Positions 1-64,000 of a stretch of DNA of 64,000 bases are shown piece after piece; within the stretch, counting starts at the first letter, position 1; each line of letters starts with the position of its first letter. The position numbers and the translations under genes were made by a program. The notes under the pieces are model-generated. The model did not search any database, had not been told where the DNA came from, and saw nothing but the letters and a program-made list of their open reading frames with translations. This DNA comes from Planctomycetota bacterium (GTDB lineage Bacteria > Planctomycetota > UBA8108 > JACQVS01). Where the stretch lies: NCBI GenBank assembly GCA_028280485.1, contig JANQLS010000101.1, forward strand, positions 1 to 64,000, written 5' to 3'.

Positions 1-187
1 GTCGCTTACGCTCCGGGCTTATTAATATTGGTGCATAATTCTTTGTTACGAATTTTGAAGTCATAGGAATCTAAAAATTCACAACCTCTCCGCGTGCGGA
101 TGGTAGTAGGCACACGCTGTGTGCCGTCGAAGCCATTCGGCTTTTATCGGTGTATCAAGTTTATCTGCCATTGACTGAGGGATTTTT

Positions 188-330
188 TTAACTAGCCCGA
201 AGCGCTAGCGAGGGGTGTCCTCCCATCGGACATGCACGATCTTAATTTAAGTCCTTAGTACTCATAATTACCGATATGCCTCGCACGGCTCGAAGGTCGA
301 GCCTGCCACTAACGCTTCGGGCTAGTTAAC
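188..330. repeat. Inverted-pair palindromic element, ends TTAACTAGCCCGAAGCG...CGCTTCGGGCTAGTTAA
   Basis: About 21-bp terminal inverted repeats at 188 and 330; related to the element at 61692-61835. Confidence 0.75.
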
Positions 331-368
331 AACCTCCAATTGAATTACAGTTTACATTGATCTTAATT

Positions 369-562
369 TGTAGGGGCGCCCCTGATACGTTAAATGTGTA
401 GTCGAATTTGTAAAAATTTGGCCAGCTAACATATTCAGCCAAACTTTGATAAGTTCGGCTACGGGTACCCCTTGCGGGCGCCCGCTCCCTCAAACGAAGC
501 CAACAATCACATGGTGGTTCTTCCGTTTGACTGGAAGGGCAGGGGCAAGCCCTGCCCCTACA
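369..562. repeat. Element with TGTAGGGGC...GCCCCTACA ends, containing a nested 65-bp hairpin repeat
   Basis: Short terminal inverted repeats read directly; nested repeat at 398-462. Confidence 0.55.
398..462. repeat. 65-bp GTAG-headed hairpin repeat (copy 1 of 3)
   Basis: GTAGTCGAATTTGTAAAAATTTGGCCA...AAGTTCGGCTAC; other copies at 11910-11974 and 36954-37017. Confidence 0.75.
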
Positions 563-605
563 GTGGGATGACGTTAGTTAAATTAATATCCTGAATTGGA
601 TAACA

Positions 606-649
606 AAAAAAGAGGCACTCACCCCAACTAGGGCGAGTGCCTCTTTTCA
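606..649. terminator. Rho-independent, bidirectional terminator downstream of eno-ftsB
   Basis: AAAAAAAGAGGCACTCaccccaactagggcGAGTGCCTCTTTT stem-loop with A/T tracts. Confidence 0.85.
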
Positions 650-729
650 ATCTAGGAATCCGAACGAAGGATAAAACCCTTAACGAGAGATCATTAAGAG
701 GTTGAGAAACTTTTGAGAATCAAAGTTTC

Positions 730-2440
<1,711 letters not shown>

Positions 2441-3080
2441 TTAATCTGAGTTCGACTCTCATAGAGCCAAAGGATGGGTGAACCTTTGAAGCCTCTCTGC
2501 CAATTCGCAAGCACTTTCTAATTCTTCGCTTCTTCTCAGGCCTGGGTCCGAACGGTTTTGCGGTAAGCTGCAATTTGTGTGTCCAATCGGGGCCTGACTG
2601 AACCTCTGTCAGGTTCAGGCTCATGTCTTATGTCAAACTACTATAAGCATTAATGAGTTGGGATCAAGTAGCGCTTAGAAGAGCTTCGGGGCAAGGGTTT
2701 GATTAAGGAGATTCCAAATCCGGTTGCCAAGGGTGGTCTGGTTAAGATCTCTGAGGAAGACCTGAATCCACGATGGTGGAACTGGATTTAGAGCCATCGG
2801 CCAGGATCAGACGCCCTGAATCGGATTCTTCGGTCGCGGGGAAGTTCGTTCTCCGGAATGAAGATCTCACCTTCTTTTGCTTTTAAGCGTAGAGGGCGTT
2901 TAATCTAAGGCCACAATTCTATATATTGAATGGCTTCTATACTGTAGATGGTCTTCTGTGTCAACCTCCACCCCGATCCCTAGTCGAAGTCACCGGGGAT
3001 GTCACTTGCCTGAGTGGGACGGGATTTGGGGGGTGCTATCTTCTCGATGGGGCAAAAAATATAGGTTTCTTAGAGTTTTA

Positions 3081-3872
3081 ATGTCTGAAAGCGAATCGAA
3101 CTCTCATTCTCACCCCCAAGAGCTCCTCCTGGCGGATCGGCCCTATTTCGTTCATTGGGGACGAAAGACGATGAAGGGACTGAGTCTCTTCACCCTTCTC
3201 GTGGCATTGGTGGTGGTCGGGGTCTCCTACTTTTCTGAAACGTGGTTATTTTCGCTTCTTTTGGCGCCGCTTCTCTTTAACTACGCCACTGGAGTGCTCT
3301 TCTTCCGGAATCCACAGCGTGAAATTCCTTCCCAGGCCGGCATCTTGGTGTCTCCAGCGGATGGCAAGGTGGTCGAGGTCGAGAAGGTCGAGATGGCGGA
3401 GTATCTGGAAGGGCCCGCGATAAAAATTGCAATTTTCCTCTCCGTATTCGACGTTCATGTGAATCGATCACCAGGAGCGGGACAGGTAGAATATCTACAT
3501 TACCGTCCCGGGGCTTACCACGATGCTCGTTCTCCGATGTGCGCGATCGAGAACGAATCTTTAAGTATTGGATGTCGTCTATTTGAAGACAATCAGCCAA
3601 CTGAGGGTAAACTGTTGGTGAGGGCGATTTCGGGAGCCATCGCTCGTCGAATCATCTGCCCTTTAAAAAAATCGGATTCTTTGATCCGTGGAGGATTGAT
3701 CGGCATGATCAAATACGGCTCTCGCGCTGAGATCTACTTGGAGACAGGACCCCATCTCCCCAACTGGGAGGCACGAGTTCAGGTGGGGGATCGAGTCGTC
3801 GGCGGAGAATCCATTCTGTTTGCTCAGTCAGGCCGCGATACTAAAAATAAGGAACGTGAGCATGAAACTTAG
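3081..3872 (+). CDS. psd: Phosphatidylserine decarboxylase (short form)
   Basis: SPADGKVVEVE, FLSVFDVHVNRSP, MIKYGSRAEIYLE (GS cleavage motif); adjacent to pssA. Confidence 0.92.
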   Translation: MSESESNSHSHPQELLLADRPYFVHWGRKTMKGLSLFTLLVALVVVGVSYFSETWLFSLLLAPLLFNYATGVLFFRNPQREIPSQAGILVSPADGKVVEVEKVEMAEYLEGPAIKIAIFLSVFDVHVNRSPGAGQVEYLHYRPGAYHDARSPMCAIENESLSIGCRLFEDNQPTEGKLLVRAISGAIARRIICPLKKSDSLIRGGLIGMIKYGSRAEIYLETGPHLPNWEARVQVGDRVVGGESILFAQSGRDTKNKEREHET

Positions 3873-4755
3873 ATCAGGGGCATTTCTTCCCAACTTGATT
3901 ACCACCGGGAATGGAATCTGTGGTTTTGCGGCGATTGTCAAATTGATGAAGATCGAAGTGGTCGCTGCCGCCGACGGAACTCTCTCATTTACAAATCCAG
4001 AAGAGTTTGTCATGGCGGCCTGGTTGATCGTTTTAGGTATGGTCTTCGATGTTTTCGACGGTCAAGTCGCTCGCTTTTCGAATGCCACCAGTGATCTCGG
4101 AGCTCAATTAGATTCCTTTTGTGACCTTTTGACCTTCGGAGTGGCACCGGCGCTGTTGGTGGTTCGCTTGAATATGGTCTACTCCGATTTCTGGCAAAAA
4201 ATAGTTTGGTTTTTATGCTTAGCTTATTTTGTCGGTGCCTTGCTTCGGCTGGCTCGGTTCAATGTTGAAAATGATCATGCTGAAGATGCTCACCTCGCAT
4301 TTAAGGGATTACCCACTCCGGCTGCTGCGGGTTGTATCGCTTCTCTGGTCATCTTCAGTGGTTACTTGACGGTCTCAGAAAAAAGGGAACTCGTCTATTT
4401 AGCCGAGTTTCTTCCTGAGGGGGCTCTCCAATCTATCGGAGGGGACATCCCTTATATCTTACCCGTTTTAGCTTTAGTGCTCGGGTGGACGATGGTTTCT
4501 GATCGACTGAAGTTTGATCATGTTGCTACTCAACTCTTCCATCGCAATCAATCTTTCAACCTGCTTGCTTATTTGTTATTCGGGGGAGCGCTGGCTTTCA
4601 TTCTTCCTGAGGTCATCTTGCCCCTTATCTTCATTGGATACTTGTTCTACACCCCAACTCGAACCTTCGTCGATTGGGTCTTTGATCGCAACAAAGCTGC
4701 CTCGACCCTTGAAAAAGAGCCCGATGCGAACGCGGAAGGTAAAAGCCAATCATGA
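3862..4755 (+). CDS. pssA: CDP-diacylglycerol--serine O-phosphatidyltransferase
   Basis: LPNLITTGNGICGFAAI; CDP-alcohol phosphotransferase motif DVFDGQVARFSNATSDLGAQLDSFCD. Confidence 0.92.
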   Translation: MKLRSGAFLPNLITTGNGICGFAAIVKLMKIEVVAAADGTLSFTNPEEFVMAAWLIVLGMVFDVFDGQVARFSNATSDLGAQLDSFCDLLTFGVAPALLVVRLNMVYSDFWQKIVWFLCLAYFVGALLRLARFNVENDHAEDAHLAFKGLPTPAAAGCIASLVIFSGYLTVSEKRELVYLAEFLPEGALQSIGGDIPYILPVLALVLGWTMVSDRLKFDHVATQLFHRNQSFNLLAYLLFGGALAFILPEVILPLIFIGYLFYTPTRTFVDWVFDRNKAASTLEKEPDANAEGKSQS

Positions 4756-5297
4756 GGGATGAGGAAATTATCGATGAAGGTCTCTCCGAAGGAATCTACG
4801 CCTACATCGGCTTAGGTTCGAACTTAGGAGAGCGTCGTCAGCAAATTCAAGCTGCGGTGGAAGCTCTCGGACGATCCGATGGGATCTTGAGAACGCGCGT
4901 TTCTACTCTGATCGAAACAGAACCCGTAGGTACTGAAAAATTTCCAGCCACCGGTGGTGCGTATATCAATGGCGCGGTTGAGGTCGTCACCACGCTGAGT
5001 CCTTACGAACTCCTAAAGCTTTGTTTGGACATCGAGCGATCGCTGGGGCGAATCCGAAATGTTAAAAACGAAGCTCGCACCATCGACTTAGATATTCTTA
5101 TCTTTGGGGATCAGTGCGTTTTTGAGAATCAAGCTGAGGGCCAGCTTCAAGTTCCTCATCCTCGACTACATGAAAGGGCGTTCGTCTTAGAGCCCCTCGT
5201 AGAGCTCAATCCCACCTTGCGTCATCCTCACACTCAGGTCTTCTTAACGAGCTACCTAAAGGATCTCAAAATTTGTTTGAGACCAGAGGAGAGCTGA
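4752..5297 (+). CDS. folK: 2-amino-4-hydroxy-6-hydroxymethyldihydropteridine pyrophosphokinase
   Basis: YIGLGSNLGERRQQI, GRIRNVKNEARTIDLDILIFGD, VPHPRLHERAFVLEPL. Confidence 0.94.
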   Translation: MRDEEIIDEGLSEGIYAYIGLGSNLGERRQQIQAAVEALGRSDGILRTRVSTLIETEPVGTEKFPATGGAYINGAVEVVTTLSPYELLKLCLDIERSLGRIRNVKNEARTIDLDILIFGDQCVFENQAEGQLQVPHPRLHERAFVLEPLVELNPTLRHPHTQVFLTSYLKDLKICLRPEES

Positions 5298-5300
5298 AAC

Positions 5301-6173
5301 TTGAAAGTTCTGGAGCGGGTTGAAGATGCCATCGAATACGCCGAATCGATGCGACGAGCTAATCTATCCATCGGTCTCGTTCCTACGATGGGAGCCTTGC
5401 ACCGAGGGCACTTATCCTTAGTGGAGCAGGCTCGACGAGAATGTGATCGAGTCATCGTAACGATCTTTGTAAATCCCACCCAGTTTGGTCCTGGAGAAGA
5501 TCTTTCGAAGTATCCAAAAACTTTGGAGGCTGACTTAGAAGCTTGTCGAGAGCTTGGAGTGGATCTCGTTTTTTGTGGAAGAACTGAAGGTGAAGGGGCC
5601 GTTTACTCTGAGGGCTTTCAAACTTGGGTCGAAGTTGAAAAAATCTCCAAGCCTCTCTGCGGTGTCTACCGCCCGATTCATTTTCGGGGAGTGGCTACGG
5701 TCGTCACTTTGCTGTTTGAGATCTTCAAACCTCATCGAGCTTACTTCGGATTGAAAGACTTTCAGCAAGCTCGACTCTTAGAGAGGATGGCCTTGGATCT
5801 TCGCATGGGGATTCAAGTTTGCCTCCTTCCGACAGTGAGAGAAGATGACGGTTTGGCGATGAGTTCTCGAAATCGTTACCTCAATCCTGAAGAGCGGGCT
5901 GAAGCGGTGGGATTGTCACGAGCGCTCCATAAAGCACGGGATGCTTTTGAAGGTGGGGAGACTTCCCCTGAAGTTCTGCTCAATTCTTTTCATGAAGAAG
6001 TCTCCAAGTACCCTCTGTTGAAAGTTCAGTACGCGGAGATTCGGGATGCTTGGACTTTAGAAGAAGTCACCGAGCCCGTGATCCATTCCTTGGAGCAAGG
6101 GGTCGTTTTAGCTGCGAGTGCCTTTCTGGGGGTGACTCGATTGATCGATAACGTTTGGTTGGATCCCCGCTGA
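5301..6173 (+). CDS. panC: Pantothenate synthetase (TTG start)
   Basis: LVPTMGALHRGHLSLV, FVNPTQFGPGEDLSKYP, FGLKDFQQ, AMSSRNRYL. Confidence 0.95.
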   Translation: MKVLERVEDAIEYAESMRRANLSIGLVPTMGALHRGHLSLVEQARRECDRVIVTIFVNPTQFGPGEDLSKYPKTLEADLEACRELGVDLVFCGRTEGEGAVYSEGFQTWVEVEKISKPLCGVYRPIHFRGVATVVTLLFEIFKPHRAYFGLKDFQQARLLERMALDLRMGIQVCLLPTVREDDGLAMSSRNRYLNPEERAEAVGLSRALHKARDAFEGGETSPEVLLNSFHEEVSKYPLLKVQYAEIRDAWTLEEVTEPVIHSLEQGVVLAASAFLGVTRLIDNVWLDPR

Positions 6174-6202
6174 TTTTACTCTGAATCACTCTTTGAATTG
6201 AT

Positions 6203-7303
6203 ATGAAGTATGAATGGCTTGAGTCCGGTAGGGTCTTAAAGGTCTTGGCGCCGGCAAAGATCAATCTCTATCTTGAGATCTTGGGGGTACGCCCCGATGG
6301 CTTTCACGAAATTGACACCTTGATTCAAGCAGTGTCTCTCTACGATACCTTGACCTTTCAACCCATCGAAGGTGGCGAAGAAGACCGCTTGATCGTACGA
6401 GCCTTCGATGGTCGGGAAGGTCCGCCGGCCGATCAGAACAATTTAGTTTTGCGGGCGATTCGTTCGGTGAGAGAGGTTTTGAATGAGAACGGAGATCCTC
6501 AGCCGCCTTATTTGGAAGTCACGCTCGAAAAAGGAACTCCGATGGGAGCCGGGATGGGAGGGGGATCCAGCGATGCCGCAGCCAGCCTTCTCGCGGTGGA
6601 TCGCCTCTGGGATTTAGGATGGAGCAGGGAAGTTTTATCAGAACTCTGTGCTCAGTTAGGTTCTGATGTCGCCTTCTTTTTAACGGGTGGCCTTGCCCGT
6701 TGTACGGGGAGGGGAGAGGTAATTACTCCAATTTCCGAAATGAATTCGGGCGAATCTTTTTATTACGTCCTCGTGAGTCCTGCCTTAGAAGTACCTACGG
6801 CCTTAATTTATAAGGAGTTAAAAGCGGTAAGGGAGCAGGGAAAGGCCTTGACAAGGTCGATGGGCCTGAATAACATGAGTCATAACTCTATCTGTGAAGA
6901 ACTGATACGAATTTCTTCTTCAACCAGTTCTCCCTTTTGGGAGGCTCATGAGAATCAAAGTTCTGCTGAGAATCCAAAGGCTGAATTGGAGGAGAGAGGA
7001 GAAGAAGTCAACGAAGAGTTACTGGGAAAGCTGGAGGCTGATGGGATTCCTAAGGATCTCTACTTTAATCGGCTCCAGGAGGTTGCCTTTGATGTATATC
7101 CTCAATTGGCAACGATGTATCAAGATATGAAGGCGGAATCATTTTTAAGGGTACTCCTGACTGGGAGTGGGTCAACTCTTTATGGTCTTTGCCATTCCGC
7201 CGAGCACGCTGAAAAATGTGCAACACGATTGCGTCGACTTGAACACGGGCTATGGGATAAAGCAGCCGTCGTGGTTGTTGAGAGCCTGAGGGCTTGGGTT
7301 TAA
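6203..7303 (+). CDS. ispE: 4-diphosphocytidyl-2-C-methyl-D-erythritol kinase
   Basis: APAKINLYLEILGVRPDGFHEIDTL; PMGAGMGGGSSDAAASL; GSDVAFFLTGG. Confidence 0.94.
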   Translation: MKYEWLESGRVLKVLAPAKINLYLEILGVRPDGFHEIDTLIQAVSLYDTLTFQPIEGGEEDRLIVRAFDGREGPPADQNNLVLRAIRSVREVLNENGDPQPPYLEVTLEKGTPMGAGMGGGSSDAAASLLAVDRLWDLGWSREVLSELCAQLGSDVAFFLTGGLARCTGRGEVITPISEMNSGESFYYVLVSPALEVPTALIYKELKAVREQGKALTRSMGLNNMSHNSICEELIRISSSTSSPFWEAHENQSSAENPKAELEERGEEVNEELLGKLEADGIPKDLYFNRLQEVAFDVYPQLATMYQDMKAESFLRVLLTGSGSTLYGLCHSAEHAEKCATRLRRLEHGLWDKAAVVVVESLRAWV

Positions 7304-7466
7304 GTGACCTGTACTATCGAAGTGACCTGATCGGGCAAATCGAAAGGGGTTGCTTCGTTAATCTATTTTATGCTGAGGTATTCGCCTCAGGTTTTAAGGG
7401 TTCCCGTGGGGAGAGCCCTTGCCCGGTTGAAAAGCTTATTATTAGCTTCTCCGGGGCGAAAGGAGC

Positions 7467-8378
7467 TTGATAGTGGAGATCACTGAAGTCAGGGTGAAGC
7501 TTGTCAATGGGAAGAATGACAAACTTCGAGCGTTCTGTAGTATCACCATCGATAACGATTTTGTCATCCGAGATTTGAAGGTCATCGATGGAGTCAAAGG
7601 CCCCTTCGTTGCCATGCCGAGCAGAAAGCTCACTGAAAAATGTCCAAAGTGTCATTGTAAAAATCATTTCCGGGCTAAGTACTGCAACGAGTGTGGGAAC
7701 TCCCTTCCAAAATCCAGTAAGCGGTACGACTCAGAGAGCTACGATGAATACGGGCAGGGCGGAAGGTCGAAACTTCATACTGAAATAGCTCATCCCATCA
7801 ACTCGAGTTGTCGAGAACGCATCCAGAATCAAGTTTTAGACCGCTATCATGAAGAATTAGAAGCTTACGAAGAAGAACTTGAAGAGACAGGATCGTATTC
7901 CGAATCCGAAGAAGGCTTCGAAAATTTTGAAGACAATTTCGATAATTCTGAAAAGTCTTATGCTGCTTCCTCTAAATCTCGATTGAGCGAGTACGAAGAT
8001 GAGGAGGAAGAAGAAGGAGAAGAATTCGAAGAAGAAGAATATGAAGAGGAAGAGTACGAAGAGGAAGAACAAGAAGAATTCGAAGAGGAGGAGCCTCAAC
8101 CTGCCTACGATGACCCTGGCTTAGCTTGGTCAGTTCCTCCCGAGAATGTGAGAGGCGGAAGACTCAAAAAGGGTCGAGGAGAAGAGCCTCCTAAGGAAGG
8201 TTACACGCGAGGTGGGCGAAACACCGAAGAAGATTCACCTGAGCGCAATCCCCGTAAAATTCCCGGGCCTCAGGATGCTCCTTCAAGCTCTCAAAAGCAG
8301 AATCAAAAGTACTACGATGATGCGAATTTGGGAGACGACTCAGAGCCTGAAGATAACTTCGGAGCGGGTTTATTCTGA
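7467..8378 (+). CDS. SpoVG-family protein with C4 zinc ribbon and Glu-rich C-terminal region
   Basis: N-term [54 protein letters not shown] matches Spo[21 protein letters not shown]; acidic tail; follows ispE. Confidence 0.88.
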
Positions 8379-8429
8379 TTCATTTAGATGGATCCCAACT
8401 CGGCTTAGTTCCTGTCTAATCAACAGAAA

Positions 8430-8595
8430 CTAATTAGTTTTTATTGAATCTTACTCCTTCGGAGGAAGATTCAACCGTTCCAGCAAATCTCCGATTTGCT
8501 TTCACTCCGCTAAACATAGACTCTACGAGTCTACGTCTGCGGCCGAGTTGATCTCAACTCGGCTTAGCTCCTGTTTATTCAACAGGAACTAATTA
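8430..8595. repeat. 166-bp five-hairpin structured repeat, copy A
   Basis: About 85% identical by hand alignment (24 mismatches, no indels) to 37323-37488; five consecutive stem-loops. Confidence 0.85.
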
Positions 8596-8623
8596 ATCAA
8601 AAACATTCGCAAGATCTTTAATT

Positions 8624-10681
8624 TTGAGTCAACTCATTTTTAACTCTCATAGTTGGATCCATTCCCCACAAAGCCTCGAGAACTTTGGTGGCTTTGTATT
8701 GAACAATTTGGGTAAAGAACGATTTGAGTCGTTTCTTTGTTTTTTGCAGAGTGAAGATTCTCTTTATGTTTATCCAGAGTTGCCTCGTCGTCGATTACGA
8801 AAGGTGGTGAGTCAGTTACTTCAACTCGATTGGACCGCTAGGCCCCGGGATACCTTCTTAAAAATATTAGAAAGCAGTGGGCATGGATCTGCCGTTGAAC
8901 TCGGAACGAAAATGATCTGGAGATGGATCCAGCCTGAAGGTTCTCAAAAGCCCTTGGGAGCGATCGCTTACGTTCTCAAGCCTGGAGAGGAAGATCCATT
9001 CGCTCAACAGGGATCATTGATCGAGTCCTTCGCTCAAGAGATCATCTCCTGCAACAAGTTGGTTCAACGATTTTCTCAAATCGCTAACGATTCCGACTAC
9101 ATCTTTTCAAGTATCAATCGCATCGGTTGTTTGCTTCTCCAGCGGGCTAGTCGTCCTCAATTACTGGCTGCGTTGGTGGATTTGGCCATCTATTTAAGTC
9201 GATCTGAAGTGGGTGCTCTCTTGGTTAAAGAGCCAGGGGGAGGCTACCAAAGTGAAGTTGAATTAGGGTTCGATCCCGATCTTGTTCAAAGGTTGCAATT
9301 GATACCCGGTAACGAAACCGTTCTCGAGAGCTTAGAGCGAACGGGAAGAGCGGTGGTTATCGATGATGTATCGGGACCTACAATCAAAGCTCCGCGAGAA
9401 TTCACTGGGTCGATCAAGGCGCTGACGATGATTCCCATCTTCAGTAATGACGCCCAGGTTGGAGTTCTCTGCCTCGCTAGTGGAGAAGCCGGAAAAGACG
9501 TTTCGACCAATGAACTCAAATCTCTCGAAACCCTTTCTGCAGTCATTTCGCTGGCGATTGAGAATGAAATTCTAACTCAAAAAGTTGCTGAAGGGTTCCA
9601 TCAAGGTGAAGAGTCATGGGGGTTTGATCGTTTCATCATTCAAAACCTTCTCGATGCCCTTCCTAACGCCGTATTGTTGGGAAATGATAGAGGGAAGTGG
9701 GTTTATCAAAATAAGCAAGCAAAGAGTCTTTTAAAGAATCAGCGGGGAGTGAAAAAACAAAGCGTCGATCCACAAATCAAAGATTGGTTTGAGAATCATT
9801 GGAGGAAATGTCCGACGAAGGATCGCGAAGTCCTCTTACCCTTCCAGTCGAGCGAGGGGCTCGCCATGGTGGTTTCCACCCAGCCTCTCTCGATTCGAGT
9901 CGGATTAGAGACTCATGTGTTCTATATGAGCTCACTCGAGCTGAGCGCTACAAATACGGCTGAAAATCTAAAATACTCTCCCGAAACCTTGAGGATCTCT
10001 TTAGGAAAAATTCGCTTGGGAGTGGATCTGTTAACTCGTTGGGCGACTCGCTTAAATACAGATTCCGATGTGGAACGTTTCAATGCCTCGCGAAAAGCTT
10101 TAGTGCGATCGATCTCTCATTTAGAACGTCATCTCGATGATGGAACTGAATCAGTGGGAGAAGATTTTGAGGTGGCAGAAAAGTCGATCGACTTTTTCGC
10201 TTCTTTTGATGCGGCACTCGATAAATATCAAGTGGAACAGCCGCTCCGAGCTTGGCATCGACCAGTGGATTGGCCTCAGGGTCAATGGGTGAGAGCTCAC
10301 TCTGAGAAATTAGAAAACGCACTATTTAAAATCTTATCTACAATCTGCTCATCGGCTTCGATTGACAAGATGATCAAAATTTCGGTGATGGAAGATGCCG
10401 ATCAGTTGATTTTAGCTTTCGATTTTGAATCGGTTCACATCGAGGTCCAAGAAGACCTGATGGCTCAATTAGACTCTGGAAGGCCGAATGCTATCAGTGG
10501 ATTTCCTGGTTTGGTGAACGCGCTTCATTACATTCAAAGGATCGAAGGTACGTTTGTCGGGGCGGGACACCCAGAAGGTTACTGTCGACTCGAGCTGGCT
10601 CTGCCCATTACGGAGGCCGAGACTTTTGTAGAGAATGCGATTGAAGATCTAACTCAAAACGATTTGGAGCTTGAACTATGA
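8624..10681 (+). CDS. GAF-containing sensor histidine kinase-like protein, probably degenerate
   Basis: GAF-like region ~150-320, PAS-like ~335-440, HK-like C-terminus lacking a recognisable H-box and N-box; TTG start. Confidence 0.6.
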   Translation: MSQLIFNSHSWIHSPQSLENFGGFVLNNLGKERFESFLCFLQSEDSLYVYPELPRRRLRKVVSQLLQLDWTARPRDTFLKILESSGHGSAVELGTKMIWRWIQPEGSQKPLGAIAYVLKPGEEDPFAQQGSLIESFAQEIISCNKLVQRFSQIANDSDYIFSSINRIGCLLLQRASRPQLLAALVDLAIYLSRSEVGALLVKEPGGGYQSEVELGFDPDLVQRLQLIPGNETVLESLERTGRAVVIDDVSGPTIKAPREFTGSIKALTMIPIFSNDAQVGVLCLASGEAGKDVSTNELKSLETLSAVISLAIENEILTQKVAEGFHQGEESWGFDRFIIQNLLDALPNAVLLGNDRGKWVYQNKQAKSLLKNQRGVKKQSVDPQIKDWFENHWRKCPTKDREVLLPFQSSEGLAMVVSTQPLSIRVGLETHVFYMSSLELSATNTAENLKYSPETLRISLGKIRLGVDLLTRWATRLNTDSDVERFNASRKALVRSISHLERHLDDGTESVGEDFEVAEKSIDFFASFDAALDKYQVEQPLRAWHRPVDWPQGQWVRAHSEKLENALFKILSTICSSASIDKMIKISVMEDADQLILAFDFESVHIEVQEDLMAQLDSGRPNAISGFPGLVNALHYIQRIEGTFVGAGHPEGYCRLELALPITEAETFVENAIEDLTQNDLELEL

Positions 10682-11082
10682 CTCAGCATCAACTGCCAGC
10701 GAAGATTCTTGTCGGGGCTCGAGATCGCGATTTGAAATTGCTCTTAACCTTGTGTTTGGAAGATTCTGAATGTGTCGTCGAGGCCGTTGAGCGTCCTGAA
10801 GATTTAGTGAGTCGAGCGGTCAGTGGCGACGCCAGTTTTATTCTGTTGAGTGACGATCTCTACAAAACTGGAGTCCAAGATACGCTGAGACAATTGAGGG
10901 CCTTTGAAAAAACTCGCTATACACCCGTATTAATACTTTGTTCGAAGCCCATTCGTCCCGAATTGCGTTCACTGTTAAGGGCTGGCATCGATCTCACATT
11001 AACTTGGCCTTTATCTGAGGCGGAACTTTTGCGGTCGATCGAAACTTTATCTCAATCGAATCAACTCGTCTCCGTAGAATAG
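10678..11082 (+). CDS. Receiver-like domain protein lacking canonical phosphorylation residues
   Basis: KILVGARDRDLKLLLTLCLED...FILLSDDLY...TPVLILCSKPIRPELRSLLRAGIDLTLTWPLSEAELL resembles a REC fold; ATGA overlap with the upstream CDS. Confidence 0.65.
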   Translation: MTQHQLPAKILVGARDRDLKLLLTLCLEDSECVVEAVERPEDLVSRAVSGDASFILLSDDLYKTGVQDTLRQLRAFEKTRYTPVLILCSKPIRPELRSLLRAGIDLTLTWPLSEAELLRSIETLSQSNQLVSVE

Positions 11083-11208
11083 TAAAAATCTCCATTCAAC
11101 GATTCTCCAATCCAACTCTATACCCCGCCTTCCTCTTCGGTTAGGATTTCATTTCGAATTTCAGCTCTCAAACGTTCATTTCAAATTGATTTCTTAACGA
11201 GTAGCGTC

Positions 11209-11910
11209 TTGTCTTTAGATTTTTTGAGTTATTTCAGACGGAATAAAAGTGCTCGCCGCTTTCAGAAGCGCTTCGATATCCTCAATTCGATTGTTAAACT
11301 TCGAGGTGTCACTCGTTACCTTGAAATTGGCTTGCATGAAGGGCGCTGCTTTCAAAGAGTCGAATGCCGACAAAAAGTTGGGGTAGATCCCGAGCCGCAA
11401 TTAAAAATTTCCCAGCCTCAAGTCTTTGAGCTGACTTCTGATGCCTTTTTTAAAATAAACATCGATCGATTCGATTTAGTTTTCATCGACGGCTTACATC
11501 ATTGCGAGCAGGTGTTGAAGGACGTTTTGAATAGCTTGCAATTTCTCGATCCCTCCGGATCCATCGTCTTGCACGATTGTTGCCCTCCGGAAGAAGCCAC
11601 TCAAAATCGAGAAGATGGCCCCCAGAGAATACAAAAGAAGTTAAGGTGGAATGGGGACGTTTGGAAAACTTACGGCTATCTTTTTGATGAGTACCCTGAT
11701 CTCAACTCTTGTGTGGTCGAGCGAGACGAGGGGATGGCGGTGTTATTAAACTCTCCTGACTTTTCAGTTCGTGAGTCGATCGAAGATCAAATCGAAGAAG
11801 CTCAAAAAAGATGGGCGAAGTGGGACTGGGGAACTTATTTAGAGAAGAAAAAGAGTTGGAACTTAATTGATGATGCTGAGTCGTTTCGACGGTTTTTGAA
11901 GGAAAGTTAG
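11209..11910 (+). CDS. Class I SAM-dependent methyltransferase-like protein (TTG start)
   Basis: TRYLEIGLHEGRCFQRV, KVGVDPEPQ, FDLVFIDGLHHCEQVLKDVLNSLQFLDPSGSIVLHDCCPP. Confidence 0.75.
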   Translation: MSLDFLSYFRRNKSARRFQKRFDILNSIVKLRGVTRYLEIGLHEGRCFQRVECRQKVGVDPEPQLKISQPQVFELTSDAFFKINIDRFDLVFIDGLHHCEQVLKDVLNSLQFLDPSGSIVLHDCCPPEEATQNREDGPQRIQKKLRWNGDVWKTYGYLFDEYPDLNSCVVERDEGMAVLLNSPDFSVRESIEDQIEEAQKRWAKWDWGTYLEKKKSWNLIDDAESFRRFLKES

Positions 11911-11974
11911 TAGCCGAATTTGTAAAAATTTGGCCAATTTTCAAACGAACCAAACTCTTACGAATTCGGCTATA
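11910..11974. repeat. 65-bp GTAG-headed hairpin repeat (copy 2 of 3) between convergent genes
   Basis: GTAGCCGAATTTGTAAAAATTTGGCCAA...CTTACGAATTCGGCTAT. Confidence 0.8.
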
Positions 11975-13559
11975 GATTATCCAAGACATTTTTCAAAGCC
12001 TGATACGCCGATTCCGCCGCAGCTGAAAGCGGAGCATCCAACAGATTTTCATCTTCGAGCGGATCTTCGATAAGGTCGTAGAACTCATCATTTCCTTCAG
12101 AAAACGCAATGAGTTTATATCTATCATTTCTAACGGCTTTTCCATCTCGTTCGGGAAAATTGGACCCCTCTAATTCACTCAGAATCCAGTTCCGTTGAGG
12201 AGGTGAGTGTTCTGTATTTAGATATGGAACCAATGAAACGGAGTCGATATTGAGACCTTGTAAAAACTCCGAATGTTCTTCGATGCCACACAGATTTATA
12301 ATTGTTGAAAACAAATCCGTGGCTTGAACCAATGCAGGTTCTTCTCTATTTGAGGATTGGACCTGGTGCCCTGAGATGATCAAGGGAACGTGGATTCCTC
12401 CCTGATATAAATTATCTTTGGCGTGTCGACGATTGCGTCCTTCAGGGAGCACCCTCGGGGGAGTTCCGTTATCGCCGATGAAAATGATTGTGGTCTTCTC
12501 TAAAACCTCCGGTGAAAGGTTTTCTAGGAGTCGGCCGATTTCATGATCCATCGCCTCAATCATGGCCTTGTAATATTCCCGAGGTCTCTGATTGAGATCC
12601 GCTACCGTTCCCGGCAAATGATCTTGAGAGTGCAATCCATTGGGAGGTAAATGAATAGGGGTGTGAGGAGCATTGAAGGCTAACCACAAAAACCACGGCT
12701 CAGTTTTTCCGTCGAGCCAATCGAGGGCATCGTCGACGGTTTCGGTGGAGGCGTAAGAGTCATTAGTTCCATTTTCACCGTTAACGATTTTAGGGTAGTC
12801 GCTGTAGTTCTCTATTCCTCCGCTCAACGTCCCACTGAAGTGATTGAAGCCACTTAAATTGGGATGAAGAGTGCCTCCATTTCGGTTCGTTCCTAAGTGC
12901 CACTTTCCCATCAACGCGTGGTCGTAGCCTGAATCAGCTGCATCTAAAACTTCGGGTAGAGTTTGTTCATTTAGATTTAAGCTGGTTCCAGCGCCGCCTA
13001 CGGTGGTTAAGATTCCCGTACGAAATCCGTAGCGCCCGGTGAGTAAAGTTGCTCTCGTAGGAGAACAAATGGGGTACGCCCAAGCATTAGTAAACAGCAC
13101 ACCATCTTGAGTGAGCTGATCGATATAGGGGGTGAGAGGAATATCTTCATCTTGATAGCCAGACAAAGAATCCACTCCGAGATCATCGGCGATAATTAAA
13201 AGGACATTTCCCTTTGAAGCGCTCTTGCATTCTTCAAAGGTCTGGCAATCTAAGGCGTCTTCGGTTGGATCTAAACCACAGTTTGGATAAGGAGAAGAGG
13301 GGAGGTCTCCGTTGAGAAAGAGAGTGTAGAGTGTATAGACGGGATCGGATAGATTCCATATACCATCATCATTGGCGTCTTGGGCATCGTGGCACTGAGC
13401 GGGGCGGCCCTGGAACAGTCCTAAGAGACTGGTAATAGGATCACCTAAATTGAGACGGCCATCGGCATTGGAGTCACCCCGAATGAACGACTGGGTGTAT
13501 CCCGATTGAGGGAAAATGAAAAGAAGGCTGAATGAGAAAAAAAGGAATGTCCGCTTCAT
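11970..13559 (-). CDS. Secreted sulfatase with N-terminal dockerin-like module
   Basis: Signal peptide; RGDSNADGRLNLGDPITSLLGLF...CGLDPTEDALDC; sulfatase motifs LLIIADDLGVDS, CSPTRATLLTGR, GKWHLG. Confidence 0.9.
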   Translation of the reverse strand: MKRTFLFFSFSLLFIFPQSGYTQSFIRGDSNADGRLNLGDPITSLLGLFQGRPAQCHDAQDANDDGIWNLSDPVYTLYTLFLNGDLPSSPYPNCGLDPTEDALDCQTFEECKSASKGNVLLIIADDLGVDSLSGYQDEDIPLTPYIDQLTQDGVLFTNAWAYPICSPTRATLLTGRYGFRTGILTTVGGAGTSLNLNEQTLPEVLDAADSGYDHALMGKWHLGTNRNGGTLHPNLSGFNHFSGTLSGGIENYSDYPKIVNGENGTNDSYASTETVDDALDWLDGKTEPWFLWLAFNAPHTPIHLPPNGLHSQDHLPGTVADLNQRPREYYKAMIEAMDHEIGRLLENLSPEVLEKTTIIFIGDNGTPPRVLPEGRNRRHAKDNLYQGGIHVPLIISGHQVQSSNREEPALVQATDLFSTIINLCGIEEHSEFLQGLNIDSVSLVPYLNTEHSPPQRNWILSELEGSNFPERDGKAVRNDRYKLIAFSEGNDEFYDLIEDPLEDENLLDAPLSAAAESAYQALKNVLDNL

Positions 13560-14278
13560 ACCTGGGAGGATTGTTTTTCTAAAGTTTGAATGTCTTCGAG
13601 GGCTTTTTGAATATCAAAATTGCTGGTGCCATTGTAAACGCCTCGAATGCGTCCTTCTCGATCGATCAAGGTAAGGCGATCGGAATGAATGAAATCATTT
13701 TCTTGTCCTCTGAACGATTCTCCATCATCCGAAAAGAACGACTGGCGAGCTAACTTATAGATTTTTTCTTTATCGCCAGTGAGTAGATGCCAACGATTAT
13801 CGAGGACGCCGTATTGTTGAGCGTAAGCTTTTAAGATCTCAACTTGATCCAATTTCGGGGTGACCGAAAAAGAGAGAAGAACAACCTCACTTTCTGAAGG
13901 TAGGGCTTCTTGAATCTTTTTCAGGTTATTACTCAATTTAGGGCATGTACCACTGCAGGTCGTAAAGAAAAAATTAGCGACGATGACTTTGTCGCGAAGA
14001 TCTCGCCTACGAACCGTGTTTCCATTTTGGTCGGTAAGTGAAAAATCATCGATGCGGTGGAAGCGTTTAGATTCAACTTCTTTTGGGCTCGGCCATTTGG
14101 GACTTAAATCTTTAGAGTCATAAAATGGAAGAGCCCAGTGATGCTGGTAGGTGCCATCACTTGTGGATGAATAGGTATCTTGCTCGGGGTTGGAAGGAGA
14201 GCAGGAAATTCCTAGAAGGATGAATCCTATAAGTATGATCCAACGATTTTGACGAACGTGAGATGGGTTAGATTTCAT
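13556..14278 (-). CDS. SCO1/SenC-family protein
   Basis: FSLTDQNGNTVRRRDLRDKVIVANFFFTTCSGTCPKLSNNLKKIQ; lipoprotein-like N-terminus. Confidence 0.88.
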   Translation of the reverse strand: MKSNPSHVRQNRWIILIGFILLGISCSPSNPEQDTYSSTSDGTYQHHWALPFYDSKDLSPKWPSPKEVESKRFHRIDDFSLTDQNGNTVRRRDLRDKVIVANFFFTTCSGTCPKLSNNLKKIQEALPSESEVVLLSFSVTPKLDQVEILKAYAQQYGVLDNRWHLLTGDKEKIYKLARQSFFSDDGESFRGQENDFIHSDRLTLIDREGRIRGVYNGTSNFDIQKALEDIQTLEKQSSQV

Positions 14279-14937
14279 CGATCCCTCCGATCTAACTTTT
14301 CGTCATTTCGAATGGTGAAGCAGGGTTTTAAGCCAAGGGTGCCGTATCTTCTTCCCTCTTTAACGTAGTAATTAGTTATTAATACTCCGTTCGGACTCCA
14401 CGCTTTTTGGGGGCCAGATTCCCTTCCCGCTCGATAGCTGCGAAGCTCTCCTAATTGCCCCGTGGAATACCACGTTTTTGACACTCCCTCGGATAAACCC
14501 TTTTTAAAATAGGATTGGAACCGAGTTTTACCATTTTTGTGCCAACCTCGATGCGTACCGGTTTTTTGGTTGAATGAGTACTCTCTTTCTTCTTTGAGTT
14601 GCCCGTTAGCAAACCATTTTTGAAACGTTCCGTGTCTCTGACCCCGAACGTATTCCTCGCTCTGAATTAAATACCCATCGATTGTTCTTTTCGTGAGAGT
14701 TCCAGTGAAGGCTGAATCATTTTTAAATAGCTGTCCCTGAACTCGACTAAGTGATGGATCAAATGCGGAAACTTCAGGAGGTGAAGTCCGGGTGGGAGTT
14801 CGGGACAGCTCGGCTAGTGTTTCTTTTTTCGTACTCGAGATGGGATTAAAGATAATGAGCAGTAACGCGATGAAGCTAACGAAGAGAAGCTTGCTCCAGA
14901 CGGCCGAGGAATGATGAGGGCTGAGGATGATTTTCAT
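14275..14937 (-). CDS. MORN/YwqK-type repeat protein
   Basis: Repeats GTFQKWFANGQLKEEREY, GTHRGWHKNGKTRFQSYF, GVSKTWYSTGQLGELRSY, GPQKAWSPNGVL. Confidence 0.8.
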   Translation of the reverse strand: MKIILSPHHSSAVWSKLLFVSFIALLLIIFNPISSTKKETLAELSRTPTRTSPPEVSAFDPSLSRVQGQLFKNDSAFTGTLTKRTIDGYLIQSEEYVRGQRHGTFQKWFANGQLKEEREYSFNQKTGTHRGWHKNGKTRFQSYFKKGLSEGVSKTWYSTGQLGELRSYRAGRESGPQKAWSPNGVLITNYYVKEGRRYGTLGLKPCFTIRNDEKLDRRDR

Positions 14938-14942
14938 AGCTA

Positions 14943-15983
14943 TCACTGCGATACCGTCCCTGGAGTTCCTTTGTAACAACCGCTGATATACGGTGAGACA
15001 TCGACGATATGGTAGTGGTAGATACCATTCGGAAATTCCGGTGTAGCGTGAGTATGGCCGTTACATTCATCTAAGTCAGAAGGCAAGCTGCCATCTGGAT
15101 CTCGAGGGCCGTAAACCGGAAAACCATCTAAGAGGAATCCAAGAAGCTTCGAAGGATTGGATTCGGTGAGGTAAAGAGGTTCTATGTGATAGTGGTATAG
15201 GTCTCCACGAGCGGGGTGGCCGTTACCCGCATCGAAGGAGATGATTTCTCGATCGAGAGGTTGGTTGGGACCGGCAAATTGATTGAAGAAGGCGACTCCA
15301 TTGATGGCAACGCCGATGGGACCTAAGCGAGTGTCGGAAGAGGAATTTGCAATTTGTGGATTTAAAGGAATGCGGAAAACTAAATCTTGCTCACCGATAG
15401 AGTTCGGGTTCTGGCGCATGCCTTGGTGGGGGGCTTCCCAGCGAGGGTCGTTACTTGGGAAGTAAGGGCTCGAATGATTCGGGATTCCATCGCTTCGAAT
15501 GATGACGAAGTTACCTTGTTCGATGACTTCAACATTAGCTGTGAATTGATCGTACGGGCCGGGTGGATCCTCAGGGGGACAAGTCGTTGCCTCGCAAGAA
15601 AGTTCATCGGCTGTAGGGTCGAGTCCACAGTCGTCAAAGGGAGTGGGGGGTGCTTCAGTTCCGAGGAAGAGAAAACTCAAAGCGTAGATCGCATCGGCGA
15701 TGGCTAATTCTCCATCGTCATTCGTGTCAGCGGCATCGATACAAAGAACACTGCCAGTTCCTTTGAACAGATACAGCAAAGTGCTGATCGGATCGCCGAT
15801 GTTGAAACTGTCATCTTGATTAGCATCCCCTCTTTTAAACGGCACTTCCGATTGTGCGAGGATGAGGGGGATTGAAAGGAGCGTGGCGATAATGAGAGAG
15901 AGTTGAGTCAGCGTCCTTAAAACAAGTGCAGGATTCCAACGTCGAGTGAAAGTAATGAACTGGGTCATCGAATTCCTCCTCAA
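14943..15983 (-). CDS. YHYH-domain secreted protein with N-terminal dockerin-like module
   Basis: RGDANQDDSFNIGDPISTLLYLF...CGLDPTADELSC; LDGFPVYGPRDPDGSLPSDLDECNGHTHATPEFPNGIYHYHIV. Confidence 0.88.
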   Translation of the reverse strand: MRRNSMTQFITFTRRWNPALVLRTLTQLSLIIATLLSIPLILAQSEVPFKRGDANQDDSFNIGDPISTLLYLFKGTGSVLCIDAADTNDDGELAIADAIYALSFLFLGTEAPPTPFDDCGLDPTADELSCEATTCPPEDPPGPYDQFTANVEVIEQGNFVIIRSDGIPNHSSPYFPSNDPRWEAPHQGMRQNPNSIGEQDLVFRIPLNPQIANSSSDTRLGPIGVAINGVAFFNQFAGPNQPLDREIISFDAGNGHPARGDLYHYHIEPLYLTESNPSKLLGFLLDGFPVYGPRDPDGSLPSDLDECNGHTHATPEFPNGIYHYHIVDVSPYISGCYKGTPGTVSQ

Positions 15984-16197
15984 GTCTGACTTTCTTTTGT
16001 TTGATCCATCTAGGAGTTGCGGGTAACTCTGAATTCCATCTTAGGATGGAGAACCTTAATAGAAGGTTAAGCTTGGGGGAGGGTTCTAAGTTAAGTAAAG
16101 ACTTGGGGTTGGGGCGTAGGGCGGAGAGCCTGATACCGAACTTGAGGCATCGGGTCGGTCTACAAGGATGTTCTGAAGGTCTTTCAGTGGAGGGAAA

Positions 16198-16295
16198 TGG
16201 CGGGAGTGCATGGGAATCGAACCCACCTGCGACGTTGTTCGCGCCGCACCGTGGCTTTGAAGGCCAGGGGCCCCACCAGGCGACCTCTCACTCCC
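16198..16295 (-). tRNA. selC: tRNA-Sec (UCA)
   Basis: Reverse strand GGGAGTGAGAGGTCGCC...CTTCAAAGCCA...TGCGGCG-CGAACAA-CGTCGCA (7-bp variable arm) GGTTCGATTCCC...CACTCCCGCCA; anticodon TCA, encoded CCA. Confidence 0.9.
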
Positions 16296-16372
16296 GCATA
16301 GTGAAATCAGACTCAGTGGGAACTAATAATTTTAGCGGGGTAAAGTTTGAGGTCAAGGAGTGGGTTGGATCA
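16256..16372. repeat. 117-bp direct repeat, copy 1 (5' half of tRNA-Sec plus upstream flank)
   Basis: 113/117 identical by hand to 19044-19160; starts in the anticodon loop. Confidence 0.9.
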
Positions 16373-16427
16373 ATTGCCTTTTAGGGTCTTATCCCTCGCT
16401 AAAGCTTCGGGCTTGGAATGGACTTCA

Positions 16428-16592
16428 ATTTCAAGCCCGAAGTGTCAACGAGGGTTCGGGTTCAATGCGCTCAAAAGCGCAATGGGATGTTAGGCCTCAC
16501 GCCAGTGTCGTCTCCAAAGCAGATTGTTCGCCTGCAATTGGTCGCTCGATCAGATGAATAGTTCGGCACTCGCTAACGCTTCGCGCTTGAAA
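16428..16592. repeat. About 165-bp inverted-terminal repeat element (TTTCAAGCCCGAAG... family)
   Basis: TCAAGCCCGAAGTGTCAACGAGGG...CACTCGCTAACGCTTCGCGCTTGAAA. Confidence 0.8.
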
Positions 16593-16754
16593 TGGATTTT
16601 GCCTCTCAAGCCCGAAGCATTAGCGAGGGATAATTGAAGCGCCAATCGGGTTAAATATTGATTTAGTATAAAAATTTATAATCATAATAGTTGTTCCGTC
16701 TTGGGTGCGATTTATTGCATTCGATTGGTCCATTGAGCAGCTTAAGGATTTAAA

Positions 16755-17144
16755 ATGGATTTGAATACACACCTTCAATCGGTGAAAAGTAAAGAAGGTC
16801 TGGTAAATTTCGTCGATGTGCTACAAAAAGATTTAAGTGAGAATCCAAACAACTGGGAGAACTCTAATCTCATTAACTATTTAAATGCAAGGGCAGGCTG
16901 GGTTAGAGGGGCAGGTCAGGGGAGTTGGGAGTTGATCTTAGATTAGGGTACTAACGAAAGAGTTCAAGTGGCTCAAGTTTTACATGAAACGCTTAAGATT
17001 CCACTTGTGGAGGCATTAACGATTACAAGGAAAGACCCTGCTGTACTTTTTCGTGGGACTTTTCAAGAGGTTGAATGGCTTAGGGAAAAGTTCATTGATC
17101 GAGGAATAGTTAAAGGAATTCAGTCTAAAAAATACCCTGATTAG
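16755..17144 (+). pseudogene. Reading frame interrupted by an in-frame TAG (16944-16946); apparently chimeric
   Basis: MDLNTHLQSVKSKEGLVNFVDVLQKDLSENPNNWENSNLINYLNARAGWVRGAGQGSWELILD*GTNERVQVAQVLHETLKIPLVEALTITRKDPAVLFRGTFQEVEWLREKFIDRGIVKGIQSKKYPD* in one frame. Confidence 0.65.
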
Positions 17145-17171
17145 TAACAGAGCTGAAAGAACGAATAGATA

Positions 17172-17606
17172 GTGAAGAAGAACCAGGAGTTTTTATTTTT
17201 TATTAGTGAGGATTTTAACGATTCATTGATTGAATCCGTTCAAAGCTTTGTATTTAACTTGGCTGATATTAGGGAGTGGAGGTCGAGTGCTCCAGAGTTT
17301 GTCAATGAAATCGAACTACCAGAGAATCCTGATTTGGACTTACCAATTAATACTCTCGGTGGAATTTTGTGCCTTTGTAAGCCGGGCGAAACATCAGCAA
17401 TAATTGAAAAGAGGCTATTTGAAGATTTTAATTTTTTAATGAATAGGTTAGCTCTGTTCTCTGTTGAAATTGACCATGAGTTTGAATTCGAACTCGATGG
17501 GATTCATGTTGGCTCAATAGAAAAGGGAGAGCTTGATTCATTATTGCGAGATGGTCTACTTGGTGAATGGGAAAAACGCTTAATCGATTCTGGTGCAGAT
17601 GATTGA
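17172..17606 (+). CDS. Hypothetical small acidic protein (possible orphan immunity-type)
   Basis: 144-aa ORF with GTG start inside the tRNA-Sec island. Confidence 0.55.
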   Translation: MKKNQEFLFFISEDFNDSLIESVQSFVFNLADIREWRSSAPEFVNEIELPENPDLDLPINTLGGILCLCKPGETSAIIEKRLFEDFNFLMNRLALFSVEIDHEFEFELDGIHVGSIEKGELDSLLRDGLLGEWEKRLIDSGADD

Positions 17607-17832
17607 GAAACTCAAATCTCCTTATTTTTGGATTTTCATAAGTGTAGGGCTTGGAGTCTGTGGGATCTTTTTAATGATTCTTGGAAAGTTCGTTGAAAGT
17701 GAGATCATTAAAGACATCGGATTTTATTTGGGGTGGCCCCTTCTATTGATTGAGTTCGGAATAGTTATATTTATTATCCCTTTGCTAATTTGGTTAATCT
17801 GGAAGGAGGGAAAAGCAGATAAGGATTCATAA
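17593..17832 (+). CDS. Small two-TM membrane protein
   Basis: Two hydrophobic segments; overlaps the upstream ORF. Confidence 0.5.
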   Translation: MQMIEKLKSPYFWIFISVGLGVCGIFLMILGKFVESEIIKDIGFYLGWPLLLIEFGIVIFIIPLLIWLIWKEGKADKDS

Positions 17833-17937
17833 TGAATTAACTGCCACGAGATTGAGCTCAAAGCTCTTGTTGGTAGAACTGTAAGCGTAGAGCGTTGTGG
17901 GATTCATGAATTCATACTTATAAATTTGGAGCAGTAG

Positions 17938-18333
17938 ATGATGGCAGATTATTTAGAGGCTGAGAAAATAGCTTGGAATTACATTCAGGATGAGATCTTT
18001 AAATGCAAGATACCTGCCTGGGTTTATAAGAACGCCTTATGTGATACAAGTCAGGTAAAAGAAGGAGTTTGGAGCGTGGTAACTTCCCTATATAAAAAAA
18101 GAATCCTAAAGGAAGGAGAAGCATGGGAGATTCAGGAAGACGGAGAGAAGGTCTTCACCCAGATTGATGAGCAAACTGGAAAGAAATGGTATGTTCTAAT
18201 AGATGATGAAATAGATGAATCTCGTATGTTGGATTTCTTTCATGTAGAAGTAGATCTGGCGACTAAGAAGGTAACGGTTCTCAACCTTGTTGATTATAAA
18301 AAATATAAGGAAGATGATTTTGATTATAAGTAG
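17938..18333 (+). CDS. Hypothetical small protein
   Basis: 131-aa ORF, AT-rich, in the island. Confidence 0.6.
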   Translation: MMADYLEAEKIAWNYIQDEIFKCKIPAWVYKNALCDTSQVKEGVWSVVTSLYKKRILKEGEAWEIQEDGEKVFTQIDEQTGKKWYVLIDDEIDESRMLDFFHVEVDLATKKVTVLNLVDYKKYKEDDFDYK

Positions 18334-18392
18334 GGCTCAAATTACCTTTAGCCCTTTGTGATCCATTTGAGTGAAGGGATAGGATTTACGCA

Positions 18393-18869
18393 ATGACTCT
18401 AAATGAGCTTATCGAAATCTTTAGAAAATTAGGGGCTGACGACCCTGAAGGTTGGGCTGGTAGCCATTTGAGAGAGGGAATTCCTCAATTAGCTCGATTC
18501 CTCATTCTCAAGGGGGCGTGGGAGGGCGTTACCGATGATGGTGGCGAATGGATCGATACTTTGTTAGCGAATACGCCAAAGGATTCAAAAGAACCTTACA
18601 GCGGGCAGGCGCACGCAATTCGTGAGATGCTTTCTCACGGGGTTTCAAAAGAATGTATTACCGACCTTGTTCGAGGTGCAGAAGCAGCAATGATATTTCA
18701 TATTTGCAACCTTCTCGAAGATCCAGGCTCTGTGGAAGGGAATGAGTACGTCAATTGGGCGCTTATGCAAGTTGACGATAATGATGAGATATGTGGAACG
18801 ATCAATGGATTGCACGAAAGTGTGTTGGAGACGGATCCAACGGGCCGCGAGATGCGACCGAGGGAATAA
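18393..18869 (+). CDS. Conserved hypothetical protein (C-terminus GLHESVLETDPTGREMRPR)
   Basis: 158-aa ORF; recognisable conserved-looking C-terminal motif. Confidence 0.65.
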   Translation: MTLNELIEIFRKLGADDPEGWAGSHLREGIPQLARFLILKGAWEGVTDDGGEWIDTLLANTPKDSKEPYSGQAHAIREMLSHGVSKECITDLVRGAEAAMIFHICNLLEDPGSVEGNEYVNWALMQVDDNDEICGTINGLHESVLETDPTGREMRPRE

Positions 18870-18980
18870 CACTCAAGTTATTTCCTTATCTACTCAGAGC
18901 CGATTGCTAAGAATCAATTGTGCTAATTCTGTGTTAGTTCCAACTACAACCACTCCACTCAGCCCATATCGAGATACTAA

Positions 18981-19007
18981 AAAACCCCGGCTTTCACCGG
19001 GGTTTTT
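18981..19007 (+). terminator. Rho-independent terminator
   Basis: AAAACCCCGGctttcaCCGGGGTTTTT. Confidence 0.9.
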
Positions 19008-19043
19008 GTATTTCAGTTGGTTTGAGTCTGACCTTTTTAAGTA

Positions 19044-19160
19044 TTTGAAGGCCAGGGGCCCCACCAGGCGACCTCTCACTCCCGCATAGTGAAATCAGAC
19101 TCAGTGGGAACTGATGATTTTAGCCGGGTATAGTTTGAGGTCAAGGAGTGGGTTGGATCA
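19044..19160. repeat. 117-bp direct repeat, copy 2 (partial tRNA-Sec 5' half plus flank)
   Basis: Matches 16256-16372 from the anticodon loop outward; no 3' half of the tRNA present. Confidence 0.9.
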
Positions 19161-19188
19161 GTTACCTACAAATCAAATTTAATCTACG

Positions 19189-19540
19189 TTGTAGTCCGCT
19201 CGTTCCACGAGCAGTCTTTCCTAAATGCATTTTTGACATTTGACATCGAACCCATTCCTTAAGATCGTAACTACAGTAATCGTCCCGCTCCGCGGGGCGG
19301 TTTATGGCAATTCAAATTTATGGTTGATCTTCGATAGGATTAAAGCGAGGTTTGATGGGAATGTTGAATTTGATTTTCGGCTTTAAGGTTTTGATGGAAT
19401 ACTCGATTGAGCTGGATTTTAATTCTTAAAATTTTGACCGTCGTGAGGAGACGCCTCGCGGAGCGAGACGACTACTATAGATATGGATCCTTGGGTGGTT
19501 GGAGTCGTTTAGGATATCCACACGCGAAGTGTGCGGGCTA
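19189..19540. repeat. Nested REP/REPIN-like palindromic repeat cluster
   Basis: GTAGTCCGCTCG..., AGTAATCGTCCCGCTCCGCGGGGCGG, CGCCTCGCGGAGCGAGACGACTAC, CCACACGCGAAGTGTGCGGGCTAC. Confidence 0.75.
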
Positions 19541-19632
19541 CCATGACCAAACGATGACAGCCATGATTTAGATTTAAATTGCCAGCGCTCTTTCAATCCA
19601 CCTCACCCCTTAACCCTTTTTGGAGGTCAGCT

Positions 19633-20085
19633 ATGCGATTGTCGAGCTATAAAAACTTTTGGTTGATTGGCGCCCTGGCGGTAGTTCTCACTGGATTTAA
19701 TTTTTACATCTCTCAGCAGGGTCACGCTAAGCTCGAGGCTTTTGGGCAAGCTAACGGCAGTCCTCAATTGATCCTGCAGACTGAGGTAGACGGAAAAACC
19801 CGTCGTCCCTTCGCTTTTGTCTTAGATCCTCAAACTCAACGATTGTCAGCTTATTCGGCGACTGAATCGGGAATCGTATTCTTAGGGACTAGGTTAATTG
19901 AATACGATATGAAGTTTGAAGAATTTCCTACAACTAAGTCATCTTCAAAAGACATCAAGTCCGTTCAGAATATTAAGAAACTAGTCAAAGCGGCAGCTCA
20001 AGCAGGAACTAAAAAGGGAAATCCGAATTCTTCTCCCGCGCTACCACCGACGACTACTGAAGGCCTTCCTGGTTTAACCCAGTAA
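19633..20085 (+). CDS. Hypothetical secreted/anchored protein
   Basis: N-terminal TM/signal segment MRLSSYKNFWLIGALAVVLTGFNFYI. Confidence 0.6.
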   Translation: MRLSSYKNFWLIGALAVVLTGFNFYISQQGHAKLEAFGQANGSPQLILQTEVDGKTRRPFAFVLDPQTQRLSAYSATESGIVFLGTRLIEYDMKFEEFPTTKSSSKDIKSVQNIKKLVKAAAQAGTKKGNPNSSPALPPTTTEGLPGLTQ

Positions 20086-20136
20086 GTTATTCCTTCTACG
20101 TCTTTAGAAAGTTGTTGAAGAAATGAAGCACTTTTG

Positions 20137-20281
20137 CATGGCACAGCTTTACCTTTTGTCGAAGAGTACACTCTAAGATTCACACTCCTCTTGGAATCGG
20201 ATCTCCGTCAGCCACCGATCAAGTGACTTTCTCCGGTGTTGACTGGAGATTCGCTCTTCGACAAGGTAAAGTTGTGCCATG
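20137..20281. promoter_or_regulatory. Long imperfect inverted repeat ending on the trmL start codon
   Basis: CATGGCACAGCTTTACCTTTTGTCGAAGAG ... CTCTTCGACAAGGTAAAGTTGTGCCATG. Confidence 0.7.
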
Positions 20282-20809
20282 TTTAATATCGCCTTATTCG
20301 AACCAGAGATTCCCTACAATACAGGGAACATTTCACGATTGTGTGTCGGGACGGGATGTGAATTAACTCTCGTCGGGAAGCCTGCGTTTTCATTGGATGA
20401 TACTCAGCTTAAAAGGGCGGGTTTAGATCATTGGGATGATTTGAAGTTAACTCAATTACCATCCTTAGATGCTTTTTCATCTAAGCCTGAAGAGCGCTTC
20501 ATTCTTTTGAGCACTTACGGTGAAAAGCTTTACTGGGAGCATGAGTTCCAGCAGGGAGATACATTGCTCTTTGGTTGTGAAACTCGAGGATTGCCCCAAG
20601 AATTTATTCAGAAGCATCGCGAGAAGGCTTACGCACTTCCCTTGCCCGGTCCGGCTCGTTCGTTGAATTTATCGAATGCTGTTTCTGCGGTTATTTTTGA
20701 AGGGCTGCGTCAGCTCTCCGTTAAGGGGCAAGAATTTGCTTTGCCTAGAGAGCTTGAGGGGCGAAGAGCGTATTTCGATATGTTTGGTCAACGTGTCAGC
20801 GAAGATTAA
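20279..20809 (+). CDS. trmL: tRNA (cytidine(34)-2'-O)-methyltransferase, SpoU/TrmL family
   Basis: MFNIALFEPEIPYNTGNISRLCVGTGCELTLVGKPAF; LFGCETRGLP; LSNAVSAVIFEGLRQL. Confidence 0.93.
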   Translation: MFNIALFEPEIPYNTGNISRLCVGTGCELTLVGKPAFSLDDTQLKRAGLDHWDDLKLTQLPSLDAFSSKPEERFILLSTYGEKLYWEHEFQQGDTLLFGCETRGLPQEFIQKHREKAYALPLPGPARSLNLSNAVSAVIFEGLRQLSVKGQEFALPRELEGRRAYFDMFGQRVSED

Positions 20810-20823
20810 GAATAGATTCATAG

Positions 20824-20869
20824 CATAAAAAAAGCTCGATACCCAAAGGGTGTCGAGCTTTTTTTATGC
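20824..20869. terminator. Bidirectional rho-independent terminator
   Basis: ATAAAAAAAGCTCGATACCCaaaGGGTGTCGAGCTTTTTTTAT between convergent genes. Confidence 0.93.
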
Positions 20870-20892
20870 TTGTTGGGTTCAGGGAAAGAGCT

Positions 20893-21183
20893 TTATAGTT
20901 CTCCGCCAATCGCCGCGCAGTTAAATCCGATGATGTTATTGAGGACTCCAGTTACGGAGGTCCAATCGGACGGTGCGGCCATGATGGTTTGTTTTGATTT
21001 TGCACTGGCTGGAACTTGGGCTTCTGCCATTTCCAGCGAATCGCCCGGGATTTTTAGACCGAATAGATGGAAGGAAGTAGCGTGAGCTACGTACGTTCCT
21101 TGGCTTTGACGTACTCCTGAACAACCGGTGGCAAAACAAGCAACCATTCCCGCAACCATGAGGACAGCTAGTAACTTTTTCAT
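20893..21183 (-). CDS. Small lipoprotein
   Basis: MKKLLAVLMVAGMVACFATGCSG lipobox; start within ORF 20893-21219. Confidence 0.7.
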   Translation of the reverse strand: MKKLLAVLMVAGMVACFATGCSGVRQSQGTYVAHATSFHLFGLKIPGDSLEMAEAQVPASAKSKQTIMAAPSDWTSVTGVLNNIIGFNCAAIGGEL

Positions 21184-21458
21184 CTCTCTACCTTCTCTTT
21201 TCTTAAAGGTTTGGCTCAAACTCGCGTTTTAAACCCCTCTTAAAACACGAGCATAAATGAGCTCAGTAACAACTATAGATTGAATTATAATGCTGAAAAT
21301 AGATATAGAGTCAAGAAGAGATGTGGTATTTATTTGCTATCTATTAACGTTATAAAAATAAATATTTATTTCTTAAGTTGCCGGGGAAGAACGCCGATAT
21401 AGGTCTTTTTTATCTGTGAATGATACTTCACCTTCAACCTGAAAGAAGAGGTTGGCAG

Positions 21459-22646
21459 TTACTGAATGACATTTAACTCTTTCCCCACTTCAGTAAACGC
21501 TTCGATCGCTCGGTCTAAATGTTCGCGGCTGTGGGCGGCTGAAATTTGTACTCGAATTCGCGCTTTACCTTTGGGGACGACGGGGAAAAAGAAACCGATC
21601 ACATAGATTCCTTTATCTAGAAGGCGTTGGGCCATGACTTGAGACAGTTGGGCGTCCCCGAGCATGATGGGTACGATGGGATGCACACTCTCAGGGATGG
21701 TAAAACCCTTGCTCACCATTTGCGCTCTGAAATAAGCCGTGTTTTCTTCCAATCGATCTCTCAGTTCAGTCGTGCTCGAGAGAAGTTTGAAGACTTCGAT
21801 GCTCGCTGCAACCAATGCGGGGGGGAGAGAGTTTGAAAACAAGTAAGGGCGAGATCGTTGTCGAAGGAGATCGACGATCTCTTTCTTTGAAGCGGTAAAT
21901 CCACCTGAAGCTCCGCCTAAAGCCTTGCCGAAGGTGGAGGTGATGATGTCGACTTCACCCATGACCCCACAATGTTCGATCGAGCCTCGGCCGGTTTTAC
22001 CAACAAAGCCCGTGGCGTGAGAATCATCCACCATCACCCAAGCGTCGTATTTTTTGGCGAGGTCGACGATGCCTCGAAGGGGAGCGATGGTTCCATCCAT
22101 GCTGAACACGCCATCGGTGGCGATCACTTTGATCTTGGCTTCTTGAGCGGCTCGGAGTTGAGTTTCGAGATCAACTAAGTCGGCATTCTTGTAACGAAAG
22201 CGTTGGGCTTTACAAAGTCGGATACCATCGATGATCGAAGCGTGATTTAATTCATCGCTGATCACGGCATCCTCAGGGCTGAGTAAAGTTTCGAATAATC
22301 CGCCGTTGGCATCGAAACAAGAAGTGTAGAGAATTGCATCGTCTACCCCTAAAAACTCGGCGATCGACTCTTCCAACTGTCGATGTTGAGTTTGGGTTCC
22401 GCAGATGAATCGAACGGAAGATAAACCGAATCCGTTTTCATCTAAAGCTGCTTTTGCCGCTTCGATCAAACGCTTATCTTTCGCTAAACCTAAATAATTG
22501 TTCGCACAAAAATTAAGAACTTCTCCGGCGGCTTCCGTTTTGATTTCCACTCCTTGGGGAGTCGTGATCAAACGCTCTTCTTTGTAGAGACCATCGTCTT
22601 TGATTTGTTGAAGAAGATCGGTGTAGGCTTCACGGGGTGAGGTCAT
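21459..22646 (-). CDS. kbl: Glycine C-acetyltransferase (2-amino-3-ketobutyrate CoA ligase)
   Basis: [54 protein letters not shown]; next to tdh. Confidence 0.95.
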
Positions 22647-22660
22647 GGCAATAAGATTCC

Positions 22661-23686
22661 TTAGGAGATATTCAGTACTACTTTTCCGCAACTTCCACTG
22701 GCGACGGTCTCAAAGGCCTCTTGAAAATCATCGATGTCGAACTGATGAGTTAAGACGGGGCGCACATCTAAGCCACTTCTCAGGAGCTGAGTCATCTTGT
22801 ACCAGGTCTCGTACATCTCTCGTCCGTAGATCCCTTTCAGTGTCAGGCTTTTTAAGATGACATCGTTCCAGTTGATTTGAGTCGAGTTCGGAAGGAATCC
22901 AAGAAGAGTAATCTTGCCGCCTTGGTACATATTTTTCAGCATGTCACCGAAGGCATGGGGATTACCTGAAACTTCGATTCCAATGTCGAATCCGTTCGAC
23001 ATGTTCAATTCACGAATCGTCTCTTCGATAGAAGTATGATTCACATTGATAGCTCGGGAGGCTCCCATTTGGCGGGCGATCTCCAAGCGGGAATCATCGA
23101 TATCCGTAACTACGATATGCCTCGCACCGACAAAGCGACAAATCCCGGTGGCTAACATTCCGATAGGGCCTGCGCCAGTGATTAACACATCTTCTCCGAC
23201 CATATCGAAAGAGAGTGCACAGTGAGTGGCATTCCCTAAAGGATCGAGAAAGGCGGCGATCTCATCGGGGATATCTTCGTGAATGGGCCAAAGGTTCGAT
23301 TCGGGGACAGCCACGTATTCAGCGAAGCCACCGTCGGAATGTACTCCGATGCCTAAAGTATTCACGCAGAGATGGCGTTTACCCGCTCGGCAGTTGCGAC
23401 ATGTGCCACAAGTAAGATGCCCTTCGACACTCACTCGGTCCCCGATCTTATGATTTTCAACTCCCGAACCGAGTTCACAAATCTCTCCCACAAATTCATG
23501 TCCGAGAGTCAGAGGTGGGGTGACGACCGACTGGGCCCATTCATCCCATTTGTAGATGTGGAGATCGGTTCCGCAGATGGCAGCTTTGTGAACTTTGATG
23601 AGAACTTCGTTCGTTCCGCAGGAAGGGATGGGTTTGTCTTCTAAGTGTAAACCCTTGGCAGGTTCTCTTTTGATTAAGGCCTTCAT
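22661..23686 (-). CDS. tdh: L-threonine 3-dehydrogenase
   Basis: MDR family: [47 protein letters not shown]; tdh-kbl order. Confidence 0.95.
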
Positions 23687-23907
23687 CGATGATCAGAGAT
23701 AATTCCGTCGAGTTTGAACGAGTGAATAATTGAAAAATAGGGGAAGAATCGCCTAACAATAGAATCTCTTTAACTTACTTCGCTTGGGATGAAAAGAAAT
23801 TAAAATCGATAAATCGAAGAATGTTGAAGGGGGCTGCAGGATTCTGAGCAGAGTCCCGTTGTGGGGCTTACTTTTAATAGATTGTTAAAAATATTGAAGG
23901 AAATAGA

Positions 23908-25341
23908 TTAGAGGGATTTGAGTGCCTCGAGCAGGTGATCTTCTTCTTCTAAACTCACCGTTCTGAAGTCGAGCCAGACTTGGTCATTTTGCAAACGAGA
24001 AAAGATCACGGGCTGATGGTCTCTCAGTTTTTGAGCGAGCTCCGTGGATGACAGATCGGGATGGGATATCGATACCGACCAGGATGGGATCTCCTGAGCT
24101 GGAAGAGCCCCGCTTCCGGCTTGGGCTCCGGAGGACACGACTTCAGTCTTCCAATTCGGTTTTTCTTGTTGGAGTCGATCTTTAAAACTATCCGCCCGAG
24201 TTTTGATCGTCGAATCGGGCTGAGAGATCATTCTTAAAGTGGGGAGCTTTGAACTCAGACTTTCAGGGTCTCGGTAAAGTTTCAAAGTGGCTTCAAGGGC
24301 GATCAAGGTCATCTTATCCACACGGAGGGCGCGGAATAAGGGATGAGCTCGGAGTTTATCGATCGTCGTTTTTGTGCCGACAATTATTCCTGCCTGGGGA
24401 CCTCCAAGTAATTTATCACCTGAGAAACAAACGGCGTCAGCTCCGGCTTCTACCGATGCTGTGACCAGAGGTTCCTTTCGAAAACCGTACTGGGAGACAT
24501 CGACAAAGCAGCCTGAGCCTAAGTCACTGACGACAGGGATGTCATGCTTTTGACCCAAGGCCACCAATTCTTCTAAAGGAGTGTGACGGGCGAAGCCTGC
24601 GATCTCATAGTTAGAAGTGTGGACCTCCAAGAGGAGGCCTGTGTTCTCACTCAGCGCTTTTTCGTAGTCTCGAATGTAAGTGCGATTCGTAGCGCCGACC
24701 TCTACGAGCTGAGCCCCACTTTCTTCCATGATGTCAGGGATACGGAACGAGCCGCCGATTTCGACGAGTTGGCCCCTTGAGATAACTACTTCTCTGTCTC
24801 GAGCTAAACCGGCGAGAATCAAAAGAGTCGCAGCCGCGTTGTTATTGACAACCGTCGCGGCTTCGGCGCCGGTCATCTCTTTTAAGATTTCGGCGACATA
24901 GGCTTCACGTTTGTTGCGTTCACCGGTTTGAGCGTCGACTTCGACTAAAGTGTAGCCCGACAATTCTTCGTGAAGTTGTTGAACGGCTTCGGGAGGAAGG
25001 AGGGCGCGCCCTAATCCTGTGTGGAGGATGATACCGGTCGCGTTGATCACCCTCCGATAATAGGCTTGGTGACGTGAATCGAGTTTCGCCTGAGTGGTCG
25101 AAGCGATGGCAGCGGGTGAGAGTTGACCATTGAGGCTGGGGAGAGTTCCATTCTTCGCATGGCTCTCGATGATGCTTTCACGAAGTTGAGTCAAGGACTC
25201 GCGCAATTGATTCACCACTTCCTCCCGCGGGAAGGATTTTAGCAGAGGCTCAAACTCGGGGCTGATCAACAGCTTATCGATCTTGGGAAGCTGTCGTAGC
25301 GTATCCTGAAGTGAGGGGGCGTTTGGAGAATCGTTGGACAT
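23908..25341 (-). CDS. selA: L-seryl-tRNA(Sec) selenium transferase
   Basis: RRVINATGIILHTGLGRALLPPEA; VNNNAAATLLIL; VSDLGSGCFVD; FSGDKLLGGPQAGIIVG. Confidence 0.96.
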   Translation of the reverse strand: MSNDSPNAPSLQDTLRQLPKIDKLLISPEFEPLLKSFPREEVVNQLRESLTQLRESIIESHAKNGTLPSLNGQLSPAAIASTTQAKLDSRHQAYYRRVINATGIILHTGLGRALLPPEAVQQLHEELSGYTLVEVDAQTGERNKREAYVAEILKEMTGAEAATVVNNNAAATLLILAGLARDREVVISRGQLVEIGGSFRIPDIMEESGAQLVEVGATNRTYIRDYEKALSENTGLLLEVHTSNYEIAGFARHTPLEELVALGQKHDIPVVSDLGSGCFVDVSQYGFRKEPLVTASVEAGADAVCFSGDKLLGGPQAGIIVGTKTTIDKLRAHPLFRALRVDKMTLIALEATLKLYRDPESLSSKLPTLRMISQPDSTIKTRADSFKDRLQQEKPNWKTEVVSSGAQAGSGALPAQEIPSWSVSISHPDLSSTELAQKLRDHQPVIFSRLQNDQVWLDFRTVSLEEEDHLLEALKSL

Positions 25342-25548
25342 ATTACCGGTTTGGAATTGTTAAGAAGAGTGTTCTCTATTGTGAGAAGCCTTAATTCGAT
25401 GGGCAAGAAAGTAATCTTCACGTCGCCCGATAATTCACTTTTTTTCCAGGACATTCAGTATTCTTACCGATGATGTCGATGCTAAGAATACCTAAAAAAA
25501 GCTTAATGTGATCACTCTTTATTATTATCGACAATTTAGGATCGAACC

Positions 25549-26466
25549 ATGCTTTCCAAACTTGGTGCACTAGTTATCGGCCTATGTTTCTTCCTGTGGG
25601 GAATCGACCGTTGGGTATTAGACGCTCAGACGGATTCGGAGGTAGCGGAGTTATATAACCGGGTTGTTGAAACTGAAAAGTATTCGAACGAACTTCAAGT
25701 CAAGAACCAGGCTTTACAAAAGTTAGAACGTTGGTCGCAAGGAGATACAGCATTAGCGTTGTTGGCGAAGTTTGAAAGTTTAGATTTAAAACTTCGCATG
25801 GGAGAGCTTGAGGGCATCGACTCTCCCCTGAGGGAACTCGAAAAAACTTGGAGTGAAGTGCCAAGTATCGCTCTTCGCGCTCGAGCGTTGAGAGGTCTTT
25901 TAAGAACGAAGCAATCCTTGTTTGTAGAGCCGAATGCCGTTGCCGATTTAGATGTGGGGACTCGATTTAGAGAGCGTTTCCTGCAGGACGACATTTCTAA
26001 AAAAACCTTCAAATCGATTCCTTTGGATTTTCCCGTCTTATACCTCAATGATCGTGCGGATGCCTTAGTGGCTAAGGGAGCCAAAGTTCGAGTTCCAACG
26101 GTCTTAGTTCTTGTTCAGCTTGAAGATTTAATCGAAGCTGAAAAGCAGTTAGACGAAAATCAGAAAGAGTTGAGTCCGTTAGCTCGTTGTATTCAGTTAG
26201 CCGATCAACAAGGTTTTATCTGTATACTTTTGACTTATATGGGATCCCTACCTTCGATCGAATGGGAGATGGAGAAGGGACCCTGGAGCTCGACTTGCAT
26301 CCTTTGGGTATCAGGAACCTTTCAATCTTTAGAAGGAGTTCCTCGTCGCACTCGCTACGAGTGGATGCCCGGTACATCCTTTTTCCGTCTTGGCCCCGGA
26401 AATTCATTAATCTCTTGGCGTATGCCTTGGGATCCGTGGGAGCCGTTTGAAAAGAGTTTAAAATAG
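25549..26466 (+). CDS. Hypothetical protein with N-terminal signal/TM segment
   Basis: 305-aa ORF, hydrophobic N-terminus; stop codon lies in a downstream repeat. Confidence 0.6.
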   Translation: MLSKLGALVIGLCFFLWGIDRWVLDAQTDSEVAELYNRVVETEKYSNELQVKNQALQKLERWSQGDTALALLAKFESLDLKLRMGELEGIDSPLRELEKTWSEVPSIALRARALRGLLRTKQSLFVEPNAVADLDVGTRFRERFLQDDISKKTFKSIPLDFPVLYLNDRADALVAKGAKVRVPTVLVLVQLEDLIEAEKQLDENQKELSPLARCIQLADQQGFICILLTYMGSLPSIEWEMEKGPWSSTCILWVSGTFQSLEGVPRRTRYEWMPGTSFFRLGPGNSLISWRMPWDPWEPFEKSLK

Positions 26467-27054
26467 TCCGCTCTTAGTAGTCCGCACGCTCCGCGTGCGG
26501 CCTTCCCTAACTAAGGCATATCATTTATTAATCCCGATTACTCTATCAGTCGTCTCCTCACTATTGTAACCCGCTTTTAAAAATCCCAGTCGACTTCAGC
26601 GAGATGATTCCTCAGCTTACAGTTATCAAAAGCTCCCCCCAGGTCACTTGTTTTAAGTAAGCGCTATTTTTTCTTTATCCTGAATTTAAATCAATAATAC
26701 GGTTTGGCTTCGTACGACTCGCGGAGCGAGCCTACTACTAAAAAATTGTGACTTAAGTAGTCGTCCCGCTCCGCGGGGCGATTTATAGCATATTAATTAA
26801 ACTATCGAGTTACGTAGCGCTCTCCAAAGATATTTACAGAGTGCGGTGGAGTAAGTCGTGGTGCTATAGTTTTGGATAAATACTCGATTGATATAATCGT
26901 TGAATCATGTAGGTCGCTGTCGTCGTAAGGAACCGCCCCGCGGAGCGGGACGACTAATAGCATGAAGTTTGCTTAGCTCAATGGAAACCAGAAATAGATT
27001 ACGTGAGTTAAGGAATTCCGCACACGGAGTGTGCGGACTACTAAGAGCGGACTA
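26464..27054. repeat. 591-bp nested inverted-repeat element (about 37-bp terminal repeats, internal inverted pair 26758-26962)
   Basis: TAGTCCGCTCTTAGTAGTCCGCACGCTCCGCGTGCGG ... CCGCACACGGAGTGTGCGGACTACTAAGAGCGGACTA. Confidence 0.85.
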
Positions 27055-29418
27055 CAACATACTCTGCGGGTCGATGTCGATGATGATGTCGGCCGTTAGG
27101 CGCCCGTCGGGACGCACGGCTCCACTGCCAACGATCGACAAGAGTTCGCCGGCGTCTCTACTCTTAACTAAGATGTGATAGCGGTGACGATCCTGAATCC
27201 GAGAGATCGGCGCTTGTACTGGGCCTAAGACCTCTACGCCTTCCTTTCCACTCGCCAATTGTTCTAACCTATCTGCAATCGACATCGCCATCGATTCAGC
27301 CTTTTCTTGCTTCTCGTGTTGAATCAAGATTTTTGCGAGTCGACCGAAGGGGGGATACGCCATGAATTCTCGGTTTTCTTTTTCGATTTCGTATAAGCCG
27401 AGGTAATCGTTTTTAACAGCGCATTGAAGTGCCGGATGGTCAGGGAAAAATGTTTGTAGGATGACTTTACCTTTACGTTCACCGCGGCCGGCTCGCCCGG
27501 CGACTTGGGTGATCAACTGAAAGGTTCGTTCACAGGATCTAAAGTCAGGGAAGTGGAGTCCCGTATCCGCAGTGATGATTCCGACCAGGCTCACGCCAGG
27601 AAAGTCGTGTCCCTTAGCGAGCATTTGAGTGCCCACTAAAATATCGAGGTTCCCTTTTGCAAAACTGTCTAATGTGGCGCGAAGGATTTGTTGATTTTTA
27701 ACGGTATCTCGATCTAAGCGGCCGACTCGAGCCGTTGGAAATTTAGATTCTAAAAGACTCGTAAGTTTTTCAGTTCCTACGCCTGATTTTCTTAAGCCGG
27801 TAAACTGACATTCGGGGCATTCCTCCGGTACTTTGTAGTGAGAGTCACAGTAGTGGCAACGAAGGCTGTGCTCTTTTTGGTGGTAGGTCAGGGTGATGTC
27901 GCAGTCTTCACACTTAAATACGTGGCCGCATTGAAGGCAGTGAAGAAAGGTAGAAAAACCTCGCCGATTTAAAAAGATGATCGCTTGATCGCCCCGCTTG
28001 AGGCAGCTTTTTAATTGGTAGTCGAGGGGCCCTGAAATCAACCCACTGCCATCAGACCGGTAAAAAGATTTATCGAGTTCCTGAACGATGATGTTAGGTA
28101 AGTTGTGAGCCGTGGCTCGGAAGGGCATTTCGATCAGCTCGTATTTACCCGCTTTCGCATTGTGATAACTTTCGATAGCGGGAGTCGCAGAGCCCAGGAT
28201 GACCGGTATGTTTAAAAGTTTTGCGCGCAGCACGGCCATGTCTCTACCGTTGTATCGAGGAGACGATTCTTGTTTGTAGCTGGGTTCGTGCTCTTCGTCG
28301 ACGATGATGAGTTTCAGATTGGGGATGGGGCTGAAGATGGCTGAGCGAGCGCCGATGACCAAGCCGACTTTCCCTGTTTGTATTTCCCGCCAGTGATAGG
28401 CTCGTTCCCCTGAACTCAACATCGAGTGTAAAACCGCGATCTGAGTGCCAGGAAGGTTTTCTTCAAAGCGACGCACCGTTTGAGGAGTTAACGAGATCTC
28501 TGGTACTAAAACTAAACCTCGCCCGCCTTGGTCGAGAACGTCTTTTAAGGCTCGAAGGTAGACTTCAGTTTTGCCGCTACCAGTGACTCCATGAAGGAGT
28601 ATCGGTTTGGGGGGAGTTCCTAGCTCGCCGTTAAAGCTCGATCGAATGATTTTTAAGGCTTCTTCTTGACTCGAGTGGAGTGTGAGCTCGTCTTGGGGGA
28701 ACTCACGTTCGTGTTCGAGAGGGCTTTTACGAGCGTAACGCGAAGCATTCCTTTGATCCTGACGTTCGTCGAGGTCTTTATAGATTTCGATCAGTTGTTT
28801 CGAAGCTAATTTTTTGAAGGCATCCCGGGAGACCTCTAAGTCATCGCAGAGTTGTTGGATGCGTTGCGGCTCGGGCGATTGTGCGAAGTGATGAAGGATC
28901 TTCGATTGATTCGGTGCTCGTTTAGAGCATTTTTTTGCTTCTACCAGTAAGGTGTCTCGGTCGGCTTGTCGTTTGACGAAAGAGACGGTTTTTTTCTTCT
29001 TGATGGCTCGAATAGCGGGGGGCAGTGCTGCCTCTAAAACTTCGCCCCAACTCGCGTGATAATACCGGGCGATCCAACGCGTGAACTCTAGAAGATGCTG
29101 ATCGAATCTACAGTCGGGCTGTAGGATGCTTTTGATGGGCTTTAGTTTTTTAACGGAGGCTTCTTGGGGAAAGCCGACGATGACTCCCGCCAAGGTTCGA
29201 GGTCCGAATGGAACTAGGACTCGATGGCCGAGGTCGAGTTTCCCTTGGAGTTCTGGGGGAATTAGATAATGGAATAGTTTTCCCAGGGGGGCGTTGACGG
29301 CGATTTCGGCGAGATCTGTGTTTTTTGCGGTTTCTGTGGAGTCTCGATGTTCATTTGTTGATCGTTCCTGAGAACCATCCTTTTTGTTTTTAATTGATTC
29401 AGATGAACGAGAGACCAT
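27052..29418 (-). CDS. priA: Primosomal protein N' (replication restart helicase)
   Basis: LLHGVTGSGKTEVYLRAL, VDEEHEPSYKQE, RRGFSTFLHCLQCGHVFKCEDCD, VGTQMLAKGHDFPGVSLVGI, QVAGRAGRGERKGKV. Confidence 0.97.
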   Translation of the reverse strand: MVSRSSESIKNKKDGSQERSTNEHRDSTETAKNTDLAEIAVNAPLGKLFHYLIPPELQGKLDLGHRVLVPFGPRTLAGVIVGFPQEASVKKLKPIKSILQPDCRFDQHLLEFTRWIARYYHASWGEVLEAALPPAIRAIKKKKTVSFVKRQADRDTLLVEAKKCSKRAPNQSKILHHFAQSPEPQRIQQLCDDLEVSRDAFKKLASKQLIEIYKDLDERQDQRNASRYARKSPLEHEREFPQDELTLHSSQEEALKIIRSSFNGELGTPPKPILLHGVTGSGKTEVYLRALKDVLDQGGRGLVLVPEISLTPQTVRRFEENLPGTQIAVLHSMLSSGERAYHWREIQTGKVGLVIGARSAIFSPIPNLKLIIVDEEHEPSYKQESSPRYNGRDMAVLRAKLLNIPVILGSATPAIESYHNAKAGKYELIEMPFRATAHNLPNIIVQELDKSFYRSDGSGLISGPLDYQLKSCLKRGDQAIIFLNRRGFSTFLHCLQCGHVFKCEDCDITLTYHQKEHSLRCHYCDSHYKVPEECPECQFTGLRKSGVGTEKLTSLLESKFPTARVGRLDRDTVKNQQILRATLDSFAKGNLDILVGTQMLAKGHDFPGVSLVGIITADTGLHFPDFRSCERTFQLITQVAGRAGRGERKGKVILQTFFPDHPALQCAVKNDYLGLYEIEKENREFMAYPPFGRLAKILIQHEKQEKAESMAMSIADRLEQLASGKEGVEVLGPVQAPISRIQDRHRYHILVKSRDAGELLSIVGSGAVRPDGRLTADIIIDIDPQSML

Positions 29419-29557
29419 TGAGGAGTGAGGACGTACCTGTAATTGAGTTCAATTTTTGGATGCAAAGACGGACTCAAATCGATCGAGCCGCGAATGATTA
29501 TAGCTTCAGTCGCGAAGAGTTTCTTCCCTTTTGATGAAGTGTTCGCAAATGAACCAT

Positions 29558-29720
29558 TTCAAGCCCGAAGTGTTAACGAGGGCCAGGTTTCAATTGGCTT
29601 CTAAGCGCAAAAGAATTTCAGGGGTAGCGCCAGCGCCGACTCTAAAACTACGAATTCGTCTCAAATGTCTGACTCGATCAAATCGATCGTTCGTCACTCG
29701 CTGACGCTTCGCGCTTGAAA
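29558..29720. repeat. About 165-bp CAAGCCCGAAG-family element, tandem copy 1
   Basis: TTTCAAGCCCGAAGTGTTAACGAGGG...CACTCGCTGACGCTTCGCGCTTGAAA. Confidence 0.85.
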
Positions 29721-29729
29721 TTTACTCCA

Positions 29730-29890
29730 TTTCAAGCCCGAAGTGTTAACGAGGGCCAGGTTTCAATTGACTTATATGCGTTAAAGAATTTCAGACGTAG
29801 CGCCAGCGCGACGCCAAAACCATGAATTCGTCTCAAATGACTAACTCGATAATGTGAATAGTCGTCACTCGCTGACGCTTCGGGCTTGGA
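29730..29890. repeat. About 165-bp CAAGCCCGAAG-family element, tandem copy 2
   Basis: Same ends and interior as 29558-29720. Confidence 0.85.
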
Positions 29891-29971
29891 ATGGAGTTCG
29901 CGCTTCCAACGATTGGTTTTTTGTGTTAATTAGATAGATTCCCTAAATTTTTTCTTAACCCCTATCCTTCC

Positions 29972-31630
29972 ATGCGAATTCAGAAATTACCCACTGAGTA
30001 TTTAGATTCACCTCGCTTTAAACCTAAGATCAAAGCCTCCGGGGCTGAATCTTGGGCGCGTGGTGATTCGTTGTGGCTTTCAGAATTTCGCATGCGATCC
30101 AGCATGGGCTCTCCATTTCAGGTGGAGCCCGAGGAACTCGCCAAGGGCATTCCATTAGCTCAAGCTATTGAAGGCACACAAAAGGATTGGGATTTACCCA
30201 CTTCGAGTGCGACTCAAGAAAATCTTCAACTCTTAGCTCAGGGAAAAGCTCGAGTTGTAGTCACCGGTCAACAGCCCGGTTTATTCGGTGGGCCTCTCTA
30301 CACTCTCTTTAAGGCCATTTCGGCGATTAGTTTTGCGAACTACCTCAGTCAAAAGGATGGGATACCCACTGTACCCGTTTTTTGGGTTGCCGGAGAAGAT
30401 CATGACTTAGATGAAATTCGCCAAGCACACTTCTATGATTTTCGCTCGGAGCAAAAATTAACAGTTGTCTACCAAGGAGAGAATGATCGTCGTTCGGTTT
30501 CTCAATATCCATTCGATGAAGAGCGAGTTGGAGTGTGGAATGAATTAGAGGGCTTTATAAGGGACTGCCCTTATTCTGAGTTAATTATAAAGCTCCTGAA
30601 TGATCTTAAAGAAGGAACGCAACTCGCATCGAGTTTTTCAGTGCTCCTTCAGAGTGTTCTCAGTCCGTTTGGATTATTGATTTTTAGTTCTGAGTCGATG
30701 CGTGAACTCGCAGTTCCGATCGTTCGTTCTTGTTTAGAGGCTCCGGAGGACGTTCTTCAGGCAATTGAACGGGGTCGACAAAAGGTTCAAAAGTTGGGAT
30801 TCAAACCTCAAGTTCAGGGCCGCTTTCCTCTTTTTCTATTAAGTGACGATCCGATCCCTAAACGCCATCACCTCAGTCCTATTGAAGATGGATTTCAGGT
30901 CGATGGCACTTCGATTAAGTATTCGAGAGATGAGTTGCTTCGGATCTTAGCTGAGCAACCTTATTGTTTTTCACCTGGAGCTCTCCTTCGACCCCTCATT
31001 CAAGAAACGATCATGCCCGTAGCCTGTGTGATCGGAGGAGCAGCTGAGCTCGCTTATTACTCCCAGATCGATCCTTTGTTCGATCTTTTAAAAGTTCGAA
31101 AAAGCCTAATCCTCCCGAGATTTCATGGCACGATTGTCGACCAGCGAACTTCTAAGGCGATCGATAAATTAGGATCTCAAGCTGAATTTGAAAGTCTTCT
31201 AATCGCTTCCAATTCAGCTGAAGACCTTGTACCTCCCAGTTCAAAATTAAAGAGCTTTGAAGGTGAAGCTCAGAGTTTAGCCCGAGAGACCCAGGCTCAG
31301 TTCGAGAGTCTTGTCGATCGAATCTTCGATCAAGTGAACGTTCCTCCTCAACAAATCGAAAAATTGAGAAGAGCCGGGGAGAAGCTTCATAAGGAAATCG
31401 AGCGCCTCGGGAATCGTGGAGGGCGTTTGCTTCGAGGGAGTGATCAGGAGAAACTTCGAATCGGTGAAATGATTTGGAATACTTTTTATCCCGAGGGAAG
31501 TCTTCAAGAAAGAAAGTATTGTGGGCTACAGTTCATCGCCCAATTCGGAGTGGATTGGATCGAGAATCTCATCGAATACCTCAGCAAAAATCCAAACGAC
31601 CCCTCTCACTATCTACTCTTTCTAAAGTAA
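29972..31630 (+). CDS. bshC: Bacillithiol biosynthesis cysteine-adding enzyme BshC
   Basis: VVTGQQPGLFGGPLYTLFKAISAISFA, VFWVAGEDHDLDEI, first gene of the bshC-bshB1-bshA cluster. Confidence 0.92.
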   Translation: MRIQKLPTEYLDSPRFKPKIKASGAESWARGDSLWLSEFRMRSSMGSPFQVEPEELAKGIPLAQAIEGTQKDWDLPTSSATQENLQLLAQGKARVVVTGQQPGLFGGPLYTLFKAISAISFANYLSQKDGIPTVPVFWVAGEDHDLDEIRQAHFYDFRSEQKLTVVYQGENDRRSVSQYPFDEERVGVWNELEGFIRDCPYSELIIKLLNDLKEGTQLASSFSVLLQSVLSPFGLLIFSSESMRELAVPIVRSCLEAPEDVLQAIERGRQKVQKLGFKPQVQGRFPLFLLSDDPIPKRHHLSPIEDGFQVDGTSIKYSRDELLRILAEQPYCFSPGALLRPLIQETIMPVACVIGGAAELAYYSQIDPLFDLLKVRKSLILPRFHGTIVDQRTSKAIDKLGSQAEFESLLIASNSAEDLVPPSSKLKSFEGEAQSLARETQAQFESLVDRIFDQVNVPPQQIEKLRRAGEKLHKEIERLGNRGGRLLRGSDQEKLRIGEMIWNTFYPEGSLQERKYCGLQFIAQFGVDWIENLIEYLSKNPNDPSHYLLFLK

Positions 31631-31728
31631 TCACCCCAGGAAGACCGAAGCTTTAGCGAGGGATAGGATAGTAACAAATTTAAAAGCACCTTGGCATTTG
31701 AGGCGTGACGTCAGCGCCGTTTCCTTCA

Positions 31729-31892
31729 TTTCAAGCCCGAAGTGTCAACGAGGGTCGGGATACAGATTGATTTATAAATAAAGAAGAATTTGAGGCGTAG
31801 CGCCAGCGCCGACTCCAAAACCATTAATTCGTCTCAAAGGACTGACTCGTTCATGTCAACAGTCGTCACTCGCTGACGCTTCGCGCTTGGAA
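31729..31892. repeat. About 165-bp CAAGCCCGAAG-family element
   Basis: TTTCAAGCCCGAAGTGTCAACGAGGG...CACTCGCTGACGCTTCGCGCTTGGAA. Confidence 0.85.
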
Positions 31893-31996
31893 TGGCTTCG
31901 CGCTTGAAATGGGAATCGTGCTTGGAATGGTTAACACATTAATACTCGGATTTTATTCGTGTCGGGAACCCTGGATACGGTACGATCGTTTTTCCA

Positions 31997-32788
31997 ATGA
32001 GTTGCCGATCCCTTGGAGCACACCCTTTGATTCAATATTTTTCACTTTCATCCACTGATCCTATTGAGCCCGTTGACCTCGTCGTCTTCGCGGCGCATCC
32101 GGATGATGCAGAACTCAATTGTGGGGGACTCCTCTTAATTTCAAAGCTTCGAGGTTGGAAGACTGCTATCGTCGATGCTACGCAGGGAGAGCTGGGTTCA
32201 TTAGGAACAGCAGAGCTTCGTCGAGAAGAAGCGGAGCAAGCAGCTCGATGCCTTCAGTTAAATTCACGTTTTAACTTAGGCTTTCCCGATGGCGACGTCC
32301 GCGATACTCAGGAGAATCGGCAGACGGTGATCTCGATCATTCGCAAGCTTCAACCGAAGTTGGTGATCGCTCCGCCTCGGGATGACCATCATCCCGACCA
32401 TTCAGCCTTAGGCCAACTCATCGAACGGAGCTTTTACCTGACTGGGATTAAAAAACTGTGCCCAGAAATTCCTACGCACCGACCGAATGCGCTCCTCTTT
32501 CACGGGGGAACGCGGCCCTTTGAACCCGATGCGGTGGTCGATGTCACTCCAGTCATCGAAAAACGAAAAGAAGCAATTCTTTGCTTCCAATCTCAGTTTA
32601 AGCCAAAGGAAGAAGCTTCAGGAATTCGGATTGCTTCCGATTACTTTATGGATTCCGTCGAGGGACGGTTACGCTATTTTGGTTCGTTGATCGGAGTTCC
32701 GTTCGGAGAACCTTATACAAGTTTAAATCCACTACCCGTAAAAGATCTCGTCGCTCAATTCGAGGAGGAGCCATGGAAAGCCCGTTAA
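31997..32788 (+). CDS. bshB1: Bacillithiol biosynthesis deacetylase BshB1
   Basis: VDLVVFAAHPDDAELNCGG, DATQGELGSLGTAELRREEA, PPRDDHHPDHSALGQLIERSFYLTGI. Confidence 0.93.
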   Translation: MSCRSLGAHPLIQYFSLSSTDPIEPVDLVVFAAHPDDAELNCGGLLLISKLRGWKTAIVDATQGELGSLGTAELRREEAEQAARCLQLNSRFNLGFPDGDVRDTQENRQTVISIIRKLQPKLVIAPPRDDHHPDHSALGQLIERSFYLTGIKKLCPEIPTHRPNALLFHGGTRPFEPDAVVDVTPVIEKRKEAILCFQSQFKPKEEASGIRIASDYFMDSVEGRLRYFGSLIGVPFGEPYTSLNPLPVKDLVAQFEEEPWKAR

Positions 32789-33936
32789 AGTTAGGCATTC
32801 TTTGTCATCCCACTTTTGGTGGTAGCGGAGTCGTCGCCTCCGAGCTTGGAGTGGCTTTGGCTCAAAGGGGACACAGCGTTCATATCTTCAGTCACCGAAG
32901 GCCGATCCGAATCCCCTTAGATCATCCGAAGGTGACCTTCCATGAAGTTGAAGTGACCACCTACCCTCTTTTTAAGTATCCTCCTTACGCTCTTTCGTTA
33001 GCGACCAAGTTAGCAGTGACTTGTAAGGAGGTCGGTTTAGATCTGCTTCACAGTCACTATGCCATCCCTCATGCGATGAGCGCGTATCTCTGTCGCCAGA
33101 TGATCGGGGAGTACGCCCCCAAGATTGTGACGACTCTCCACGGGACGGATATCACTCTGCTCGGACTCGATGATTCATTCTTTGAGATCACCCGCTTCAG
33201 CATCCTCCAAAGCGATGGGGTGACGGCGGTGTCCCAAGATCTCGCACGCCAGACCGAAGAGGATTTTCAGCTCGATCGCAAAGTGGAAGTCATTCCCAAC
33301 TTTATCGATACCGAGCGATTTCATCCTAAAAATCGCAATCCAGAATGCCGGGCTCGCTTTGTCGGTGAGGGTGAATATCTCGTGGGACACGTGTCAAATT
33401 TCCGGGAGGTGAAACGCGTTCTCGATGTGATTCGAATTTTCCACGGGCTTCACTACCACGTTCCGTGTCGTTTACTCATGGTGGGGGATGGTCCGCTTTT
33501 GGAGCCTGCCAAGGCTCTGGTGGGAGAACTCGGTTTACAGGAGAAAGTCGAGTTTTTGGGCCTCAAAGAAAATATCCCCCAATTGCTTCCTCAATTAGAT
33601 CTCTTCGTGCTTCCCAGCGCCTATGAGAGCTTTGGACTCGCCGCCTTAGAAGCCATGGCCTGTGGAGTGCCCGTGCTCGCTTCACGTGCTGGAGGGCTTC
33701 CTGAGGTGGTCGAAGAGGGGCAGTCAGGGTTTTTGGGCGAGGTGGGAGATATCGAGGGAATGACATTTAAAGCGAGGGAGGCCCTGGAAGACCCTCGCCG
33801 GCTCCAATTACTGCGAACGGGGGCTCGCCACCGAGCCGAGCAAATCTTCCCTCAAGACCGTATCATCGATACTTACGAATCATTTTACCGGCAGGTCTTG
33901 GAGAAATCCCAAATTCCGAACGAAAGAACCCCTTGA
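32773..33936 (+). CDS. bshA: N-acetyl-alpha-D-glucosaminyl L-malate synthase BshA
   Basis: LGILCHPTFGGSGVVASELGVALAQRGHSVHIFSH; LHSHYAIPHAMSAYL; GT4 domain; overlaps bshB1. Confidence 0.95.
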   Translation: MESPLKLGILCHPTFGGSGVVASELGVALAQRGHSVHIFSHRRPIRIPLDHPKVTFHEVEVTTYPLFKYPPYALSLATKLAVTCKEVGLDLLHSHYAIPHAMSAYLCRQMIGEYAPKIVTTLHGTDITLLGLDDSFFEITRFSILQSDGVTAVSQDLARQTEEDFQLDRKVEVIPNFIDTERFHPKNRNPECRARFVGEGEYLVGHVSNFREVKRVLDVIRIFHGLHYHVPCRLLMVGDGPLLEPAKALVGELGLQEKVEFLGLKENIPQLLPQLDLFVLPSAYESFGLAALEAMACGVPVLASRAGGLPEVVEEGQSGFLGEVGDIEGMTFKAREALEDPRRLQLLRTGARHRAEQIFPQDRIIDTYESFYRQVLEKSQIPNERTP

Positions 33937-34121
33937 AGACCGGCGTGAAGAAGGTACTATGTTGCGGATACATTCTGGCGTGAGTGTCAGGTTCTGAACC
34001 CACTTTCAGCCCCAAGGGTCTCAGCATGTGGCTTTGACTCTTCTGTACATCATGACCATCGGCTTCAGCGTTTCCTGGAGCCTTCTAAACATAAACCTTA
34101 TCAGCGACTACGACTCGATCC

Positions 34122-34382
34122 ATGACCTTAGAAGTCAACCCCACTGACAAGTTCCTATCGGGAGTCTTCCATTCATTCACCATCATTTCCGATGAAGGTC
34201 TACCCCAAGGCGAAGTTTCCATCGACGGGACGGAAGTTCCCCATCGAGTCATCGCATTAGCCGACCCGAAATACAAAATCTCGTTTAAAGTTCCTGGGGA
34301 TTCGGTAGGAAAAGAATTGAATGTGAAGATCTCAACGGTTTTGAGTAGCGTTGAGGAAAAGCACGAGATTACTGCTGAGTGA
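34122..34382 (+). CDS. Small hypothetical protein
   Basis: 86-aa ORF in an intergenic gap; beta-rich composition. Confidence 0.4.
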   Translation: MTLEVNPTDKFLSGVFHSFTIISDEGLPQGEVSIDGTEVPHRVIALADPKYKISFKVPGDSVGKELNVKISTVLSSVEEKHEITAE

Positions 34383-34509
34383 GTCAGGCTTTTTTCTTAG
34401 GGGCGTTTTTTTTATTCGTTAAGATCCCGTCGTTGACGCTCCGGGCTTACTAAGGGAATTTAGGGCTATTTCTCGCCGCTGTTCGGACTCCAATTTTTAT
34501 TAATAGGAA

Positions 34510-35163
34510 TTATTGCGTACCAGGACCCTGGCTCGCATCCGAATAGGTTTCGGTTAGGTACAAGACGCAGCGTTGCCATTTCAATGCGATCTTGTCGTGG
34601 GAGTCGATTTGACTCTCAAAGTTTCTCGTGGGGCGTAGGAAGATCGTTTCTTTTCCATTTTCGATGATTTTGATATAGGGCGTTCCCAAGGGTAATCGAA
34701 TGGGATTTCCTTTTGGCATTTGATCTAAGCCCAGAGCGTAGAGTTCCCCTCGAACTTTACCTAGGCGTTGTGGCGTGACAACCTTATCTTTTCCCACCAT
34801 GTTTACGGCTGCTTTTAGAGCCTTCAATCCCGTACTCTTATCGGCCGAGAGCCGAGGGTCAATCTTTCCGACCATAATAATTACATCGTGGTCACCCTGA
34901 GCGCGGTCGTTGTCAGTCGCTGCTTTTTTATGGCTGGTCATCGTCAGTGTTCTCGGTCGGCGACTCCAGCGATTCTTCTGCTGGAAATTACCGCGACGTT
35001 CACCGAGGGGGTCGTGGAAAATGATCGAGCCCAGAAATCCCTTACCCATAGTGGAAATGGAGCTACGTTTTCCCTCTGAAGTGCTGCTGCAAGCAGTCAG
35101 GCTTAGGAGAAGGCAGAAGAGAGCTACGAAATGTAAACTGGGAATGAGGCGGAGTCTCAGCAT
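34510..35163 (-). CDS. Putative lipoprotein
   Basis: Signal/lipobox FCLLLSLTACSS; start chosen within ORF 34510-35223. Confidence 0.65.
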   Translation of the reverse strand: MLRLRLIPSLHFVALFCLLLSLTACSSTSEGKRSSISTMGKGFLGSIIFHDPLGERRGNFQQKNRWSRRPRTLTMTSHKKAATDNDRAQGDHDVIIMVGKIDPRLSADKSTGLKALKAAVNMVGKDKVVTPQRLGKVRGELYALGLDQMPKGNPIRLPLGTPYIKIIENGKETIFLRPTRNFESQIDSHDKIALKWQRCVLYLTETYSDASQGPGTQ

Positions 35164-35303
35164 CGAATTGCTCGTTCGTATCACAAGGTTCTCAGCAGAT
35201 TCAAAAAGAATCTTAAACGGCACCGTTGGGCTAGGCGGTCGTTGAGTGTTGATGATGGATGAACCTAACAGTGCTTTCGATGGGGATCAAAAAATCACCG
35301 AAT

Positions 35304-35702
35304 CTACTTCGAGATTTGAGCCTTGATGATGTACTTCAAGATCTCGTCCTGCTGGGGCTTTCCAATATCTTTAAATTTTACCCCCAAAGCGCAACGATCA
35401 GAACCTTTTTGAAAGGCTTCCACCCAAGAAACTTTTCCTAATGCTTTGATGGGAGTATCGATAGAGGGGAGGAGAAGATTCAATCCCAGAATGATGTCTT
35501 CCATGAGCAGAGCGGGGATCCAACTGACGCTGGGTACTTTTCCAATCAGTAAGAGACCACCGGAGCTGAGGTTACTGGTTGAACCTTCGTGGATTTGCTC
35601 ATCGTTGAGTTCAATCTCTTTACTCAGGAATTTGTACCGAATCGGGATATCGGTTTGGATTCGGACGAACTCTCTTTTTTCGGTGACGTATTCGAAACTC
35701 AT
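35304..35702 (-). CDS. PilZ-domain protein
   Basis: EFVRIQTDIPIRYKFLS...EGSTSNLSSGGLLL...CALGVKFKDI. Confidence 0.8.
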   Translation of the reverse strand: MSFEYVTEKREFVRIQTDIPIRYKFLSKEIELNDEQIHEGSTSNLSSGGLLLIGKVPSVSWIPALLMEDIILGLNLLLPSIDTPIKALGKVSWVEAFQKGSDRCALGVKFKDIGKPQQDEILKYIIKAQISK

Positions 35703-35870
35703 AGTTCCGCTCGCTAATGTGGGCGTTAAGTTGGGTTAGAGACGCAAATGAGGCTACAGGTGTGTAGCTCTTCTTACGTTTCGGTGCGGAAGCCCGTTTT
35801 CTTTAGAATTAGGGGTATTTCTGGATCCTTTTTCGGAAGATGGAGGAGAGGCCTATAACAACGATTGAAC

Positions 35871-36896
35871 TTATCGTCTACGGATCAGGAGGTCATCGGG
35901 AGTGCCCAATTGTTTTCGGATGTTCTGAGTTTCGGTAAGGAACCGTCGCGCGTCTTGGGGGTAGCCTGCAGTCGGTTTTAAATTTTGAATTTTATCGACC
36001 CAATAACGATTAAAAATCTGCATATGAAGTTCGCGAAGATACTTAGATGCCATCGAAGCGAGAGCTACGGCGAAAGATTTTGCATCACCTTGCCGAGTAA
36101 AGACCACCCGCAGTGTTCCTCGATCTTTATCGCCCCTGAGGCGGTAGATCGAAGCTTCCGGAGTTTCGGTATCGATGGTGATCCCTTTGGGTTGTAGTTG
36201 CTTAAAAAGGAGAGGGGCATACTGAATTCTCCCTCCTTGGCGATCGACCACCGCGTCGATGGCTTGATCGGGATAAGTTTTCCAGATCTTCCTGAGGAGA
36301 TTTCCGATGGCGTGAAAGGGTACTTGTGATTTGTTGCCGTGTTCGGCGAGAGTCTGATTGAATTCTCGCACGTGGATCGGTAGGGAGGCCATCCCGAGAA
36401 ATTCCACGTTTTTTTCAGTGAGCTCTTCTTGAAGATCGTCGGCGAGTTTCTTGATGTAACCCGTGAAGGTTTTTGAGGGGAGTTCGATTTTCTGGTCGCG
36501 ATACCAAGGGTATTGGTCGAGATAAGCGACGGGGTCTTCGATCTTATGGATCTGCTGGAGGAGGTCTCGAAACTCTTTGGGTGTCGTAGGGTTTTTAAGT
36601 TTGAGGAAGGGGAGTAAGCCTTCTTCTAAGTGTTGGAGGCCTTTGCCCGGTTTGTAGAGCTTTTTAGAGTCATCAACGGGAATGCGACTGCGATCTGGTT
36701 TTCGGGTGACCACTTTTTTGAGGGTCTCCCAAAGATCGATCGGGCAGATGTCCATGGGGGCATGAGGTTGCGCCTCGGCCCCTTCTAATCGGGCTGAATC
36801 GGTAGAATCAGAAAGTTTGAATGCAGCTGCAGAAACGACTAAGGGTCCTAAGGTAGGTCCGTAGCCCGCTTCATCGATTCCAACATGAATCATCAA
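35871..36896 (-). CDS. Atypical ribonuclease HII-like protein
   Basis: VGIDEAGYGPTLGPLVVSAAAF; DAVVDRQGGR; MASKYLRELHMQIFNRYW. Confidence 0.75.
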   Translation of the reverse strand: MMIHVGIDEAGYGPTLGPLVVSAAAFKLSDSTDSARLEGAEAQPHAPMDICPIDLWETLKKVVTRKPDRSRIPVDDSKKLYKPGKGLQHLEEGLLPFLKLKNPTTPKEFRDLLQQIHKIEDPVAYLDQYPWYRDQKIELPSKTFTGYIKKLADDLQEELTEKNVEFLGMASLPIHVREFNQTLAEHGNKSQVPFHAIGNLLRKIWKTYPDQAIDAVVDRQGGRIQYAPLLFKQLQPKGITIDTETPEASIYRLRGDKDRGTLRVVFTRQGDAKSFAVALASMASKYLRELHMQIFNRYWVDKIQNLKPTAGYPQDARRFLTETQNIRKQLGTPDDLLIRRR

Positions 36897-36953
36897 TCAA
36901 CTCTTAAAGAGGGATGAAAAAAATGCTCTAAATTCCCAATCTTTGGGAATTTT

Positions 36954-37017
36954 GTAGCCGAACTCGTTAGAGTTTGGATCCTCAGCCGCTTGGCCAAATT
37001 TTTACAAATTCGGCTAC
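36954..37017. repeat. 65-bp GTAG-headed hairpin repeat (copy 3 of 3, inverted)
   Basis: GTAGCCGAACTCGTTAGAGTTTGG...TTGGCCAAATTTTTACAAATTCGGCTAC. Confidence 0.8.
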
Positions 37018-37322
37018 GAAATAACATTAATCAGTAAGATTTAAAACGTATCTGGAGTCACCAGAGTATCTGGATGGTAACCGAGAATCAATCTTTCGGT
37101 CTTTCGCTCGGATTTAAGCGTAAGCTTAAAAATTGAGTAAGGCATTCACCTTTCTCAACTTAAACCCGAATTGGAATTGAGCATTTCTATCTCCCCGAAA
37201 GCGGGGTTTCTAAAGGATCTGGGCGGTTGGACTTGCAAACTGCCTCGCTTAGAGCCAGAATTTTAGGGTGGGGGAGTGAAGAGGAATCAGAACTCACAAT
37301 TCTCAATGAGCTGATTCAATAG

Positions 37323-37488
37323 CTAATTAGTTTCTGTTGAATCTTGCTCCTGCGGAGCCTGATTCAACCGTTTCAGCAAATCACAGATTTGCTTTCACTC
37401 CGCTGAACATAGGCTCTGTGAGCCAATGTCCGCGGCCGAGTTGATCCCAACTCGGCTTAATTCCTGTTGATTAAACAGGAATTAATTA
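37323..37488. repeat. 166-bp five-hairpin structured repeat, copy B
   Basis: Aligns without gaps to 8430-8595. Confidence 0.85.
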
Positions 37489-37533
37489 GTTACTGTTGAA
37501 TGAACAGGAACTCAATACTCATCAATAATAATC

Positions 37534-40455
37534 ATGGAGATGGCCGTGGAGTTTACTCAACGAATGAAGCAACGATTGAATTTTGGGCTCGCCTCAGCTT
37601 CTACGGTGAATTGGCAGTTTGTGTTAGGACTATTAATTCTCTTCTCTCTGAGTTCGCAGAGCTTAGCTTCAGCCCCTCCCGAAGAAGAGAAAGAAAGTCC
37701 TCTAAGTGAGGCGAATGAAGCGTTGCGTTTCGGGGAGTATGAGGAAGCCGAAGAACTCTACGAAAAGTTATTAGAGAATGACGATCTACGGGAAAAAGCG
37801 GTGATTGGAATCGCGGAAAGTCTCTTGGGTCGGGGAAATTTTTCGGAGACCGTCGAACGATTAAAAAAGGATAGCCTTTTCGCTAAGTCTTCCGATCTCC
37901 AAACGGTTGTAGGACGAGCGTATTTGAAACAGGGGCTCCTGAAAGAAGCACTCGAACAATTTAAGTCAGCGGTTGAGCTCAATAAGAAAAATGTAGCTGC
38001 TGTTTATCTTATGGGGGAAACCCAAAGGCGATCAGGGCTGATTGAAGAAGCGAAAAAAACCTTTAATGCCTCGATCGATCTCTATCGCGATGCGACCTTC
38101 GATGAAGTGCAAAAGCTTGGCGCTGAGGGATTTGTTTACTGGGGGCTCTCCCTAGTTGGATTGAACAGGGTTAAAGAAGCTCACGAGCTGATGTTCGATC
38201 AAGCGAATGAGATCGATTCAAAGAATCCCCTCCTCATGTTGGAGTGGGGAAAATTGATGGCGAGCAAATACAATTTCCCGGATTCCCGTTCGTACTACCG
38301 CGATGCTCTCGACCAAAACCCTTATTACGCCGATGCTCTCGTCGCCTTAGCCGACAATTACTTGGATGATTTTCAAGTTGGAACCCGAAGGTACAATTTA
38401 GCCGAAAAACAAATTAAGAGAGCTCTCGAAGTTCAACCGGAGCATGCTGGTGCTCATGCGAACCGAGGATTGGTTTGGATCTACGATGGTGATTACGATA
38501 AAGCGATCGCAAGTTTAAATCGATCCTTGAAGACCAATCCCAGTGATCTTCGAGTTTTAGGTCTTTTGGCTTCATGTGCTTTCATGAAGGGAGATGAAAA
38601 AGGTCTCGAGGAAATCGAAAAACGAGCATTGAAGATCAATCCTAAAGGAGCTGAATTTTTTCATACGATTGCACAGACGATCGAAAAGAAGTTTCAGTAT
38701 CCCTTGGTCGTGAAGTTTTGTGATAAGGCCTTGGCCCTCGATCCTGATTACTGGCCAGCGTACACAACTCTTGGGATCAACTGTTTGCGAACAGGTGAAG
38801 AGAAACGGGGGCGCCAGTTCCTCCAAAAGTCATGGGATAGTGACCGCTATAACGTCTATGTATTTAACACCCGAGAATTCTTGGGGCATTTGGATGATAA
38901 TTTCACTGCTCATAAAAATAAGCAGGTTGAATATTTCTTACCTAAAAACGACATGGCGATCCTTAGGCCCTATTTAGAGCCCTTGGTCGATGAGGCGATC
39001 GAGAGGATGTCAAAGAGGTATAAGACCGATATTTTTATGCCTCTGAGAATTGAAAGCTTCGCCGAGCACAAATGGTTCTCCGCTCGAACAGTGGGCTTAG
39101 AAGGTTTTGCCGCCAGTGGTGCCTGTTTCGGTCGCTTGGTGACTCTAACATCACCCAAAGCCTTGCCCCAAAATTGGGGAGCTGTGGCCTGGCACGAACT
39201 CGCTCACGTTTTTACGCTCGAGAAAACAAATTATCGTATTCCCCGCTGGCTCACCGAAGGAATCTCGGTTTACGAAGAAGGATTAGATCGCCCTCATTGG
39301 GGTCGAGGCTTTGGGAGAGAAATCGCCGATGCATGGATTTCCGGTCGAATTCTCGGAATCGGTGAATTTGATTTTGGTTTCACGAAACCGAAATTTCCCG
39401 GTCAAATCCTTCTTTCCTACTACCAAGGCTGTCTGGTGGTCGAGTACATCGTCGAACGATGGGGCTTCGAAAAGATCATCGCTATTTTAGATGGCTATGG
39501 GAAAGCAAAGCGCTCTGAAGAAATCTTCAAAGAAGTCTTAGGGATCGATTTAGTCACCTTTGATAAAGACTTCGATAAGTACGTCGGAAAGTGGGTCGAG
39601 AAGAATGGGTATACTCCCAGACCGGCTGAAGGGATCATCGCGACATTAGAACTTGAAGTAGAAGCTCAGCCTGAAGACGAAAAGAAATTGATTGATCTCG
39701 CTTGGGCTTACGTTGCGAATGGAAACGGTGTCGATGGGCAAATCACCGTCAATAAAGTCCTCGAGAAAAATAAAGAGTCGGGTGATGCTCACGCCCTTCT
39801 CGGCTTTGCCCACCTTCAAGAGAAGAAATCAAAACCGGCTCAAGATTCCCTTAAGAAAGCGCTCGAATTAGGAACTCGTTTTAAATATCGAGCTCACGCT
39901 TATCTCGGTAATCTTTATTCCAAAGAAAAAGACACTGAATTAGCGATCGAGCATTACGAAAAAGCCAAGAAGGCTTCTCCCGATGCCGGAGCGACCTATC
40001 CCCATGGGGGACCCAACTTGTATTACAAGTTGCACAAGCTCTACGAGGATGATGGTGATGAAGAGAAGGCGCTTCAACAGATGGCTGAGCTGGCTGAGCT
40101 CTCACCCGAAGATGGTGAATGTCGACTGCGGTTGGTTAAGGCTGCTTTAGTTAAAAAGGATGCTGAAACGGCGTTTAAGTACCTCGATCAATTGATGTAT
40201 ATCAACCCGTTCGATATGCAGCTCCATCGTTGGTTATCTCATGTCGCTGAAGAGCTTGAGAAGCATGAAATCGTTATCCGCGAGGTTCAGATTTTGATGA
40301 ACGACCCTCGTACCAACGAGTTGAAGTCTCGCATGATGTTGGCCAAAGCGTACCTGGGTCTAAACGACAAAGAAAAGGCCAAAAAAGAAATCGAGGCCAT
40401 CCTGAAGCTCGACCCCGAACACAAAGGGGCTAAGGAGCTACAGAAGAAGTTGTAG
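37534..40455 (+). CDS. TPR-repeat protein with embedded gluzincin (MA-like) peptidase motif
   Basis: Multiple TPRs flanking WHELAHVFTLEKTNYRIPRWLTEGISVYEE (HExxH...E). Confidence 0.85.
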   Translation: MEMAVEFTQRMKQRLNFGLASASTVNWQFVLGLLILFSLSSQSLASAPPEEEKESPLSEANEALRFGEYEEAEELYEKLLENDDLREKAVIGIAESLLGRGNFSETVERLKKDSLFAKSSDLQTVVGRAYLKQGLLKEALEQFKSAVELNKKNVAAVYLMGETQRRSGLIEEAKKTFNASIDLYRDATFDEVQKLGAEGFVYWGLSLVGLNRVKEAHELMFDQANEIDSKNPLLMLEWGKLMASKYNFPDSRSYYRDALDQNPYYADALVALADNYLDDFQVGTRRYNLAEKQIKRALEVQPEHAGAHANRGLVWIYDGDYDKAIASLNRSLKTNPSDLRVLGLLASCAFMKGDEKGLEEIEKRALKINPKGAEFFHTIAQTIEKKFQYPLVVKFCDKALALDPDYWPAYTTLGINCLRTGEEKRGRQFLQKSWDSDRYNVYVFNTREFLGHLDDNFTAHKNKQVEYFLPKNDMAILRPYLEPLVDEAIERMSKRYKTDIFMPLRIESFAEHKWFSARTVGLEGFAASGACFGRLVTLTSPKALPQNWGAVAWHELAHVFTLEKTNYRIPRWLTEGISVYEEGLDRPHWGRGFGREIADAWISGRILGIGEFDFGFTKPKFPGQILLSYYQGCLVVEYIVERWGFEKIIAILDGYGKAKRSEEIFKEVLGIDLVTFDKDFDKYVGKWVEKNGYTPRPAEGIIATLELEVEAQPEDEKKLIDLAWAYVANGNGVDGQITVNKVLEKNKESGDAHALLGFAHLQEKKSKPAQDSLKKALELGTRFKYRAHAYLGNLYSKEKDTELAIEHYEKAKKASPDAGATYPHGGPNLYYKLHKLYEDDGDEEKALQQMAELAELSPEDGECRLRLVKAALVKKDAETAFKYLDQLMYINPFDMQLHRWLSHVAEELEKHEIVIREVQILMNDPRTNELKSRMMLAKAYLGLNDKEKAKKEIEAILKLDPEHKGAKELQKKL

Positions 40456-40465
40456 ACAAACCACA

Positions 40466-40632
40466 TTCCAAGCGCGAAGCGTTAGCGAGTGCCGAAACAT
40501 TTCGTTGGATCGAATTCGTTGTTTTAGGCGAACTAATCATTTTTGGAAACGACGCTGGCGCTACGCCTGAAATCCTATTGCGCTAATAAGTCAATTTAGA
40601 TCCTGACCCTCGCTGACGCTTCGGGCTTGAAA
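40466..40632. repeat. About 165-bp CAAGCCCGAAG-family element, inverted, tandem copy 1
   Basis: TTCCAAGCGCGAAGCGTTAGCGAGTG...CCCTCGCTGACGCTTCGGGCTTGAAA. Confidence 0.85.
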
Positions 40633-40641
40633 TGGGGCAAA

Positions 40642-40806
40642 TTTCAAGCGCGAAGCGTTAGCGAGTGATGAACATTTCGTTTGGTCGAATTCATGGTTTT
40701 AGACGAATGATTTGTTTTGGAAACGGCACTGGCCCTACGCCTGAAATCCTATTGCGCTTATAAGTCAATCTGGATTCTGACCCTCGCTTACACTTCGGGC
40801 TTGAAA
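40642..40806. repeat. About 165-bp CAAGCCCGAAG-family element, inverted, tandem copy 2
   Basis: TTTCAAGCGCGAAGCGTTAGCGAGTG...CCCTCGCTTACACTTCGGGCTTGAAA. Confidence 0.85.
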
Positions 40807-41545
40807 TAGAAGTTAAAAACCGTCCAGATATGAGCTTTACATTAAAAAGTTATGCTCGCGGAACTGACCCAATTTAATGCAATTTCTATCTTATCCTCAC
40901 CGGGGCACTGCTTTTGATATCCCAACACCGCGTGTTGATATTGAACACACTGTTTTATTTGAATACTCCTCAATTGCTTCAGCAGCGCCAAATTCGCACT
41001 TTATTGGAACTTGACCTTCCCAGAACCCAGATCTTTTCAGGCCTAACAGTAATCTTTCAAATCAAAGATATTGGGAATGAGCTTTGCAAGATGAGTCTCA
41101 GGGAAATATAGGCTTTCTCTGGATTTCTCCCTAAAAGCTCTTAGGAGCTTCCTTTGAACTCCAGAGTTTATTTCTGCTTATTTCTGCGAATTAGCGAAGT
41201 AAACGTTACTCCCTCTTTATCGAGAGTGATGGACTTCGGATTCATTCTCTATCCCTGGGTTGGGGATAGTAAATGTCTTTCTTGCCTGGTCTGGGAAGAG
41301 ACATAAATCTTGATTGAGATCCCATTTATAGTTGAGGGCTTTCAATCGCACTGCTTGTCTACTCCAGCACAAGCGGATTTATGTTTCTTGTGTTCCCATG
41401 ATCTATTTCTTTGACTCTTTTTGTGCGTAAAAGCATTCAGTGTCTCTCGGCTTGAAGGTTTTGCGTGGTTTGGATGGCACTCGCTATGAGTTTCATCCTT
41501 GGCAAAGCATTCCAGCCCCCGAATTGTCTCTTCAGGATACCTGCT

Positions 41546-44500
41546 ATGAGCTCCAAAAAACCAATTGCTATCGCTGTTATTCTTAGCCTTCTCCTCATCG
41601 GAGGATTAGGTGGTTTGTTCTTCTTCGTTCTCAATGATGATGGTGATGATTTCAATCAGAACCAGGAACAAAATCAGGAAGTGGTAGATCCCACTGACAA
41701 TGAGAACAACAAAACTCAAGGTCAAACGAACGAAGATCAGGGTACGAATACTCCTAAAGTCCCTCTGACGGCCAAACAACGTTTAGTTGTGAAGGTCATG
41801 GACGAGCTGACTGGAAGTCTCATCCGGGGTTCGCATATCGTCATCAACAAAGCTGAAGATGAAAAACGAGCAGGCGAACAAGTTTATCCTCCGGCCAGCG
41901 CTCGTCGCGCGCGTCGAGGAGGAACGGGTCAATTTGAAGTTCAGTTGCAAACCGGAACTTATTTAGTTCTTGCTCAGGCTACTGGTTTTCAAACTCAAAG
42001 AGAGACCATCACTATCCTTGAAGGCAAAGATGCTAACTTAGAAATTAAATTGGGAAGTGGTCTTTCGATTTCTGGTCGCGTGATGAGCGCCAAGAACAAG
42101 CAGCCGATTTCAGGCGCGATCATTCGAGCGTACAAGAAAATTGGTAAACCCGACGACGATCCTATCAATCGATTGATCGGCTTGATCGAGATTAAAGAAC
42201 AAAGCCAACAAGCTCCCGCTGAAACTACATCGAATACGGATGGAACATATCAGATCGATGGGCTTGATCCGGTGCACTACGATGTCGTGGCTTTGGCGAT
42301 GGACCATTCTCCATTAACTCGAACCTGGATTCGTCCATCAAAAACGGGGGTGGATTTCCCCCTTCCTGAGGGAAGTATTATCCGTGGAAAGGTGATGGAC
42401 ATCGCTGGCGTTGGAATTGAAGGAGCTCGAGTTCAAGTTTTCCCCGAAATCGATACTGAAGATATCGTCAAGGTCGTCGAACACAAAGCGCGTCCTCCGT
42501 TGGTCGAAAGCATCACTGGAAGTAATGGTGCTTATGAAATCCGCAGCATCGGTCAGGGCGTTTACAATATCCTGGTTAAGGCCGATGGTTTTCAGCCTAA
42601 GCCTTCCTACAAACACACGATTTTGCCGGGTGAGAACCCAGAACAAAACTTTACCCTCCCACCAGGATTGGTCATTGCGGGTGAAGTGATCGATGAAGAA
42701 GGACAGCCCATCGTCGGAGCGAAAGTTCGCCCGATGAAGATGGCCGACCCCAAAGACCGCCGCGCTCCGATCAACATCAATTTCGACGATGGAAGACTCG
42801 AAACCGATGAAAACGGAGCATTTAATTTCGATAGCTTAATTGCTGGTGGCTACAACCTCCTCGTGTGGCACGACGATTACGCAGCCCAACAGATCCGCCG
42901 AGTACAAGTCGGGACCACCACATTGAGAGTCACCCTTAAACGAGGTGGATCGATGAGCGGTCGAGTTCTGATCGCTGGTTCGAATGAACCCGTCGAAGGC
43001 GCACGAGTTTTAGTTACCGATTTGATGGATGTGAAAAAAGAAGGCCTTTCAGATAAGGACGGCTTCTATCAAGTTCACGGACTGAGCACGAAAAAAATCA
43101 ATACTTTTGTTAGTGTTCAAGCTAAGGGATTTGCTCGCCTCTCCAATCAGAAGGTTAAAATTCCTAAGGACTCTAATCTTGAAAACCAAGACTTCCTTTT
43201 ACAGCCGACCGCCATCGTCATCGGTATGGTCGTCGACGGATCAGGGAATCCTATTACTGGTGCTCGCGTAACGGCCAAACGACCTAATCCCACAACCGGT
43301 TATCCGATTCCAGCTGGCGCGGACATTTCGAATGAAGATGGAAAGTTTGCCATCAAAGTCGACGCCGGAGAAGGCACGACTCTCTATGCTTCAACCGCCA
43401 GACACCTCGAAACTTCGAGTGAAGCCTTCACGATTAAACCCGGTGAAAAGTTTGAAGCTCCAAACCTCGTCCTCACATTGGGAGCTACGGTCGAAGGAAT
43501 CGTCGTAGCGCACGATGGGACTCCCGTTCAAGGAGTTATGGTTAAGGTCCGAGCTGAAGGTGAAACCGAATTCGGTTACGGAAAAGGAGCATCCACCAAT
43601 CGTCAGGGTAAATTTACCCTCAATGGTTTAGGTGCTGGTACCTTTGATCTTCAAGGAACTCACTCTCGCTTTTTAGACACGGTCAAAGCAGGAGTGAAGA
43701 TTGAAGAAGGTTTGATCACCTCGGGTATTCGCATCGTGATGGAACGAGGAAATGCCTTGGGTGGAATCGTCCAAGACGGTGAAGGTCAGCCGGTTCAAGG
43801 AGCTACCATTATCGTTAAAGAATTCTTCGAAGGAATTAAAGAGCACCGCAAGGTCACCGATAATGAAGGGCGATTCTTGTTAGAAAGCCTGCGCACTTCA
43901 GACCCCGTGTCGATCGAAGTGACTCACCGCAGTTTTAAAGACTACTTACAAGAAGAAGTCGCAATCAACCGAACCGACTTAGAAATCAAGCTTGAACGGT
44001 TAGGCGCTATCACCGGAACAGTCTTAGGTGCCGGAGGAGCTCCGTTGACGAACTTTTCGGTCAAACCCACCTACATCGGTGATCCCGCCTCTGCTCCCTC
44101 TCGAAGCCGGCAAGAAGGACGATCCTTCAGCGTACCTAATGGAACATTCAACTATGAAGGTGTTTCTTCTGGAGCCTACAAAGTTTCGATCAGTGCTCCT
44201 GGTTATGCAGCCTTGGTGATCGATGAAGTTCAAGTCGCTACCGGTGAATCCGTCAATCTCGGTGAGTTGAACTTACCCGAGGGTGGAATTATCGACGGTA
44301 TTATCGTCGACGCCACGACCGGACAAGCCCTTCCTGGGGTGAAGCTCAAATTAGGGGGTGTGAACACCCGAAGATCGGGAGTTAGCCGATCTTCTGCTCC
44401 TAAGTACGAAATGCAAACCAAGCCTGACGGTACTTTTATCTTCAAGGGACTTCCCGATGCCGCAAGTATCTCGATGAGAGTCGAGTTGGATGGCTATATC

Positions 44501-44854
44501 AATCAAACCCTCACCAAAATCAACACTCTCGACGCCAGTACCTGTCGGAACCTCCGAATCGAAATGGGGATCGGCGGTGAGATTACCGGTATCGTTACCG
44601 ACGCCGACGGCAATGCGAAAAAAGGAGTCTCCGTTTACTTGGGCGGATTAGGTGGTCTCCGGGGTAAAACCGGAGTCAACCGAACGACTCGCACGGACGG
44701 CGAAGGGAACTTCCGAATTGAGGGACTGAGACCCGGAACTTACCGGATCAGCGCCCGCGCTCGGGGAGTGAAATCTCCCGCAGCCAATAATTCGAGCCTC
44801 GAAGTACAAGTTCTCTCTGGAAACGCTCTCTCTGTCGAACTTATTGTGGATTGA
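41546..44854 (+). CDS. Membrane-anchored multi-domain protein with about 11 carboxypeptidase-regulatory-like modules
   Basis: MSSKKPIAIAVILSLLLIGGLGGLFFFVLN anchor; repeated G-x-V-x-D-x-x-G-x-P-x-x-GA-x-V motifs. Confidence 0.85.
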   Translation: MSSKKPIAIAVILSLLLIGGLGGLFFFVLNDDGDDFNQNQEQNQEVVDPTDNENNKTQGQTNEDQGTNTPKVPLTAKQRLVVKVMDELTGSLIRGSHIVINKAEDEKRAGEQVYPPASARRARRGGTGQFEVQLQTGTYLVLAQATGFQTQRETITILEGKDANLEIKLGSGLSISGRVMSAKNKQPISGAIIRAYKKIGKPDDDPINRLIGLIEIKEQSQQAPAETTSNTDGTYQIDGLDPVHYDVVALAMDHSPLTRTWIRPSKTGVDFPLPEGSIIRGKVMDIAGVGIEGARVQVFPEIDTEDIVKVVEHKARPPLVESITGSNGAYEIRSIGQGVYNILVKADGFQPKPSYKHTILPGENPEQNFTLPPGLVIAGEVIDEEGQPIVGAKVRPMKMADPKDRRAPININFDDGRLETDENGAFNFDSLIAGGYNLLVWHDDYAAQQIRRVQVGTTTLRVTLKRGGSMSGRVLIAGSNEPVEGARVLVTDLMDVKKEGLSDKDGFYQVHGLSTKKINTFVSVQAKGFARLSNQKVKIPKDSNLENQDFLLQPTAIVIGMVVDGSGNPITGARVTAKRPNPTTGYPIPAGADISNEDGKFAIKVDAGEGTTLYASTARHLETSSEAFTIKPGEKFEAPNLVLTLGATVEGIVVAHDGTPVQGVMVKVRAEGETEFGYGKGASTNRQGKFTLNGLGAGTFDLQGTHSRFLDTVKAGVKIEEGLITSGIRIVMERGNALGGIVQDGEGQPVQGATIIVKEFFEGIKEHRKVTDNEGRFLLESLRTSDPVSIEVTHRSFKDYLQEEVAINRTDLEIKLERLGAITGTVLGAGGAPLTNFSVKPTYIGDPASAPSRSRQEGRSFSVPNGTFNYEGVSSGAYKVSISAPGYAALVIDEVQVATGESVNLGELNLPEGGIIDGIIVDATTGQALPGVKLKLGGVNTRRSGVSRSSAPKYEMQTKPDGTFIFKGLPDAASISMRVELDGYINQTLTKINTLDASTCRNLRIEMGIGGEITGIVTDADGNAKKGVSVYLGGLGGLRGKTGVNRTTRTDGEGNFRIEGLRPGTYRISARARGVKSPAANNSSLEVQVLSGNALSVELIVD

Positions 44855-44907
44855 TCCACTGAGGTTACTACAGATAGTGTCGGCCAGAGTTTTGAGCTGA
44901 TTTCGAT

Positions 44908-44950
44908 AACGCCATCGGGCTTTTTTAGAGCCCGGTGGCGTATTTTTTTT
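44908..44950 (+). terminator. Rho-independent terminator
   Basis: ACGCCATCGGGCttttttaGAGCCCGGTGGCGTATTTTTTTT. Confidence 0.93.
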
Positions 44951-45472
44951 GAACGCTTGGCCCTAAAATTTACCGGAAATATCTCTAAGTGATTGATTCA
45001 TATTGCCTTAGGGTTCCCGTCTGTGGGCGGTAAAAAGCGGCAATTTTTTCCGGAATAGGTCACAGTTTGCCGGTTTTAGTGCCGATATGTTATTTGTGAG
45101 GTTGAGAAAGTTCTGGTGACTTCAACCAACGAATTCGGACACAGAATTCAGGCTCTGAATTCAAACACTGAATTCAGACGAAGCACCAAGCTTCCACCGA
45201 TTGCGGTTTACGGGAGATGACCCACGAGCCGGGGTTGGTTGAAGTTCACTTTTAATACCATTTCTCGAAAGCTTTGAATCTCAGTTCCTTACCCTTCGGG
45301 GTTCCGAGGAGGTCTGACGGATGATCCCGCCCGATCTCTCAGCGGAGAAGGTCTGCCTCAAGTTTTCATATGAGAATAAGCAATAGACATGACTAGAATC
45401 GACCAGCGGATGGACCGGTCGATACTTCTGAATCCAACGTTTAAACGAGATACCCGAGAAGGGAGGGGAATT

Positions 45473-45751
45473 ATGGAAATCCATGGCCCAGGAAACGTGT
45501 CCGGACCCGATCCCATTCAACCCACCAACCGCATCCAAAAAGCCTATCAACAACCCCAGGCATCGGCTCGCCCAACTGAAGACTCTGTAGAAATCAGTGA
45601 ATTAGCTCAGTTCAAGGCGAAATTGGACCAAGTTCCTGATATCCGTCTGGACAAGGTTGAATCGCTGAGGCAGCAAATCGAAGCTGGGACTTACGAAACC
45701 GATGACAAGATCAGCGATATCGTAGATCAGATCATCGATGATCTATCCTGA
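45473..45751 (+). CDS. FlgM-like anti-sigma-28 factor
   Basis: DSVEISELAQFKAKLDQVPDIRLDKVESLRQQIEAGTYETDDKISDIVDQIIDDL. Confidence 0.82.
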   Translation: MEIHGPGNVSGPDPIQPTNRIQKAYQQPQASARPTEDSVEISELAQFKAKLDQVPDIRLDKVESLRQQIEAGTYETDDKISDIVDQIIDDLS

Positions 45752-46020
45752 GATCTTAGGTTCTAACTTGTAATTCTTCAGTCCGTGCGTTTTACTTGAG
45801 TGGACTTGATTGAGTTAGAATTTATTCGAGATCAAATTCCAGGCTCAGATACCCGATCAAATTCCAGATCATCGATATGGATCTGGTCTCAGGTTACACC
45901 AACATTGGATCAGCAACTCGTGCTATCGCTACCCCAGCCCTCCGCCAGTCGACCCCCTCGGGTTCGCTGTTGCTCCTTCTTCTCGCTGTGGTGTGAAATC
46001 TTTTTAATAAAGGATCTCAC

Positions 46021-46593
46021 ATGACGAAGAACTCAAGCGAACTTGGCCATTACAAAGTGGCAATTTGTAGTGCCGCCGTTTATATCCAGGTCGTCGGCCA
46101 GGGTAACATGAACAATTGTGGGCCGCTTCAGGATTTTGTTCGACAGCAAATTGAACAGGGAATTCAAGAGTTCTATTTCGATTTAAAATCCTGTAAGGGT
46201 TTTGACAGTACATTTATGGGGCTTTTAGTTGGTTTTCGATCCAACGCTAGTTCAACCGACGATTCCTTCGATGATTGGGATGACGATTTTTCAGAATCTC
46301 AATCCGATCTCAGTTCCTCCTCCATGCGAATCTATATGATCAATACAGATTCGGCCCACCGAAAACTACTGGAGGAAGTGGGTATCGATAATGTGGTCGA
46401 AATCAGTGAGAATCAGCACCCTTGCCCCGAAGTGATTAATCTCACCAAGCTCAATCCCACCTCCAGCACGGCTCAACAGCATCTCAAACGGGTCGTCCAA
46501 GCTCACCGCAATCTCATTCAAGCCAACAAGAAGAACGAAAAAACGTTCGGCTCTTTCTTAAAGATGATCAAGCAGGAATTACAGAAAGAGTAG
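46021..46593 (+). CDS. STAS-domain protein (anti-sigma-factor-antagonist-like)
   Basis: VVGQGNMNNCGPLQDFV, FYFDLKSCKGFDSTFMGLLVGF (DST motif), acidic/Ser-rich insertion. Confidence 0.75.
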   Translation: MTKNSSELGHYKVAICSAAVYIQVVGQGNMNNCGPLQDFVRQQIEQGIQEFYFDLKSCKGFDSTFMGLLVGFRSNASSTDDSFDDWDDDFSESQSDLSSSSMRIYMINTDSAHRKLLEEVGIDNVVEISENQHPCPEVINLTKLNPTSSTAQQHLKRVVQAHRNLIQANKKNEKTFGSFLKMIKQELQKE

Positions 46594-46866
46594 CGGGTGT
46601 TAAATCAGAACTTTTTTATTGCGAGTGCTTGAGTTTAACTCTAAGTACTTAAAAAATAATTATTTAAATGACCGGGGAGAGTGCTTGGATCACCTGAATA
46701 AGGTCTAAAACTTCCTGAAGGCTGTGTTATAATCTTCCTTTTGTGCCCAATCCACCACGAGTTTAAGAGACACCTACAGAATTGATTCTTGGTTTCTATA
46801 TAAACGAAGAGTCAAATGCTTAAAGTAAGCCCTTTCTCAAGCCATTTCAGTTGAGTTAATAGAGTT

Positions 46867-47325
46867 ATGCCACCTCGCAGACCTGCAGGCTCCCGAAGAG
46901 CTCCCGTTCAAAAGAAATCTGGTACTCCTCCGATGGTCATCATGCTGGCCATTCTGATTCCTCTCATCGGTATTTTGGTTGTACTTCTTGTAAATCGAAA
47001 TAACGACGGACAAGCTCAAGACAATCAAAAAGTTGAGCAACAGTACGATCCCAATAAAGAGATCGCTGAGTTGAGGAAAGAATTCACGAAATTGAGAGAA
47101 GGCCACCGCAAGGTCATGTCCCAAAACCGTGAGTCTGCCAAATTCAAGAGTAATGTGGAGAAGCTCAAGCGTAAGTGGACCCAATGGATGGCCAAATACG
47201 ATGAGGTCTGTAAGCCCCTCAAGGATGAAAATGGGCGTTGGAAACCTGGATACGAAGACTATTCAGATATCCGAGGGAAGGCCCAAGAGTTGAAACTCGA
47301 CGCCATCAAGGTGGGAAATCTTTGA
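46867..47325 (+). CDS. Single-TM hypothetical protein with coiled coil
   Basis: Pro/Arg-rich N-terminus, TM VIMLAILIPLIGILVVLLV. Confidence 0.6.
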   Translation: MPPRRPAGSRRAPVQKKSGTPPMVIMLAILIPLIGILVVLLVNRNNDGQAQDNQKVEQQYDPNKEIAELRKEFTKLREGHRKVMSQNRESAKFKSNVEKLKRKWTQWMAKYDEVCKPLKDENGRWKPGYEDYSDIRGKAQELKLDAIKVGNL

Positions 47326-47376
47326 GAGTTTGATCCGTTTTTGTAATCCTCGAGATCGGGAGGTGGTAAGAGTCTC

Positions 47377-50145
47377 GTGGTTGGTGACACATCCGATGCT
47401 CTCTTTGCTCGTCTAGCTCTCAGCCGAGGCTGGATTTCCCCAGAAGATCACGACTACACTCTAAAACGGCTCTCTGAGTTTAAAAAGAGTGGCGTGGTCA
47501 AAACTGCGGAGGATATCTTCGTTGAAGAAGATTTCATCAGCAGCAAGCAGCTTCAAATCCTCAAGAAGCTGACCGGAAGATACTCCGAACAGATTCGCAT
47601 CGGTGACTACCATCTCGTTCGCCGGATCGGGATGGGAGGAACGGGTGTAGTCTTTGAAGCCCGCCATCGCCGCTTGGGTCGCCGAGTGGCCCTCAAAGTA
47701 CTCTTTCCTAAAATTGAAAAAGAACGTGAAGGATTTGCCGAACGGTTCCTTCGTGAAGCTCGAGTTTTAGCTCGAGTGGATGATCCCCGTGTGATCCATC
47801 CCTACGATGCCGGCCAGGATGGCGATTTTTACTATATCGCCACTGAAATCGTTCAGGGTAAAGATCTCGCTCGAATGATCGAGTCGGACGGCCCTCTCCC
47901 CGTAAAGCAAAGTTTAGATATTCTGGAAGAGGTTGCCAGTGGTTTAGGGGCGATTCATCGGGCGGGCCTCGTTCACCGTGATATTAAGCCAGCCAACATT
48001 TTAGTTTCGGATGAAGATGGGGCGATCAAGATCGCTGACCTCGGTTTGTTTTTCGCGGATTTCGATCAGCAAGTCTATTGGGACGGGTTGGTCTTCGGAA
48101 CACCTCAGTACATGTCTCCCGAGCAAATTCGAGGTGAAAAATCGATCGACGGTCGAGCCGATCTCTATTCGCTGGGTGCCACTTTGTTTTTCATATTAAC
48201 GGGGAAAGTTTTATTCCCCAGAGACTCTTCTCCAGAAGTGGTTCGAGCGCAGGTTCAAGAAGTTCCACCTCGACCGAGTTCTCACCGAGGGGAGATCCCA
48301 GAAGCTCTCGATGAGTTTGTCTTAAAACTTCTCAATAAAAAGCCTGAGGATAGATTCCAGACGGCTGAACAAGTTTTAACTGAGATTAAAACATTAAGAG
48401 AGAGTCTCCCTACCGAGCAAGAACCCATCGAAAGCCAACCAGTTAAGGAATGGTATCCTAAACTTTCGAAGCAAGCTCAAGCGAAAGAAGCTCGCCCTCC
48501 GGAACCGAAATCGCCTCCAGTTACTCCTTCGAAGGGAGCACCCACTCTGCCAAGGTGGGTCTTAGTTGTAGGGGCATTGAGTTTAATTGCCGGTTTGGGG
48601 CTAGGGCTCTGGCTCAGTCTCTTTAATTCAGATCCAAACGACACTCAAGAATCGCAGTCGGGTGACGATCCAAAAGTCGAAGTCGTCGAACCGTCTCCAC
48701 CGTCACCCAACCTAGATCGATCTCAGATCGATCGTTGGGTTCAAGATATATCTGATACTGTTCAATCCGTTTGGCAAACCATAAAAGATCCATTTTCGGA
48801 AGAAACCGATGAAGATCCTTCTTTTGTTACCCGGGTGGCAAAGATTGTTCTAAATGAACTGGGTTCTCCCGAGGAGCCGGCAGTGGGAATACCTGAAAAG
48901 GTGGATCCAACTCTGAATCTCCCTGAGCCCGTTCTTCTATGGGCAGAGCCGCTTAAGAATCGCTTGGAGGAACGGGTCCTCTCGGTCTGGAAAACTAAAG
49001 AAGAGGCTGGGGATGAAATTTGGGTTCCCAATCCCGTCTCCCTTAATCGTGCTTGGGAAGCAGCGGAGTTCCAAACTAAATCTGAAGCTCTCCATTACGT
49101 TTTAAAAGAGAATTCTTTTCCAGTCACCGAACTTGATAGGGTGGTTTGGATTGTTTGGGGTGCATTCGATGGAACGCAAGACCACCATCTTTACGAGGGG
49201 ATTGCAGCTTCATTGATCTGGGGTAAACCTTCGATCGCAAAATGGATTAAAGAAAAGCTCAAGCTCAAACTTCCGAGACCCGTAGAGAATTATTTAGACT
49301 CGGATGCCATTCCTCAAAACATTCCACTCGTTCTTAGTGAGTACCTTGAAGAAAGGATCGCGCCGGTCCTTCTCGATCATAAGGCTTGGTTAGCCCAATC
49401 CACCGGTCGATGGCAAGAATGTCTTAGCTTGTACTCTACGCTTTTGAACTCGCAGGAATTTCCCAAGAGTTTTCTCGGAAGAGAAGCCTTGTGGGTTGAG
49501 AGGAATCAGCGTGCGATTTGGATGCGAGATGTAGAGCAGTATTTCTTTAAGGTTCCCGTCCGATTTGAAGCTCCGGTTGAAAACGAACTCATCTCGGTTC
49601 AACATCCTTTTGATCGTTGGGATGAAATGGGCGATTTCCGTTTTCGTGGTGCGGGTTGGGCGTTTCGAGATGGTCGCTTAGCTCGAGTTGGAAACCGACG
49701 AGGTCCCGAAACTCTGGATACCGTTGCCATCTTTCAACTACCGGTTTCCATCGAAGGTAAATGGAGGCCGGGAAGAAATTTTGAAGATAAAGGAAAGTTT
49801 GTTATTCGATTCCAAGACCTTTGCCTCGGTTTCGGCGGTTCACGACAAGCTCTCGAGATTTATAAGCATAGTGAAGAAAACGAAGATCAATTTTGGGAGC
49901 AAAAAAGTCAGGGAGTTGAAGGGGATTTCAAAATTGAACTTCATGCGAATCGAGTCCGGGCTAAACTTCCGAGCGGAGTAACCTTCGATACGACTTTAGA
50001 TATAGATATTCCGAGTTGGGGGCGTATCGGAATCGATCTCGACCGAAAAGCGCAGCTAGAAACATTTAAGTTTACCGGTACCCTCCATCCAGATTGGGTC
50101 CATGCCCGTCGAGAAGCTTTAGGTTTGAGTTCGCCTCGAAAATGA
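47377..50145 (+). CDS. PknB-type Ser/Thr protein kinase with TM and large C-terminal region (GTG start)
   Basis: IGMGGTGVVFEARH, VALKVLFP, LVHRDIKPANIL, GTPQYMSPEQIRG; TM WVLVVGALSLIAGLGLGLWL. Confidence 0.9.
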   Translation: MVGDTSDALFARLALSRGWISPEDHDYTLKRLSEFKKSGVVKTAEDIFVEEDFISSKQLQILKKLTGRYSEQIRIGDYHLVRRIGMGGTGVVFEARHRRLGRRVALKVLFPKIEKEREGFAERFLREARVLARVDDPRVIHPYDAGQDGDFYYIATEIVQGKDLARMIESDGPLPVKQSLDILEEVASGLGAIHRAGLVHRDIKPANILVSDEDGAIKIADLGLFFADFDQQVYWDGLVFGTPQYMSPEQIRGEKSIDGRADLYSLGATLFFILTGKVLFPRDSSPEVVRAQVQEVPPRPSSHRGEIPEALDEFVLKLLNKKPEDRFQTAEQVLTEIKTLRESLPTEQEPIESQPVKEWYPKLSKQAQAKEARPPEPKSPPVTPSKGAPTLPRWVLVVGALSLIAGLGLGLWLSLFNSDPNDTQESQSGDDPKVEVVEPSPPSPNLDRSQIDRWVQDISDTVQSVWQTIKDPFSEETDEDPSFVTRVAKIVLNELGSPEEPAVGIPEKVDPTLNLPEPVLLWAEPLKNRLEERVLSVWKTKEEAGDEIWVPNPVSLNRAWEAAEFQTKSEALHYVLKENSFPVTELDRVVWIVWGAFDGTQDHHLYEGIAASLIWGKPSIAKWIKEKLKLKLPRPVENYLDSDAIPQNIPLVLSEYLEERIAPVLLDHKAWLAQSTGRWQECLSLYSTLLNSQEFPKSFLGREALWVERNQRAIWMRDVEQYFFKVPVRFEAPVENELISVQHPFDRWDEMGDFRFRGAGWAFRDGRLARVGNRRGPETLDTVAIFQLPVSIEGKWRPGRNFEDKGKFVIRFQDLCLGFGGSRQALEIYKHSEENEDQFWEQKSQGVEGDFKIELHANRVRAKLPSGVTFDTTLDIDIPSWGRIGIDLDRKAQLETFKFTGTLHPDWVHARREALGLSSPRK

Positions 50146-50409
50146 CATTTCATCCATAGAATTGACAAAATACCCTTTTTAATTTCCTCTCCCCGGGAAA
50201 CCCCACCAAACTTCCACGCCCGTTTGCTCCTCCCATCTCCTTGGGCTACTCTTCATTAAGAGACTCCGCACGTTGTATTTTAATATTATCAGCATGCCCT
50301 CGATGAGCGTCAAAGAGACCTCGTTGGGTGTTGGAATCTCTTTTGTTGGCAGTTGTCGTTAGTGGTTGAAAGAACATTAGGCTGCCGGACCAGTTGGAAA
50401 AGGATCACG

Positions 50410-53400
50410 ATGCACGTCTTAAACCCAGGAGATACGGTTAATAATCGCTACAGTGTCGTGCGCAAGCTCGGCGCGGGGGCGATGGGAACGGTCTACCTGT
50501 GTGAGGATTTAGTTGAGAGTAAGATCCAAGTCGCATTGAAGGTTTTGGTTTCAGATAACCTCGATGACCAAGACGCCTGGGCGAAAGGAGAGTATGAAGC
50601 TTTAACTCGACTTCGCCATCCCAACTTAGCACGTGTTTATAACTTTGGGCGTATCGGAGATAGCAAAGATTATTTTATCGTCAGCGAATTTATCAAAGGG
50701 GTGGATCTCTTCGCTGCAACGGAGTACGTCAACTACGAAGAACTCAATGACATCATCGTACAGACATGTCGAGCTTTAGAATACATTCACTCGAGAGGGT
50801 ATGTACACTTTGACGTCAAACCTGATAACATTCTCGTTACTCGCCATAAAACTTTTGGGCTTCAAGAAGGCTCGAAGATTCAACAACTCGTCAGCACTTC
50901 CTCTGTGAGGAACAAGTCTCTTCTCTCGACCCCAAACGTGAAGTTGATCGACTTTGGTTTGGCGGAGAGGATGACGGGATCGTTTTCATTCGCTATCAAA
51001 GGAACTCTGAATTATCTCGCCCCTGAGATCATCAATGGGCAAACCCCTGATCAAAGAGCTGATCTTTACTCTTTAGGGGTAACTCTCTACCAGATTACGA
51101 ATCGAAATCTTCCCAACAGTTTTAGCGATGATGTTTTTGAATCGACTAATTTTCAGCAGCTGAAACGTTCAGAGCTTTTTGAAATGCACATGAAGAAGGT
51201 GCCGGAGTACCTTCGGAAAGTGATTCTTCGACTCTTAGAGGAAGATCCGGCTCAACGATTTCAAAGCGCTCGCGAAGTTATTCAGTTTATCAGTCTCTAT
51301 TCCGGCCAGCAGTACGATGTTGAAACGAAGGAAACTCAAAAGAGTTACTTACACTCAACTCGGATGGTGGGACGTAAAAAAGAGATTCACGTACTTAAAA
51401 ACATCGCTGAAAAAACTTTCGCTCACTCCAATGTTGAATTTATCAACGATGACCTAGAAGCTGAAAACGTCATTTCAGAATCAGAGAGTCAGGAAATCAG
51501 CAGTAGTCTGGAATCCGGCTCGTCCCATTCCCTTGTCCTTGTCACCGGAGAGATGGGAATCGGAAAGTCGCGAATTTTAGAAGAGTTCCAGCATTATCTC
51601 AAACTTAACGATATTCGGCATCACACCGGAAATTGTTATGAAGGTAGCAGTAATGCTTACCAACCCTTTGTTGAGATATTAAGACAGTTGGTTGTTGGCT
51701 TAGGATTGAGTTCTGAAATTTGTGCACGGTATAGAAATAATTTAGGAAAACTCCTCCCTGAGCTACGAGAGCGGGAATCGGGAGAGGATAGTGGTTCGAG
51801 TACTGACCTTGAGAAAAAGAAGCGCGTCTTCATCGATCGCATCACCCAATTTTTACTTGAGGCGGCCAATGAAGCACCTTATGTACTCACTCTCAACAAT
51901 CTTCACTGGGCGGATGAAGTTTCGTTGGAGCTTTTAGATGCTCTCGTCGATTGTTTAGAGGTTGCTCAAAAAGAACAGAGTGTGGGCTTGATGCTCGTCG
52001 TCAGTTTGAGGATTGATGAGCAGCACAATGAACAGTTAAAGAATTTCCTCAACAAGCACAAAGACAATAAGAAGTGCCAAGACATCTATTTGCGTCGACT
52101 GAAGCGGAGCCAAATCGTAGAGTTGCTTTCGACGATGCTCGGCTTTACGGAGATTCCAGAAGCTTTTATAAGTCGATTAGAAGAAAAGACCGGTGGAAAT
52201 CCGCTCTTTATTCAAGAAACCTTAAAGGCGCTTCAAGATGAGGGCGTTCTCAAGCACACGCTCGAGGGTTGGCAAATCAAAACGACTGGTTACAACCGAA
52301 TTGAGTTGCCGAATAGCCTCGAGGATCTCCTGCTTCAACGAGTGCGTCGTTTAGAACCGATCAAGCAAGAAATCTTAGAGATCATGAGCGTATTGAATCG
52401 CCCGATCAGCCCTAAGATATTACAAAAGTTTAAACGATTTATCTCACTTCCAATTTTGGTGCACCTGAGAAATTTGGAAGAAGCTGGTTTGGTTTCTAAA
52501 GTATTTGAAGGGGGAAAACTCTCGTTTCAAATCGATCAGCCTAAAATGCGAGAGATCCTTTATACCCATCTCGAAGATGACGTTCGTTGTCGCCTTCACG
52601 GAGAAGTGGGCGAACTTTTCAGCGAACTTTATAAGGGGCATGAAGAAGAAATTCTTGAGGATCTTGCCTTTCACTACCAGAGAAGTGATCTTCAAGATAA
52701 AGCTATCGCGATGGCCCTCCGCGCAGGTGATCGCCTTAAAGCCATCTACGCCAATGATCGAGCTCTCGAGTTCTATTTTTACATCATTGAAAAAATCCAA
52801 GATGACGAAGAGCAAAAAGTACTTTGGATTCAAACCCAAGAAAAGGTGGGTGAGCTCTGTACGACGATCGGTCGGTACGATTTAGCTGAAAACAGCTATG
52901 ATTTATTGTTGAGACGGCAAGAAGTTGAGCGCGTCCCCGAGGAAGATCTCTGTCGGTATTACCTGAAGAAAGGAAAGATCTTCGAAATTCAGGGAGACTA
53001 CGACACGGCGCTACGTTGTTATAAAGATGCCCGATCTCAGATCTCTGAAAAACCGGCTAACTCCTGCCTCGACGAACGCATTCGAGTGATTCACCACATC
53101 GCTTGGGTTTACGTTTGTATGGGGAAATACGAGAAAGCGATGACCATCGCGGTCGAAGCCCTCAAGGGAATTGAAAATTCTCGAGAAAAAATTGAGCACG
53201 CCATGATCTATTCCACGATCGGAAGTGCTAATTTTTACAAAGGTAATTTTTCTCAGGCTGTTGAGTACCACTCGAGAAGTTTAAAGATTCAAGAAAACTT
53301 AGAAAACGTGCCTGCTATAACGGAGTGCCTTAATAATCTCGGTAAGGCGTATATGGCGAGTGCGGATTACTCGGAAGCACGAGAACATTTACTTCGGGCT

Positions 53401-54747
53401 TTAGAGACGAGTAACGAAGTCGGAGACCCTTTCGGAAAAGGAAAGTGCTACCACAATTTAGGGGCATTGTCTTATGAGTTAGGAGAGCTGAAAGAAGCGG
53501 AAGAGCACGTCGATCAATCGCTTCAGCTTTCTCGAACTTACAATATGCGCTTTCTCAATATAGAAAATTACATCCTACACGGGAAAATTAAGCGCGAGCA
53601 ACGCGATTATTCTCGAGCGGAAAGTCATCTCTTTAGAGCGCTTACAGCATTCAGTAAACAGGGGAATCGTTGGGGACTTTGTACGGTACTGCTTGAGATC
53701 GTTACGATTCATCGCTTGCGAGGAAACTCTCAAGAAGCGGCTTCGATGGCAGAAGAAGCTATGCGATACGCCGTGGAAATGGATATTGATTTATTGAGGT
53801 CTCGCTGCATGCTCGCTAAATCTCGAGTGCAACGAGATAGTAGTGAGGTCGAGCCTCAAAAGCTTATTGAGCAGTATGAGAGAGTCTTAAGCGATTCTTC
53901 AAAGTTAGAAAACCCTGAATTGCGAGCTGAGATTTTAAGAGAGATTGGGGATTTGCTCGTCAAAGATCGAAAGTTAGAAGAAGCTAAGAAGCATTACAAA
54001 AAGGCCGAGGAGCTACTTCGCGAAGTTTTAGAGAGGCTGCCTGAGGATTTACAAGAAGTCTATAAAGAAAAACACAGGCGCTATTTCCAATTAGATAACT
54101 CGGTCTTGTTAACTCGAGAATCGTCACCTCACCCATCGGAAGAGTCGGATAACGGTGAAGGGACGAAGATTCTTAAGAAATCTCAAGCCGAAAAGGCTCA
54201 GCCTAAAGCAAATCCAAGCCAGAATCCTCGAAACGAAATTGAAGCTTTGGAGTGTGTGAATGACTTGATGCGTCAACTGAATGAATCCGTTGATCTTCAA
54301 GAGTTTCTCGAATTTTTGCTTTCCCGAGTTTTAGAAATTTCTCGAGCTCGATATGCTATGGTGCTCTCGAGAAGAGATTCCCAGCTCTACATTCGTAGAT
54401 CTCAGAAAGAAGGTGGGGCAAAGGTTGAAAAGCCTGGAGATCTCATCGTTTTAAAGCTCGCCTTAAAAGCATTCCAAACGCAGCGACCACTCACGATAAC
54501 CGATTTGATTCGTGATCCGAACATCGGAATGTTAGGAGGATTAATCAAGGCTGGTCACCGATCACTTTTGATGCTTCCCTATAAATCACTCCAAGAAGAA
54601 GGTATGCTCTACTTGGTGGATCCGGCTCCTCGTCATACCCAACTTGCTGATGATTTAACATTTTATACTTTTTTCACCAATTTATTGCCCATGGCCATTG
54701 CGCAATTAGATCAGCCCTTAAATGTTTCGGTGATCGAAGAAGCGTAA
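50410..54747 (+). CDS. Giant Ser/Thr kinase - AAA-type ATPase - TPR - GAF signalling protein
   Basis: LGAGAMGTVYLCED, VHFDVKPDNILV, LVTGEMGIGKSRILEEF (Walker A), multiple TPRs, GAF-like C-terminus. Confidence 0.88.
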   Translation: MHVLNPGDTVNNRYSVVRKLGAGAMGTVYLCEDLVESKIQVALKVLVSDNLDDQDAWAKGEYEALTRLRHPNLARVYNFGRIGDSKDYFIVSEFIKGVDLFAATEYVNYEELNDIIVQTCRALEYIHSRGYVHFDVKPDNILVTRHKTFGLQEGSKIQQLVSTSSVRNKSLLSTPNVKLIDFGLAERMTGSFSFAIKGTLNYLAPEIINGQTPDQRADLYSLGVTLYQITNRNLPNSFSDDVFESTNFQQLKRSELFEMHMKKVPEYLRKVILRLLEEDPAQRFQSAREVIQFISLYSGQQYDVETKETQKSYLHSTRMVGRKKEIHVLKNIAEKTFAHSNVEFINDDLEAENVISESESQEISSSLESGSSHSLVLVTGEMGIGKSRILEEFQHYLKLNDIRHHTGNCYEGSSNAYQPFVEILRQLVVGLGLSSEICARYRNNLGKLLPELRERESGEDSGSSTDLEKKKRVFIDRITQFLLEAANEAPYVLTLNNLHWADEVSLELLDALVDCLEVAQKEQSVGLMLVVSLRIDEQHNEQLKNFLNKHKDNKKCQDIYLRRLKRSQIVELLSTMLGFTEIPEAFISRLEEKTGGNPLFIQETLKALQDEGVLKHTLEGWQIKTTGYNRIELPNSLEDLLLQRVRRLEPIKQEILEIMSVLNRPISPKILQKFKRFISLPILVHLRNLEEAGLVSKVFEGGKLSFQIDQPKMREILYTHLEDDVRCRLHGEVGELFSELYKGHEEEILEDLAFHYQRSDLQDKAIAMALRAGDRLKAIYANDRALEFYFYIIEKIQDDEEQKVLWIQTQEKVGELCTTIGRYDLAENSYDLLLRRQEVERVPEEDLCRYYLKKGKIFEIQGDYDTALRCYKDARSQISEKPANSCLDERIRVIHHIAWVYVCMGKYEKAMTIAVEALKGIENSREKIEHAMIYSTIGSANFYKGNFSQAVEYHSRSLKIQENLENVPAITECLNNLGKAYMASADYSEAREHLLRALETSNEVGDPFGKGKCYHNLGALSYELGELKEAEEHVDQSLQLSRTYNMRFLNIENYILHGKIKREQRDYSRAESHLFRALTAFSKQGNRWGLCTVLLEIVTIHRLRGNSQEAASMAEEAMRYAVEMDIDLLRSRCMLAKSRVQRDSSEVEPQKLIEQYERVLSDSSKLENPELRAEILREIGDLLVKDRKLEEAKKHYKKAEELLREVLERLPEDLQEVYKEKHRRYFQLDNSVLLTRESSPHPSEESDNGEGTKILKKSQAEKAQPKANPSQNPRNEIEALECVNDLMRQLNESVDLQEFLEFLLSRVLEISRARYAMVLSRRDSQLYIRRSQKEGGAKVEKPGDLIVLKLALKAFQTQRPLTITDLIRDPNIGMLGGLIKAGHRSLLMLPYKSLQEEGMLYLVDPAPRHTQLADDLTFYTFFTNLLPMAIAQLDQPLNVSVIEEA

Positions 54748-54776
54748 CTTCGCTAATTGTTTACGCTGAAAACTCA

Positions 54777-55127
54777 TCAGCCCTTCAGCCATTCCATCCA
54801 CAAACAGTCTTGATAATCGGTAGCCATGTGAAGCAGTAAGCCAATGGCGATGATCCTCGTTTTTTTAAAGAAGGTGAGGACTCCATAGAAGCCTATCGCG
54901 TAATACGAATGCAGCGGGTGGAAGTTGATGCTGCAACGGTCACTGACGAAGATGTCGGGGTAAGCTAGCAGGTGATCTAAATCGACGAGCATCGTTCCTA
55001 ACATCAGGAGCCATGCTTTTTTCCATTCTTCACGGAAGAAAATCCATGCGATTAAGCCGGGAAATAAGAGGTGAAGGCTGTAGTGAACGATGGGCTGGGC
55101 TAATTTGAGGAATTCAGGATTTGGCAT
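54777..55127 (-). CDS. Small integral membrane protein (DUF6122-like)
   Basis: IVHYSLHLLFPGLIAWIFF...MLVDLDHLLAYPDIF...FHPLHSYYAIGFYG. Confidence 0.65.
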   Translation of the reverse strand: MPNPEFLKLAQPIVHYSLHLLFPGLIAWIFFREEWKKAWLLMLGTMLVDLDHLLAYPDIFVSDRCSINFHPLHSYYAIGFYGVLTFFKKTRIIAIGLLLHMATDYQDCLWMEWLKG

Positions 55128-55134
55128 TCTCTTA

Positions 55135-55629
55135 TTAAAAACTGGGCCGTGGTGCGTCTGTAGGATCAATCTTTATTATTTTTTGGATGTAAGCAGGGGC
55201 TTTGTCATTAAGTTTTGGTGGCTGGATGGACTTCCAGCGATATCTTCTGATCTTAGAGGAGCGGCTTGGGGATTCTATGACCAGCATATCTCCATCTACG
55301 TAAAATGGTGCCGACAGTTGTGGTTCTTTTTCAAAATAAATATGCAGGGTATTTTCTTCTATTGAAAGTGTTCTCTTTACGCCGTTGCTATCTTTAATAA
55401 ATAAATTGAAATGATTTAAGCCTTCTAATTCGATAGACAGAGTGAAGTACTGTTCAATAGTTTTATCATTATGGCAAGCAACCCAAGTTCCAAGGATTCT
55501 CTGGTTTTTTCCTAAGTGCCTATTTATTAGGAAGGAATTCCAAGATAGCGTAATGATTAAAAGGGACGCTGCTACTAGGGCTAAGAGACTAAAAAATATA
55601 AGAAATGATTTTCTCGATTTTCTTGGCAT
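55135..55629 (-). CDS. Hypothetical membrane-anchored protein
   Basis: N-terminal TM FLIFFSLLALVAASLLIITL. Confidence 0.55.
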   Translation of the reverse strand: MPRKSRKSFLIFFSLLALVAASLLIITLSWNSFLINRHLGKNQRILGTWVACHNDKTIEQYFTLSIELEGLNHFNLFIKDSNGVKRTLSIEENTLHIYFEKEPQLSAPFYVDGDMLVIESPSRSSKIRRYRWKSIQPPKLNDKAPAYIQKIIKIDPTDAPRPSF

Positions 55630-55804
55630 AGAAGGTCATTGATTTCTTCATAATAATAGGAACTGAATCCCTACTCATTTAAATAATCCCTCTTGAATTC
55701 AATCTTGCTAAATTATAAGAGGTGGGGATTATAAGGTCAGTGAAAAAGATATCGATAAAATCTCAGCGGAACTCCTCTTTCTAATTCAGGTAAAATCGTA
55801 TCTC

Positions 55805-57280
55805 ATGAAACTCAATCTTCTTAAATTCATTTGCTTCTATTTAATATTGCAAATGGGTCTGCTGAATATCGCCCAAGCAAATGAAATTGAAAAACCCAAC
55901 GTTCTCTTCATCGCCGTCGATGACCTCGCCAATTCCTTAGGCTGCTACGACGATATTATCGCCAAAACTCCTCACATCGATCGCTTAGCTGCATCGGGAG
56001 TTGTCTTTAAACGGGCTTACAATCAGTTGCCTTTATGTAATCCCACCCGTGCATCGGTGATGACGGGCCTTCGACCGGATCAAATTAAGGTCTACGATTT
56101 GGATCGACATTTTAGAGATGAAGTACCTGACGTCGTCACTCTTTCTCAGTCTTTCAAAAAGGCTGGCTACATCGCTTCGAGAGTCGGAAAAATCTACCAC
56201 TACAATGTTCCCGCTTCCATTGGAACGGATGGTTTTGATGATCCACCTTCATGGGATGTAAAAATCAATCCTAAAGGTCGTGACAAAAAAGATGAGGCGC
56301 TTATCTATAACACGGAACCTCACCGAAAAATCAGTGCGGCGCTCAGTTGGTTAGCCGCTGAGGGAAAAGATGAAGAGCAAACCGATGGCATGATTACAAC
56401 TGAAGCTATCGGATTGATGAAAAAGTATCAGAACCGCCCCTTCTTCTTGGCAGTAGGTTTTTTTAGGCCTCACACCCCGTTCGTGGCTCCCAAAAAGTAT
56501 TTCGATCTTTATCCCCTGGAAACCTTACGCCTTCCCTATAGTCCTCCCGGTGATCGCGACGATATTCCAGTTGCGGCGTTCGCTCACAATTGCCCCATCC
56601 CCAATTACAATTTAGATATAGATATGCTTCTTAAAGCGTTGCAAGCTTACTATGCTTGCGTTTCATTTGTGGACGCTCAAGTTGGGCGATTGCTCAAAGC
56701 TTTAGATCAGCTTCAATTGAATCGAAAAACGATTGTTGTCTTCTGGAGTGACCACGGGTATCACCTCGGTGAACACAATGGGATCTGGCAGAAGAGAACT
56801 TTGTTTGAGCAGTCGGCACGATCTCCCCTCATCATCCGAGCCCCAAACGCGAAAGGGAATGGAACTCCTTGTACTCAAATTGTTGAGTACGTTGATATTT
56901 ATCCCACGCTAACTGAATTAGCTAAGATTCCCAATCCCCATGAGATGGCGGGTCAAAGTTTAGTTCCACTTCTAAAGGATCCATTGAAGAAGTGGAAGGG
57001 ATCGGCGATCACTCAAGTCTTGAGGCCGAAGGATAGTCGTCTTCTCAGGCCAGTGATGGGTTGTAGTATTCGAACGGATCGTTGGCGTTATACCGAGTGG
57101 GCTGAAGGAACTCAGGGGATTGAGCTCTATGATCACTACGCCGATCCCATGGAATTCAATAATTTAGCGATTCGCCCTACTCAGAATTTAAAGAAGATTA
57201 TTGAGGAATTAAAGGTGAAGTTACGGAAGAAGGCTTCAGGGAAAGTACCGACGACTCCGTTTAATCCGGCGAGACTATAG
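55805..57280 (+). CDS. Secreted sulfatase (iduronate-2-sulfatase-like)
   Basis: Signal peptide; [64 protein letters not shown]. Confidence 0.9.
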
Positions 57281-57320
57281 ATATATTATTTAGGGGAGAG
57301 ATGTTTTTTCGCGTCATTGC

Positions 57321-57426
57321 CCTGTAGCGCCTGGGCTTGCCCCAGGCCATTCTTTAAAGCTCTATTAACCTTAGAAGTTCCTTTTCTTAGGATGGAAGGG
57401 CCACCCGCAAGGGGGGGCGCTACAGG
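57321..57426. repeat. CCTGTAGCGCC-ended inverted repeat element
   Basis: CCTGTAGCGCC...GGCGCTACAGG termini with internal hairpins. Confidence 0.65.
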
Positions 57427-57449
57427 ATGCATCTCGTCTTTAAAAATTT

Positions 57450-59405
57450 TCACTTATCAAACATCAACATCACCGCATCCAAATCATCCGGTGCCCCTAC
57501 AATCGTTACATGGTCCCCCATTTTTAATCGCGTATATCCATGTGAAATTAAGGTGTGGCCATCACGGGAGACACCTAACACTAAGGTGTCGTGGGGGAGA
57601 TTGAGACTTCTGAGAGCTACTCCATCTAAATTGGGATCCATCACTTCAACTTCGATCACATCTTGTTCAGGATCTGTTCCAAGCAAGATAGAGGTTGCAG
57701 CCGGTGAACGAACAAAATGTTCGAGAAGGCTGATCATCGCCGTAGAAGGATCGACGATGAGAGTATTGAGTTCTTGGAATTTTTCTAAGTTGTTTCGGTC
57801 GTGGAGACGAACCACTACGGTTTCAATACCAAAATGCTCGTAGACGAGTTCGCAGATCTCTAAGTTCTCTTCGTCGGAAAGAAGGGCAACCACGGCATCA
57901 GCGTCCGCAGCTTGAAGTCGATTGAGAAGATCGAGATCGATTTTATCGACTTCGAAAATATCTACATCGTTCGAAGTCATGCTTTCGGTATCTTTGCTCT
58001 TCTTGATAACCACTTTGGCTTCCCAATCATGAGCGATCAGTTGTCTCGCCAATGCAACGGACTGACCTCCACCGCTTCCAAAAATCAATGCGTCTCTCAC
58101 CCCATCAAATTCTCGATGTTCAGCTCGAAGGTGAGATTCTTTGACCATGCTGATCGCCCATTTAAACAGGGGAGGCCCGACGAGTTGATTGACAACGATG
58201 ACGGAGATGATGACCGTCATAATCTGTTCCCCCCAGTCGGGGAATTCTTTTGCGATACCGGTAGCGAGGCCGATTCCCACTCCAGCTTGAGTCACGAGAG
58301 CCATCCAACTCACCCGGTTGTGCAGTGGGGGATCGCCACCTAACATTCCGCCGGTATAAGAACCGATGAAAATTGTGAAGAGTCGAATTCCGCAGATAAT
58401 CACTGCTACGAACCAGGTTTTTTGCAAAACATCCAGGTCAAGGGTTGCACCGGTAAGAACAAAAAATGCGGTGTAGATAGGCGGCCCGATGTCATGAATA
58501 CACTTCGCAAATTCAGTTCTGTGCTCACTTTTGTTGGTGATAAGAAGTCCACCCACCATACAGATCAGCAGGGGCTCCATAAAAATTTCGAATTGCCAAG
58601 CGTGTTCAGTGTACTCACGGAACCAGTGCGAGAAGGCGAATACGCTCCAGCCCAATCCTAATAGAAGAGCCGTTTTAATCTTTTGATTTGGAATTTTGAA
58701 AATGACATTGATGAGAAGCCAAATTAAAACTCCGTAAAGGATCGACCCACAGATCTCTACTGCTAAAAGTAAAATGAACTTCCAGTTAAAATCGATGCTG
58801 CTAAAAATAGCCCCCGCGGCTTCGGAGCAAACTGAAAATAAAACGATGACCACGACATCTGAAATCATCGTCACGCTTAAAACCATTTGGGTGAAAGGTC
58901 CTTTGGCGCGAAGTTCCCTCACGATCGCAATCGCTGAAGATGGAGAGCGGGCGACCATGATGGCACCCACGATACAGGAGATCGCTATGAAGTGAATCGT
59001 TTGTGGAAGCTCGTCTGCATTCGGACCTACTTTGAAGTCAAAGGGAATATGGGAGGAGAGGAAGTAAAACGCTGTACTAACGATTAAGAAAGTCGCGATG
59101 ACTATGCCTGCAGTGATCCGTAATATGGTCTTCAGGCGTGGGCGTATTTCTTCTAAGAATAATTCACTACCCGCTGCGAAAGCGATAACAGCTAAGGCTA
59201 TGTCATTGATAAACCCTAGATGACTCGTCCCTTCTTTTGTGATCATTCCTAAAACAAAGGGGCCCGCGATGATTCCTGTAAGTAAGAATCCCGTGATGAA
59301 GGGAAGGTGAACGAGGGAGCAATATTTACCTATACGCTCGCCCGCTAAAGCGATGATGGTAAAGATGATCAGGAATGGAAGAGTTTCGAGGATGATTTCG
59401 AGCAA
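57450..59405 (-). CDS. Kef-type monovalent cation:proton antiporter with TrkA-N and TrkA-C domains
   Basis: Polytopic N-terminus; RDALIFGSGGGQSVALARQLIAHDWEAKVVIKK; TrkA-C-like end TRLKMGDHVTIVGAPDDL. Confidence 0.88.
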   Translation of the reverse strand: MLEIILETLPFLIIFTIIALAGERIGKYCSLVHLPFITGFLLTGIIAGPFVLGMITKEGTSHLGFINDIALAVIAFAAGSELFLEEIRPRLKTILRITAGIVIATFLIVSTAFYFLSSHIPFDFKVGPNADELPQTIHFIAISCIVGAIMVARSPSSAIAIVRELRAKGPFTQMVLSVTMISDVVVIVLFSVCSEAAGAIFSSIDFNWKFILLLAVEICGSILYGVLIWLLINVIFKIPNQKIKTALLLGLGWSVFAFSHWFREYTEHAWQFEIFMEPLLICMVGGLLITNKSEHRTEFAKCIHDIGPPIYTAFFVLTGATLDLDVLQKTWFVAVIICGIRLFTIFIGSYTGGMLGGDPPLHNRVSWMALVTQAGVGIGLATGIAKEFPDWGEQIMTVIISVIVVNQLVGPPLFKWAISMVKESHLRAEHREFDGVRDALIFGSGGGQSVALARQLIAHDWEAKVVIKKSKDTESMTSNDVDIFEVDKIDLDLLNRLQAADADAVVALLSDEENLEICELVYEHFGIETVVVRLHDRNNLEKFQELNTLIVDPSTAMISLLEHFVRSPAATSILLGTDPEQDVIEVEVMDPNLDGVALRSLNLPHDTLVLGVSRDGHTLISHGYTRLKMGDHVTIVGAPDDLDAVMLMFDK

Positions 59406-59720
59406 TGTCTTTAACAGCCCTTAGAGCCGTACTCCAATCTAAAACCAAAAGGAGAGATGAGCTCGAAGCTAAATTTCGTCTGGGCGTGAGCCTGCCAGGA
59501 ATGGATTGGATCGTTGAGGAATATTTCTAGTCGTGTCATCGTTGGGGTCTTACGATCGCCTCCATTATGAACCTGATCTACAAGTCCTAACTCAGATTGA
59601 GTGAGAACTTTTTCTCTCTTACTGGGTTCGGCTAAAGGAGGGTGAAGCTGTAGGATAATCTAACTTATCGGTCGTTCGTCCTGATTTAATGGGTTCCAGT
59701 TGATTCAACCGGCTCTCATT

Positions 59721-59767
59721 AAATGAGGGTCATCCCTTCGAGGAAGAGATGACCCTCATCATTTTTA
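59721..59767. terminator. Stem-loop terminator
   Basis: AAATGAGGGTCATCccttcgaggaagaGATGACCCTCATCATTTTT. Confidence 0.8.
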
Positions 59768-59803
59768 TGTTGATTGAATCCTTTTTTGGAACGCCCTGAG
59801 TTA

Positions 59804-61330
59804 TCAGGCTTTCACATCGAAGAAATCATCGTCTCCTTCAGACAATTCGCCTGAGCGGAAGGCGGTAATCAAGGCTTTAACGATCTCTTCATTAAAGGAC
59901 TTACCGGAAGTCTTCATGATTTCCATCAAGGCTTCTTTATCGTTGGGGGGAGGAGCAGTGCTGTCGTCGGGATGTTTGATCTGATCAAATTCGAAAGCCA
60001 AACCGAGGATTTGAGCCAGGGGATGGATTTCATCTCCCTTGATCCCTTCTGGAGAACCGGCACCATTCCAGCGTTCTTTTTGCTGAACGATAGCAGGGAG
60101 GATCTCTTCGATACCGGGCATCTCTTGGAGAAGCTGAGAGGCGTAGTGATTCTTACGGGTATCGAGAGTGAACGTTCCTTCTCGATCACGATCGGACAGA
60201 GGAATGGAGCCAATATCGTAAAGCATCCCGGCCAACCAGGCATTACGACAATCGTGGGTGTTCCAATTCAATTGTTTCGCCATACTCAAGCAGCATTTCG
60301 CCAAACGCTCGGCTCTGCCCTTGTGGTAGGGATCTCGCATTTCGATCGCAGCCACCAGGGTTCGGATCGAATTCCTAAAGATCTTCTCTGAGGCTCGAAT
60401 TTGCCTCAGGAGTTGCATCGTGGTGCCTAATTGCACGGCGACGGCTGAAGCCAGCTCGAGTTCTTCACTTTGAAATGCTTCGGGCTTTTGAGAGTTCGAA
60501 ATATAGACGACACCCAAATTTTTCCCGATTCCGGTAATCGGAACGCAAATGACAGAGCGAATCTTCTGCATGACGACACTCGCCATGGCGTTGTATCGAG
60601 CATCGAGTCCGGCGTCCGAGGTCAATACGGCACGACCTTGATCGAGGCAATCTCGAATGATCGTTCGAGAGACCCCTTCTCCTTGAGTCGAGTCATCCCG
60701 ATCGTAGCGACCGATGAGCTTGTAGGATTGGCTGGCCCCGTTTTCTTCTGCAGAATCGGAAGCGCGCACTTGGAAGATAAAGACGTTGTCGGCGTCGACA
60801 ACCTGTCCCAAGTGATTGGCGGCCAAGTTCAGGATTTTAGATAGGTTCGTCTCGGAGCCTACGATATGAGAAATCGCTAACAGCGCGGCGAGACGTCGGC
60901 TTTCGGCGCTTTCAGAGCTATCTTTGAGGGCAGCTCCAACTGGATTACCCGCACGGGTGAGCTGGAGAGTTTGCGTCGGATCAGCCGAGGGAGGTTGTCC
61001 TCCGTCGTCGACGATGATGTTTTCAGAGTCTTTAAAGCGAGCCTGGCGATCTTCGAATACGAGAACCGTATTACCGATTTGAATTTGGTCTCCGAAGCGA
61101 AGAACGACTTCGTCGATTTTTTCCGTGTTGACGAAAGTTCCATTACGACTTTCGAGGTCGCGGATGAAAAAGAGTTCGCCGATGTTGAAAACTTCAGCGT
61201 GTTGTCTGGAGGCTCCTTGATCTAAGACCTGGATAGCACCTCCACGATCACGTCCGATGGTGAGGGTTTCGTCGGCGATCTCGTAGATCTTACCCTTTTC
61301 ATTTCCAGTCTTTACACGAAGTACGGCCAT
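59804..61330 (-). CDS. FHA - GAF - degenerate HD-GYP-like protein
   Basis: LTIGRDRGGAIQVLDQGASRQHAEVF...RDLESRNGTFVN (FHA); GAF; AGMLYDIGSIPLSDRDREG and RWNGAGSPEGIKGDEIHPLAQIL. Confidence 0.85.
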   Translation of the reverse strand: MAVLRVKTGNEKGKIYEIADETLTIGRDRGGAIQVLDQGASRQHAEVFNIGELFFIRDLESRNGTFVNTEKIDEVVLRFGDQIQIGNTVLVFEDRQARFKDSENIIVDDGGQPPSADPTQTLQLTRAGNPVGAALKDSSESAESRRLAALLAISHIVGSETNLSKILNLAANHLGQVVDADNVFIFQVRASDSAEENGASQSYKLIGRYDRDDSTQGEGVSRTIIRDCLDQGRAVLTSDAGLDARYNAMASVVMQKIRSVICVPITGIGKNLGVVYISNSQKPEAFQSEELELASAVAVQLGTTMQLLRQIRASEKIFRNSIRTLVAAIEMRDPYHKGRAERLAKCCLSMAKQLNWNTHDCRNAWLAGMLYDIGSIPLSDRDREGTFTLDTRKNHYASQLLQEMPGIEEILPAIVQQKERWNGAGSPEGIKGDEIHPLAQILGLAFEFDQIKHPDDSTAPPPNDKEALMEIMKTSGKSFNEEIVKALITAFRSGELSEGDDDFFDVKA

Positions 61331-61691
61331 TCTAGTTCTCCGATTGGGAGGGCTTGATGATTCTTGTTGATGATTTGAACGTAAGTTACCGTTAACTCAG
61401 AGGTTCGTTGAGTTTATTCGGTGCTTGCGCGCTCGAGCTATGCAATCCTAAGCAACACCCGGGGGATGGATTGGTAGCCTGGGTTTCCAGGCGCTTCATA
61501 ATAAGGTGGATTTTAATCAATCGAGGCCAGTCTGGCAAAGGCTTCCCCTCATTTTGCCGAGCCTTATGGAGAGAAAAATCTTCCGAAAAGCCGATTTTTG
61601 TGATTATCGGTGCTTAAATGGACCCAAAGTCGTCGGCTACGCCTCTGAGCCGGTTCTTGGTATTGGGTACCGAAATAACCGTGAACAAAAG

Positions 61692-61835
61692 TTAAATAGC
61701 CCGGAGCGTAAGCGACGGGATCCAGCTAAAGTGCTTGGTGGGGGGAAACTAATTGCCTCAGCTATCCTGAAATACACGCTTAAGGGAAGTTTAACGTGAG
61801 GATGTATCCCGTCGCTTACGCTCCGGGCTAGTTAA
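61692..61835. repeat. Inverted-pair element, ends TAGCCCGGAGCGTAAGCGACGGGAT
   Basis: TTAAATAGCCCGGAGCGTAAGCGACGGGATCC ... GGATGTATCCCGTCGCTTACGCTCCGGGCTAGTTAA. Confidence 0.85.
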
Positions 61836-61839
61836 TGAA

Positions 61840-62571
61840 TCACGCAAACAACCCATCCACCATATGAACTTGCCGGTGAGCCCGTTGAGCTAAGTTTTCA
61901 TCGTGAGTTACGAGGATAAACGAAGCACCGGTGGTCTCATTGAGTTCCTGCATCAGCTGATGGATTTTTTCTCCGGTTTGGGTGTCGAGGTTCCCGGTCG
62001 GTTCGTCACAGAGGACCAGTTCTGGATCATTGAAGAGAGCGCGGGCGATTGCGGCTCGTTGACGCTCGCCACCCGAGAGCCGGGTGGGGGGAAACTCCCG
62101 TCGTTCACTGAGGCCCACCCGCTCTAAGAGATGGTCGGCCTTCTCGATGAGAGATTTATTTCGGCTGCGAAATTCAGAGCCCGAATATCGAATCATCGCG
62201 GGAAGTAAAACATTTTCGCGAACCGTCAAATCGGGAAGCAGATGATAAGCCTGAAAGACGAATCCTAATAGTTCGTTTCGGATGACCGCCTTTTCTTTCA
62301 GGTTGACACTGCAGAGATCCTTTCCGTGGAAGCGGTCGTTCGTTCCCTTGTAGATGATGTGACCACTCGATGCTTGATCGAGTAAGCCGATTAGATTGAG
62401 GAGGGTGCTCTTTCCTACGCCACTTTGACCCAATATCGCCAAGATTTCACCGCGGTACACTTTCAAATCAATCCCCTTCAAGACCGGAACGGACTGTTGA
62501 TTCAGGCGGTACTCTTTGGTGAGTTGCTTGATCTCGAGGATCAATTCAGGTTTCGCTTCAGTATTATTCAT
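61840..62571 (-). CDS. ABC transporter ATP-binding protein, LolD/MacB type
   Basis: ILGQSGVGKSTLLNLIGLLDQASSGHI, RLSGGERQRAAIARALFNDPELVLCDEPTGNLD. Confidence 0.93.
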   Translation of the reverse strand: MNNTEAKPELILEIKQLTKEYRLNQQSVPVLKGIDLKVYRGEILAILGQSGVGKSTLLNLIGLLDQASSGHIIYKGTNDRFHGKDLCSVNLKEKAVIRNELLGFVFQAYHLLPDLTVRENVLLPAMIRYSGSEFRSRNKSLIEKADHLLERVGLSERREFPPTRLSGGERQRAAIARALFNDPELVLCDEPTGNLDTQTGEKIHQLMQELNETTGASFILVTHDENLAQRAHRQVHMVDGLFA

Positions 62572-64000
62572 TATGAATGGCGACTATTGGATTTTTTCTC
62601 GCCGCCCAAATCGCGGGAACGAGACTCGCTAAAAGCCCGAAGACGATGGCTGGGAGAATACTCAAGATTACAGTGGTAAATTCTAATGACGTAGGGATTT
62701 TATCCATTAAGTACACCTCAGGATCGAAAAGAGTAGCTCCGGTGAGGCTGGAAATGAAATCGTGAACGGGATTGATGCACTCTAAGAAAATCGTTCCTGC
62801 GATCAATCCTAACACGGTGCCTACGATGGAGATGGTGACACCATTGATCATGAAGATCATGAGGATGTCCCGCGGCCTCGCCCCCAATGACATCAAGATT
62901 CCTGCATCTCGAGTCTTTTCGATCACAATCAGAACGAGCATCAAGAGAATGATGCAACTTGTAAAGATATTCAGCAGGGAAACCACAAAACCCATGATCC
63001 ATTTTTCAATCTCGACCGCTTGCAAAAAGTAGCGTTTAGAATCTCTCCACGTTCGTAGATGGTGGTTGATATAGGAGTCTTTATCTAAATTTGAATTGCG
63101 AATCGTCTTGTGGATTTTATCGATCAGTTCTGGGGAGTCAGCGAGGTTATAGTCCGTTAAGGAAATTCTCAGGCCATCGTAACACTCGTCGAATCCTTCG
63201 GGGCCACCGTAGGCATTTAAGAGTGTTTTCATTCGGTTGTTGTGAACTAAGAACACTTTGGAATCGACGTTAAAGTCCCCAGTTTTAAACGCGCCAGTAA
63301 CGATGAATTTTCCTTCGATCACTTCTTGGCTACCGGGTTTGATCGTCAGAAGGTGAACAATTTGACCGAGCTCTAAATTTCGACTCGTTAAAAATTGGAG
63401 CCCGACGACGATGGCAGAGTAATTGTGCTTTGAGAATGAACTACCGATATTGGGGTTGTAACGATTAAAGATCGTTTTTCTGAATTCGCGTGAAAAGAGT
63501 TCTACGCTTTCTTCCGAATTTACCGGAGTTCGTTCAGGGGTGTCGAGGATGGCTAAGGCTTGAGTGCTCGTGGCATTTTTAAATTCCCTCAAATCTTCCA
63601 AGCCTTCCCCTGCGGCAAGAATCGTTTCTAATTCCTGAGGACGAATGAGGAATTTCGGTAAGCTGGTGACACGGCTTTCGGCATCCGGATCAAGGCCTCT
63701 CAAGAAGCAGGGGTTGAATTTCCCGCTTCGGTACATCGCCAAGGCTTCGAGAAAAGGAGCCGTTTCAACCACCTCGGGGAGAGCATTGAGATTTTCTCGA
63801 AGCTCTTCGATCCCGCAAAGCCCCTGGGGAGCGGCGGTCCGGATAATCAGGTGAGATTCTGACTCACGAATCATCTCCTGTAAGCGTTCGATGTACCCTT
63901 CCATGATGCCCAGGACGGTCATCAGAGTAGCTACTCCAAACATGACGGCGATAATCGACAGGAGGGCTGTCGTTCGCTTTCTTAAGTAGCGGAAGCTGAT
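62564..64000 (-). CDS. ABC transporter permease, LolC/FtsX type (truncated by the window edge)
   Basis: Frame stays open to 64000 (ISFRYLRKRTTALLSIIAVMFGVATLMTVLGIMEG); C-terminal TMs typical of FtsX family. Confidence 0.9.
   Translation of the reverse strand: MSFRYLRKRTTALLSIIAVMFGVATLMTVLGIMEGYIERLQEMIRESESHLIIRTAAPQGLCGIEELRENLNALPEVVETAPFLEALAMYRSGKFNPCFLRGLDPDAESRVTSLPKFLIRPQELETILAAGEGLEDLREFKNATSTQALAILDTPERTPVNSEESVELFSREFRKTIFNRYNPNIGSSFSKHNYSAIVVGLQFLTSRNLELGQIVHLLTIKPGSQEVIEGKFIVTGAFKTGDFNVDSKVFLVHNNRMKTLLNAYGGPEGFDECYDGLRISLTDYNLADSPELIDKIHKTIRNSNLDKDSYINHHLRTWRDSKRYFLQAVEIEKWIMGFVVSLLNIFTSCIILLMLVLIVIEKTRDAGILMSLGARPRDILMIFMINGVTISIVGTVLGLIAGTIFLECINPVHDFISSLTGATLFDPEVYLMDKIPTSLEFTTVILSILPAIVFGLLASLVPAIWAARKNPIVAIHNE

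Follow-up and report, generated by a model that had tools for sequence, protein, structure and literature searches.

Background

Most elements that target tRNA genes replace the 3' end and do not touch the promoter, and the selC islands of enterobacteria duplicate the 3' end of selC, the gene for selenocysteine tRNA (tRNA-Sec). Insertion into the 5' half makes the host gene dependent on a promoter brought in by the element. Islands of this 5' type are already known and are rare. Of the 3,919 islands in Islander, 3,760 have a 3' and 159 a 5' tRNA fragment, and about half are at the anticodon site (PMC4383910). A 5' island is defined there as an intact tRNA gene with a terminal, same-orientation 5' fragment on its 5' side, a length of 2-200 kb and a tyrosine integrase gene within the island or overlapping it (PMC4383910). 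The archaeal element pTN3 of Thermococcus nautili uses the 5' half of a tRNA gene as attB; its attP and attB have 41 bp in common, reaching into the anticodon, and the rebuilt tRNA gene is parted from its original promoter (PMC5495485, PMC8371274). Cis-mobilizable elements (CIMEs) keep attL and attR and are integrase-less (PMC5704250).

We analysed a window of 64,000 nucleotides (the whole stretch of DNA, to which all unprefixed positions refer) on C95, a 155-kb contig of a Planctomycetota draft genome (9.37 Mb, 205 contigs, 91% complete). A preliminary description had pointed to an island bracketed by a partial duplication of selC and called the 5'-half arrangement unusual; rare it is, but it has precedents in ~4% of the Islander islands (PMC4383910). 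As in these, the element would have supplied the 5' part of the tRNA, the displaced 5' fragment is found upstream with the orientation of the tRNA, and the crossover would fall in the anticodon loop (class A). The selC island has the intact tRNA gene and the 5' fragment, and its length (2,788 bp) lies within the Islander range, but it contains no tyrosine integrase. Like pTN3, it appears to have targeted a tRNA 5' half and to have left the rebuilt tRNA away from its original promoter. Unlike the selC island, which has no integrase and whose block holds the whole promoter, pTN3 is archaeal and carries attP within an integrase gene that is split on integration. The island resembles a CIME in retaining att-like sites and in lacking integration and transfer genes; none of its intact ORFs has a family match. 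An ICE or IME of the same specificity, from which it might derive or with which it might have accreted, was not found in this genome; two relatives have 5'-side integrase genes at selC. PICI-like phage satellites are marked by packaging, regulatory or replication genes and a helper phage, whereas no ORF of the island matched a PHROG family at E < 0.05. The target gene is the same as in the enterobacterial selC islands, but here the 5' half is duplicated instead. The locus should be called an integrase-less remnant of a 5'-type tDNA island that combines known themes, the mirror image of the well-known 3' insertion mode. The selC gene is normally single-copy and specialised, and the case is clean enough for both the crossover point and the promoter swap to be read from the sequence.

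Duplication of the 5' half of selC

The functional selC gene (16198-16295, minus strand, anticodon TCA) was identified by ARAGORN and by Rfam (RF01852, 70 bits). The selA gene (23908-25341) is located upstream of it and has the same direction. A block containing the tRNA-Sec 5' half, the leader and the promoter that now serve selC (16256-16379, minus strand) recurs as a direct repeat on the same strand at 19044-19167, with a spacing of 2,788 bp. The two att-like copies are identical at 118 of 124 bp (95%), and because the BLAST E value of the pair is 7e-52, the repeat is not due to chance. The 113 identities in 117 bp reported earlier for 16256-16372 hold, with exactly four mismatches (16325, 16328, 16337 and 16343), as does the offset; the repeat is slightly longer than noted, and the additional stretch carries the mismatches at 16373 and 16376.

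As the preliminary description had proposed, the block begins in the anticodon loop. Its first base is the last base of the 7-nt loop (CTTCAAA, 16256-16262, minus strand) in the Rfam alignment, so the repeat starts at the 3' edge of the presumed crossover (overlap) region. From there, it covers the tRNA 5' half, identical at 40 of 40 nucleotides, and 84 bp upstream of the gene, rather than the ~75 bp given before, with the apparent selC promoter included. This promoter-like site of the sigma-70 type, found by consensus scan, reads TTGACC (-35), 16 nt and TAAAAT (-10) in both copies (16329-16356 and 19117-19144, minus strand). None of the six mismatches touches the tRNA or a hexamer; they are found between the -10 hexamer and the gene, within the spacer, or farther upstream than the -35 hexamer (hypergeometric p ~0.035 by our own estimate, the null being that mismatches fall anywhere in the 124 bp).

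An intact tRNA-Sec was recovered by ARAGORN when the outer flanks were joined in silico (16255 to 19044). The same program found no tRNA-Sec at the circle junction or in the right copy by itself. The left arm of the displaced copy (AAGTA-TTTGAAG-GCCAG) is without the dyad symmetry typical of core sites. A further direct repeat in the window, 166 bp long and 86% identical (8430-8595 and 37323-37488), is unrelated to the island.

Interior of the island

The 2.66-kb interior comprises a REP-like repeat and five small co-oriented ORFs on the plus strand, one of which is broken. Its GC content is 39.7%, against a mean of 45.6%, which bears out the AT-richness noted before, but only in a mild form: the value corresponds to the 7th percentile among 665 windows of the same genome, the tetranucleotide usage is ordinary, and the last ORF reaches 47.6% GC.

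The REP-like palindromic repeat (16389-16633), delimited by BLAST and inverted repeats, starts 10 bp inside the left copy and has related pieces genome-wide. With the island as a BLAST query against its own genome, 137 matches were obtained, nearly all to this stretch; the REP-like stretch alone recurs, and no second copy of the island was found in the genome. The repeat, with the core CCCTCGCTAACGCTTCGGGCTTG, is also present at 29556-29901, 31724-31898 and 40464-40813, related pieces are found on many contigs, and C126:14429-16059 contains a tandem run.

The first gene (16755-17144) is broken. Its first 63 aa match the N-terminal part of DUF7660 (PF24693, 41.7 bits, profile positions 1-40 of 73), codon 64 is an in-frame TAG, and the frame stays open for 65 codons more, a part without family match. 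The whole has the appearance of two small genes fused by a deletion. By eye, the 65 codons past the TAG resemble a ribosomal L7/L12 C-terminal-like domain. The next three are orphan ORFs: one of 144 aa (17172-17606) with no homologue in 293 other Planctomycetota genomes, one of 79 aa (17593-17832) that is hydrophobic, membrane-like by eye and without Pfam match, and one of 131 aa (17938-18333) without family match. The last ORF (158 aa, 18393-18869) occurs sporadically: among 391 other Planctomycetota genomes, 3 have homologues, one of which (L134) is found among small orphan genes near a DUF1963 gene. Searches of the cargo against Pfam, PHROGs, NCBIfam and PADLOC returned no useful match except DUF7660, and AlphaFold models of the cargo, computed with no alignment, were poor (pLDDT 41 and 52). 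Our guess is that the cargo genes are accessory ones, perhaps of the immunity type.

The right end of the interior is formed by a bidirectional hairpin resembling an intrinsic terminator (18980-19007; -17.7 and -19.3 kcal/mol, z -4.4 and -5.0). The Rfam match to 'BSnc120' is this hairpin, and all Rfam matches other than tRNA-Sec were dismissed as chance. Outside the island, a terminator-like inverted repeat of 23 bp with 96% complementarity (20822-20870) was observed directly past a SpoU-type methyltransferase gene.

Recombinases and tRNA islands in the same genome

No recombinase gene is located between the repeats, in agreement with the earlier remark that no integrase is visible in the island. 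All nine of the nine PF00589 hits in the genome are on contigs other than C95, an integrase HMM found nothing among the ORFs of the window, and the serine integrase family PF07508 is absent from the genome. No recombinase of the genome (G000) could be attributed to the selC site.

All tRNAs found, with their flanks, were compared with 40 stretches of the genome that contain its tRNAs and most of its integrases. Displaced pieces of tRNA-Met, tRNA-Lys, tRNA-Asp and tRNA-Pro were detected, all of them 3' parts and each close to a tyrosine integrase gene; only tRNA-Sec, among the tRNAs compared in this genome, has a displaced 5' piece. The genome-wide check suggested earlier did turn up integrases and other tRNA islands, but none with a 5' fragment or tied to the selC site. 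In the Met, Lys and Asp blocks the duplication starts at the anticodon arm. The tRNA-Met piece (C117), 129 bp long and 85% identical, reaches from position 29 of the tRNA to a point 78 bp beyond the gene. The selC geometry mirrors that of the tRNA-Met island, running from the anticodon arm outward through the gene and into some 80 bp of flank. Like the selC island, the four islands have partial-tRNA direct repeats, but of the opposite (3') half and with an integrase beside the fragment. The tRNA-Met island extends over ~41 kb, with the fragment, which has an integrase beside it, at L170 (G000:C117:28720-28847) and the tRNA gene at L169 (tRNA-Met at C117:70217). The tRNA-Lys, tRNA-Asp and tRNA-Pro 3' fragments (L201, L199 and L168) are beside integrases on other contigs. 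A tRNA-Glu pair was rejected as an edge effect, the subject being the same tRNA cut at the end of a stretch.

Distribution of the second copy

A degenerate pattern of the tRNA-Sec 5' half, with at most two mismatches (<=2), was searched in 392 Planctomycetota genomes. It matched in 46 of them, with two copies only in the present genome and one copy in each of the other 45. When the whole tRNA and the upstream block were searched as DNA in 59 relatives, the upstream 84 bp was found only in this genome. The nearest relative compared (G001) belongs to the same family, with a 57% identical SelA. A SelA scan of GTDB genomes for a nearer one returned no same-genus genome, the best planctomycete being 45-46% identical. 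The nearest relatives have one selC 5'-half copy each and are too distant for junction comparison. Relatives sharing both copies, which the preliminary description had named as evidence against an insertion, were not seen at the family, order or class level. A search of IMG/VR viral contigs with the tRNA-Sec 5'-half patterns and two island proteins found nothing.

Origin of the island

These features are probably explained by a site-specific insertion at the anticodon loop, with the promoter and the 5' half contributed by the element, followed by loss to an integrase-less, CIME-like remnant. A mobile element, or a segment framed by att sites, would have entered the chromosome at the anticodon loop of tRNA-Sec through strand exchange of the tyrosine-recombinase type across the 7 bp of the loop, and its attP would have borne a second version of the promoter and 5' half of selC. 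The resulting working selC would combine the old 3' half with the loop, 5' half and promoter of the element, and the original 5' half and promoter would have been displaced 2.8 kb upstream, to 19044-19167. The residue would be the 2.66-kb remnant with its small orphan genes, and transcription of selC would now start from the promoter of the element. Strand exchange of this type at the loop would be expected to give an identity that starts at the loop edge, an element side that keeps selC alive and a displaced copy that is outermost; we infer the class of the recombinase and the native status of the right copy from this arrangement.

The edge of the repeat is the edge of the anticodon loop, which argues for a crossover in the loop, and the block is exactly the promoter, leader and 5' half that a 5'-side insertion needs. 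The anatomy fits the anticodon-loop insertion with a duplicated 5' half proposed before, since the joined flanks give an intact gene and the arrangement is absent from the 45 other genomes matching the pattern. The six mismatches that spare the tRNA and the hexamers, the mirror-image 3' fragments next to integrases at four other tRNAs of the genome, and the integrase genes on the 5' side of selC in G001 and G047 point the same way. Several points speak against it, namely the ordinary tetranucleotides, the left arm without dyad and the lack of an assignable recombinase. The SelA scan contained no same-genus genome, hence no empty site was seen, and homologous recombination could also insert a circle with 124 bp of selC homology.

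Because the island has no integrase and its first gene is broken, a decayed CIME-like remnant is favoured over a complete satellite. A satellite would be a complete 2.8-kb unit moved by a recombinase encoded elsewhere, whether on another element, on a phage or on DNA missing from the MAG; the insertion site and geometry would be the same, and only the status of the unit would differ. This is unlikely, even though the copies are highly similar, with the tRNA part unchanged, the ORFs form a compact co-oriented run with a strong terminator just inside the right copy, and the genome has several unrelated tyrosine recombinases. The single island copy in the genome, the viral contigs without the 5'-half patterns or the two island proteins, the broken gene and the use of 3' halves by all integrases of the genome with readable targets argue against it. 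The satellite-like, trans-mobilised state and the decayed state are not separable here, but the TAG-interrupted fused gene appears to favour decay. A bolder version, to which we assign a very low probability, is that a complete trans-mobilised mini-element of ~2.7 kb targets the selC 5' half and usurps its promoter, making host tRNA-Sec expression element-dependent, and that the displaced promoter and half-tRNA produce a short terminator-ended RNA (the 5' half plus ~75 nt) with a role of its own.

A RecA-type homologous single crossover, in which a circle bore ~124 bp of the promoter and 5' half of selC by coincidence, would lead to the same direct-repeat geometry, and the 124-bp identity block exceeds most att cores. 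We nevertheless regard it as quite improbable, for it does not account for an identity that ends precisely at the edge of the anticodon loop and gives no reason for a circle to carry half of selC. Equally doubtful is a local duplication of the 124-bp block followed by accretion of unrelated genes with no mobile element. The REP-like repeats next to the left copy might mediate rearrangements and the base composition deviates only mildly, but the breakpoint at the loop edge, the coincidence of the block with a functional unit, the sporadic cargo and the precedent of tRNA islands in the same genome are against it. An assembly chimera of two loci or strains with the promoter and half of selC in common can hardly be credited, despite the draft MAG in 205 contigs and a repeat of about short-read length, as the copies differ at six sites, both are well inside one 155-kb contig with unique flanks, and there is no other copy in the genome.

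Integrases at selC in other Planctomycetota

Site-specific insertion at the 5' side of selC may not be confined to this genome. In G001, a 141-aa frame that immediately precedes selC and has its direction is like the N-terminal part of tyrosine integrases (truncated). It matched three larger frames, two of them confirmed as PF00589 by Pfam, at E = 2e-4 to 6e-4, and an integrase HMM at E = 0.0065, a weak but consistent indication that it is an N-terminal integrase fragment. Arc-like and excisionase-like (phrog_66, E 0.0014) genes adjoin it (L040:9332-10306). In G047, an intact tyrosine integrase of 384 aa is encoded 258 bp upstream of selC and points the same way (L238:8462-9616), followed by a primase/helicase-like gene (by eye) and other mobile-element-like genes; no close relative of this integrase was found among the recombinases of the present genome. 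Neither G001 nor G047 showed a displaced 5' fragment, so their integrases are only suggestive of 5'-side targeting. Together with the island described here, they suggest that mobile DNA may land repeatedly on the 5' side of selC in Planctomycetota. Because integrase-less islands escape tools such as Islander, the number of such remnants is probably underestimated.

Integrases at selC on the usual 3' side are found in G070 and G195. In G070, the open frame of the 3'-side integrase (L239:8829-10196) runs antisense into the tRNA gene. In G048, the 3' end of tRNA-Sec is present as a 24-bp exact repeat downstream of selC (L242:10056-10079 and 10243-10266), and contig C307 carries another tRNA-Sec 3' piece.
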